NCBI GenBank assembly: GCA_022792815.1
Contig: JAAWBS010000009.1
Coordinates: 62,001 to 126,000, forward strand
Direction of reading: 5' to 3'
DNA length: 64,000 bases
Source: Hungatella sp.
GTDB lineage: Bacteria > Bacillota > Clostridia > Lachnospirales > Lachnospiraceae
Made by a program: the position numbers and the translations under genes. Below the pieces are notes generated by a model. The model was not told where the DNA came from and ran no database searches. It worked only from the letters and a program-made list of their open reading frames with translations. Of the stretch, positions 1-64,000 are shown in pieces (the stretch's first letter is position 1; each line of letters opens with the position of its first letter).

Positions 1-1
1 T

Positions 2-154
2 TTCGGCACACCGGATGAGATCCTGAGAGATCAGGTTCTGGAAAAGGTATTTGGACTTACCGTCGGCAGAGGAGTCGGAGGCCGCGGGGAGATCCATTAC
101 TGGTTCGAGCGAGGCGCAGGGAGGGGAAAAAACCCTCTTTACCAATCCCCATGA
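2..154 (+). CDS. C-terminal fragment of ABC transporter ATP-binding protein (FecE/FhuC-like), truncated by window start
   Basis: Frame 2 reads FGTPDEILRDQVLEKVFGLTVGRGVGGRGEIHYWFERG..., ending at TGA 152-154; the GTP-E-L--VFG pattern is typical of the C-terminus of iron-siderophore ABC ATPases. Confidence 0.5.
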   Translation, partial: FGTPDEILRDQVLEKVFGLTVGRGVGGRGEIHYWFERGAGRGKNPLYQSP

Positions 155-198
155 TCTATGCTATAATTGGGAGGAGTAAACAAAGGAGATTTTGACAT

Positions 199-900
199 AT
201 GAAGTGGAATCGGGTATTGCTGAAATTAAGCGGTGAGGCCCTTGCCGGCCCGAAAAAGACAGGTTTCGATGAGGACACGGTAAAGGAAGTGGCCAGACAG
301 GTTCATAGATCGGTCGAGGCGGGAGTGGAGATCGGCATCGTCATCGGGGGCGGCAACTTCTGGAGAGGCCGCACCAGCAGCGCCATCGACCGGACGAAGG
401 CAGATCAGATCGGTATGCTGGCCACGGTGATGAACTGTATCTATGTGTCGGAGATTTTCCGCAACCAGGGGATGAAGACCGAGATTCTGACGCCCTTTTC
501 CTGCGGCTCCATGACGAAACCGTTCTCCAAAGACCTGGCCAATGAGTGCTTTTCCCAGGGAAAGATCGTATTCTTCGCAGGCGGAACCGGACACCCCTAT
601 TTTTCCACAGATACCGGCATCACCCTGCGGGCTGTGGAGATGGATGCTGACGTGATCCTTCTGGCCAAGTCCGTAGACGGAGTCTACGACAGCGATCCGG
701 CCGTGAACCCGGATGCCAGAAAGTATGACACCATATCCATCGAAGAGGTGATCGCAAAGAAACTGGCGGTGGTAGATCTGACGGCATCCATCATGTGTAT
801 GGAGCACAAGATGCCCATGGCCGTCTTCGATTTAAACGAGCCGGGCGCCATTGCAGACGCGATGCAGGGAAAGATAAACGGTACCATTGTCACCGTATAA
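199..900 (+). CDS. pyrH: UMP kinase
   Basis: MKWNRVLLKLSGEAL...GGGNFWRG...; RBS AAAGGAG upstream; adjacent to frr. Confidence 0.97.
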   Translation: MKWNRVLLKLSGEALAGPKKTGFDEDTVKEVARQVHRSVEAGVEIGIVIGGGNFWRGRTSSAIDRTKADQIGMLATVMNCIYVSEIFRNQGMKTEILTPFSCGSMTKPFSKDLANECFSQGKIVFFAGGTGHPYFSTDTGITLRAVEMDADVILLAKSVDGVYDSDPAVNPDARKYDTISIEEVIAKKLAVVDLTASIMCMEHKMPMAVFDLNEPGAIADAMQGKINGTIVTV

Positions 901-961
901 GTAAAAAAGCCCTCAGGGCATACCAAGACGTCCGGAAGATGTGGACAAGAAGGAGGAGATT

Positions 962-1516
962 ATGCAGGAGAAATTAAACTATTACGAGGAAAAGATGAAC
1001 AAATCCCTGGATGCGCTGCAGAGCGAGTACGGTTCCATCCGGGCAGGACGGGCCAATCCCCATGTTCTGGACAAGATTAAAGTGGACTATTACGGAACTC
1101 CCACTCCTATCCAGCAGGTAGGCAACATCTCCGTGCCCGAGGCCCGTATGATCGTGATTCAGCCGTGGGAGAAGAGCCTGTTAAAGGCCATTGAGAAGGC
1201 CATTCTAACCTCGGATCTGGGGATCAACCCGACCAACGACGGCACCATGATCCGTCTGGTCTTCCCGGAGCTGACCGAGGAGCGCAGAAAAGTGCTGGCA
1301 AAAGAGGTAAAGAAAAAAGGAGACGCCGCCAAGGTCGCCATCCGCAATATCCGCCGGGATGCCAACGATACCTTTAAGAAGATGGAGAAGGCCGGGGAGA
1401 TGTCCGAGGACGATCTGGAGCTGGCCAACAACAAGATCCAGAAGATGACAGACAAGATGACAGAGAAAGTGGACAAGGCTGTGGAAGCCAAGACAAAAGA
1501 GATCCTTACAGTATAG
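962..1516 (+). CDS. frr: Ribosome recycling factor
   Basis: Product MQEKLNYYEEKMNKSLDALQSEYGSIRAGRANP...; ORF track starts at GTG 941 but ATG 962 has AAGGAGGAG directly upstream. Confidence 0.96.
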   Translation: MQEKLNYYEEKMNKSLDALQSEYGSIRAGRANPHVLDKIKVDYYGTPTPIQQVGNISVPEARMIVIQPWEKSLLKAIEKAILTSDLGINPTNDGTMIRLVFPELTEERRKVLAKEVKKKGDAAKVAIRNIRRDANDTFKKMEKAGEMSEDDLELANNKIQKMTDKMTEKVDKAVEAKTKEILTV

Positions 1517-1583
1517 AAAGGACAGGGGCGGGGAGGAGAAGATCACCTGCCCCTTATGTGCGCAGGAGGACAAGGAGGCACGG

Positions 1584-2297
1584 ATGAGTTTGGAAAATAT
1601 GGTCATACCGGAACATGTGGCGGTGATTTTGGACGGCAACGGCCGCTGGGCAAAGAAGCGGGGGTTGCCACGGGCTATGGGCCACAAGGCCGGGTGTGAG
1701 ACTCTGGAAAAGATGGTGAGAGTGGCTTCAGACGTGGGAATTCGATATTTTACGGTCTACGGCTTCTCCACGGAGAACTGGAAGCGATCCGAGGAGGAAG
1801 TGGGGGCTCTCATGCAGCTGTTTCGCTACTATATGGTGCGCCTCCTAAAGATTGCTTCTGCCAACAACGTGAGAGTGAAGATGATAGGAGAAAAAAGCCG
1901 GTTCGCCCCGGACATCATCAAGGGGATCGACAATCTGGTGGAGAAAACCAGGGATAACACAGGGATGACGTTCATCATTGCCATCAATTACGGCGGAAGG
2001 GACGAGATCCTGCGGGCCGCCAAGAAGCTGGCCGGCGTGTATCAGGAGTCGGGAGCAGATATCCGGTCCGTAGATGAGGCAGAATTTGCCTCTTACCTGG
2101 ACACGGCAGGCATCCCGGATCCGGATCTGATGATCCGGACCAGCGGGGAGATGAGGCTGTCCAACTATCTTCTGTGGCAGCTGGCCTACTCGGAGTTTTA
2201 TATCACCGATTGCCTGTGGCCTGATTTTAATCAGGAAGAATTAGAAAAAGCCATCCTTGCGTATAATAGCAGAGAACGCAGATTTGGCGGCAGATGA
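1584..2297 (+). CDS. uppS: Isoprenyl (undecaprenyl) diphosphate synthase
   Basis: HVAVILDGNGRWAKKRGLPRAMGHKAG signature; SNYLLWQLAYSEFYIT. Confidence 0.96.
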   Translation: MSLENMVIPEHVAVILDGNGRWAKKRGLPRAMGHKAGCETLEKMVRVASDVGIRYFTVYGFSTENWKRSEEEVGALMQLFRYYMVRLLKIASANNVRVKMIGEKSRFAPDIIKGIDNLVEKTRDNTGMTFIIAINYGGRDEILRAAKKLAGVYQESGADIRSVDEAEFASYLDTAGIPDPDLMIRTSGEMRLSNYLLWQLAYSEFYITDCLWPDFNQEELEKAILAYNSRERRFGGR

Positions 2298-2317
2298 AAG
2301 GCGTAGGAGGGATCCAT

Positions 2318-3118
2318 ATGTTTACGACCCGGTTGATTAGCGGAATTATCCTGGTGGGCCTGGCGGTTCTCATCGTGGGGGCCGGAGGAAGTATCCTGTT
2401 TGCAGTAAACGGAGCCATCTCCATGGCAGGCCTGTTTGAACTGTATCGGGTGCTCAAGATCGAGAAAAAGCCTCTTGCAGCCGTCGGGTATCTGGCCTGT
2501 GCCTTTTACTACGGCCTGATCTGGTTTGACGGCCATCGGTACGTGACACTGTTGGCCATCGGCACCCTGATGTGTCTCATGAGCATCTATGTGTTCACCT
2601 TCCCAAAGTACAAGACCGAGGAGATCACGGCGGCTTTTTTCGGAGTATTCTATGTGGGGATCATGCTGTCCTATCTGTATCAGGTGCGGCAGATGCCCGA
2701 CGGCGGCTATCTGGTGTGGCTGGTCTTTTTCAGCTCCTGGGGCTGCGATACCTGCGCCTACTGCGCAGGCAAACTGTTTGGCAAGCACAAGATGACACCG
2801 GTCTTAAGCCCCAAGAAAACCGTGGAGGGAGCTGTCGGAGGCGTGTTGGGTTCCGCGGTTTTGGGGTACGGATACGCGGCTCTTCTGGGACATCAGATGA
2901 TGGAGTTAAACAATCCCTGCCTGGTCTGCGCCCTGGCCTGCGGTGTGGCGGCCCTGATCTCCCAGGTAGGCGACCTGGCGGCATCCGCCATCAAGAGGAA
3001 CCATCAGGTGAAGGACTACGGCCATCTGATCCCTGGACACGGCGGGATCCTGGACCGGTTTGACAGCATGATCTTCACGGCTCCGGCCGTCTATCTGGTA
3101 ATCACGCTGTTGACATAA
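2318..3118 (+). CDS. cdsA: Phosphatidate cytidylyltransferase
   Basis: C-terminal KRNHQVKDYGHLIPGHGGILDRFDS signature; ATG 2318 preceded by AGGAGG. Confidence 0.95.
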   Translation: MFTTRLISGIILVGLAVLIVGAGGSILFAVNGAISMAGLFELYRVLKIEKKPLAAVGYLACAFYYGLIWFDGHRYVTLLAIGTLMCLMSIYVFTFPKYKTEEITAAFFGVFYVGIMLSYLYQVRQMPDGGYLVWLVFFSSWGCDTCAYCAGKLFGKHKMTPVLSPKKTVEGAVGGVLGSAVLGYGYAALLGHQMMELNNPCLVCALACGVAALISQVGDLAASAIKRNHQVKDYGHLIPGHGGILDRFDSMIFTAPAVYLVITLLT

Positions 3119-3129
3119 GAGGGAGAGCT

Positions 3130-4272
3130 ATGAAAACAATAACAATTCTCGGATCCACAGGATCCATCGGCACCCAGACTCTGGAGGTTGTGAGACAAAA
3201 CGGGGACATCCGAATCTGCGCCCTAGCTGCGCGCAGCAACGCAAAGCTTTTAGAAAAGCAGATCAGAGAATTTCGTCCGTCTCTGGCCTGTCTGTGGGAC
3301 GAGGCAAAGGCAAAAGAGTTGAGGACCGCCGTGGCAGACCTGCCCGTGCAGGTGGTGTGCGGCATGGAAGGGCTTCTTAAAGCAGCCACAGAGAGAGAGG
3401 CTCAGATCGTGGTGACGGCCATGGTGGGGATGATCGGAATCCGTCCCACCATCGCGGCCATGGAGGCCGGGAAAGACATCGCTCTGGCCAACAAGGAGAC
3501 CCTGGTGACTGCAGGCCATATCATCATGCCGCTGGCAAAGAAGACAGGAGTTCGGATCCTTCCGGTGGACAGTGAGCACAGCGCCGTCTTTCAGTGTCTA
3601 AACGGAGAGGATCACAGACAGATTCACAAGGTTCTCCTGACCGCCTCCGGCGGACCCTTCCGGGGCAGGACTTTAGACGAGATGAGAGAGGTACAGCCGG
3701 AAGATGCCTTAAAGCATCCCAACTGGTCTATGGGGCGAAAGATCACCATCGATTCCTCCACCATGGTCAACAAAGGACTGGAGGTGATGGAGGCCAAGTG
3801 GCTGTTCGGTGTGCAGATGGACCAGGTACAGGTAGTGGTCCAGCCTAAAAGCATCATCCACTCCATGGTGGAATTTGAGGACGGAGCGGTCATGGCGCAG
3901 CTTGGGACTCCCGACATGAAGCTGCCGATTCAGTATGCCCTCTACTACCCCGAGAGGCGGTTTCTCCCCGGAGAAAAGCTGGATTTCTGGGCCCTGAACC
4001 AGATCGCTTTCGAGAAACCGGATTTTGACAATTTTCCCGGGCTCTCTCTGGCTTACGAGGCGGGAAAGACCGGAGGCTCCCTGCCCACGGTGTACAACGC
4101 GGCCAACGAATTTGCGGTCAATGAATTTTTAAACAGAAGAATCCCCTATCCGGGGATCGTGGAGATGATAAAGAAGGCCATGGAGTGTCATCAGAGAGTG
4201 GCTGATCCCTCTCTTGAGCAGATCCTTGAGACAGAACAGGAGACTTATGAGCTGCTGAAAGGCGGCTTATAG
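3130..4272 (+). CDS. dxr: 1-deoxy-D-xylulose-5-phosphate reductoisomerase
   Basis: ITILGSTGSIGTQTLEVV...; SEHSAVFQCL; MEVMEAKWLF-like motifs. Confidence 0.97.
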   Translation: MKTITILGSTGSIGTQTLEVVRQNGDIRICALAARSNAKLLEKQIREFRPSLACLWDEAKAKELRTAVADLPVQVVCGMEGLLKAATEREAQIVVTAMVGMIGIRPTIAAMEAGKDIALANKETLVTAGHIIMPLAKKTGVRILPVDSEHSAVFQCLNGEDHRQIHKVLLTASGGPFRGRTLDEMREVQPEDALKHPNWSMGRKITIDSSTMVNKGLEVMEAKWLFGVQMDQVQVVVQPKSIIHSMVEFEDGAVMAQLGTPDMKLPIQYALYYPERRFLPGEKLDFWALNQIAFEKPDFDNFPGLSLAYEAGKTGGSLPTVYNAANEFAVNEFLNRRIPYPGIVEMIKKAMECHQRVADPSLEQILETEQETYELLKGGL

Positions 4273-4307
4273 CAAACAGTGAAATCAGAGACAGAAAGGA
4301 TTGAGAT

Positions 4308-5366
4308 ATGAGCATCATTGTGGCGGTTCTCGTGTTTGGAATGATCATTCTGATTCACGAGTTTGGACATTTTATCGTGGCAAAGCAATGCGGCATCGGT
4401 GTGTTGGAGTTTTCCATCGGTATGGGGCCGAGACTGTTTTGTGTCACCAGAGGGGAGACCAGATATTCCATCAAGATTTTTCCCTTTGGCGGCTCCTGTA
4501 TGATGCTGGGGGAAGATGAAAACGACAAAGATCCAAGAGCATTTAACAATAAATCCGTGTGGGCCCGGATCGCGGTCATCGCGGCCGGCCCGGTGTTTAA
4601 CTTTATTCTGGCCTTTTTTCTGGCTCTGGTGATCATCCATGTGGCAGGTCATGACGCCCCCAGGCTGACGGGAGTCCTTGACGGTATGCCGGCCCAGGAG
4701 CAGGGGCTGGAGGCAGGGGATCTGATCACGAAGCTGAATCGGGAGAGGGTGGTGGTGTATCGGGATATCACCATGTACATGATGCTGCACCCCTCAGACC
4801 CTGTGACGGTGGAATATGTGAGGACCCTAAAGGACGGAAGGAGTGAGACCCGGACCGCCCGCCTGGTTCCACGGTATTCCGAGGAGTATCAGGCCTATAT
4901 GCTGGGTATCCAGGCCAACGCTTATCGGGAACCGGTGACCGGAGTCGCGGACACGGTGAGATACGGTGCTTATGAGGTCGTTTACTGGGTGAAGACAGCC
5001 ATAAAGAGCATCCAGATGATGTTTCGCGGGCAGGTGAAGCCGGACGACATCGCGGGTCCGGTGCGGATGGTCAGCATCATCGACGAGACCGTGGAGGAGA
5101 ACCGGCAGTACGGCATGGAGATGGTATTGCTGAATTTGATCAATCTGTGTGTGCTCTTAAGCGCCAACTTAGGGGTGATGAATCTCCTTCCCATCCCGGC
5201 CTTGGACGGAGGACGTCTGGCTTTCCTGGCTGTGGAGGCCGTCAGAGGCAAACCCATCGACAAGGAAAAAGAGGGGATGGTCCATATGGCGGGAATGGTG
5301 CTGCTCATGGGACTGATGGTGTTTGTGCTGTTTAATGATATTGCGCTGCTGTTTTTCCGAAAATAG
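4308..5366 (+). CDS. rseP: RIP metalloprotease (site-2 protease)
   Basis: HEFGH zinc motif, PDZ-like middle, NLLPIPALDGG. Confidence 0.93.
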   Translation: MSIIVAVLVFGMIILIHEFGHFIVAKQCGIGVLEFSIGMGPRLFCVTRGETRYSIKIFPFGGSCMMLGEDENDKDPRAFNNKSVWARIAVIAAGPVFNFILAFFLALVIIHVAGHDAPRLTGVLDGMPAQEQGLEAGDLITKLNRERVVVYRDITMYMMLHPSDPVTVEYVRTLKDGRSETRTARLVPRYSEEYQAYMLGIQANAYREPVTGVADTVRYGAYEVVYWVKTAIKSIQMMFRGQVKPDDIAGPVRMVSIIDETVEENRQYGMEMVLLNLINLCVLLSANLGVMNLLPIPALDGGRLAFLAVEAVRGKPIDKEKEGMVHMAGMVLLMGLMVFVLFNDIALLFFRK

Positions 5367-5380
5367 AAAGGGGATTCGGA

Positions 5381-6451
5381 ATGATGGAGAGGATGAGGAC
5401 AAAAGAGATACGGATCGGGGATCGGGTGATCGGAGGCGGGAATCCGATTCTGATTCAATCTATGTGTAATACGAAGACAGAGGATGTGGAAGGCACGGTG
5501 GATCAGATCCTTAAACTGGAGAGGGCAGGGTGTGAGATCATCCGGGTGGCAGTGCCTACTATGGAGGCGGCCGAGAGCCTAAAAGAGATCAAAGGACGGA
5601 TTCATATTCCGCTGGTGGCGGACATTCATTTTGATTATCGGCTGGCTGTCGCGGCTATGGAACATGGGGCGGACAAGATCCGGATCAATCCGGGGAATAT
5701 CGGTTCTGCCGACCGGGTCAGGACCGTGGTGGAGAAGGCAAAAGAGCTTGATATTCCCATAAGGGTCGGGGTCAACAGCGGTTCTCTGGAAAAACATCTG
5801 ATCGAGAAATACGGAGGTGTCACGGCGGAAGGCATCGTGGAGAGTGCCCTGGACAAAGTGCGGATGGTGGAGGACATGGGATATGAGAACCTGGTCATCA
5901 GCATCAAGTCCTCCGATGTGATGATGTGTGTGAAGGCCCATGAAATCATCGCCGGACAGACCCTCTATCCCCTCCATGTGGGGATCACGGAGGCAGGGAC
6001 TCTGACTGCCGGCAACATCAAGTCAGCCATCGGGCTGGGACTGATCTTAAATCAGGGCATCGGAGATACCATCCGGGTGTCGCTCACCGGGGAACCGGTG
6101 GAGGAGGTCAAGTCGGCGAAACTGATCCTTAAGACTCTGGGCCTGAGAAAAGGCGGAGTGACGGTGGTGTCCTGTCCCACATGCGGAAGGACCAGGATCG
6201 ATCTCATCGGCCTGGCGGGACAGGTGGAGACCATGGTGACGGAGTTTGACGACTTGGATGTGAAGGTAGCCGTCATGGGCTGCGTAGTCAACGGACCCGG
6301 GGAGGCCAGAGAGGCAGATGTGGGCATCGCCGGAGGAGTCGGGGAAGGACTTCTCATCCGGAAGGGGAAAGTGATCCGGAAGCTTCCGGAGGCAGAGCTT
6401 ATGCCGGCACTGAGAGAGGAACTGTTAAACTTGAGAGCAAATCAGGAGTGA
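5381..6451 (+). CDS. ispG: 4-hydroxy-3-methylbut-2-en-1-yl diphosphate synthase
   Basis: GGGNPILIQSMCNTKTEDVEGTVDQI; CPTCGRTRIDL; GCVVNGPGEAREADVGIAGG. Confidence 0.96.
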   Translation: MMERMRTKEIRIGDRVIGGGNPILIQSMCNTKTEDVEGTVDQILKLERAGCEIIRVAVPTMEAAESLKEIKGRIHIPLVADIHFDYRLAVAAMEHGADKIRINPGNIGSADRVRTVVEKAKELDIPIRVGVNSGSLEKHLIEKYGGVTAEGIVESALDKVRMVEDMGYENLVISIKSSDVMMCVKAHEIIAGQTLYPLHVGITEAGTLTAGNIKSAIGLGLILNQGIGDTIRVSLTGEPVEEVKSAKLILKTLGLRKGGVTVVSCPTCGRTRIDLIGLAGQVETMVTEFDDLDVKVAVMGCVVNGPGEAREADVGIAGGVGEGLLIRKGKVIRKLPEAELMPALREELLNLRANQE

Positions 6452-6455
6452 CGAT

Positions 6456-9400
6456 ATGGCCAAAAAATTTCCGGAAGTATTTCCGGATCTGCATATGACG
6501 GCTGAGATGGAGGAGCTTTTAAAACTGGTGGATGTAGAGCGGGTCTGTGCCTCCAGGGATAGAAGCTCTCTTCGTATCTATATCAACAGCCAGAGACTGA
6601 TCCACAAGAAGAACATCTATGATCTGGAGCGGGGGATTCGGGACCAATTATTTCCCGGGAAAAAACTGACCGTCAAGGTCGTGGAGAAATACACCTTGTC
6701 CGGACAGTATAACCCTCAGAAACTGTTTCAGGTCTATCGGGACAGTATATTGCTGGAGTTAAAAAATTACAGCATCGTGGAGTACAATATCCTGAGAAAG
6801 GCGGAGTTTGTCTTCCCCGAGGACCATGTGCTTCGTCTGACCGTGGAGAATAATCCGGTGCTTCGGGAGAAGACGGGAGATCTAAAGAGAGTGCTGGAAA
6901 AGGTGTTCCATGAGCGCTGCGGGCTGCCTGTCAACGTGGAATATGAGTTTACGGAGGTTTCGGAGAGCCTGCTGATCCGCCAGAGAGAGGCCCAGGTCCA
7001 AAAAGAGGTGGCGGAGCGGCTTAAGAAAAATCTGGCGGCCTCCGGCCTCGTCGAGGCCGCAAAAGCGGCAGCGAAGGGGGAGCGCGGTGCAGACTCCTCC
7101 GGAGGGGCTCCCTGGGATCAGATCATGGCTTCCGGGAAGGAAGCTTTGTCTTCCTCCCAGTCGGGAGAGGCAGCCGGCGGGTCGGCAGTCGGCAATCCTC
7201 AGGCCTTTAGCCGCGGGAAAAAGCCGTTTTCCAGAGACGGGAAAAAATTCGGATCCTACCAGAGAAAGAGCGACAACCCGGACGTGCTCTACGGCCGGGA
7301 TTTTGACGATGAATTCATCTCGGTACGGGACATCGCCGGGGAAATGGGGGAAGTGACTATCCGCGGACAGATCATTCAAACGGACAGCCGCCTGCTAAAC
7401 AGCGGGAAGACCATTGTCATCTTCGATGTCACGGACTTTACCGACACCATCACCGTCAAGCTGTTCGCCAGGGAGGACGCCCTGGAGGACATCAACAAGG
7501 CAGTGGTTGCGAAGCAGTTTATCAAACTGAAAGGCATGACCACCATCGACAAGTTTGACGGGGAGCTGACGATCGGCTCCGTGGTGGGGATGAAAAAATG
7601 TGAGGATTTCACCGGACAGCGAACCGACAACAGCCTGACCAAGCGGGTGGAGCTCCACTGCCACACCAAGATGAGCGATATGGACGGAGTGTCCGATGTA
7701 AAGGACATCATCAAGCGGGCGAAAAAGTGGGGGATGCCGGCCATCGCCGTCACAGATCACGGCTGTGTCCAGGCATTTCCCGATGCCAGCCACGCCCTGG
7801 ACAAAGGGGATTCCTTCAAGGTCATCTACGGGGTGGAGGGATATCTGGTAGACGATCTGAAACAGCTGGTGGAGAACAGCCGCAACCAGTCTTTTGACGA
7901 CCCTTATGTGGTCTTTGACATCGAGACCACCGGGTTTTCCCCGGTGAACAACCGGATCATCGAGATCGGAGCCGTCCGGGTGGAAGGCGGAGCCGTCACA
8001 GACCGGTTCAGCGCTTTCGTAAACCCGGACGAGCCCATCCCCTTCCGCATCGAGCAGCTGACGGGAATCAACGACTCCATGGTGCTTGGGGCGCCCAAGA
8101 TCGACAAGGTTCTGCCGGAGTTTCTGGATTTCTGCCAGGGAGCCGCCCTGGTGGCCCACAATGCCTCCTTTGACATCAGCTTTATCTCCAGAAATGCTGC
8201 TCTCCTGGGACTTAACTTTTCCCCTACAGTTCTGGATACCGTGGCTCTGGCCAGGATCCTTCTGCCCCAGTTAAACCGCTACAAGCTGGACACGGTGGCA
8301 AAAGCCCTGAATATCTCCCTGGAAAACCACCACCGGGCAGTGGACGACGCGGAGGCCACGGCTCATATTTTCGTGGCATTTTTAAAGATGTTAAAGGACC
8401 GGAACCTGACCTGTCTTGACGAGCTGAACCGGTTAAGTGAGCTGGACGCCGATGGGATCAAGAAGCTGCCGTCCTACCATGTGATCATTCTGGCCAAGAA
8501 CGATTTGGGGCGGACCAACCTTTACCGCCTGGTATCCTGGTCCCATATCAACTATTTCCACAGGGCTCCCAGGATTCCCAAAAGTCTGCTGGAGCAGTAC
8601 CGGGAAGGCCTGATCATCGGCTCTGCCTGCGAGGCAGGGGAGCTGTTTCAGGCAGTAATTCGAGGCGTGCCGGACGGGGAGCTGGGGCGCATCGTGAATT
8701 TTTATGACTATCTGGAGATTCAGCCTCTGGGCAATAATGCCTTTATGCTGCGGGACGAAAACAGCACCGTTGCCACAGAGGAGGATCTAAAGGATTTGAA
8801 CCGGAGGATCATCCACTTAGGGGAGCAGTTCGGAAAGCCGGTGTGCGCCACCTGCGACGTCCATTTTCTGAACCCGGAGGACGAGGTGTACCGCCGCATC
8901 ATCATGGCTGGCAAGGGATTTAAGGACAGCGACGACCAGGCCCCTCTGTACCTTCGGACCACCGAAGAGATGCTGGAGGAGTTCGCCTACCTCGGACCGG
9001 ACAAGGCGGAGGAGGTGGTCATCACCAACACCAGGCACATCGCCGACCAGTGTGAGTACATAGCCCCGGTGCGGCCTGACAAATGTCCCCCTGTCATCGA
9101 TAACTCCGACGAGACCTTGAGAGACATCTGCTATAACCGGGCCCACGAGCTCTACGGGGATCATCTTCCGGAGATTGTGGTGGAGCGGCTGGAGCGGGAG
9201 TTAAACTCCATCATCTCCAACGGGTTTGCGGTGATGTACATCATCGCCCAGAAGCTGGTGTGGAAGTCCAACGAGGACGGCTATCTGGTGGGATCCCGTG
9301 GTTCCGTAGGCTCCTCCCTGGTGGCCACAATGTCGGGAATCACTGAGGTCAACCCCTTAAGCCCTCACTATTACTGTCCCAAGTGTCACTACTCGGAGTT

Positions 9401-17794: not shown

Positions 17795-18597
17795 GGTTCT
17801 CAATCATAACCATTTGTTTCAATGCTGAGATGACTGTCAGAGATACCATGGAATCCGTGATAAACCAGGAATTCGATGGTTATGAATATATAATTGTTGA
17901 CGGAAAATCCAGCGACAGAACCAATGATATTATTAAAGAATACATTCCCCGATTTGAAAAGAAAGGTATAACAGTAAAGTATATTTCAGAAAAAGATAAA
18001 GGCATATCTGATGCATTTAATAAGGGCATCCGAATGAGTTCTGGAGAGATCATCGCACTGATTAATTCTGGCGATGCTTTACTGGACGGTGCTCTAAGCA
18101 GACTGGATAAGGAGTTTAAGGATCATGATGACATTATCTACGGCAATACGATTTGTAATGATCCGGAACATTATATAAAGTACATGAGAACAATTCCGGA
18201 TCATCTGGATTTAAATAGAATGAAGTATGACGGGATGATTTTTACACATCAAAGTTCCTTTGTGCGTTCTTCTGTCTATGAAAAATACGGGCTTTATGAT
18301 ACATCATTTAAATATGTGATGGACACGGATCTTTTCTTAAAGTTTTATCAGAACGGAATTGCTTTCAGATATGTCAATTTTGTGTTTGTCAGTATGCTGG
18401 CCGGCGGTGTTAGTTCCAGGCCGAGTATTGATTTACTGAAAGAAAATATACGGCTATCAAAAAAATACGGCGGTTATCCGGAATCCGTAATGTGGATGCG
18501 ATGGATTGCGGCAAAACCAAAACAATGGATTGTATCCGCACTAAAAAGACATCCATCTATTTGGTATATGCTGATTGGAAAGAAAAGATGTCTCTAG
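17782..18597 (+). CDS. Glycosyltransferase family 2
   Basis: FSIITICFNAEMTVRDTMESVINQ...YIIVDGKSSDRTNDII; VMDTDLFLKFYQNG. Confidence 0.87.
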   Translation: MQKLRFSIITICFNAEMTVRDTMESVINQEFDGYEYIIVDGKSSDRTNDIIKEYIPRFEKKGITVKYISEKDKGISDAFNKGIRMSSGEIIALINSGDALLDGALSRLDKEFKDHDDIIYGNTICNDPEHYIKYMRTIPDHLDLNRMKYDGMIFTHQSSFVRSSVYEKYGLYDTSFKYVMDTDLFLKFYQNGIAFRYVNFVFVSMLAGGVSSRPSIDLLKENIRLSKKYGGYPESVMWMRWIAAKPKQWIVSALKRHPSIWYMLIGKKRCL

Positions 18598-18619
18598 ACT
18601 ATGACAGGGAGAATATCTG

Positions 18620-19813
18620 ATGAGAATTCGGTTCGATTATGTTCGACTGTTCCTGATCTTGTTATTATGCATGATTCCTGTAGGGCTATTCGGCATCCCA
18701 GGATTAAAAATTTTATGGTTTGGAGCATTGGGAATTATGCTCTCAGAGGTCATGATAAAAAAGTATCCTATTTATACCCATTATGATAATTGGAATTCCT
18801 TCTATCTGTTTCTTTACTTGCTGATGCATGTGATTTCTACCTTTATAAACAACGGCAATTGGGTATATAATGCGACTACATTAATTGTCATGGTCTCTAT
18901 GACCTTGGTGATCAGCTGTGAAATCTGCAGCAATCCTAAGCGATTTTTGCATTGTCTTGAAAAAGTATTGATTTTAACCTTAATAACAGAGTTTGTATTA
19001 TATCTTGCGGATGCCGGCAGCTATTTCATGGATTTTGCCTGTATGAGATTGTATTATATTTGTTGGGCAATCATTTATATGCTGAATCATTTGAATAGAA
19101 AAAGAAATCATTTCTTTTATATTCTGTCAGCAGCAGCTGCTGTGATCACGATTATCAAACCCCAGATAGGATCTGATGGTTCAGCTAACTATGAATGGAC
19201 ATTTTACTTAATTATCTTGATTTTATGTATGGTGTCAATCAGCCTGAATCATGGAAATCTGTGGAAGATACTTACCGGGAAACGGGTATTCATTGTCATC
19301 ATATTTTTAAATTTATATTTTGTAATGTTTCAAGCTTTTATGAAGAGTAAACTTTTCCAATTTATTATCGTTGATATTATGCATAAGTCAGGCGATATTT
19401 CGGGACGTGCAGGTATTTGGCGCAAGGCATTGTCCATGGTCCATCCAAATATACTTTTGGGATATGGGACATCATTAGCCGGAATATCTTCAACAGGAGA
19501 TTATTGGACAGAGTTTGTCCGAATTTATGGGCCTCATAATCAAATGCTGTATATTCTACTGTCCGGCGGCCTTATAACACTTATGTTTTATGGATGGATT
19601 CTTTACAAAGTATCCTCCCGGTTAACGAAAGCCGATGGTAAATATGCATGCATTATTTGCGCAGGGATACTTGTTTCTTATCTGGAGCTTTTAGTCACCT
19701 TTAGAAATATGATAAACTGCATTCCGCTATTCATCTTACTTTGGATCGGATATTTCCTTCCAATCATACAGAATGAAACAGTTGTTAAAAAGAGACGGTC
19801 ATGGAGGATTTAG
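18620..19813 (+). CDS. Wzy-like O-antigen/EPS polymerase or ligase (polytopic membrane protein)
   Basis: Many hydrophobic segments; SGRAGIWRKALSMVHPNILLGYG...GPHNQMLYILLSGGLI is typical of Wzy/WaaL-type proteins. Confidence 0.75.
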   Translation: MRIRFDYVRLFLILLLCMIPVGLFGIPGLKILWFGALGIMLSEVMIKKYPIYTHYDNWNSFYLFLYLLMHVISTFINNGNWVYNATTLIVMVSMTLVISCEICSNPKRFLHCLEKVLILTLITEFVLYLADAGSYFMDFACMRLYYICWAIIYMLNHLNRKRNHFFYILSAAAAVITIIKPQIGSDGSANYEWTFYLIILILCMVSISLNHGNLWKILTGKRVFIVIIFLNLYFVMFQAFMKSKLFQFIIVDIMHKSGDISGRAGIWRKALSMVHPNILLGYGTSLAGISSTGDYWTEFVRIYGPHNQMLYILLSGGLITLMFYGWILYKVSSRLTKADGKYACIICAGILVSYLELLVTFRNMINCIPLFILLWIGYFLPIIQNETVVKKRRSWRI

Positions 19814-19814
19814 T

Positions 19815-20717
19815 ATGGATTTTAATCTGGAACCGGAGAACCGGTGTGGATATGAAGTTTCGGCAAAGCTGAAAAAGATATGGAAAACAGAGCTCCAGAT
19901 CTTACAGGAAATTATTCGTGTATGCAATAAGTATCATCTGAGGTTGACGATGTGGGCGGGTTCTATGTTGGGAGGTGTCCGCCATCAGGGGTTTATTCCT
20001 TGGGATGATGATCTGGACGTGGCTTTGCTCAGAGAAGATTATGAAAAATTAGTGGAGGTTGCTGATAAGGAATTTAAAAAACCTTTATTTTTTCAGACCG
20101 CTCTGACGGATAGCAAATTCTTTTTCGGATATGCAAGACTGCGAAATAGTGAAACCACAGGAATGATTACCTGGAATCAATCATCAGACTATAATAACGG
20201 GATCTATGTGGATATATATGTTTTGGATGGATACGATGACAAGAAAGCAAACCTCAGACGTCAATTGCAAAAAAGGGATTTTATCAGTCAGTTTTTAAAT
20301 ACTTATTATGCAGATGATACCTATCAATCCCGAAAGCCTGCCATGGTTACGAAACTTTTCCAATCGATTGCGCATGTACATCCCTATGAATATTGGAACA
20401 AAAGATATACAAATATTATCACAGAGTATAATGATACTGCGACGAGAGTCAGCCTGATGACCCATGAAGAAAAAGATATTAAAAAATACTGGTGCAGTAA
20501 AAGCGATTTTAATGAGATAATCAAACTTCCTTTTGAAAACATGGAGGTTCCGATTCTAAAAAACTATGATAAAATACTTCGAAATTTTTATGGGAACTAT
20601 ATGGAATTTCCCCCGGTGGAACTGCGCGGGGCCTGGCATGAAAATTTAATTATTTTTGAACCGGATATTCCGTACAGAGAGTACTTAGCCTTCAGAGGAG
20701 CACAAAATGACAAGTAG
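19815..20717 (+). CDS. LicD family phosphotransferase
   Basis: RLTMWAGSMLGGVRHQGFIPWDDDLDVALLREDYEKL signature; start chosen at ATG 19815. Confidence 0.9.
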   Translation: MDFNLEPENRCGYEVSAKLKKIWKTELQILQEIIRVCNKYHLRLTMWAGSMLGGVRHQGFIPWDDDLDVALLREDYEKLVEVADKEFKKPLFFQTALTDSKFFFGYARLRNSETTGMITWNQSSDYNNGIYVDIYVLDGYDDKKANLRRQLQKRDFISQFLNTYYADDTYQSRKPAMVTKLFQSIAHVHPYEYWNKRYTNIITEYNDTATRVSLMTHEEKDIKKYWCSKSDFNEIIKLPFENMEVPILKNYDKILRNFYGNYMEFPPVELRGAWHENLIIFEPDIPYREYLAFRGAQNDK

Positions 20718-22155
20718 CCTTGGGAACAGGTATAGGGACATGGCAAAACCAGCCAGGGCATCGATGTGGTTTGTGATCTGCAGTTTCATACAAAAAGGAG
20801 TTACCTTTTTTACGACCCCTTTTTTTACGAGAATGCTCTCCACCGATGCCTATGGGACCGTTGTCATTTACAACTCATGGTATGAAATCATTACCATCCT
20901 CGCTACGTTTCAATTGGCAACCGGAGTATTCAATAAAGCGATGATAAAGTTTGAGGATGACAGGGACGGATATACCTCATCGACATTAGTATTAGCCTCT
21001 GTTCTGACCGGATCAGTGTTTGGAATTTATATATGGTTTGCCGATTTATGGAATGGTTTGTTTGATCTGCCAACCTGTATGATGATCATGCTGTTCCTCG
21101 ACATCTTTTTTTCGACAGCGATGTCATTATGGTCGATCAGAAACAGGTTTGAATATCGGTATAAAAGCGTAATTCTATTGACTCTGACGGTCAATATCTT
21201 AGGGCCGCTGTTAAGTATCCTGCTTATTATTTTATCACAGGAACAAAATCAGGCATATGCAAAAATCGGCGGCGTATTGGCAGTTAAAATTTTGGTATAT
21301 TTAGGGGTATATCTGAAGATCCTTCAAAGAGGAAAAACATATGTAAACACAAGGTACTGGAAATACGCCTTGATCTATAATATTCCTCTGATACCCCACT
21401 ATCTCTCACAACAGGTTTTAAGCCAATCGGATCGTATTATGATCAACAAGTTATGCGGTTCCAGTGATGCCGGAATATACGGAGTCGCATACCAATTATC
21501 CATGGCATTATTTATTTTCACATTATCCATACATAACTCGTTTACTCCATGGACCTTTGAAAGTATACGGGACCGAAATTACAGGGCCATTGGACGTTTG
21601 GCTTTAAAAATAGAAATAGGAGTCGGCCTTGCATGCTTTGCTTTTTCTCTATTTGCCCCAGAATTAATCTATATTCTCGGAGGGAAGGAATATTCCGCAG
21701 CCGTTTGGATCGTTCCCCCTGTTACCATGAGCATACTCTTTCAGACGATTTATACTTTTTTCGGAAATATCGAATTTTATTTTGAAAAAACCAAGTTTGT
21801 CATGGTGGCCTCACTCCTGGTCGCGGTCTTAAATGTAGGGTTAAATGCAGTCTTCATCCCTTTATTTGGTTTTGTGGCTGCCGGTTACACCACACTTTTT
21901 TGCTATGCAGTATATAGTTTTGTTCACTATTGGTTTATGGTACATATATGCCGTCAGAATCATATCCCTTCCATCTACGATGGGACGAGCATGTGGATTT
22001 GCGGAATCGTGTGTATTATATTGAGTTTTCTCTCATACATCTTATATCTTAATACGGCGGTCAGGTATGTGGTCATACTGACTATCTCGATTGCCGTATG
22101 GAGTTTCTGTCATAAACATAAGGCCAAACTATTGGCTTTTATAAAGTCTAAGTGA
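20707..22155 (+). CDS. Oligosaccharide flippase (Wzx-like)
   Basis: VICSFIQKGVTFFTTPFFTRMLSTDAYGTVVIYNSW; polytopic. Confidence 0.87.
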   Translation: MTSSLGNRYRDMAKPARASMWFVICSFIQKGVTFFTTPFFTRMLSTDAYGTVVIYNSWYEIITILATFQLATGVFNKAMIKFEDDRDGYTSSTLVLASVLTGSVFGIYIWFADLWNGLFDLPTCMMIMLFLDIFFSTAMSLWSIRNRFEYRYKSVILLTLTVNILGPLLSILLIILSQEQNQAYAKIGGVLAVKILVYLGVYLKILQRGKTYVNTRYWKYALIYNIPLIPHYLSQQVLSQSDRIMINKLCGSSDAGIYGVAYQLSMALFIFTLSIHNSFTPWTFESIRDRNYRAIGRLALKIEIGVGLACFAFSLFAPELIYILGGKEYSAAVWIVPPVTMSILFQTIYTFFGNIEFYFEKTKFVMVASLLVAVLNVGLNAVFIPLFGFVAAGYTTLFCYAVYSFVHYWFMVHICRQNHIPSIYDGTSMWICGIVCIILSFLSYILYLNTAVRYVVILTISIAVWSFCHKHKAKLLAFIKSK

Positions 22156-22164
22156 GGATGAGTA

Positions 22165-22968
22165 ATGAAACATCAACAACATTTTGCTTTTAATATATGG
22201 GATTTTGAATCCGCAAAAGCGGTAATCGATGCTGCCTCTTTGGTTAAACAAGATGTCATTTTGCAGACATCCACCGGTATTTTTAGACAGTTACCGGCAA
22301 AGGTATTCTCTGATTTTGTAAAAGATTACTCGGCATTGAAAGGAGTTCACACATGGCTTAATATCGACCACTGTAAGGACAAAGAGACGCTTTTTTCGGC
22401 TGTGGATAACGGATGGGATATGGTCATGGCTGACGGTTCATCGATGCCTGTGGATCAAAATATAGCTTTTACCAATGAAGTGGCTGCCTATGCCCACTCC
22501 CATGGCGTTTTTGTAGAAGCCGAGGTGGGACAGGTAAAGGGGATTGAGGATGACGTGGCAGTGCAGCAGGATGAGATCGCATCGAGAGAGGAGATAGAAA
22601 TATTCCTCACAGCCACAGATGTCGATTTCATTGCCGTGGCTTTCGGCAATGCGCATGGAGAATATACGGTTGAGCCGAAGCTTCACTATGAGCTTGTCCA
22701 GTATACTACCTCGATTACGGACAAACCTTTTGTCGTCCACGGCGGAAGCGGGCTGTCAGACGAAGTGCTGGCGAGACTGATCGGAATGAAAGGTGTCAAA
22801 AAGCTAAACATATCAACCGACCTGAAGACGGCATATAGGAGAGGAATTGAAAAAACCGGCAAAAACTGGACACAGCCTGTGGATGCGTCAAAAGTAATCC
22901 ACGATGAGATTATGGCGGTGGCTGCGGCAAAGATGAAGCTGATAACTTCCGGAGGAAACAAAGAATGA
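22165..22968 (+). CDS. Class II fructose-bisphosphate aldolase-like (ketose-phosphate aldolase)
   Basis: Metal ligand motifs LNIDHCKD, AFGNAHGEY, FVVHGGSGL. Confidence 0.85.
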   Translation: MKHQQHFAFNIWDFESAKAVIDAASLVKQDVILQTSTGIFRQLPAKVFSDFVKDYSALKGVHTWLNIDHCKDKETLFSAVDNGWDMVMADGSSMPVDQNIAFTNEVAAYAHSHGVFVEAEVGQVKGIEDDVAVQQDEIASREEIEIFLTATDVDFIAVAFGNAHGEYTVEPKLHYELVQYTTSITDKPFVVHGGSGLSDEVLARLIGMKGVKKLNISTDLKTAYRRGIEKTGKNWTQPVDASKVIHDEIMAVAAAKMKLITSGGNKE

Positions 22969-24491
22969 ATGTATTGGTACTGAACATGGGAATGAAAAGC
23001 ATACGGAGTATTATCTTTGACGGTAACGGAAAAAAGCTGTCCAGCGCTTCCCGAACGCTGGCATCGGCGATCAATGAAACAAGGGTCGAGCAGTATCTGG
23101 ATGAATGGTGGGAGAAGGCAGTGGAGGTGATGAAAACTTCTATCCAAGATGCGAGGATTCGGAAGGTCGATTACATAACCGCAACCACATCCGCTTCCTG
23201 CCTTGCATGCATGGACAGCGCCGGCAACCCTCTGGGGAACGCTATCATGGTTTCTGATAAGCGGGCCATGGAGGAAGCTGACGAAATAAAACACAGTGCG
23301 TTCTATGAAAGCTTAGAGAATGACACCGGACTTGAAGTGTCAGCCAGTTTGATGCTGCCGAAGATCCTCTGGGTCAAAAACCATGAGCCGGAGATGTTTG
23401 AGAAGACAAGGTACTTTTTAACACCGAACGACTACCTCATTTACCATTTATGCGGAGAGGTCTTTACAGACGAACTGAATGCGCTTAAGTACCACTATTC
23501 CCTCAATACTTGCTCCTATCCGACCGAACTTCTTGGTGAACTTGGCATTCCAAAAGAGAAACTTCCGACCGTAATGAGGACAGGAGGCATGGCAGGAACG
23601 ATATTGCCGGAGGTTGCAGAGAAGATAGGATGTCAGAATCCTGCAAAGATTGTGATCACTTCTTATGATGCCATTTGTTCCTTTATCGGCAGCGGGGTAT
23701 CAGACGAAGGGGAAGCCAGCGATGTATCCGGTACGGTGACCGTCTTTCGAATGCTCAGCAGGAAGGATAGCCTGCTCCCCAGTACCAGGGTATATACCAC
23801 ACCATTCCATCAGGGCAGGTTTCACATTATCGGCGGATCTAACAACCTTGGAGGCGGGTTGATCGAGTGGGTCAAGCAATGCTATTATGCGAAAGAAGAA
23901 TATCCATACGAGGTTATGGAAAAAGAGGCTGCGGAATCCGATATCGGTGCAAGAGGCGTCATCTTCCTGCCATACCTTCTCGGTGAACGTGCCCCAATCT
24001 GGAATGATAATGCCAGGGGAACATTCTTCGGCCTTGAGAGGATGCACACAAGGAAGGATATGACCAGGGCCGTATTTGAAGCGGCGGCATTTATAGACCG
24101 CACCATGATGGAGGCCATCGGGGAAACATCTGCCGATGTAACGACAGTGAGGCTGTCCGGAGGGCTTGCCAGGGTCAATCTGATCTCCCAGATCAAGGCT
24201 GATGTGACCGGCAAAGAGGTGATTGTGTTATCCGAATTTGAAACAACTGCCTCAGGGGCCGCCATGATGGTATTGAACGGACAGGAGGGGATATCATTTG
24301 CAGACTTGGCGGAGAAATTCTCAAAGAGCCGGATGACAATCCATCCAGATCTGGAAAACCATGAGAAATACAATGTGGTTTATAAGCTCTTTAAGGAAAC
24401 TTATCAGCAGTTAGTTCCGATGTTCGACAGAAGAATTGAACTGTTGGACACGATCAGAAATTCGAAAGAAACCCAGATAGAAAACTTATAA
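22965..24491 (+). CDS. FGGY-family carbohydrate kinase
   Basis: FGGY-type fold: ITATTSASCLACMDSAGNPL; VRLSGGLARVNLISQIKADVTGKEV; 4-bp overlap with the aldolase gene. Confidence 0.85.
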   Translation: MNVLVLNMGMKSIRSIIFDGNGKKLSSASRTLASAINETRVEQYLDEWWEKAVEVMKTSIQDARIRKVDYITATTSASCLACMDSAGNPLGNAIMVSDKRAMEEADEIKHSAFYESLENDTGLEVSASLMLPKILWVKNHEPEMFEKTRYFLTPNDYLIYHLCGEVFTDELNALKYHYSLNTCSYPTELLGELGIPKEKLPTVMRTGGMAGTILPEVAEKIGCQNPAKIVITSYDAICSFIGSGVSDEGEASDVSGTVTVFRMLSRKDSLLPSTRVYTTPFHQGRFHIIGGSNNLGGGLIEWVKQCYYAKEEYPYEVMEKEAAESDIGARGVIFLPYLLGERAPIWNDNARGTFFGLERMHTRKDMTRAVFEAAAFIDRTMMEAIGETSADVTTVRLSGGLARVNLISQIKADVTGKEVIVLSEFETTASGAAMMVLNGQEGISFADLAEKFSKSRMTIHPDLENHEKYNVVYKLFKETYQQLVPMFDRRIELLDTIRNSKETQIENL

Positions 24492-24504
24492 CAGGGAGAC
24501 GGCA

Positions 24505-25620
24505 ATGAAAGCTTATGGTTTAACAATCGCAACAAGAACCTATTTTGGCAACAGATGTGTGGAGGAAGCGCTTAAAAAAGAGAGGACTATTATAGGGAAA
24601 AAGAGTCTTCTCATTACCACAGGCGGAGCATTAAAACGGCTTGGGTTTGTTGATGAAATTACCGGCTGGTTGGATGCAGGAGTTGTCTGCTATGACAAAG
24701 TGACTGCCAACCCTGATGTGGTTGAAATAAGAGAAGCTGTAAGACTTGGAAAAGAACATGGTGTCTCTTCTGTAATCGGCTTCGGCGGCGGCAGTGCCAT
24801 AGATGCCGCAAAAGCGGCGGCAGTGGGCATCGTTTCTGATATTGACGTGGAGGATTACCTTCTCAAAGGCATAACGCCTCCTGAGAATACGCTCCCCATT
24901 ATCGCCATCCCCACAACCTCCGGAACCGGGGCAGAATTAAGCAGAGGCGCTATCATCTCAAGTCGGGAAAAGAAGGTTAAATCAGGCATCCGGGGAGAAA
25001 AGGTAGCCCCTGCTGTTGCCATTGTGGATCCGACCTACACGTTTTCACTCCCTCTGGATGTAACCATGGAGGCCGGTTTTGATGTGTTTGCCCACGGGGC
25101 GGAGAGCTATTGTTCGGTGAATGCCAATCCGTTTTCCGATATGCTTTCCGAGAAGGCGATACGAATAGTAGGAGAGACACTGCCGAGGTTAAGTAAGAAT
25201 ATAAACGACAGGGATGCCCGGGAGATGATGAGTTTTGCGAGCCATATTATGGGCTACAATGTGAGGGATGTGGGGAACTGTCTGCCTCACCGTCTTCAGT
25301 ATCCCATTGGCACAGCAACTGAGACAAGCCATGGGGCCGGATTGATTGCCTTATATCCTGCATGGATGGAACATGAGCAGGGTGTGAACAGGGAACGTGT
25401 AGACAGGACTTTGGATTGGCTTGGATGTAAAAAAGCAGTTAGCGCCGGGGAGCGGATCAAAGAATGGCTGGACAATCTGAACCTTTCCAGAACGATCATG
25501 GAGCTTGGAAATACACTGACTGTCCAAGAGCTTACAGGAAGCGTTACAGGAAATTTGAAGAATGACAAGCTGGCTGATGAAGAAGGCATTATTGCCAAAT
25601 TATACAGGGAGTCCATGTAA
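24505..25620 (+). CDS. Iron-containing alcohol dehydrogenase
   Basis: GFGGGSAIDAAKAAA; IAIPTTSGTGAE; metal ligand motifs DVFAHGAESY and LPHRLQYPIGTATETSHGAGL. Confidence 0.9.
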   Translation: MKAYGLTIATRTYFGNRCVEEALKKERTIIGKKSLLITTGGALKRLGFVDEITGWLDAGVVCYDKVTANPDVVEIREAVRLGKEHGVSSVIGFGGGSAIDAAKAAAVGIVSDIDVEDYLLKGITPPENTLPIIAIPTTSGTGAELSRGAIISSREKKVKSGIRGEKVAPAVAIVDPTYTFSLPLDVTMEAGFDVFAHGAESYCSVNANPFSDMLSEKAIRIVGETLPRLSKNINDRDAREMMSFASHIMGYNVRDVGNCLPHRLQYPIGTATETSHGAGLIALYPAWMEHEQGVNRERVDRTLDWLGCKKAVSAGERIKEWLDNLNLSRTIMELGNTLTVQELTGSVTGNLKNDKLADEEGIIAKLYRESM

Positions 25621-25638
25621 TCGAAAGGGGGAAAAATT

Positions 25639-26361
25639 GTGCAGGCAATTATAATGGCAGCAGGAAAGGGGAGCAGGCTGGGAAGTCTGACGGAACATCT
25701 TCCAAAGAGCCTGCTTGAAATCAAAGGGAAGAAATTACTGGATATCAATATCGCTCTGCTTCACAAGTATGGCATCTGGGATATTACGATCGTTACAGGA
25801 TACCAAGATGGAATGTTTGTAGATGCAACAAAAGGAATTCCGGGAATAACCCTTGTTTATAATCCGTTCTACGAGTTTACCAATGTGATCGGATCTTATT
25901 ATATGGGAATGAAGCAGCTTCATGATGATTTTATTTATCTCCATGCTGATACCATATGCGACATTGGCATCTTCCATGAGTTGCTGAGGGCTGATGGAGA
26001 CATTGTACTGCCTGTCGATACGAAACCTTGCGATGAGGAGGCAATGAAAGTAAGGCTGGAAGATGAGAAAATCGTAGAAATCACAAAAGAGATGCCTGTT
26101 GAGACTGCCGCCGGTGAATTTATTGGCATTGCCAAGATTAGGAAGAACGTGATCGATGATCTGAATGCAAGTACGGCAGGAGTTCTTCGGGACAAAATCT
26201 TCACCTCCTACTTTGAGGGGGCCCTCCAGCGGGTACTAGATCTGAAGAGGTACGATGTGAGAATGATTGAGACCAACGGCAGATTTTGGGGAGAAGTGGA
26301 TTTCCTGGAAGACTATGAAAGAGCCAAGGAGAATATCAGTACAGGACTGTTAGACTTATAA
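25639..26361 (+). CDS. Nucleotidyltransferase (LicC/PntC-like, phosphocholine/AEP cytidylyltransferase-type)
   Basis: QAIIMAAGKGSRLGSLTEHLPKSLLEIKGKKLLD; GTG start with AAAGGGGG upstream. Confidence 0.8.
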   Translation: MQAIIMAAGKGSRLGSLTEHLPKSLLEIKGKKLLDINIALLHKYGIWDITIVTGYQDGMFVDATKGIPGITLVYNPFYEFTNVIGSYYMGMKQLHDDFIYLHADTICDIGIFHELLRADGDIVLPVDTKPCDEEAMKVRLEDEKIVEITKEMPVETAAGEFIGIAKIRKNVIDDLNASTAGVLRDKIFTSYFEGALQRVLDLKRYDVRMIETNGRFWGEVDFLEDYERAKENISTGLLDL

Positions 26362-26404
26362 AAGGAGGGCATTCCTGCGCCCTCCTATTGACCAAGGTGC
26401 AATT

Positions 26405-27901
26405 ATGATTTTTAATTCCATCCAATTTTTAGTGTTCTTTCCGGCAGTTTTTATGGTTTACTTTTTGCTTCCGGCAAAAATCAGATATATCTGGCTGCTG
26501 ATATCCAGTTACTATTTTTATATGTGCTGGAATCCGAAATATATTTTTCTCATTTTGTTTTCTACGATGATCACTTATATGAGCGGCCTTTTTATGGATA
26601 CAATAAAAAGGACATCGTTTAACAGCCGGACTCAAAGGCTGTGTCTTAATGGCTGTGTAGCGGTAAGCCTTATACTGAACCTGCTGATACTCTTTTACTT
26701 TAAATATTTTGAGTTTACCATTGCTGCCATGAATCGAATCCTAGGCACGGCAGGGATCAGTATATCTGTGCCGGCCTGTGATATACTGCTCCCTGTAGGA
26801 ATATCTTTTTATATTTTTCAGGCACTGGGGTATACGATTGATGTATATAGAGGGGAAATTCATGCAGAAAAGAATTTTTTTCGCTATGCACTTTTTGTGT
26901 CGTTCTTCCCTCAACTGGTGGCAGGGCCTATTGAACGTTCGAAAAATCTTCTGAGGCAGGTGAACACCCCCACCTTTTTTGACGTGGAATGTGCGCGTCA
27001 GGGTCTTCTCACCATGGCATATGGACTGTTTATGAAGGTGGTGGTCGCGGACCGACTTGCCGGTATCATTAACCCGATTTACAGTGACTGGAACAGCCGG
27101 ACAGGCATGAGTCTTGTGACCGCTACAATCCTCTTCGCCTTTCAGATCTATGGTGATTTTGAGGGATACTCCCAGCTGGCCATCGGCAGTGCCCGGGTTC
27201 TTGGATTTTACATCGATCAGAATTTCAAAACGCCGTATCTTTGTACCAGTATCCGGGATTTCTGGCAGAGATGGCACATATCCCTCACAAACTGGTTTCG
27301 GGACTACTTATATATTCCTCTTGGGGGAAACAGAAAGGGAAAACCAAGAAAGTATTTCAATACGATGATCGTATTTCTGGTATCCGGGTTATGGCATGGA
27401 GCCAGCTGGCATTTTGTAGCCTGGGGAGGGGTAAACGGTATTTACAATATCATACAGGACATTACGGATTCCGTCAGACATAAGGCATACCGGATTTTAA
27501 GGATTGATACGACGGCATTCATTTGGAAATGTTTTTGCGGGTTTGTCACATTTTTCTTTATCGACATCTCGTGGCTGTTTTTCAGAGCGGACGGGGTTCG
27601 TCAATCGATCTCGATATTAAAAAAGATGTGGAATGAGTGCAATCCATGGTACTTTTTCTCAGATGAATTCTATGACCTTTTTGGAACGGCAAAAGACATG
27701 GGGATAATCTTGTTTTCATTATCCATTATGGCGCTGATCGATATCTTTCGGAGAAAAGGATTTGATCTCAAGGGATATCTGTTGCAGCAGCAGATTTTGT
27801 TCAGGTGGCTCTTTTATTTTGCAGCTGTTTTTATCATTATGATGTGGGGAGCATATGGGAGCGGTTATGAACAGACACAGTTTATTTATTTCCAGTTTTA
27901 A
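26405..27901 (+). CDS. MBOAT family O-acyltransferase (AlgI/DltB-like)
   Basis: LLPVGISFYIFQALGYTIDVYRGE; FPQLVAGPIER; VSGLWHGASWHFVAWGGVNG. Confidence 0.93.
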   Translation: MIFNSIQFLVFFPAVFMVYFLLPAKIRYIWLLISSYYFYMCWNPKYIFLILFSTMITYMSGLFMDTIKRTSFNSRTQRLCLNGCVAVSLILNLLILFYFKYFEFTIAAMNRILGTAGISISVPACDILLPVGISFYIFQALGYTIDVYRGEIHAEKNFFRYALFVSFFPQLVAGPIERSKNLLRQVNTPTFFDVECARQGLLTMAYGLFMKVVVADRLAGIINPIYSDWNSRTGMSLVTATILFAFQIYGDFEGYSQLAIGSARVLGFYIDQNFKTPYLCTSIRDFWQRWHISLTNWFRDYLYIPLGGNRKGKPRKYFNTMIVFLVSGLWHGASWHFVAWGGVNGIYNIIQDITDSVRHKAYRILRIDTTAFIWKCFCGFVTFFFIDISWLFFRADGVRQSISILKKMWNECNPWYFFSDEFYDLFGTAKDMGIILFSLSIMALIDIFRRKGFDLKGYLLQQQILFRWLFYFAAVFIIMMWGAYGSGYEQTQFIYFQF

Positions 27902-28826
27902 AGGGAATGCCATATTTTTAGGAAAAGCGTTGTATCTGTTTGGGGCAGTGACACTATTTTGTTTTAAGATCGTGATGCCTCAATATTCCGGAGGCTATGA
28001 TGCCTCCTTGATTGACAAAGTGGAACGGTTAAAATCGATTGCCGGTCCCAAAATTGTATTGATCGGAAATTCTAATTTGTCCTTTGGAATTGATTCCGAA
28101 AGATTAGAGCAGGCTTTTGATATGCCTGTAGTTAACATGGGACTCCACGGAAGTTTGGGAAATGTATTCCACGAAGAGATGGCCAGACTAAATGTCTGCG
28201 AAGGAGATCTTTATATTATCTGTCACACGGGATATTCTGATGATAATCTTCTTGGAGACAAGGCTCTGGCCTGGAGTACGATTGAAAACCATGTTGAACT
28301 GTGGCCGATTTTGCGTACACAGGATATCTGGCCTATGATGAAGGCGTATCCTGTGTACTTGAAAAAGTGTCTGGAGCTTTTTGTATCGGGCAAGGGAAAC
28401 GGACTGCCGGGAGGGTGCTATTCCAGGGATGCGTTCAACGAATATGGGGATATTGGGTTAGAACGTGTTTCGTCTGAGTATACATTTGAATCGCCGGTGC
28501 TTCCTCCCCTAGTTAATGATATGGTAATCGACAGGCTCAATGGGCTGTCAGAGTGGCTGTCTGAAAGGAGGGCGACACTCTTGGTAGCAGGATACCCCAT
28601 CGGAAAGGGGGAGCTGACAGCGCCGGAGGAAGATTTCGTCAAGATTCAGGATGAGCTGACAGAGAGACTGAAATGTCCGGTCATCTCCGATTACCGGGAT
28701 TATATGTTTGATTATAGTTTCTTTTTCAATACGAATCTGCATCTGACAACAGAAGGTGCGGCGCTGAGAACGCAGCAGTTAATCGAGGATTTAAATCAGT
28801 GGATGATGTCAGATGAGGGTCTGTAG
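27870..28826 (+). CDS. SGNH-hydrolase-like / AlgX-J or DltD-type partner of the MBOAT protein
   Basis: N-terminal TM; KIVLIGNSNLSFGIDSERLEQAF; DYSFFFNTNLHLTTEGAALRTQQLIEDL (NxxH-like); overlaps MBOAT ORF by ~32 bp. Confidence 0.65.
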   Translation, partial: NRHSLFISSFKGNAIFLGKALYLFGAVTLFCFKIVMPQYSGGYDASLIDKVERLKSIAGPKIVLIGNSNLSFGIDSERLEQAFDMPVVNMGLHGSLGNVFHEEMARLNVCEGDLYIICHTGYSDDNLLGDKALAWSTIENHVELWPILRTQDIWPMMKAYPVYLKKCLELFVSGKGNGLPGGCYSRDAFNEYGDIGLERVSSEYTFESPVLPPLVNDMVIDRLNGLSEWLSERRATLLVAGYPIGKGELTAPEEDFVKIQDELTERLKCPVISDYRDYMFDYSFFFNTNLHLTTEGAALRTQQLIEDLNQWMMSDEGL

Positions 28827-28838
28827 AGAACCAAAAAA

Positions 28839-28877
28839 GAACATTTCCAGGGTGAAACCTGAAAATGTTCTTTTTTT
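28839..28877 (+). terminator. Rho-independent terminator closing the glycan cluster
   Basis: GAACATTTCCAGG-GTGAAA-CCTGAAAATGTTC-TTTTTTT. Confidence 0.9.
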
Positions 28878-29056
28878 CTAAGGAGATTTTTTCACAGTCC
28901 CTTTTTATAGGCCTTCCCAATATAAACCCATAAAAATTGCCTATGAAAAGTATAAAATTGTAATCTTTTACTAATAGACAAAAAAAATATATAATAGACA
29001 TAAATTAACAGAAAATCGCATAAAAACAAGTCTTGTTTCTCAAGATTTTTGTGCAG

Positions 29057-29085
29057 TTGACATCACGGGACTGTTGGTGTAATGT
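29057..29085 (+). promoter_or_regulatory. Sigma70-type promoter for the redoxin gene
   Basis: TTGACA-17 bp-TAATGT. Confidence 0.55.
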
Positions 29086-29125
29086 CAAAAGTTGCATGGA
29101 CCTTCAGAAAGGAGGTGAACAATCA

Positions 29126-29692
29126 GTGAGACTGCATGCTGAGGAAAAAATGCCTGATTTTCGGTTATCTCTGGCTTTTCACGGCGAAACGAGCGTGGCG
29201 GATATGGTAAAGGACACTCCTCTTACTGTCTTCTGGATTTTGCGGTATCTGGGCTGTACCCTGTGCAGCTATGATATTCAGGAGATCAAAAGAGAGTACC
29301 AGCGCTTTCTTGAGCTGGGGGCCAAGGTGGTAGTGGTTCTTCAGAATCAGAAGGAGACCATCGAATCCGAGATGGAAGAGGAGGCGCTTCCCATGCCGCT
29401 GGCCTGCGATCCGGAATGTGTGATCTATGATACGTTGCTTATCCCGGCGACCGCTACCAAAGAAGAGCGGCTGCCCAAGACGCCGGAGGGAATCAAAAAG
29501 CTGGAGGAAAAGCGGCAGAAGGCGAAAGAGGCCGGCATCGTCCACGGCAAGGATGAGGGGAGGGCGCAGCAGCTTCCGGCCATGTTTATCGTGGATTCGG
29601 AGAGAGTGGTGCACTATGCCCACTATGCCCGGCACAGCGTGGACATGCCGTCTGTCGAGGAGACTTTGGAACTCATACAAGAGCTCAAATAA
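29126..29692 (+). CDS. Peroxiredoxin-like (AhpC/TSA-family) protein
   Basis: FRLSLAFHGETSVADMVKDTPLTVFWILRYLGCTLCSYDI (CxxC); GTG 29126 preceded by AAAGGAGGTGA. Confidence 0.7.
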   Translation: MRLHAEEKMPDFRLSLAFHGETSVADMVKDTPLTVFWILRYLGCTLCSYDIQEIKREYQRFLELGAKVVVVLQNQKETIESEMEEEALPMPLACDPECVIYDTLLIPATATKEERLPKTPEGIKKLEEKRQKAKEAGIVHGKDEGRAQQLPAMFIVDSERVVHYAHYARHSVDMPSVEETLELIQELK

Positions 29693-29752
29693 GACAGGTC
29701 TTGTATGGCAGAAGAATTAAGAACTAATACAATTAAAAAGGAGAGACGTGTT

Positions 29753-31378
29753 ATGAGAAAAAGAAGCCGTATTTTATGTGCAGCCATGGCAGCCATGATG
29801 GTACTGGGATCTCTGTCCGGATGTTCTGGTTCCGGGCAGCAGCAGACCGGGGAGACGACGAAAGCCGAAACGGCAGGTGGAAGCGAGGCTGCCGCAGGCG
29901 GGGAGAGCAGCAGCGCCGCGATCGCGGAACCCACTCCTCAGGACCCGAATCGGAAGATCAAGGACAGTTTGGTCATCGCCATGGTCGAGGAGCCTACCGC
30001 TATTTCCCCAGGCTTTAGCAGCATTTCCGCAAACTCCCATGTGGGACGCCAGATTCACGATACTCTGGTGAAGCGGGATGAGGCCACGGATGAGATCCTC
30101 CCCTGTCTGGCCACAGAGTGGGAGCAGGAAGATGACCTTACCTATGTGTTCCACATCCGGGATGACGTATATTTCCACAACGGGGACAAGCTGACCGCAG
30201 AGGACATCGCATACAATTTCAAGCGCAATGCCACCCTTCCGGCCACCAAGTCCAGGTGGAGTTCTCTTGATATGGAGAACACGAAAGCACTGGATGACAC
30301 TACGGTGCAAGTGAAGTTAACCAGCCCCTGGGGCAATTTCCTCCTGTATGTGTCCGGTATTCAGATCGTCAGCCAAAAGCTGGCAGAGGATGCCAACAGC
30401 AACATCGAGAGAAACCCGGTTGGAACCGGTCCTTATAAATTTGTGTCATGGACCACAGGCGACAGCGTGATCCTGGAGAGGAATGAGGATTACTGGGGCG
30501 AGAAGGCCATAACAAAGCAGCTGGTATTCAAGTTCTTCCCGGACAGCTCCATCCGTGCTATCCAGCTGGAGGCAGGAGATATCGACTTCTTCTTCCAGGT
30601 AGGTTCTGAGGACTATGACCGTCTGATGGAGAACCCGGATATCGTGGTACAGGCCGAGGTAGGCACCACCCATGAGAGTATGTATTTCTGCCAGAGCAAT
30701 GACAGCGTCTATCAGGACGTGCGCATCCGTCAGGCTCTCACCTATGCCCTGGATATGCCCTCTATCGTGGAAGCGGTGTGGGGTCCCATGGCAGTGGTGG
30801 CGGATTCCATCTATCCCAGCACCATCGAGGGGCACCTCACCATCGGACCGGCGGTTCAGGACATCGAGAAGGCCAAGGCTCTTGTGGCGGAGGCAGGATA
30901 TCCGAATGGGCTTGACTGTGAGCTGACCGTGCCCAACAACAGCGCCACTCTGGCTTATATGGAGATCTGCCAGGCCATGTGGGCAGAAGCCGGTATCAAC
31001 ATGACCATCAACAGTTATGACTCTGCCACCGTAAAACAGATGAACGCCTCCGGGCAGAATCCCATGGGCCGTTCCAACTTTACAGGAAACGGTGATCCCG
31101 TAGGTTCTCTGTCTGCCTGGGAGATCGGCTATGCCGGTGTGATGCAGCCTCAGGACGAATACATTGATGAGCGGATCAAGCTGACGAGAGCCGAGTCCGA
31201 CAAGGAGAAACGTGCTCAGTATCTGTCCGAGATCCAGCACTATGCACTGGAAGAGAAATTCTATGCCATTCCGGTAGCTTTCATCAAACAGTCCTACGCC
31301 ATGAGCAGTGACGTGTTCGGTTTCGTATTCTCTCCGACAGAAAATGTATTTTTCAGCCAGGTGGGCGTATACGAATAG
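29753..31378 (+). CDS. Peptide ABC transporter substrate-binding lipoprotein (SBP family 5)
   Basis: Lipobox LGSLSGCSG; LATEWEQEDDLTYVFHIRDDVYFHNGDKLTAEDIAYNFKR. Confidence 0.93.
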   Translation: MRKRSRILCAAMAAMMVLGSLSGCSGSGQQQTGETTKAETAGGSEAAAGGESSSAAIAEPTPQDPNRKIKDSLVIAMVEEPTAISPGFSSISANSHVGRQIHDTLVKRDEATDEILPCLATEWEQEDDLTYVFHIRDDVYFHNGDKLTAEDIAYNFKRNATLPATKSRWSSLDMENTKALDDTTVQVKLTSPWGNFLLYVSGIQIVSQKLAEDANSNIERNPVGTGPYKFVSWTTGDSVILERNEDYWGEKAITKQLVFKFFPDSSIRAIQLEAGDIDFFFQVGSEDYDRLMENPDIVVQAEVGTTHESMYFCQSNDSVYQDVRIRQALTYALDMPSIVEAVWGPMAVVADSIYPSTIEGHLTIGPAVQDIEKAKALVAEAGYPNGLDCELTVPNNSATLAYMEICQAMWAEAGINMTINSYDSATVKQMNASGQNPMGRSNFTGNGDPVGSLSAWEIGYAGVMQPQDEYIDERIKLTRAESDKEKRAQYLSEIQHYALEEKFYAIPVAFIKQSYAMSSDVFGFVFSPTENVFFSQVGVYE

Positions 31379-31392
31379 ATTTCTGTCTTAAC

Positions 31393-31424
31393 AGGGGCCG
31401 GGGCAAATCTTTGCTGCGGCCCTT
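31393..31424 (+). terminator. Intercistronic hairpin/terminator after SBP gene
   Basis: GGGGCCGGGGCAAATCTTTGCTGCGGCCCTTTT. Confidence 0.6.
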
Positions 31425-31448
31425 TTCCATCGAAAAGGAGGGAACCGG

Positions 31449-32414
31449 ATGGGAAAATATATAGGAAAGCGGATCATATCCATGATTCCTGTACTTTTGG
31501 GAGTTTCACTGATTATTTTTACCATATTGAGCTTTATCCCGGGGGACCCGGCCCGGATGATCCTGGGAGACGAGGCGGAGGAAGAGGCAGTTCAGGAACT
31601 GCGGGATGACATGGGGCTCAACGACCCCTTTGTGATCCGGTATGTGCGGTACGTGAAGGACCTTTTAAAGGGGGACATGGGCGTGTCCTATGTGACCAAC
31701 CAGCCTGTGTCAGACGAGGTATTTTCCAGGTATCCGACCACCATTACCCTGGCCACGGTCAGTACCCTGGTGGCGGTTCTCATCGCCATACCCATAGGAA
31801 TTCTGTCAGCCATCTATCAAAATACGCTGATCGACAACGTGTCCCGAGTCGTGGCCATGATCGGCGTATCCATGCCCAACTTCTGGCAGGGGCTTTTAAA
31901 CATTCTGGTGTTTTCCGTGTACTTAAAATGGCTTCCGTCCAGCGGATTTTCCTCCCCGGCCCATTGGGTCCTGCCAGCCCTGACCATCGGCACCAGCGGG
32001 GCAGCGGCCATCATGAGGACTACCCGTTCCTCCATGCTGGAGACGATCCGCCAGGACTATATCCGGACTGCAAGGGCGAAAGGGGCCTCCGAGACCACCG
32101 TCATCTGGAAGCATGCCCTGCGCAACGCCCTGATCCCGGTTATGACCGTGGTAGGGCTCCGGTTCGGCGGATCTCTGGGCGGCTCGGTAGTCAGCGAGCA
32201 GGTGTTCAGCATCCCCGGGCTTGGAAAGCTGATGATCGACTCCATCAACAATCGAAATTATCCCGTGATCTTAGGCGGCGTTCTCCTGATCGCCTTCGCC
32301 TACGGCATCATCAACCTGGTGGTGGATATTCTGTACGCGTTTATCGACCCGCGTATCAAATCCCAGTACAGCTCCGGGAAAAAATTGAAAAAGCATGAGG
32401 GAAAGGGGGAATAG
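31449..32414 (+). CDS. Dipeptide/oligopeptide ABC transporter permease (DppB-like)
   Basis: MGKYIGKRIISMIPVLLGVSLIIF; ARAKGASETTVIWKHALRNALIP. Confidence 0.94.
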   Translation: MGKYIGKRIISMIPVLLGVSLIIFTILSFIPGDPARMILGDEAEEEAVQELRDDMGLNDPFVIRYVRYVKDLLKGDMGVSYVTNQPVSDEVFSRYPTTITLATVSTLVAVLIAIPIGILSAIYQNTLIDNVSRVVAMIGVSMPNFWQGLLNILVFSVYLKWLPSSGFSSPAHWVLPALTIGTSGAAAIMRTTRSSMLETIRQDYIRTARAKGASETTVIWKHALRNALIPVMTVVGLRFGGSLGGSVVSEQVFSIPGLGKLMIDSINNRNYPVILGGVLLIAFAYGIINLVVDILYAFIDPRIKSQYSSGKKLKKHEGKGE

Positions 32415-32417
32415 GCA

Positions 32418-33281
32418 ATGGAAACAGCAACAGCGAAGAGAAACAGCCAAGCCAAAGAGACCATGAGACGGTTTTTGAAAAACAAAGCCGCAGTAGTGGG
32501 CCTCATCATCATCATCCTGCTGACATTGGGGGCCGTCTTTGCCAATGTCATCACGCCCTACGCCTTTGACAAGCAGGATCTGGTCCATCGGTTTGAGCTG
32601 CCCAGCGCCTCTCATCTTCTTGGCACTGACGAGTTCGGGCGGGATATGCTCACGAGAATCCTCTACGGAGCCAGAATCTCCCTCTTTGTGGGAATCCTCT
32701 CCGTCAGCGTTGGGTGTCTGGTGGGAGGAGCTTTAGGCGCCCTGGCAGCTTACTACGGCGGCAAGATCGACAACTATATCATGCGTTTTCTGGATATCTG
32801 GCACAGTATCCCCAGCCTTCTTCTGGCCATCTCCCTGGCATCGGCCATGGGACCGGGCATCGGCAACGCCATCATCGCCATCGGACTGACCACCATCCCG
32901 TCCTACGCCAGAGTGGTTCGAGCCTCCGTCATGACCGTCAAGAACACGGAGTACATCGAGGCAGCCAGGTGTCTGGGTGCCAATGCCCCCAGGATCATCT
33001 TAAGACACATCATCCCCAATGCCCTGGCCCCCATCATCGTCCAGGCCTCTTTGGGCGTGGCCGGCGCCATCATCACCACAGCCAGCTTAAGCTTCATCGG
33101 CCTCGGTGTCCAGCCGCCTACACCGGAGTGGGGAAGTATGCTGTCCAAAGGACGTCAGTACATCCGAAATTACTGGCATCTGGTTACATTCCCGGGAATG
33201 TTTATCATGATCACCGTAATTTCTCTGAATCTTCTGGGAGACGGACTCCGGGATGCCCTGGATCCGCGTCTAAAGCGATAA
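32418..33281 (+). CDS. Dipeptide/oligopeptide ABC transporter permease (DppC-like)
   Basis: HLLGTDEFGRDMLTRILYGARISL; EAARCLGANAPRIILRHIIPNALAPI. Confidence 0.94.
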   Translation: METATAKRNSQAKETMRRFLKNKAAVVGLIIIILLTLGAVFANVITPYAFDKQDLVHRFELPSASHLLGTDEFGRDMLTRILYGARISLFVGILSVSVGCLVGGALGALAAYYGGKIDNYIMRFLDIWHSIPSLLLAISLASAMGPGIGNAIIAIGLTTIPSYARVVRASVMTVKNTEYIEAARCLGANAPRIILRHIIPNALAPIIVQASLGVAGAIITTASLSFIGLGVQPPTPEWGSMLSKGRQYIRNYWHLVTFPGMFIMITVISLNLLGDGLRDALDPRLKR

Positions 33282-33296
33282 AGGAGGGAAAACGGC

Positions 33297-34277
33297 ATGA
33301 AACAGTTGGAAGTACAAGGACTCCATGTCCATTACATCACCGATACAGCTGTGGTCAAGGCGGTAAACGGCGTCAGCTTTGCCTTAGATAAGGGGGAGAC
33401 ACTGGGACTGGTGGGGGAGACCGGAGCGGGAAAGACCACCACGGCCCTGTCCATCCTGCGGCTGATCCCCAACCCTCCCGGAAAGATCATGGAGGGGGAG
33501 ATTTTCCTGGACGGGTCCCCCTTATTAAAGATCAAAGAGAGTGAGATGCGAAAGCTTCGAGGCAACAAGATCGCCATGATCTTTCAGGATCCCATGACCT
33601 CCCTAAACCCGGTGCTGACCGTGGGAGACCAGATCGCCGAGGTCATCAAGTTTCACAACAAAGGGATCTCTCTGGCGGATGCCCACAAGCGGGCGGCAGA
33701 GATGCTGGAGGTGGTGGGCATCGAGGCCGGCCGTATGGGAGAATATCCGCACCAGTTTTCCGGCGGCATGAAACAGAGAGTGGTCATCGCCATCGCCCTG
33801 GCCTGCAACCCGGATATCCTCATCGCCGATGAGCCCACCACGGCCCTGGATGTGACCATTCAGGCCCAGGTGCTGTCGCTGATGAAAAAACTGAAAAAAG
33901 AGCGGGAGACCACCATGATCATGATCACCCACGACCTTGGGGTCGTGGCCAATATCTGTGACAAGGTGGGAATCATGTATGCGGGAGAGATCGTGGAGTA
34001 CGGCACCTTAGAGCAGGTGTACCGAAATCCCCTTCATCCCTACACCAAAGGGCTTTTTGCCTCCATTCCGGACTTAAACAAGGAGGTCCACCGTCTGACT
34101 CCCATAAAGGGCCTGATGCCGGATCCCTCCAACCTTCCTGCCGGATGTGCCTTCTGTCCCAGGTGCCCTGTGGCAGAGAAGCAGTGCGAAACCCAGAATC
34201 CCGAAAAGACCGAGGCAGAAGAGGGGCACTTTGTAGCATGTTTCTGCTGCCAGACGAAAGGAAAGAGCCATGGATGA
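33297..34277 (+). CDS. Dipeptide/oligopeptide ABC transporter ATP-binding protein (DppD-like)
   Basis: Walker A GETGAGKTT; FSGGMKQRVVIAIAL; C-terminal oligopeptide-ABC Cys motif. Confidence 0.95.
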   Translation: MKQLEVQGLHVHYITDTAVVKAVNGVSFALDKGETLGLVGETGAGKTTTALSILRLIPNPPGKIMEGEIFLDGSPLLKIKESEMRKLRGNKIAMIFQDPMTSLNPVLTVGDQIAEVIKFHNKGISLADAHKRAAEMLEVVGIEAGRMGEYPHQFSGGMKQRVVIAIALACNPDILIADEPTTALDVTIQAQVLSLMKKLKKERETTMIMITHDLGVVANICDKVGIMYAGEIVEYGTLEQVYRNPLHPYTKGLFASIPDLNKEVHRLTPIKGLMPDPSNLPAGCAFCPRCPVAEKQCETQNPEKTEAEEGHFVACFCCQTKGKSHG

Positions 34278-35247
34278 GATTTTGTCGGTAAAAGACTTAA
34301 AGAAATACTTTAAAACCCCAAAAGGACTGCTCCATGCCGTGGACAATGTAAGCTTTTCCATCAAACGGGGCGAGACCCTGGGAGTCGTGGGAGAGTCCGG
34401 CTGCGGAAAATCCACATTGGGGCGAACCATCATCGGCCTTTTGGAGAGCAGCGGCGGCCAGATCTTTTTCGACGAGAAGGACATCACCCGCCCGTCGGGG
34501 AAGGATGTGATGGTGCTGAGAAAGCAGATGCAGATGATCTTTCAGGATCCTTTTTCCTCTCTGAATCCCAGGATGAGCGTTCACGATGCCATCGCGGAGG
34601 GGATGCTGATCCACAAGATCTGCAGTTCCAAGGAAGAATTGGAGAAGAAAGTCGAGGAGCTGATGGATACCGTAGGTCTTGCCAGGCGCTTGGCAAACAG
34701 CTATCCCCACGAGCTGGACGGAGGCCGCAGACAGCGAATCGGAATTGCCAGAGCCTTGAGCCTCAATCCCAGCTTCATCGTCTGTGACGAGCCGGTGTCG
34801 GCTCTCGACGTGTCCATCCAGGCACAGATTTTAAACCTGATGCAGGATCTGCAGGAGGAGCGGAAGCTGACCTACCTGTTTATCACCCACAATCTGTCGG
34901 TGGTAAAACATATCTCCAACGAGATCATGGTCATGTATCTGGGGCAGGTGGTGGAGAAGTGCGGGTCCAAAGAACTGTTCGCCCACACCCTTCATCCCTA
35001 TACCAAAGCCCTCCTGTCGGCGATCCCCACCGTGGATTTGGACGACCGAAGGGAACAGATCCTGTTAAAGGGGGAGATCTCATCTCCCATCAATCCCAAG
35101 CCGGGCTGCCGCTTTGCCAGCCGCTGTCCCTATGCCAAGGAGACCTGCACCAAAGAAAACCCGAAGCTGAAAGAGATCTGGCCGGGACATTTTGTGGCCT
35201 GTCACTATGTGGAGGAGATCAATAACGGTCAGGAGGGGGAAAAATGA
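34270..35247 (+). CDS. Dipeptide/oligopeptide ABC transporter ATP-binding protein (DppF-like)
   Basis: GESGCGKSTLGRTI; signature ELDGGRRQRIGIARALSLNP. Confidence 0.95.
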   Translation: MDEILSVKDLKKYFKTPKGLLHAVDNVSFSIKRGETLGVVGESGCGKSTLGRTIIGLLESSGGQIFFDEKDITRPSGKDVMVLRKQMQMIFQDPFSSLNPRMSVHDAIAEGMLIHKICSSKEELEKKVEELMDTVGLARRLANSYPHELDGGRRQRIGIARALSLNPSFIVCDEPVSALDVSIQAQILNLMQDLQEERKLTYLFITHNLSVVKHISNEIMVMYLGQVVEKCGSKELFAHTLHPYTKALLSAIPTVDLDDRREQILLKGEISSPINPKPGCRFASRCPYAKETCTKENPKLKEIWPGHFVACHYVEEINNGQEGEK

Positions 35248-36419
35248 CCTACAATTTTGACGAAGTGATCGAGAGACGAAATACACAGAGTTCCAAGTGG
35301 GACAATGTGGGCGTGCGGGTGGGCAATGCCCAGGCCCTGCCCATGTGGGTGGCGGACACGGATTTTCCATGCCCGAAGCCGGTGGTGGATGCGGTGACGG
35401 CCAGAGCCATGCATCCCGTCTACGGTTACAGCTTTATCGTGCCCGAATTCTATGATGCCACCATCCGGTGGATGAAGAAGCAGAACAACTGGGATGTGAA
35501 GAAGGAATGGATCACCTTTGCCACCGGCGTGGTTCCGGTGATGAACACCATGATTCAGGAATACACGGAGGAGGGGGACGAGGTCATCGTCCAGCAGCCG
35601 GTGTATCATCCCTTCGGGTTTGCCATCCGGGACAACAACCGGGTCTTGAGCAACAATGAACTGATCTATAAGGACGGACATTACGAGATGGATTTTGAGG
35701 ATCTTGAGAGGCGGGCCAGGAGTCCGCGGGCAAAACTGATGATCCTGTGCAATCCCCACAATCCCGTAGGCCGTGTCTGGACCGACGAAGAGTTGAGGCG
35801 CGTAGGCGCTATCTGCCGTGACAACGGGGTCATCCTGGTGTCTGACGAGATCCACTCGGATCTGATCTTTTCGGGAAACCGGCACATCCCCATAGCTACC
35901 CTGGAGGAGTCTTTTGGGGAAAACACCGTGACCTGCATCGCCCCCTCCAAGACCTTTAACTGTGCGGGCCTGAGAGGTTCCGGCCTGATCATTCCCAACC
36001 AGGAGATCAAAAAAAGGCTGGAGTCCCGTTTTCAGAGGAATCGAAGCATCCAGCAGAGTATCTTCGCCCTGCCGGCCTACGTGGCAGCCTACACGGAGTG
36101 CGACGATTATCTGGAACAGCTTCTCCCCTATCTGGAGGAAAATGTGGCCTTCGTGGATGCCTTTCTCAGAGACCATATGCCGAAAATCCGGCTGGTCAAG
36201 CCGGAGGCCACCTATCTTTTGTGGCTGGACTGCCGGGAGTTAGGGCTTACCCCTGACGGGGTGGCAGACTTCTTTATCAACCGATGTCTGGTCGCCGTCA
36301 GCAGGGGTGACGGATTCGGTCCGGCGGGAGGCCAGTTTGTGCGGCTCAACATCGGATGTCCCAGGAGCACGGTAAAGCAGGCTTTGGAACAGATTTATGC
36401 AAACTATCAAAAACTTTGA
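35244..36419 (+). CDS. MalY/PatB-type PLP-dependent C-S lyase/aminotransferase
   Basis: MWVADTDFPCPKPVVDAV; CIAPSKTFNCAGLRGSGLIIPN (PLP Lys). Confidence 0.9.
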   Translation: MTYNFDEVIERRNTQSSKWDNVGVRVGNAQALPMWVADTDFPCPKPVVDAVTARAMHPVYGYSFIVPEFYDATIRWMKKQNNWDVKKEWITFATGVVPVMNTMIQEYTEEGDEVIVQQPVYHPFGFAIRDNNRVLSNNELIYKDGHYEMDFEDLERRARSPRAKLMILCNPHNPVGRVWTDEELRRVGAICRDNGVILVSDEIHSDLIFSGNRHIPIATLEESFGENTVTCIAPSKTFNCAGLRGSGLIIPNQEIKKRLESRFQRNRSIQQSIFALPAYVAAYTECDDYLEQLLPYLEENVAFVDAFLRDHMPKIRLVKPEATYLLWLDCRELGLTPDGVADFFINRCLVAVSRGDGFGPAGGQFVRLNIGCPRSTVKQALEQIYANYQKL

Positions 36420-36450
36420 TGAAACATGCATAGGAAGGAGAACAAGTACA

Positions 36451-37785
36451 ATGGAACAGTCCGTTACAGTGGAGCTGTTAAGAGAATTTAAGGAAGATTT
36501 CGCCGCTGACAGAGCGAACCGGGCCGCCATGGCGGCAGTGACCAATGGGGGAATCCAGGAGGGGATGAAGAACCAGGAGGTATTTCGAAAGAATATCCAT
36601 ACATTTTCCCTTACCTTAGATCAGGGGAAGGTGACCTCCCAGAAGCAGAGCGGGCGCTGCTGGATGTTCGCAGCCATGAATGTCCTGAGATTCCACCTGA
36701 TTCACAGCCTGAATCTGGAGGACTTCGAGCTCTCTCAGAACTATACCCTGTTCTACGACAAACTGGAGAAATCCAATCATTTTCTGGAAAATATCCTGGA
36801 TACTCTGGATGAGCCGGCGGACGGACGGGTGGTGTCCTGGATCCTCACCTCTCCTTTAGGGGATGGCGGCCAGTGGGATATGATCTGCAGCCTGATCCAA
36901 AAATACGGTGTGGTACCCAAATACGCCATGCCGGAGACCCACGTCTCCTCCATGACCAAGGAGATGAACGGGTATCTGACAGAGAAGCTGCGCGGATTTG
37001 CCTGCGAGCTGAGGAAGAGACACGCAGAGGGCTGGGACAGAGAAAAACTTCAGACCGAAAAAGCCAAGATGCTGAAGGATATCTATCGGATGTTATGCAT
37101 CTGTCTGGGAGAGCCTCCCCTTGTCTTTGACTTTGAGGTCAGGGGAAAGGACGGCGCCTTCCATCGGGACCTGGGGCTGACTCCCCAGGATTTCTACAAA
37201 AAGTACATCGGAGTCGACTTAGACGACTATGTCAGTCTGATCCACGCACCCACAAAAGACAAGCCCTTCCACAAAAGCTACACCGTACAATACCTTGGAA
37301 ATGTGGTGGAAGGCCGTCAGGTGCGGTACCTGAATCTGCCCATAGAAGAGCTGAAGCGTGCCGCCATCGCCCAGTTAAAGGACGGCAATCCGGTATGGTT
37401 CGGCTGCGATGTGGGGAAACGCTCCTCCAGGGAAGGCGGCGTGATGGATCTTGACGTATACCGCCTGGAGGACATGTTCGGAACCGCCTTCCCCATGACA
37501 AAGGCAGAGCGTCTGGACTACAAACAGAGCAAGATGACCCACGCCATGGTATTTGTCGGCGTCAATCTGAGAGAAGACGGCACTCCCAACCGCTGGAGAG
37601 TCGAGAACAGCTGGGGAGATGACAAAGGGGAAAAAGGATTCTTCGTCATGGACGATGCCTGGTTTGATGAGTACATGTATCAGGTGGTGGTCCACAAGAA
37701 ATATCTGACCGAAGAAGAGCAGAAAGAGTACGCCCAGAGCCCCGCAATCCTGGAGCCATGGGATCCCATGGGGTCGCTGGCGTAG
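36451..37785 (+). CDS. C1 family aminopeptidase (PepC/bleomycin hydrolase-like)
   Basis: SGRCWMFAAMNVLR (Cys), KMTHAMVFVGV (His), RVENSWGDDKGEKGFF (Asn). Confidence 0.95.
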   Translation: MEQSVTVELLREFKEDFAADRANRAAMAAVTNGGIQEGMKNQEVFRKNIHTFSLTLDQGKVTSQKQSGRCWMFAAMNVLRFHLIHSLNLEDFELSQNYTLFYDKLEKSNHFLENILDTLDEPADGRVVSWILTSPLGDGGQWDMICSLIQKYGVVPKYAMPETHVSSMTKEMNGYLTEKLRGFACELRKRHAEGWDREKLQTEKAKMLKDIYRMLCICLGEPPLVFDFEVRGKDGAFHRDLGLTPQDFYKKYIGVDLDDYVSLIHAPTKDKPFHKSYTVQYLGNVVEGRQVRYLNLPIEELKRAAIAQLKDGNPVWFGCDVGKRSSREGGVMDLDVYRLEDMFGTAFPMTKAERLDYKQSKMTHAMVFVGVNLREDGTPNRWRVENSWGDDKGEKGFFVMDDAWFDEYMYQVVVHKKYLTEEEQKEYAQSPAILEPWDPMGSLA

Positions 37786-37912
37786 GAAACCATTGGTTGT
37801 GACCATTGAGAACCGGGTAAAAGTATACAAAAAAATCTGTCGATTCATCGTTTTTGGTAGCAGTTAGGGGGAAAGTGTGATATAATGTCCGCGTAAGCGA
37901 AGAGCGGTGCGG

Positions 37913-37975
37913 AAAAAGTCGGCCAGGAAGCTGTGTTGTGCTCGCACAGAAGCAGCTTTCCCGGCCGACTTTTTT
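37913..37975. terminator. Long GC-rich hairpin with A/T tracts on both sides (terminator or attenuator)
   Basis: AAAAAGTCGGCC-A-GGAAGCTG ... CAGCTTTCC-CGGCCGACTTTTTT. Confidence 0.75.
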
Positions 37976-38005
37976 CGTAGGGCCCAAGGCCCGCCGGCAA
38001 AAAGG

Positions 38006-38162
38006 GGCGACGCGGAGCCAAGCCCAGGCACTGCAGAGTCGCCGCCTCCAACAGACTCAGGTCTTCCGGGCGGCCCTGTACCTGCGCAGCAGCTTTCAGC
38101 CGCGGCTCCTCGATCCCTCGCCGCCTCTCGTCGCCTACTACCACAGCCGGGTACTTCCCGGC
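38006..38162 (+). promoter_or_regulatory. Structured GC-rich leader upstream of BMP-family lipoprotein gene
   Basis: Overlapping hairpins GGCGAC(38006)/GTCGCC(38038) and GCCGCC(38041)/GGCGGC(38069), inner AGAC/GTCT, and GCCGGG-TACTT-CCCGGC (38146-38162) just before RBS. Confidence 0.4.
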
Positions 38163-38188
38163 GCGATCAATCAAGGAGGAACACGATC

Positions 38189-39373
38189 ATGAAAAAAAGA
38201 ATGTTGGCAGCAGTGATGGCAGCAGTCATGGTGACAGGCCTGACAGCCTGCGGCGGAGGCAGCGGCAGCGGGGCTTCCACCTCAGGGCAGGATGCCGGCA
38301 CCACCGCAGCTGTATCTGAGACCACTGCGGCAGCCCCCGCGGAGACCCAGAAGGCGGCCAGTGCCCCTTCCGAGAACGGCTTCGAGCTGGCCTTGGTCAC
38401 AGACCTTGGAACCATCGATGACAAATCCTTCAACCAGGGTGCCTGGGAAGGCCTTACCAGGTACGCCCAGGAGAACAACATCTCCTACAAGTACTATCAG
38501 CCCCAGGAGGGAACCACTGACTCCTACTTAGAGACCATCGGCCTTGCCATCGAAGGCGGAGCCAAGCTGGTGGTATGTCCCGGTTTCTTATTTGAAGAGC
38601 CGGTCTATCTTGCCCAGGACCAGTATCCTGACGTACATTTCATCCTTCTGGACGGCGAGCCCCACAGCGGCGACTACTCCGACTACCGGACCAATGACAA
38701 CGTGATGCCCATTCTCTTCCAGGAAGACGAGGCAGGATTCCTGGCAGGCTACGCGGCGGTCAAGGACGGCTACACCAAGTTAGGCTTCATGGGCGGCATG
38801 GCAGTTCCGGCGGTGATCCGTTTCGGTTACGGCTTTATCGAAGGCGCCGATGCGGCGGCCAATGAGCTTGGCATCTCCGGCATCGAAGTGATGTACACCT
38901 ACACCGGCGCATTTGCGGCCACCCCGGAGGCACAGTCCATGGCAGCTTCCTGGAACCAGAACGGAACCGAAGTAGTATTCGGCTGCGGCGGCGCCGTAGG
39001 CAACTCCGTCATGGCAGCTGCCCAGGAGAAGGGAACCAAAGTCATCGGCGTGGACGTAGACCAGAGCTTTGAATCCGAGACCGTCATCACCTCCGCCATG
39101 AAACAGCTGTCCAACTCCGTATATGACGGAGTGAAGGCTTTCTACGACGGAACCTTCCCCGGCGGCAAGACCAGCGTGTTCACCGCTGCCAACGACGGCG
39201 TGGGACTTCCCATGGAGACCTCCAAGTTCAATACCTTTACCCAGGATGACTATGACGCCATCTATAAGAGACTGGTTGCCGGTGAGTTTGAGCTGGTTCA
39301 GCCGTCTGCCGATAATATCGACCCGACTGTTGACTTAAACGTAACTGCAACCACCATCAATTATGTAGAGTAA
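38189..39373 (+). CDS. BMP family ABC transporter substrate-binding lipoprotein (PnrA-like)
   Basis: Lipobox VTGLTACGGG; FELALVTDLGTIDDKSFNQGAWEGLTRYA. Confidence 0.93.
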   Translation: MKKRMLAAVMAAVMVTGLTACGGGSGSGASTSGQDAGTTAAVSETTAAAPAETQKAASAPSENGFELALVTDLGTIDDKSFNQGAWEGLTRYAQENNISYKYYQPQEGTTDSYLETIGLAIEGGAKLVVCPGFLFEEPVYLAQDQYPDVHFILLDGEPHSGDYSDYRTNDNVMPILFQEDEAGFLAGYAAVKDGYTKLGFMGGMAVPAVIRFGYGFIEGADAAANELGISGIEVMYTYTGAFAATPEAQSMAASWNQNGTEVVFGCGGAVGNSVMAAAQEKGTKVIGVDVDQSFESETVITSAMKQLSNSVYDGVKAFYDGTFPGGKTSVFTAANDGVGLPMETSKFNTFTQDDYDAIYKRLVAGEFELVQPSADNIDPTVDLNVTATTINYVE

Positions 39374-39390
39374 CACTTTACAGATCTTGC

Positions 39391-39416
39391 AGGGGTGCAG
39401 TTTTGCACCCCTCTTT
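39391..39416 (+). terminator. Intercistronic hairpin after SBP gene
   Basis: AGGGGTGCA-GTTT-TGCACCCCT-CTTTT. Confidence 0.75.
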
Positions 39417-39479
39417 TACATCATAGGAAATGACGTCCCGGATTCGCATTTGCAGCCTCAGAAGACAAGGGGGAACCTG

Positions 39480-41009
39480 ATGGATTACGTAATCGAGATG
39501 CTTCACATCACAAAGAAGTTTCCTGGAATCATCGCCAACGATGATATCACCATTCAGCTGAAAAAGGGAGAGATCCACGCCCTGTTAGGGGAGAACGGAG
39601 CGGGCAAGTCCACGCTCATGAGCGTTCTGTTCGGTCTCTACCAGCCCGAGGAGGGCGCCATCAAAGTAAAAGGTCAGGAAGTAAAGATCAAAGGCCCGTT
39701 GGATGCCAATGCGCTGGGCATCGGCATGGTACATCAGCATTTCAAGCTGGTACACAACTTTACCGTACTTCAAAATATCGTTCTGGGCATGGAGACCGTG
39801 GAAAAAGGGTTTCTGAAAATGGATGATGCCCGAAAAAAGGTCATGGACTTAAGCCGGCGGTACAATCTGTTCATCGATCCGGATGCGCTGATCTCCGACA
39901 TCACCGTGGGGATGCAGCAGAGGGTGGAGATCTTAAAGATGCTCTACCGGGACAATGAGATCATGATCTTCGATGAACCCACGGCCGTCCTCACTCCACA
40001 GGAGATCGACGAGCTGATGCAGATCATGAGAAATCTCACCGCCGAGGGCAAGTCCATCCTGTTTATCACTCACAAATTAAACGAAATCAAGGCAGTCGCA
40101 GACCGATGCAGCGTTCTGCGGCGCGGAAAATATATCGGAACCGTAGAGGTGGCCGACACCACCAAGGATGAAATGTCCGAGATGATGGTAGGCCGTAAAG
40201 TCAAGCTGACCGTGGACAAGACAGAGTCCGAACCAGGGGAGGTGGTTCTGGAGGTGGAAGGCTTGTCCGTGGATGCCAGACAGGAAGGCCATACAAAGAA
40301 GCTGGTGTCTGACGTAAGCTTTCAGGTCCGCCGCGGAGAGATCGTCTGCATCGCCGGCATCGACGGTAACGGACAGTCGGAACTGATACAGGCCGTCACC
40401 GGACTTCGACCGGCCGGCAGCGGAACCGTCCGGATCAACGGGGAGGACGTGACCCACAGATCCATCCGCTACAAGAACACCCACGGCCTGTCCCATATCC
40501 CTGAGGACCGGCACAAACACGGCCTGGTGTTAGACTACAATCTGGCCTACAACGGGGTGCTGCAGCAGTATTTTGAACCGGAATTTCAGAGCCACGGCTT
40601 CCTGAACAATGATGCCATCTACCGGTACGCCGACACTCTGATCAGCAATTTTGACATCCGAAGCGGAGAGGGAGCCGAGACGATCACCCGAAGCATGTCC
40701 GGAGGCAACCAGCAGAAGGTGATCGTGGCCAGAGAGATCTCCAGAAAACACGACCTGCTTCTGGCCGTGCAGCCCACCCGGGGCCTGGACGTAGGCGCCA
40801 TCGAGTACATCCATTCCCAGCTGGTGAAACAGAGGGATCAGGGTTCCGCCATCCTGCTGGTCTCCTTGGAACTGGACGAAGTGATGAACTTAAGCGACCG
40901 GATCCTGGTGATCTTTGAAGGGCGCATCGTTGCGGAACTGGATCCTGGGCAGGTGACGGTTCAGGAACTGGGACTTTACATGGCCGGATCTGTGGGAAAC
41001 GACAAATAG
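39480..41009 (+). CDS. BMP/nucleoside-type ABC transporter ATP-binding protein (dual NBD)
   Basis: [23 protein letters not shown]; second [20 protein letters not shown]; true start ATG 39480. Confidence 0.94.
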
Positions 41010-41046
41010 CTCCGGTGTTTCCCCGAAAGGAAAGAAGGTAAAACTG

Positions 41047-42141
41047 ATGAAAACAAAGAAAAATAAAGATTATGCAGGGGTGCTTTCTTCTGTGTTCGCC
41101 ATCCTCATCGGACTTGTGGTGGGGCTTGTGGTTCTCATCCTGTGCAACCCCTCCCAGGCTCTGCCCGGATTTCTCACCATCCTGACAGGGGCATTGACCC
41201 ACGGCATGAGAGGGGTGGGACAGGTGTTCTACTATGCCACCCCCATCATCCTCACCGGCCTCTCCGTAGGCTTTGCGTTCAAGACCGGCGTGTTCAACAT
41301 CGGGACCCCGGGCCAGTTTATCATGGGAGCCTTCGGCGCAGTCTACGCCGGGATCATGTGGGAGCAGCTGGGACCGGTTCACTGGGCTGCGGCCCTTCTG
41401 GTCAGCATCCTCATGGGAGCCCTATGGGGCCTGGTTCCCGGCATCCTGAAGGCATATTTCAATGTCAATGTGGTCATCTCCTGCATCATGATGAATTATA
41501 TCGGCATGTACCTGGTCAACTGGATCGTCAGAAGCTACAAGCCCCTGTTCAACACCCTGAGAAACGAGTCCAAAAATGTGGCCGCCACAGCCGTGATCCC
41601 CAAGATGGGGCTGGACAAGGTGTTTCCCGGCTCCAGCGTCAACGGCGGGATCCTCATCGCCATCGCGGTGGTGCTGTTCATCTATGTTCTGCTGAACAAG
41701 ACCGCCTTCGGCTATGAGCTGAAAGCCGTGGGCTACAACGGGGACGCAGGCAAGTACGCGGGAATCAACGAGAAGAGAAACGTGGTGGCCGCCATGATGA
41801 TCGCGGGCGCCATCGCCGGTCTGGCGGGAGGGCTGTTGTATCTGGCCGGAACGGGAAAGCACATCGAGATCAAAGATGTCCTGGCCTCTGAAGGCTTTAC
41901 GGGCATCTCCGTGGCTCTTCTGGGATTGAGCCATCCCATCGGCGTGCTGTTTGCCGGACTGTTTATCGCCTATCTGACAGCGGGAGGATTCTATCTGCAG
42001 CTGTTTGAATTCTCCACGGAGATCATCGATATCATCGTGGCCGTCATCATCTATTTCAGCGCCTTTGCCCTGATCGTAAAATCCTTCCTGGGAAAGATCA
42101 GGGAACATAAGGCCGGAGGAGAAGGAGGGAGCAAGGCATGA
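41047..42141 (+). CDS. ABC transporter permease (YufP-like)
   Basis: FKTGVFNIGTPGQFIMGAFGAVYAGI; polytopic; operon context. Confidence 0.92.
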   Translation: MKTKKNKDYAGVLSSVFAILIGLVVGLVVLILCNPSQALPGFLTILTGALTHGMRGVGQVFYYATPIILTGLSVGFAFKTGVFNIGTPGQFIMGAFGAVYAGIMWEQLGPVHWAAALLVSILMGALWGLVPGILKAYFNVNVVISCIMMNYIGMYLVNWIVRSYKPLFNTLRNESKNVAATAVIPKMGLDKVFPGSSVNGGILIAIAVVLFIYVLLNKTAFGYELKAVGYNGDAGKYAGINEKRNVVAAMMIAGAIAGLAGGLLYLAGTGKHIEIKDVLASEGFTGISVALLGLSHPIGVLFAGLFIAYLTAGGFYLQLFEFSTEIIDIIVAVIIYFSAFALIVKSFLGKIREHKAGGEGGSKA

Positions 42142-43091
42142 ACGTCATCTATTTTATCTTTCAGCAGACCATGCTTTTTACGATCCCTCTCATGATCGTA
42201 GCTCTGGGCGGCATGTTCTCCGAGCGCAGCGGCATCGTCAACATCGCTCTGGAAGGCATCATGATCATGGGAGCTTTCACGGGGATCCTGTTTTTAAATC
42301 TGACCGGAGGCTCCATGTCCGGGCAGCTGCAGCTTTTTATCGCCATCGCCATCGCCATGGTCACCGGCACCGTCTTTTCCCTGACCCACGCCTACGCGGC
42401 CATCAATATGAAGGCGGATCAGACCATCAGCGGTACAGCCCTGAACATGTTTGCCCCCGCCTTTGCCATCTTCGTAGCCCGGGTCATCCAGGGAGTGCAG
42501 CAGATCCAGTTTGCCAACACCTTCCGCATCGAGTCGGTGCCTGTGCTGGGCAGGATCCCATTTCTGGGACCTCTGCTGTTTCAGAATACCTACATTACCA
42601 CCTATCTGGGGATTCTGATCCTGATCCTCTCCGCCGTGGTCCTTTATAAGACCCGGTTCGGTCTCAGGCTGAGAGCCTGCGGAGAGCATCCTCATGCGGC
42701 GGATGCGGCCGGCATCAACGTCTATCGGATGCAGTATGCCGGGGTGGCCGTCTCAGGAGCCCTGGCAGGACTGGGAGGGCTGGTGTTCGTCGTGCCCACC
42801 TCCACCAACTTTAACGCGGACGTGGCCGGATATGGCTTCCTGGCCATCGCCGTGCTGATCTTCGGCCAGTGGAAACCCTGGAAGATCTTTGGGGCCTCCC
42901 TGTTCTTCGGACTGATGAAGACCATCGCGGCGGCTTACTCCGGCATCCCGTTTCTGGCCTCCTTGGGGATCCCAAGCTATCTCTACAAGATGGTTCCCTA
43001 CATCGCCACCATGGTGGTGCTGATGTTTACGTCCAAAAATTCCCAGGCCCCCAGGGCTTCCGGCGTGCCTTACGACAAGGGACAGCGATAG
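42138..43091 (+). CDS. ABC transporter permease (YufQ-like)
   Basis: GGMFSERSGIVNIALEGIMIMGAF; 4-bp overlap with upstream permease. Confidence 0.92.
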   Translation: MNVIYFIFQQTMLFTIPLMIVALGGMFSERSGIVNIALEGIMIMGAFTGILFLNLTGGSMSGQLQLFIAIAIAMVTGTVFSLTHAYAAINMKADQTISGTALNMFAPAFAIFVARVIQGVQQIQFANTFRIESVPVLGRIPFLGPLLFQNTYITTYLGILILILSAVVLYKTRFGLRLRACGEHPHAADAAGINVYRMQYAGVAVSGALAGLGGLVFVVPTSTNFNADVAGYGFLAIAVLIFGQWKPWKIFGASLFFGLMKTIAAAYSGIPFLASLGIPSYLYKMVPYIATMVVLMFTSKNSQAPRASGVPYDKGQR

Positions 43092-43171
43092 GAGAGACAG
43101 CCGGGGCCTTCTCTGCTCAAAAGGGACAGAAGCCGCCTGAAAACATAAGAACAAAATTTGTAAAAATAGTG

Positions 43172-43200
43172 TTGACAATTTCGACAATTCGTATTATACT
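43172..43200 (+). promoter_or_regulatory. Near-consensus promoter for tRNA cluster
   Basis: TTGACA (43172) - 17 bp - TATACT (43195). Confidence 0.8.
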
Positions 43201-43211
43201 ATCAAAGGTAT

Positions 43212-43285
43212 CGAGGCGTGGCTCAGTTTGGTAGAGCGCTGCGTTCGGGACGCAGAGGCCGTGGGTTCGAATCCCGTCGCCTCGA
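43212..43285 (+). tRNA. tRNA-Pro (anticodon CGG)
   Basis: CGAGGCG...CGCCTCG acceptor, anticodon loop TTCGGGA, TTCGAAT T-loop. Confidence 0.95.
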
Positions 43286-43306
43286 TTCTATGGTAGTATT
43301 ACATAG

Positions 43307-43378
43307 GGCCAATTGGTCAAGCGGTCAAGACGACGCCCTCTCACGGCGTAAACCCGGGTTCGATTCCCGGATTGGTCA
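43307..43378 (+). tRNA. tRNA-Glu (anticodon CTC)
   Basis: GGCCAAT...ATTGGTC acceptor, loop CTCTCAC, TTCGATT T-loop. Confidence 0.93.
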
Positions 43379-43379
43379 T

Positions 43380-43419
43380 GAAACAAGGCGGGTGGAGTAT
43401 CCGCCGGTTTCTGTTTTAA
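43380..43419 (+). terminator. Hairpin between tRNA-Glu and tRNA-Thr
   Basis: GAAACAAGGCGGGTGGAGTATCCGCCGGTTTCTGTTTT. Confidence 0.5.
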
Positions 43420-43423
43420 AGGT

Positions 43424-43496
<73 letters not shown>

Positions 43497-43525
43497 CTGA
43501 GAATAATTGATCTTAAAGATGAAAA

Positions 43526-43562
43526 GGTGCGTGTCCGTTTTTTGTGGATTACGCACTTTTTT
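43526..43562 (+). terminator. Terminator of tRNA cluster
   Basis: GGTGCGTGTCC...GGATTACGCAC-TTTTTT. Confidence 0.75.
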
Positions 43563-43635
43563 GTCACAATCATCTTTCTGACATAAACCAGCCGTCTTAT
43601 TTGACAGAAGATTAAGTAAAGATAGGAGAGACAAC

Positions 43636-44700
43636 ATGATGATTCCCTTAAAAATGATCTGCGATGCCATAGAGATGGCAGATGACGCATGGAAGCATTA
43701 TCTTGACATCGAAGAGATGAACGTGGTCAGCCTTCCGGATACTCTTTTTATGGGAGAGTACGATGAAGAGGACCAGGAACTAGCGGAAAGGATCGAGGAG
43801 GGATGGCGGACGCGGTACTTTGCTTTGCCGTCAAAGTTTGATATCCATGAGTACCGCATTATGGAGGAGTTTGTCTGGGAACTTCCCCAGGGCCGGGTTC
43901 AGGATTCATTGGAAAAGGCCATCAGGGGAAAAGGCGCTTTTCGAAGATTTAAGGATGGGGTTCACAGGTTTGGAATGGAACAGCAGTGGTACGATTTTCA
44001 AGAAGCGGCATACCGCAGGATCGCCGTCCGATGGTGCGAGGACCATGGGTTTGAGTACTGTGAGGAGGCGGTTAATGGAAGGAACGCTTCCGGCGGCGAG
44101 GCGAACGGGAGAGACTGGGAGAACCTGGCATGGAAGGAAATCCGCACAGAGCATGTGGTGCAGGATGAATGGATTGATTTTAGGCGGTCTGCTTATCGGT
44201 TCCCTGACGGGAATGTGTTTGAGCCTTTTTACAGCTACAGCCGAAAGGACTATGTTGTCATAGTTGCAACCGATGAGGGGGGAAGGTATCTCTGTGTCAG
44301 GCAGTTTCGGCAGGGCATCCGGGAAGTTACTACGGAATTTCCGGCAGGGGGAATCGAGAGGTCGGACGGCAGGGAGTATGGGTGTGACAGGGCTTTGGGG
44401 ACGTCGGAGGAGGCGCTTAATGCGGCGAAACGGGAATTGCTTGAGGAGACGGGATATGTGTCAGATGAGTGGAGCTACCTGCTTACCGTGCCGTCCAATG
44501 CAACCATGGCAGATAATTACGCCCATATTTTTGCGGCCGGAAACTGCCGGAAGTTTGGAGAGCAGCGTCTGGACGAGACGGAATTTTTGAATGTGAGGAA
44601 GCATTCTGCGGCTGAGATTCAGGAGATGATTGATCGGGGAAAGTTTCAGCAGGCGATACATATTATGGCCTGGCTGTTAAATAGTAAAAAAACAAAATAA
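43636..44700 (+). CDS. UPF0158-Nudix hydrolase fusion protein
   Basis: N-terminal UPF0158-like FALPSKFDIHEYRIMEEF...IRGKGAFRRFKDGVHRFGMEQQWYDF; C-terminal Nudix EEALNAAKRELLEETGYVSDEW. Confidence 0.82.
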   Translation: MMIPLKMICDAIEMADDAWKHYLDIEEMNVVSLPDTLFMGEYDEEDQELAERIEEGWRTRYFALPSKFDIHEYRIMEEFVWELPQGRVQDSLEKAIRGKGAFRRFKDGVHRFGMEQQWYDFQEAAYRRIAVRWCEDHGFEYCEEAVNGRNASGGEANGRDWENLAWKEIRTEHVVQDEWIDFRRSAYRFPDGNVFEPFYSYSRKDYVVIVATDEGGRYLCVRQFRQGIREVTTEFPAGGIERSDGREYGCDRALGTSEEALNAAKRELLEETGYVSDEWSYLLTVPSNATMADNYAHIFAAGNCRKFGEQRLDETEFLNVRKHSAAEIQEMIDRGKFQQAIHIMAWLLNSKKTK

Positions 44701-44723
44701 CTGTTATACGGGGAGGGCAAGCA

Positions 44724-45614
44724 GTGAGAAAGTTATCATGGAACGAACAGCTTAACATCGGCGAGGAGGTGATCGACAAGGCCCATGCCAGGCTTTTTAA
44801 GATCGTGGGGAAATTGATGGATCTCGTAGAATACGAGGCCAACTGCGAGAATGCCTGCCGGGAAAGCATCCGCTTTCTGGAAGACTACACCATGACCCAT
44901 TTTTCCCAGGAAGAGGCCTACATGCGCTCGGTCCGCTACAAAGAATACGAGAAGCACAAAAAACTCCACGACGATTTCAGGGATAATACTCTGGTCACTC
45001 TGAAGAAATACTTAGAGAGGTCCGACTATTCCTCCGCGGCCGTACAGCGCTATATCAGCGTACTGCTGGGCTGGCTGACAGGGCATATCATGATAGAGGA
45101 CCAGGCCATCACGGGCCATGTGGAGGCGGAGAGAGTGTATGAGGAATCCCCGGATACCCCCAACGTGGCAAGTGCGGTAAATCAGGCCATGAAGGATGTA
45201 TTCCATTTAGGAGCCGAGCTTACGGATGCGGATTACAACGGCAGCAATATCCGAAACGGATACTACTACCGACTCTGCTATGACATGGATAACGGCGGAA
45301 AAGTACAGCTTCTCATGGTGATCGAGGAGCAGCTGGCACGCCGGGGGGTCGGCCTGATGCTGGGGCTGTCGGCCATGCAGAAGCCGGAGATGGTCAAGGA
45401 GGCTTCCATGAAGATCGTGGAACAGTTTTTCCATCATCTGGGCAAGCTGTTTAAGTCTGACATCGAGTACCACATTGTCAAAGAAGAAGCTCTGACCAAA
45501 GATGAATTTCGGGAGGATTTTATGACCAGGTATCCCTGCAGCCTGCTGTTTGAGACAAGGCTGGGGAGTTTTGTCTTCTGTGCCAGAAAGTGGGAAGTGA
45601 AGAAGAAAAAATGA
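44724..45614 (+). CDS. Bacteriohemerythrin domain fused to C-terminal CheX-like (tentative) domain
   Basis: LSWNEQLNIGEEVIDKAHARLF; HFSQEEAYM; HKKLHDDF; HIMIEDQAI hemerythrin ligands; extra ~150 aa C-terminal domain. Confidence 0.75.
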   Translation: MRKLSWNEQLNIGEEVIDKAHARLFKIVGKLMDLVEYEANCENACRESIRFLEDYTMTHFSQEEAYMRSVRYKEYEKHKKLHDDFRDNTLVTLKKYLERSDYSSAAVQRYISVLLGWLTGHIMIEDQAITGHVEAERVYEESPDTPNVASAVNQAMKDVFHLGAELTDADYNGSNIRNGYYYRLCYDMDNGGKVQLLMVIEEQLARRGVGLMLGLSAMQKPEMVKEASMKIVEQFFHHLGKLFKSDIEYHIVKEEALTKDEFREDFMTRYPCSLLFETRLGSFVFCARKWEVKKKK

Positions 45615-45641
45615 CTGTCTAACTGACACAAGCAGCTCAGT

Positions 45642-45660
45642 TGTTTATCAATAATAAACA
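45642..45660. promoter_or_regulatory. Putative IclR-family operator 1 (upstream of iclR-like gene)
   Basis: TGTTTAT-caata-ATAAACA perfect 7-bp inverted repeat; related site at 46631. Confidence 0.5.
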
Positions 45661-45785
45661 TTGTATAATATACATAAAAAACTTTTTATTTCCTGGTAAA
45701 ATTACCAATTGTATCACAGATTCCGATGGATTATACTGATATCAGAATCCCACAGATCAGCGACAGATAAGGCAGGCAGAAGGAT

Positions 45786-46544
45786 ATGGGCATGGAAGGC
45801 GAAGTAAAAGTTAAGAGTTTAAAGAAGGCTTTGGATATCCTGAGCTATTTTTCGGAAAAACCCCTCTTGGGAGTCACGGAGATCAGCACTCATTTTGGCA
45901 TCAACAAAAGCTCTGTGCATAATATCCTGTCAACTTTTGAGGCGGCCGGGTATGTGGAACAGGATAAAGAGTCCGGCAAATACCGCCTTGGCATGCGGAT
46001 CTTCAACCTGAGCAGGGCCTTGGGGGATAATTACGCCATCACTAAGATCGCCATGCCCTACTTACAGGAGCTGGCCAACCGGACAGGACAGAGGGTCTAT
46101 CTGGCCATCAATTACCAGATGCAGGTCCTGTATCTGGAAGCCATGTATCCCAAAGCCTCCTTCCACCTGATCCGGAACATGCTTGGAAGCCGGGAGGAGC
46201 TCTACTGTACCGGCTTGGGTAAGGCGATGCTGGCATACATGCCCGCAGAGACCGTGGATGCCTATCTTACCAGATCCTTTCACGTCTACACGGACCACAC
46301 CATCGTGGAACCGGACAAGCTGAGGGAGGAATTGGGGCTGATCCGCCAGAGAGGCTATGCGGTGGATAATATGGAGCGGGAATTCGGCATCCGCTGTGTG
46401 GCCATTCCCATCCATGACAGAAACAGGAAGGTCTACGCTGCCATCAGCGTCAGCGGCCATGCCACATTCGTCACAGATGAGAAGATCAGTGAGTGGGCTA
46501 TTTTGATCAAGGAATATGTGATGGAGATTGAAAAGCGCCTGTAG
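45786..46544 (+). CDS. IclR family transcriptional regulator
   Basis: Winged HTH LGVTEISTHFGINKSSVHNILSTFEAAGYVEQD; C-terminal GLGKAMLAYM; REFGIRCVAIPIHDR. Confidence 0.94.
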   Translation: MGMEGEVKVKSLKKALDILSYFSEKPLLGVTEISTHFGINKSSVHNILSTFEAAGYVEQDKESGKYRLGMRIFNLSRALGDNYAITKIAMPYLQELANRTGQRVYLAINYQMQVLYLEAMYPKASFHLIRNMLGSREELYCTGLGKAMLAYMPAETVDAYLTRSFHVYTDHTIVEPDKLREELGLIRQRGYAVDNMEREFGIRCVAIPIHDRNRKVYAAISVSGHATFVTDEKISEWAILIKEYVMEIEKRL

Positions 46545-46574
46545 CAGCCGCAGTGCGGGAGGATTCCGTCTGCG

Positions 46575-46606
46575 ATAAAACTTGAATGACCCGATTCAAG
46601 TTTTAT
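46575..46606. terminator. Perfect 13-bp hairpin downstream of iclR-like gene
   Basis: ATAAAACTTGAAT-gacccg-ATTCAAGTTTTAT. Confidence 0.65.
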
Positions 46607-46627
46607 TTCTGTCCTTTATCATGAACA

Positions 46628-46652
46628 CTATTTATTAATAATGAACAAATAG
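46628..46652. promoter_or_regulatory. Putative IclR-family operator 2 (upstream of ABC permease)
   Basis: CTATTTATTAATAATGAACAAATAG; core TTTATTAATAATGAACA differs from operator 1 by 2 positions. Confidence 0.5.
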
Positions 46653-46663
46653 GAGGAGATTTT

Positions 46664-47662
46664 ATGATGACGACGAAGATAGCGGGCCGAAGAAGACCGC
46701 TGGGAGGTGGGAGCCAAAAGTCGTGGTTCAGTCCAGGAAAAGGCGGCTCGGCAGGGCAGATCAGTCTGAGAACAGGGATAAAAAGGCACTGGCAGATCTA
46801 TATCCTGGTGCTCCCCGCGGTTCTCTATACGGTGGTCTTTGCCTACGGGCCCTTGTACGGGCTTGTGCTGGCCTTTAAGGATTACCGCCCCTATTTAGGG
46901 TATCTGGAGAGCCCTTTTGTGGGGTGGAAGCATTTCATCCGCTTTTTCCGCTCCAACAAATTTGAACAGGTCATCGCCAACACACTGATTCTTTCCTTCT
47001 ATCAGCTGCTGGCAGGTTTCCCTCTCCCGATTATTTTAGCCCTCTGCCTCAATTATATTCCGTCCCGGCCCTTTAAAAAGCTGGTGCAGAATATCACCTA
47101 TGCTCCTTACTTCGTGTCTACGGTGGTGGTGGTCAGCATGCTGTCCATCTTCTTCTCCCAGAGCACGGGGATGGTGAACAACATCCGGGAAGCCCTCGGA
47201 CTTGGCCGCAGGCTCTACATGGGCAGCCCCACCGCCTTTCGCCATATGTATGTGTGGAGCGGGGTGTGGCAGTCCATGGGGTGGAACAGCATCATCTATT
47301 TTGCCGGCTTAAGCAGTGTGGACGAGACCCTGCACGAGGCGGCCAGAGTGGACGGGGCCAGTATTTTTCAGAGGATATTGTATGTGGATCTTCCCATGCT
47401 GAAACCCACCATCGTCACCCTGTTTATTCTGAATACCGGAAAGCTGATGAGTGTAGGGTTTGAGAAGGCGTATCTCATGCAGAATTCGCTCAACATCGGG
47501 GCCAGCGAGATCATCTCCACCTATGTCTATTCCATCGGTATGCTGGAACAGCAGTACAGTTACTCCACGGCTATCAATCTGTTTAATTCCGTCATCAATC
47601 TGATCATGGTGCTTACGGTGAACTATATTTCTCAGAAACTCAGTGAAACCAGTATCTGGTAG
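46664..47662 (+). CDS. Carbohydrate ABC transporter permease (LplB/YteP-like)
   Basis: HWQIYILVLPAVLYTVVFAYGPLYGLVLAFKDYRPYLG; EAARVDGASIFQRILYVDLPMLKPT. Confidence 0.93.
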   Translation: MMTTKIAGRRRPLGGGSQKSWFSPGKGGSAGQISLRTGIKRHWQIYILVLPAVLYTVVFAYGPLYGLVLAFKDYRPYLGYLESPFVGWKHFIRFFRSNKFEQVIANTLILSFYQLLAGFPLPIILALCLNYIPSRPFKKLVQNITYAPYFVSTVVVVSMLSIFFSQSTGMVNNIREALGLGRRLYMGSPTAFRHMYVWSGVWQSMGWNSIIYFAGLSSVDETLHEAARVDGASIFQRILYVDLPMLKPTIVTLFILNTGKLMSVGFEKAYLMQNSLNIGASEIISTYVYSIGMLEQQYSYSTAINLFNSVINLIMVLTVNYISQKLSETSIW

Positions 47663-47673
47663 GAGGGAACAGG

Positions 47674-48558
47674 ATGAAGCACAGACATTCCGGAAATACA
47701 TCTGACAAGATTTTTATGATCGTGAACCATCTGCTGGCGTTTCTCTTTCTGGTTATTTGCCTCTATCCCATGTACTTTATTCTGATCGCATCTGTCAGCA
47801 ATGTGGGGATGGTGACAGGAGGAGAGGTGTTTCTCCTCCCCAAAGGCCTGACCACTGCCGGGTACAGGATGCTGATGGAGAAGAAGGAGATCTGGGTCGG
47901 ATACAAGAATACCATCCTATACACACTCTTCGGAACCATGTTCAATCTGGCCCTGACCATACCTGCCGGGTATGCCCTGTCCATCCGAACCCTGCCGTTT
48001 CGGCGGGGGCTGAATTTTCTGTTTCTGGTGACCATGTTTATCAGCGGCGGCATGATTCCCACCTATCTGCTGGTGAATCACTTAAGGCTGGTCAATACCT
48101 TCGCCGTCATGGTGATCATAGGCGGGGTCAATGTATGGAACCTGACTCTGTGCAGAAACTTTTTCTCCACCAATATCCCGGCGGAACTGCGGGATGCCGC
48201 CAGGATCGACGGCAGCAGCGAATTTGGAATCTTCTTCAAGATCGTACTGCCGATCTCCAAGGCTATCGTGGCCGTGATGGTACTGTACTTTGCGGTGAGC
48301 CACTGGAACGGATACCACAATGCACTGATCTATCTGCGGGAGGAAGCCAAATATCCACTGCAGTTGGTGCTCCGAAATCTGCTGCTGCAGAACACGCTGT
48401 CATCGGAGACGGATGCCGCGGGCATGAGCCGTCTGATGGATCTTCAGAGCATGAAGTACGGGGTGATCGTGGTCGCAAGCCTTCCGGTGATGATTTTGTA
48501 TCCCTTTGTACAGAGATACTTTGTCAAAGGAGTTATGGTCGGCTCGGTAAAGGGGTGA
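47674..48558 (+). CDS. Carbohydrate ABC transporter permease (YtcP/LplC-like)
   Basis: DAARIDGSSEFGIFFKIVLPISKAIVAVM; HWNGYHNALIYLREEAKYPLQLVLR. Confidence 0.93.
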   Translation: MKHRHSGNTSDKIFMIVNHLLAFLFLVICLYPMYFILIASVSNVGMVTGGEVFLLPKGLTTAGYRMLMEKKEIWVGYKNTILYTLFGTMFNLALTIPAGYALSIRTLPFRRGLNFLFLVTMFISGGMIPTYLLVNHLRLVNTFAVMVIIGGVNVWNLTLCRNFFSTNIPAELRDAARIDGSSEFGIFFKIVLPISKAIVAVMVLYFAVSHWNGYHNALIYLREEAKYPLQLVLRNLLLQNTLSSETDAAGMSRLMDLQSMKYGVIVVASLPVMILYPFVQRYFVKGVMVGSVKG

Positions 48559-48593
48559 AGCACCTCGAAAAAATAAATTTAGGAGGAAGCAAA

Positions 48594-50252
48594 ATGAAGA
48601 GAAACCGATTATGGAAACAGGCGATGGCGATGTTGGGAACCGCGGTTTTCACCGTTTCATCTGCGGCAGGCTGCGGTCCGAAGCCTCAGCGGCAGGCGGA
48701 GAGCAGTTCTGCGGCCGGACAGACCAAAACGGAAGCGGAGGCGGCTTCCCTTGCAGTCAATCATGCCAACAGGGAAGGACTTCCCATCGCAGACGAGGAG
48801 ATCACCCTTGTGGTCGGTGTCAAGGCTCCGGCTGCGGCTTACCAGGGGCCATGGCAGGATTTGGACTGGGTGAAAGAGCTGCAGAAGGCCGCCGGGGTGA
48901 AACTGGAATTTCGAGTCTATAACGGCAATGAGGATGTGAATCTGATGTTTACGGGGAGAGACTACCCGGATATCTCATTCAACATCGGCACCGAAAAACA
49001 GATCCAGGACGCAGCCCTCGGCGGGGATGTGATCCCTTTAAATGATCTGATCGATCAGTGGTCACCTAACTGGAAGCGATACTTTGAGGAAGATGAGGTG
49101 GCACACAAGACCTGTATGCTGGAGGACGGCAGGATCTACAGCCTTCCCATGATCCGCAATGAGGCCAATGTCAGCGGCCTCAGAGATCAGTGGCTCATCA
49201 ACAAGAGCTGGCTGGATGAGCTTGGCCTCCCGATTCCGTCTACCACCGTTGAATTTTACGAAACTCTCAAGGCTTTTAAGGACCACGGCGGACAGGGGAG
49301 CATCCCTCAGAATGTGATTCCCTACTATGTCTACGGCATCACAGCCAACATCGGCGGAGCCCTGGACATGTTCAACGCCTTCGGGATCCGGGTGTCCGGC
49401 GAGAAGTATATGGTGACCGTCGATGACACGGGGAGCGTGGAGTTCAACTATACGGATGAAGCCATGAAAGAACCTTTGCTGTATCTGCGCAGGTTGTTTG
49501 AAGAGGAACTGATTCCCTATGAATGTCTGACCGATGACAATGACACCTATCTGGTAAAGACCAAGACCATGCCGGGGATCGTGGGATCATTCCACTCCCG
49601 TCAGAATCCGGACACGGCCAATGAGATCGTGGTCGCCATGGCCCCCATCGATGCCCAAAACGGCAAGAAGCCTATGATCCGCAGTCAGGGAAACCGGATC
49701 ACCAAGAATTTCTTCACGATTTATACCAAGTGTCAGTATCCGGAGGTGGCCATGCGTCTGGCAGATCTGATCGCGGAGCCGGACTGGTCCGTACAGGCCA
49801 TGTACGGCATGATCGGAGACACCTACACGAAGAAAAACGAAGACGGTTCTTATGAACTGTATCCCTACAGCGCGGACGCCCAGGGAGCCGCCAGCGCTCC
49901 CATGAACCGGGTTCCCCTGCTGATCACCAGAGAGGTGGCGGACCGCTTAAGCTACATGGACGGCTCCTCCCAGGCCCAGCTGGCGACGGCTGTGGCGGAG
50001 GTCTATCAGGACTATGCCATTCCGTCCGTCAATCTTTATCCCGGCGTGATCTTTTCCGTGGAGCAGACGGACCGGCTTGCGGAACTGAAGAAGGATTTGA
50101 CTGACTATATGACCAACACCTTTTCCACCTGGATGCTGGAAGGCGGGATTGAGGACGGCTGGGAGACTTATGTAAAACAGATGAACGACTTAGGGCTGGA
50201 GGAATATCTCTCCATCCTGCAGCAGGCCCTTGATGACTTCAACGCCAGATAG
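48594..50252 (+). CDS. Extracellular solute-binding lipoprotein (LipO-like)
   Basis: MKRNRLWKQAMAMLGTAVFTVSSAAGCGPK lipobox; AGGAGG before ATG 48594; ORF-track extension 47757-48593 is out of frame with the permease. Confidence 0.92.
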   Translation: MKRNRLWKQAMAMLGTAVFTVSSAAGCGPKPQRQAESSSAAGQTKTEAEAASLAVNHANREGLPIADEEITLVVGVKAPAAAYQGPWQDLDWVKELQKAAGVKLEFRVYNGNEDVNLMFTGRDYPDISFNIGTEKQIQDAALGGDVIPLNDLIDQWSPNWKRYFEEDEVAHKTCMLEDGRIYSLPMIRNEANVSGLRDQWLINKSWLDELGLPIPSTTVEFYETLKAFKDHGGQGSIPQNVIPYYVYGITANIGGALDMFNAFGIRVSGEKYMVTVDDTGSVEFNYTDEAMKEPLLYLRRLFEEELIPYECLTDDNDTYLVKTKTMPGIVGSFHSRQNPDTANEIVVAMAPIDAQNGKKPMIRSQGNRITKNFFTIYTKCQYPEVAMRLADLIAEPDWSVQAMYGMIGDTYTKKNEDGSYELYPYSADAQGAASAPMNRVPLLITREVADRLSYMDGSSQAQLATAVAEVYQDYAIPSVNLYPGVIFSVEQTDRLAELKKDLTDYMTNTFSTWMLEGGIEDGWETYVKQMNDLGLEEYLSILQQALDDFNAR

Positions 50253-50269
50253 AAAGGAGATCAAAGCCT

Positions 50270-51226
50270 ATGGAGAGGCACGCCATAAGAAACGGTATTT
50301 ATCCTACGATGATCACTCCGTATACGCCCGATGGTACCATCGACGAAGAGGGAGTCAGGGAGCTGACCAGATGGTATGTGCACCATGGGTGTACCGGCAT
50401 CTTCGCCTCCTGTCAATCCAGTGAGATCTTCTATTTGACCCAGAAGGAGCGGGTCCGGCTGGTGCAGCTGGTGAAAGAGGAGGCAGAGATGATAGCCCGG
50501 GAAAGCGGAAGAGATCCTGTGACCGTGGTGGCTTCCGGACACGTATCCGATGACCGTGATGCCCAGCTGGAGGAGTTAAACGCGGTCTGGGAGGCCGGTG
50601 CAGACGCGGTGGTGCTGATCTCCAACCGGCTGGACATCGAGGCCCGGTCAGAGGCTGCTTGGGCCGGCGACCTGGAATCGCTGATCAGCCGTCTGCCGGA
50701 AGGTATGCGCCTTGGGATCTACGAATGTCCCTACCCCTACAAGCGTCTTTTGAGCAAAGAGATGCTGCAGGCAGTGGCCGATACGGGAAGATTCTATTTC
50801 TTCAAAGATACCTGCTGCAGTCCGGAGCGCCTGAAGGAGCGGATCGCCCAGCTAAAGGGAAGCCGTCTGAAACTGTTTAATGCCAATGCCCAGACTCTGC
50901 TCTATTCCCTCCAATGCGGGGGGTACGGTTACAGCGGCGTGATGGTCAATTTTCAGCCAAAGGCCTATGTGTGGATGTATGACAATTATCGGCAGAAGAG
51001 ACGAAAGGCAGAGCAATTGCAGGCCCTTTTGTCCATGTCCGCCTTCTCCGAGTCCCTGGCATACCCTGTCACGGCTAAGTATTATTTACATACCTACGAA
51101 CATCTGGGGATCACCCACCTGAGCCGCTCCCGGGATCCGGATTGCTTTGGAAGCTATGACCGGATCGCCATGGCACAGATCAAGTGCCTGAACGACGGCA
51201 TGGACCAATGGCTCGCCCAGGAGTAA
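50270..51226 (+). CDS. DapA/NanA-family lyase (dihydrodipicolinate synthase family)
   Basis: GIYPTMITPYTPDGTIDEEGVRELTRWYVHHGCTGIFASCQSSE; Schiff-base Lys motif FFKDTCC. Confidence 0.88.
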   Translation: MERHAIRNGIYPTMITPYTPDGTIDEEGVRELTRWYVHHGCTGIFASCQSSEIFYLTQKERVRLVQLVKEEAEMIARESGRDPVTVVASGHVSDDRDAQLEELNAVWEAGADAVVLISNRLDIEARSEAAWAGDLESLISRLPEGMRLGIYECPYPYKRLLSKEMLQAVADTGRFYFFKDTCCSPERLKERIAQLKGSRLKLFNANAQTLLYSLQCGGYGYSGVMVNFQPKAYVWMYDNYRQKRRKAEQLQALLSMSAFSESLAYPVTAKYYLHTYEHLGITHLSRSRDPDCFGSYDRIAMAQIKCLNDGMDQWLAQE

Positions 51227-51255
51227 ATCAACACACGGAAAAAGAAGGGAGGAAC

Positions 51256-52593
51256 ATGAAATTGAACGGATATCATCAGTGGGGCTTTCGGCCCTACCTG
51301 CCCATGGCAGGATTCGACAGGACAACTCCAAGGATCTGTCGTCTGGCACCCTATGAGAATCGATGTGAGATAGCCTGGCTGGGAGAGGGGACATGGTTTA
51401 CCGTCTCCTGGCGTGTGAGGGGAGCCGGAGGGTGGCTGAAGGAAGAGACAGAGGGAAGGACATGGATCTTAAGACACCTTGAGACGGAGACGGAATATGA
51501 GATCAAAGTGAGAGACAAGGCGGGGCGGGAAAGTCCCGTCCGCCTGATACGGACATCCCCAGTGGAGGGAACCGTCGTCAATTATCTTCACCCAGAAGAC
51601 GGATCATATCGGTTTTCCGGAAGCTACCTGTGCAGCCCGTCTCTTGTGAAGCTTCCGTCGGGAAGGCTTCTGGCATCCATGGATGTCTACGGCAAAGACG
51701 CCCCGCAGAATCTGACCCTTCTGTTCGATTCTCTCGACGGCGGAACAAACTGGAATTATGTGACGGATATTTTTCCCTGTTTCTGGGGAAAGCTGTTCTG
51801 GCACAGGGACCGGCTGTATCTGCTGGGTGTCTCCAATGAATACGGGGATCTGCTGATCGGCTGCTCTGAGGATGAGGGGCGGACCTGGTCCGCCCCGGAG
51901 GTTCTCTTCCGCGGAAGTTCTCACACCTGGGAGCTGGGCCATCACCGGGCGCCTATGGTGATTCTGAAAAGTCACGGCCGCCTGTGGACGGGGACCGAAT
52001 ACGGCACCTGGAAAAAGCATGTGTTTTACAATGCCCTGCTGTCCGCAGCAGAGGACACAGATCTGATGAAGGCAGAAAACTGGGTTCTGACCGACTTTGT
52101 GGGAATCGACAAATCCTGGCCCCATATCCTCCCGGAGGCGGCCGGGGCCATCGAGGGGAATGCAGTGGAGACCCCGGACAAAGAGGTGATCGATTTCCTG
52201 CGGTACGGGGAAAACAAGGCCCTGGTTCTGAAAGCAGATCCCGGTGACCCGGGAAAAGGACTGGAATTTGAGGAGGTCTTGGATTTCCCCCTGGGGCATA
52301 CCAAATTTGAGATCCAGAGACGGGAGGACGGCGTGTATTTCGCCATGGGGAACCCGTTCCCGGGCAGAAACGTGCTGACCCTCTATTCCTCCGCTGACTT
52401 AAGAGCGTGGAAGCGGGTATGCGACATCGTCTCTCACCCGGAGTGTGACATCAGGGAAGTAGGATTTCAGTATCCGGTATTTCTGTTTGAGGGAAGCCAG
52501 CTGCTGGTCTTGAGCAGAACCGCCTGGAATCATGCCCACAGCTTCCACGACAGCAATTATATTACCTTCCACCGGGTTTTACTGGAGTCCTAA
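51256..52593 (+). CDS. BNR/sialidase-like (six-bladed propeller) glycoside hydrolase superfamily protein
   Basis: Asp boxes SLDGGTNW and SEDEGRTW; N-terminal Fn3-like segment; no signal peptide. Confidence 0.75.
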   Translation: MKLNGYHQWGFRPYLPMAGFDRTTPRICRLAPYENRCEIAWLGEGTWFTVSWRVRGAGGWLKEETEGRTWILRHLETETEYEIKVRDKAGRESPVRLIRTSPVEGTVVNYLHPEDGSYRFSGSYLCSPSLVKLPSGRLLASMDVYGKDAPQNLTLLFDSLDGGTNWNYVTDIFPCFWGKLFWHRDRLYLLGVSNEYGDLLIGCSEDEGRTWSAPEVLFRGSSHTWELGHHRAPMVILKSHGRLWTGTEYGTWKKHVFYNALLSAAEDTDLMKAENWVLTDFVGIDKSWPHILPEAAGAIEGNAVETPDKEVIDFLRYGENKALVLKADPGDPGKGLEFEEVLDFPLGHTKFEIQRREDGVYFAMGNPFPGRNVLTLYSSADLRAWKRVCDIVSHPECDIREVGFQYPVFLFEGSQLLVLSRTAWNHAHSFHDSNYITFHRVLLES

Positions 52594-52623
52594 CCTGAAA
52601 ATTGTTAAGAGAAAGGAAAAAAC

Positions 52624-54024
52624 ATGGCAAATCATCGGTTACCCAATATCATTGTGATTATGGCGGACGATTTAGGATGCTGCGATCTGGGATGCTACGG
52701 CAATCCCAGGGCGGTCACTCCCAACTTGGACAGACTGGCCAAGTCGGGAATCCTCCTCACCCATCACTATTCCGCCTCCCCCATGTGCGCTCCGGCCAGA
52801 GCCGGTTTTCTCACGGGACTCCATCCCCACAAGACGGGAGCTACCGACGTCCCCTCCATCCGCGGGCAGAATCGGGTGGATCCCGGTTTAAACACTCTTC
52901 CCAAGCTGCTGAAGGCGAAAGGCTATGACACCTGTCTCATCGGCAAATGGCACAACGGCGGAGGACACAGAAACTTTCACCCCAGCCGGTATGGATATGA
53001 CGAATTCTGCGGATTTGAAGGGGGTGTCAGCCCCTATTATGATTACGACTTAGAGCGGGAGTTCGGCCAATATGAGCATGTGACTGACCAATATATGACC
53101 GACCGACTGACCGATGAGGCCGTCACATGGATCCGACGGCACAAGGACGGGCCCTTTCACCTCCAGCTGGCTTACAATGCCCCTCACCGGCCTCTGGAAG
53201 CCCCGGACGAAGAGACCCGATGGTTTGACCGCATGGAAGGGGTCACCACAGGGGTCCGGACCCTCTACGCCATGATCAAACGGATGGATTCAAACATCGG
53301 ACGTCTCATCTCCTGTCTGGAGGAGGAGCACCTGATGGAGGACTCGGTGATCCTCTTCCTCAGCGACAACGGGCCTGACTTTGTGGGAGAGGGGGAACTG
53401 GCCATCCGCAATCGGCCCTGTCATGTGTTCAACGGTCACAAGGGAGACGTGCTGGAAGGCGGCGTCCGTGTGCCTGCCATCATCAGCTGGCGGGGAGTGT
53501 TGCCGGCGGGAGAGGAGAACAGCCAGCCTTCGGTGTTCATGGACTGGTTTCCCACCCTGGCAGGGCTGGCAGAAGCAGAGGAGGAGGAATTCGGTGAGAC
53601 CGACGGGCATGACATCTGGCCTGTACTGACCCAAAATAAGCCCAATCAGGCGGATTATTACTGGCACTGGACCCGATATGAGCTGGTCAGCCATTCCAAC
53701 ATGGCGGTATTCCACGACGGATATAAGCTGTATTATCCGGTGTACGGGGACAATCACGCCTACCACAAGCCGGACAGCCCCTTTGCCGTCTTAAAAGGTC
53801 CTTACCGGATCTTTACCGACACGGTTTTAAGAGAACATCCTCCGGCCGATGTGGCGCCGAAGCTGTTCTATCTCCCCGATGATCCGGGGGAAAGCCGGGA
53901 TCTGTCCGACGAGAAACCGGAGATCGTAAAGAAGCTGAAAGGGATGCTGGATTCCTGGTTTGAAAAGGTTCTTTCCCAATACCGGGAAGCCGCCAAAGTC
54001 ACTCTGACCAATCCGGAAGACTGA
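52624..54024 (+). CDS. Sulfatase (Cys-type, formylglycine-dependent)
   Basis: NIIVIMADDLGCCDLGCYGN; SPMCAPARAGFLTGLHPH (CxPxR); no signal peptide. Confidence 0.93.
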   Translation: MANHRLPNIIVIMADDLGCCDLGCYGNPRAVTPNLDRLAKSGILLTHHYSASPMCAPARAGFLTGLHPHKTGATDVPSIRGQNRVDPGLNTLPKLLKAKGYDTCLIGKWHNGGGHRNFHPSRYGYDEFCGFEGGVSPYYDYDLEREFGQYEHVTDQYMTDRLTDEAVTWIRRHKDGPFHLQLAYNAPHRPLEAPDEETRWFDRMEGVTTGVRTLYAMIKRMDSNIGRLISCLEEEHLMEDSVILFLSDNGPDFVGEGELAIRNRPCHVFNGHKGDVLEGGVRVPAIISWRGVLPAGEENSQPSVFMDWFPTLAGLAEAEEEEFGETDGHDIWPVLTQNKPNQADYYWHWTRYELVSHSNMAVFHDGYKLYYPVYGDNHAYHKPDSPFAVLKGPYRIFTDTVLREHPPADVAPKLFYLPDDPGESRDLSDEKPEIVKKLKGMLDSWFEKVLSQYREAAKVTLTNPED

Positions 54025-54055
54025 CTGTTTCATCAAAAAATAGGAGGATTATTCC

Positions 54056-54952
54056 ATGAAAGTGCTTGTATTTGGTTCCCTGAATCTGGACCATGTATAT
54101 CAGGTGGACCATTTTGTGCAGCCCGGGGAGACCATGACTTCCCTGGCACTGAACCTGTTCTGCGGTGGAAAGGGGCTGAATCAGTCCATCGCCTTTGCGA
54201 AAAGCGGCATGGAGACCTATCATGCCGGGGCAGTGGGAAGGGAGGATTCGGATCTGCTGATTGAGGCGTTAAAGGAGGCTGGAGTCCACACGGAATGGAT
54301 CCAAAAAAAGGCCGGGCCAAGCGGTCACGCCATCATCCAGACCACGCCGGATGGCGAGAATTGCATCCTTCTATACGGGGGAGCCAATCAAAGTCTTATG
54401 GAAGAAGATGTGGACTCGGTGCTGAGCCATTTTTCCGAAGGCGACGTGCTGGTTCTACAAAACGAGATCAACCAGCTGCCCTGCATCATGGAGAAGGCGA
54501 AAGCCATAGGTATGACGATGGTTCTGAACCCGTCCCCGGCAGACGAGAATCTGTCCCGCCTTCCCGTCTCCTCGGCGGATTACCTGATTCTCAACGAAGT
54601 GGAAGGGGCAGTGATCAGCAAGGCTTCCGTGTCAGATGAGGACGGGATCTTTCGTGAGCTGATGAAACGGTTTCCCGACACCCGCATCGTGCTCACTCTC
54701 GGGGAGAAGGGTTCTGTCTACGGATATAAGGACAAGATCTGCCGGCAGCCTGCCTGCCCGGCAAAGGTGGTGGACACCACGGCGGCAGGGGACACCTTTA
54801 CGGGTTTTTTCATGGGCAGCCTTCTTCGGGGCAGCAGTGTGGAGGAGGCACTTTGGACGGCCTCCGCGGCAGCCTCCATCGCCGTGAGCCGGCATGGGGC
54901 CAGCTCCTCCATTCCCACTTGGGATGAGGTGGAGAACTTTGCCGGAAAATAA
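54056..54952 (+). CDS. PfkB/ribokinase-family sugar kinase
   Basis: GGKGLNQSIAFAKSG; VVDTTAAGDTFTGFFMGSL. Confidence 0.92.
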   Translation: MKVLVFGSLNLDHVYQVDHFVQPGETMTSLALNLFCGGKGLNQSIAFAKSGMETYHAGAVGREDSDLLIEALKEAGVHTEWIQKKAGPSGHAIIQTTPDGENCILLYGGANQSLMEEDVDSVLSHFSEGDVLVLQNEINQLPCIMEKAKAIGMTMVLNPSPADENLSRLPVSSADYLILNEVEGAVISKASVSDEDGIFRELMKRFPDTRIVLTLGEKGSVYGYKDKICRQPACPAKVVDTTAAGDTFTGFFMGSLLRGSSVEEALWTASAAASIAVSRHGASSSIPTWDEVENFAGK

Positions 54953-55109
54953 GAGAAGAGAGACTGGGGCAACGATTGGACAACATCACCAATCATCTGT
55001 CTCCTTCTCCGCTTTGGCTGTAAAAAATGACAAAATATAAAAAAAATCGAAAAAAAGAGAAAAAAGTGCTTGCAAATTGGAGGGAAAGATGGTAAAGTAT
55101 ATCTCGCAA

Positions 55110-55181
55110 GGCCAATTGGTCAAGCGGTCAAGACGACGCCCTCTCACGGCGTAAACCCGGGTTCGATTCCCGGATTGGTCA
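55110..55181 (+). tRNA. tRNA-Glu (anticodon CTC), identical copy of 43307-43378
   Basis: Same 72-nt sequence; TTGCAA-17 bp-TAAAGT promoter upstream. Confidence 0.93.
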
Positions 55182-55185
55182 TAAA

Positions 55186-55212
55186 GAGAAGCCTGATAAT
55201 CGGGCTTCTTTT
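55186..55212 (+). terminator. Terminator after tRNA-Glu
   Basis: AGAAGCCTGATAATCGGGCTTCTTTTT. Confidence 0.75.
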
Positions 55213-55292
55213 TGCATTACAGGACATTTTTTTGAGGAGAAGATTGATCGGACCCCTTGTCCTTATACCCACCGATAAAGGAGGATCACCCT

Positions 55293-64000: not shown

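Follow-up and report, generated by a model that had tools for sequence, protein, structure and literature searches.

The window, i.e. the whole 64,000-nucleotide stretch of Hungatella sp. DNA analysed here, carries four consecutive genes (22165-26361) within a glycan cluster, all on the same strand and all belonging, by ORF calls and Pfam matches, to the families proposed in the initial annotation (Table 1). Their tight packing was likewise borne out by the ORFs: the aldolase and kinase genes (ALD and KIN) overlap by 4 bp (22965-22968), and gaps of 13 and 18 bp separate KIN from the dehydrogenase gene (ADH) and ADH from the cytidylyltransferase gene (NTP), respectively. Upstream, the Wzx-type flippase gene overlaps the LicD gene by 11 bp and ends 9 bp ahead of ALD. 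Both acceptor-side enzyme types named in the initial annotation were recovered in the cluster, the LicD domain falling on an ORF that starts at 19773, for which 19815-20717 had been given.

Table 1. Coordinates of the cassette genes and of related genes in the same cluster
Gene	Position	Strand	Length and Pfam match
ALD, class II (FBA-family) aldolase	22165-22968	+	267 aa; PF01116 (F_bP_aldolase) 2e-66
KIN, FGGY-family kinase	22965-24491	+	508 aa; PF00370 (FGGY_N) 1e-40, PF02782 (FGGY_C) 1.8e-32
ADH, iron-type alcohol dehydrogenase / aldehyde reductase	24505-25620	+	371 aa; PF00465 (Fe-ADH) 1.1e-40, ADH_Fe_C 5.7e-28
NTP, LicC/PntC-like cytidylyltransferase	25639-26361	+	240 aa, GTG start; NTP_transf_3 1.6e-12
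LicD phosphotransferase	19773-20717	+	PF04991 3.6e-40; PWDDDLD motif
Wzx-type flippase, between LicD and ALD	20707-22155	+	PF01943 1.4e-13
TagF-like CDP-glycerol-type transferase	14603-15766	+	PF04464 9.4e-71

The cassette was found in 48 further loci of Lachnospiraceae, Selenomonadaceae, Treponema and Paenibacillaceae, with the KIN motif NMGMKSI as one of the two search patterns, and named isolates such as Selenomonas ruminantium HD4 and Cohnella thailandensis DSM 25241 were among the carriers. These loci comprise 3 from the same genus (gene identity 42-90%) and 45 more, a recurrence of the same genes indicating that the arrangement is not due to chance. KIN, ADH and NTP co-occurred at every one of the 48 loci whose contig was long enough, and KIN and NTP were carried by the same 3 of 26 congeneric genomes. 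ALD was missing at five loci dispersed over the phylogeny of KIN, and a search of the remainder of these five genomes gave no ALD of cassette grade, so that ALD is not strictly needed. Pairwise distances were correlated between the cassette genes (r = 0.86-0.95, with 0 of 999 permutations as high), which partly reflects shared ancestry. In Selenomonas the gene order was KIN-NTP-ALD-ADH, in which ALD adjoins ADH and KIN adjoins NTP. The initial annotation had envisaged that aldolase, kinase and dehydrogenase might form a catabolic trio; since NTP and ADH accompany KIN wherever the contig reaches, they are not a free-standing catabolic module. Together the four genes constitute a conserved unit of patchy distribution, probably dedicated to biosynthesis.

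Where the flanks were readable, the cassette nearly always adjoined a putative user of CDP donors: a TagF-like transferase at 27 loci, LicD at 12 and a CDP-alcohol phosphotransferase at 1, the last (PF01066) lying immediately 3' of NTP in Cohnella. Such a transferase stood beside the cassette in 39 of the 48 loci, and the exceptions were mostly at contig ends. LicD lies (nearly) directly upstream of ALD in several related cassettes (L031, L039, L040, L042-L045, L047 and L077). In similar cassettes, whose KIN was 79-90% identical to that of the window, the paired LicDs were only 25-49% identical to the window's LicD, which suggests one constant donor and changing acceptors. As for the two acceptor-side enzymes put forward initially, LicD held its place as the likelier partner, whereas the TagF-like protein 14603-15766 does not group with the TagFs that adjoin cassettes, which form a clade of their own, and is probably not a dedicated partner; LicD would thus most likely be the user of the cassette product in this cluster.

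The best solved relatives of NTP were PntC (6pd1) and LicC (1jyk). The GxG[ST]R..PK signature is kept, with R13, P22, K23 and K150 present in 42 of 42 cassette members and residue 12 varying in 3 members (Ser or Thr in 40 of 42, Asn and Asp in one each). Counterparts of the PntC-essential residues R15, K25 and K153 occur in all 42, K150 corresponding to K153 of Tde-PntC. With this kinship, and with models for sugar-1-phosphate nucleotidyltransferases scoring far under their cut-offs, NTP is not the plain hexose-1-phosphate enzyme that the initial annotation had considered as an alternative. In the acid pair that contacts the amine (E104/E196 in PntC, D105/D192 in LicC), the second residue is kept as E193 and the first is H102 in 42 of 42 NTPs, making an amine substrate less likely. 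H102 argues against choline or AEP as the substrate of NTP, not against its membership in the LicC/PntC fold family. We infer CTP as its nucleotide.

In family-model scoring of KIN, XylB and gluconokinase were the top models, above FucK and RhaB (259.5, 124.1 and 53.6 bits for XylB, FucK and RhaB, respectively). The catalytic Asp (D235, equivalent to D233 of XylB and D245 of GlpK), G256-T257 of phosphate-2 and the Gly-Gly pair G399-G400 were present in 45 of 45 KINs. The phosphate-1 Asp (D6 in XylB), which is found in all seven E. coli references of the residue table (XylB, GlpK, FucK, RhaB, LyxK, LsrK and AraB), is Asn7 in all 45, a count partly biased by the use of NMGMKSI as a search pattern; this exchange makes ordinary Mg-ATP kinase activity uncertain. 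An invariant Lys11 stands where GlpK has T14. The substrate residues R83/E84 of GlpK are not kept (A77 or S77, and S78), and M77/H78 of XylB are replaced as well.

The catalytic Asp and three zinc His of ALD (D68, H69, H164 and H192) were intact in 43 of 43 members. The Arg of the 'DPR' motif, R331 in E. coli FbaA and a mark of ketose bisphosphate aldolases proper (FBA/TBPA), is present in the references FbaA, KbaY and GatY, from which the housekeeping aldolases of the genome itself (L097 and L099) were left out, and never in cassette ALDs, where L, I, V, T, S or M is found, with one gap. R331 presumably contacts the C6 phosphate in FbaA, and S61, which we take to be another residue near this site, is kept in ALD; a literature search for Arg331 of E. 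coli FbaA returned no paper. The metal ligands of ADH (D193, H197, H262 and H276), described as intact from the beginning, were found in 46 of 46 members. Relatives of ADH act on small aldehydes or simple alcohols, and ADH also scored moderately to PsrA, TIGR03405. Arg163, which is invariant in ADH but absent from FucO, YiaY, EutG and GldA, is a candidate anion-binding residue and would agree better with a phosphorylated compound as the substrate to be reduced. Arg263, also invariant, was dropped as a candidate phosphate binder, since Arg also occupies the equivalent position of a butanol dehydrogenase (1vlj).

The sequences show directly which families the enzymes belong to, that the four genes form a conserved unit partnered by transferases, and that catalytic residues are retained; the product is predicted to be a non-amine short alcohol or polyol. 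We consider it probable that the cassette makes one such CDP-activated alcohol phosphate and that the neighbouring LicD puts it on the surface glycan. The initial proposal of a CDP-activated polyol or short alcohol phosphate decorating the polymer was thus supported by the kinship of NTP and the adjacency of transferases, whereas its terms 'CDP' and 'polyol' are still what we infer. Tentatively, and with slightly less than even confidence, we order the steps as ALD, ADH, KIN and NTP: ALD would cleave a ketose-1-phosphate into DHAP and an unphosphorylated small aldehyde, ADH would reduce the aldehyde to an alcohol, KIN would convert the alcohol into its phosphate, and NTP would couple this with CTP to give a CDP-alcohol. 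In this cluster LicD would then transfer the phospho-alcohol from the CDP donor to the Wzx/Wzy-made surface glycan, a role that in other genomes would fall to a CDP-alcohol phosphotransferase or to a TagF-like enzyme dedicated to it. The missing DPR Arg of ALD, the small aldehydes or alcohols used by relatives of ADH and the gene order in Selenomonas speak for this scheme; the loss of ALD at five loci, Asn7 of KIN, Arg163 of ADH and the retained S61 of ALD speak against it. Literature on the enzyme combination, CDP-2-glycerol and unusual CDP-polyols, covering few subscription papers, did not describe the cassette, which apparently is undescribed. The chances seem evenly balanced that it produces a previously undescribed CDP-alcohol, one that is not based on choline, ethanolamine, AEP, sn-glycerol-3-phosphate, ribitol, arabinitol or mannitol, and that it serves Firmicutes and Treponema as a tailoring unit that can be exchanged, with an FGGY-fold enzyme altered at its phosphate-donor site (Asn for Asp, Lys for Thr). 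Phospho-alcohols attached to the surface polymers of bacteria influence how host immunity, phages and enzymes recognise them, and the cassette would allow a so far unrecognised decoration to be traced by sequence in bacteria of the gut, the rumen and the environment; having only four genes, it should be straightforward to reconstitute, which could identify the product. That one donor cassette occurs repeatedly with differing LicD or TagF-like transferases would make it a clear example of glycan tailoring by modules.

The same enzymes could also work on a ketose phosphate, a route to which we give rather low credence: KIN would phosphorylate the far end of a ketose, ADH would reduce the product to an alditol phosphate and NTP would turn this into a CDP-alditol, ALD only supplying or recycling the ketose pool. 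The CDP-ribitol and CDP-arabinitol pathways are known precedents, the best families for KIN are XylB (5-phosphate) and gluconokinase (6-phosphate), ALD can be lost while KIN, ADH and NTP stay, and Arg163 sets ADH apart from FucO, YiaY, EutG and GldA. However, relatives of ADH reduce small aldehydes or oxidise simple alcohols, KIN is devoid of the XylB residues M77/H78, and no clear role is left for ALD. Within the preferred order, one particular product, in our view an unlikely one, would be a CDP-glycerol isomer (e.g. CDP-2-glycerol or CDP-sn-1-glycerol), where ALD would yield glyceraldehyde, ADH glycerol and KIN an unusual glycerol phosphate. GDPD and a TagD-like cytidylyltransferase also occur in TagF-type cassette loci, whose surroundings are thus glycerol-phosphate-rich, and the L036 locus groups a related NTP with Fe-ADH_2 (EgsA/AraM-like by eye), a HAD phosphatase and TagF; nevertheless, the presence of a TagD of its own suggests another source for ordinary CDP-glycerol, and KIN is missing R83/E84 of GlpK.

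A phosphonate (Pnt) branch, in which the substrate of ADH and NTP would be a phosphonate, e.g. 2-hydroxyethylphosphonate, might be read from the closeness of NTP to PntC, the moderate score of ADH to PsrA and the presence of a PEP mutase in the genome. This PEP mutase, the genome's only PF13714 match, is not in the window but on contig C50, which holds its own, different LicC-like NTP and LicD; those NTP matches, at about 32%, whose neighbours looked phosphonate-type by eye form a separate group, and KIN and ALD find no place in such a branch. With the sole PEP mutase match on another contig, we rejected this very improbable reading. Strongly disfavoured, and rejected too, is a fucose-type catabolic module located by chance in the glycan cluster with an unrelated NTP: its kinase, aldolase and reductase families do fit the logic of fucK, aldolase and fucO (L088), but KIN is closer to XylB than to FucK/RhaB, NTP and KIN are never apart, and most cassette copies adjoin LicD or TagF.

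Among known systems, the Lic1 phosphocholine pathway (LicA, LicC and LicD) also places an alcohol kinase, a LicC-fold cytidylyltransferase and LicD in one surface-glycan locus and shares with the cassette the logic of alcohol to alcohol phosphate to CDP-alcohol to transfer. Unlike Lic1, the cassette has an FGGY kinase in place of a choline kinase, an additional aldolase and Fe-ADH, and His in place of one of the two amine-contacting acids of NTP. In Pnt phosphonate tailoring (PepM and PntC), PntC shares its catalytic residues with NTP and is nearest to it among solved proteins, whereas the cassette locus is devoid of a PEP mutase and has a kinase and an aldolase for which Pnt has no role. In the CDP-ribitol, CDP-arabinitol and CDP-2-glycerol capsule pathways, a reductase and a cytidylyltransferase similarly feed an alditol phosphate to LicD/TagF-type transferases. 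To our knowledge, no described pathway of the CDP-alditol type has an aldolase and an FGGY kinase beside an Fe-ADH and a LicC-type cytidylyltransferase. With ribitol added, human FGGY kinase increases CDP-ribitol, which the LicD-domain proteins FKTN and FKRP use (PMC4873967). The E. coli fuc (FucK, FucA and FucO) and ydj (YdjH kinase and YdjI aldolase) modules also keep kinase and aldolase together within an operon or region, fuc with an Fe-ADH reductase, but they are catabolic and have no nucleotidyltransferase, FucA belongs to another aldolase family, and KIN of the cassette is closer to XylB and gluconokinase. The L036 cassette, like that of the window, has a LicC-like NTP (31% identity) beside a reductase of the metal-ADH superfamily and a TagF-like transferase; it differs in having neither aldolase nor FGGY kinase and probably starts from DHAP.

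The four tightly packed ORFs that the initial annotation had placed at 22165-26361 were borne out by an ORF check of the window, all on the plus strand with a 4-bp overlap, and Pfam assigned them to a class II FBA-family aldolase (ALD), an FGGY kinase (KIN), an iron-type alcohol dehydrogenase (ADH) and an NTP-transferase domain (the LicC/PntC-like cytidylyltransferase, NTP). This cassette is set in a Wzx/Wzy-type polysaccharide cluster, in which glycosyltransferases, a Wzy-like protein, LicD and Wzx precede it and an MBOAT acyltransferase follows. Since the intergenic gaps from LicD through MBOAT are small, these genes are likely to form a single transcript. A literature search for the ALD/KIN/ADH/NTP combination found no description; the Lic1 and CDP-polyol pathways follow a similar working logic, but the cassette belongs to neither by the features tested.

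An NTP search of 61 genomes turned up three closely related loci, shared between two genomes of the same genus, and in each of them the order of ALD, KIN, ADH and NTP is identical to that in the window (42–90% identity). When 85,488 species genomes were scanned using the KIN alignment, 49 loci emerged; omission of one 27% match and three duplicates and addition of the three congeneric loci resulted in a final set of 48, most of them metagenome-assembled, with neighbour genes derived by a simple ORF caller. KIN, ADH and NTP co-occurred at every locus wherever the contig extended far enough (NTP of L044, overlooked by the ORF caller, was recovered by tblastn). In Selenomonadaceae the order is KIN-NTP-ALD-ADH. 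Pairwise gene distances among the four genes correlated at 0.86–0.95, partly through shared ancestry, and 0/999 label permutations reached such values. The unit is rare and patchy in distribution. Both KIN (E ≤ 1e-120) and NTP (E ≤ 1e-45) were held by the identical 3/26 genomes of a genus survey, and a KIN match passing 1e-90 was found only in the window's own genome among 397 sampled from the family; the best non-cassette FGGY kinases sampled from the phylum scored at most 286 bits, compared to 977–1040 for the query alignment's four members. Two loci, L083 and L084, carry KIN as two adjacent ORFs, perhaps by frameshift or duplication.

The best family scores of KIN were for XylB (259.5 bits) and gluconokinase (199.3), both under the cut-offs, and those for FucK (124.1) and RhaB (53.6) were lower. 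KIN retains the catalytic Asp, the phosphate-2 motif and the Gly-Gly motif, has Lys at the GlpK T14 position and lacks GlpK R83/E84 and XylB M77/H78. The phosphate-1 Asp, which all seven E. coli reference kinases share, gives way to Asn in 45/45 KINs, a conservation due partly to selection because the motif was part of one search pattern; KINs with Leu at position 10 and loci recovered through NTP are free of this selection. ADH keeps its four metal ligands in 46/46, with Tyr at the FucO H267 position and an invariant Arg163. The best solved relatives of NTP are PntC and LicC. R15, K25 and K153 are needed in Tde-PntC (PMC6697681), and their NTP equivalents R13, K23 and K150 are kept in 42/42 cassette sequences. 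H102, likewise in 42/42, occupies the position of the amine-contacting acid PntC E104/LicC D105, whereas the second such acid is retained as E193, and other near-site positions checked were mostly invariant. The H102 swap and the invariant residues suggest that all cassettes use the same NTP substrate and make an amine less likely.

In ALD, metal and catalytic residues are kept in 43/43, and the DPR Arg of FbaA, KbaY and GatY is never present. In FbaA this residue (R331) contacts the phosphate on C6, in the aldehyde half; an aldehyde that carries no phosphate would therefore be consistent with its loss. Five cassettes (L050, L053, L060, L069, L082) have no ALD, and a search elsewhere in their genomes for a cassette-grade ALD found generic FBAs only (≤191 bits; in two control genomes, the ALDs of the cassette reached at least 317 bits). 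Since these loci are dispersed over the KIN tree, ALD was probably lost several times. ALD is dispensable to the unit, and its absence from five loci suggests that the KIN-ADH-NTP core makes the donor, ALD providing something otherwise obtainable.

Because each family would thereby keep its usual role, we tentatively prefer an order in which ALD would yield an aldehyde, ADH would reduce it to an alcohol, KIN would phosphorylate this, NTP would convert the alcohol phosphate into a CDP-alcohol, and LicD or TagF would transfer its group; a ketose-phosphate route, in which the steps are ordered otherwise, appears less likely.

The proposed order ALD, ADH, KIN, NTP and transferase ends with partners that vary. 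A TagF-like gene lies within two genes of the cassette in 27/48 loci and LicD in 12/48; among the nine loci with neither, six are situated where a contig stops. In L075, NTP is immediately followed by a CDP-alcohol phosphotransferase (PF01066), L063 has TagF four genes ahead of ALD on the other strand, and L060 has both TagF and LicD farther upstream. Cassette-adjacent TagFs group together in a tree, all except that of L033. Of the two acceptor-side enzymes named in the initial annotation, LicD does stand by the cassette, but the TagF-like gene at 14603 falls outside this group. CDP conjugates are substrates of LicD proteins, which move the phosphate along too (PMC4873967). All LicDs compared have the PWDDDxD motif, and they diverge strongly even between cassettes ~80% identical, for which one donor with many acceptors would be the simplest reading. 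Upstream of the cassette in TagF-type loci (L032, L054, L058, L061, L064, L081, L082, L085 and others), a TagD-like cytidylyltransferase-Gfo/Idh/MocA oxidoreductase fusion and a glycerophosphodiester phosphodiesterase recur; an ~850-aa protein without a Pfam match is likewise recurrent upstream of TagF-type cassettes. Since the phosphodiesterase and the fusion often adjoin the unit, ordinary CDP-glycerol is probably made separately from it.

Neighbouring and related features in the window and other loci
Sequence	Position	Strand	Feature
Window	11511-12416		Integrase/recombinase-like ORF (by eye) behind polC, upstream edge of the glycan cluster
Window	16898-17794		Product matching GINT1_N (glucosamine inositolphosphorylceramide transferase 1, N-terminal); relatives in other glycan loci, e.g. 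L031, L051
Window	26405-28826		MBOAT O-acyltransferase, then 323-aa protein (47-bp overlap; no Pfam or NCBIfam match); perhaps an acyl-decoration pair
Window's own genome, contig C50 of G000	14012-19484		PEP mutase, LicC-like NTP and LicD inside ~5.5 kb; probably a cluster of its own for phosphonate tailoring
L034	6926-10905		LicC-like NTP between PEP-mutase-like protein (by eye) and thiamine-enzyme-like 650-aa protein
L035	6717-10732		Same genome as L034, near-identical neighbourhood
L036	7629-11504	-	LicC-like NTP (31% to window's) beside Fe-ADH_2 enzyme (EgsA/AraM-like look), HAD phosphatase and TagF-like transferase; possibly a further CDP-glycerol-type cassette
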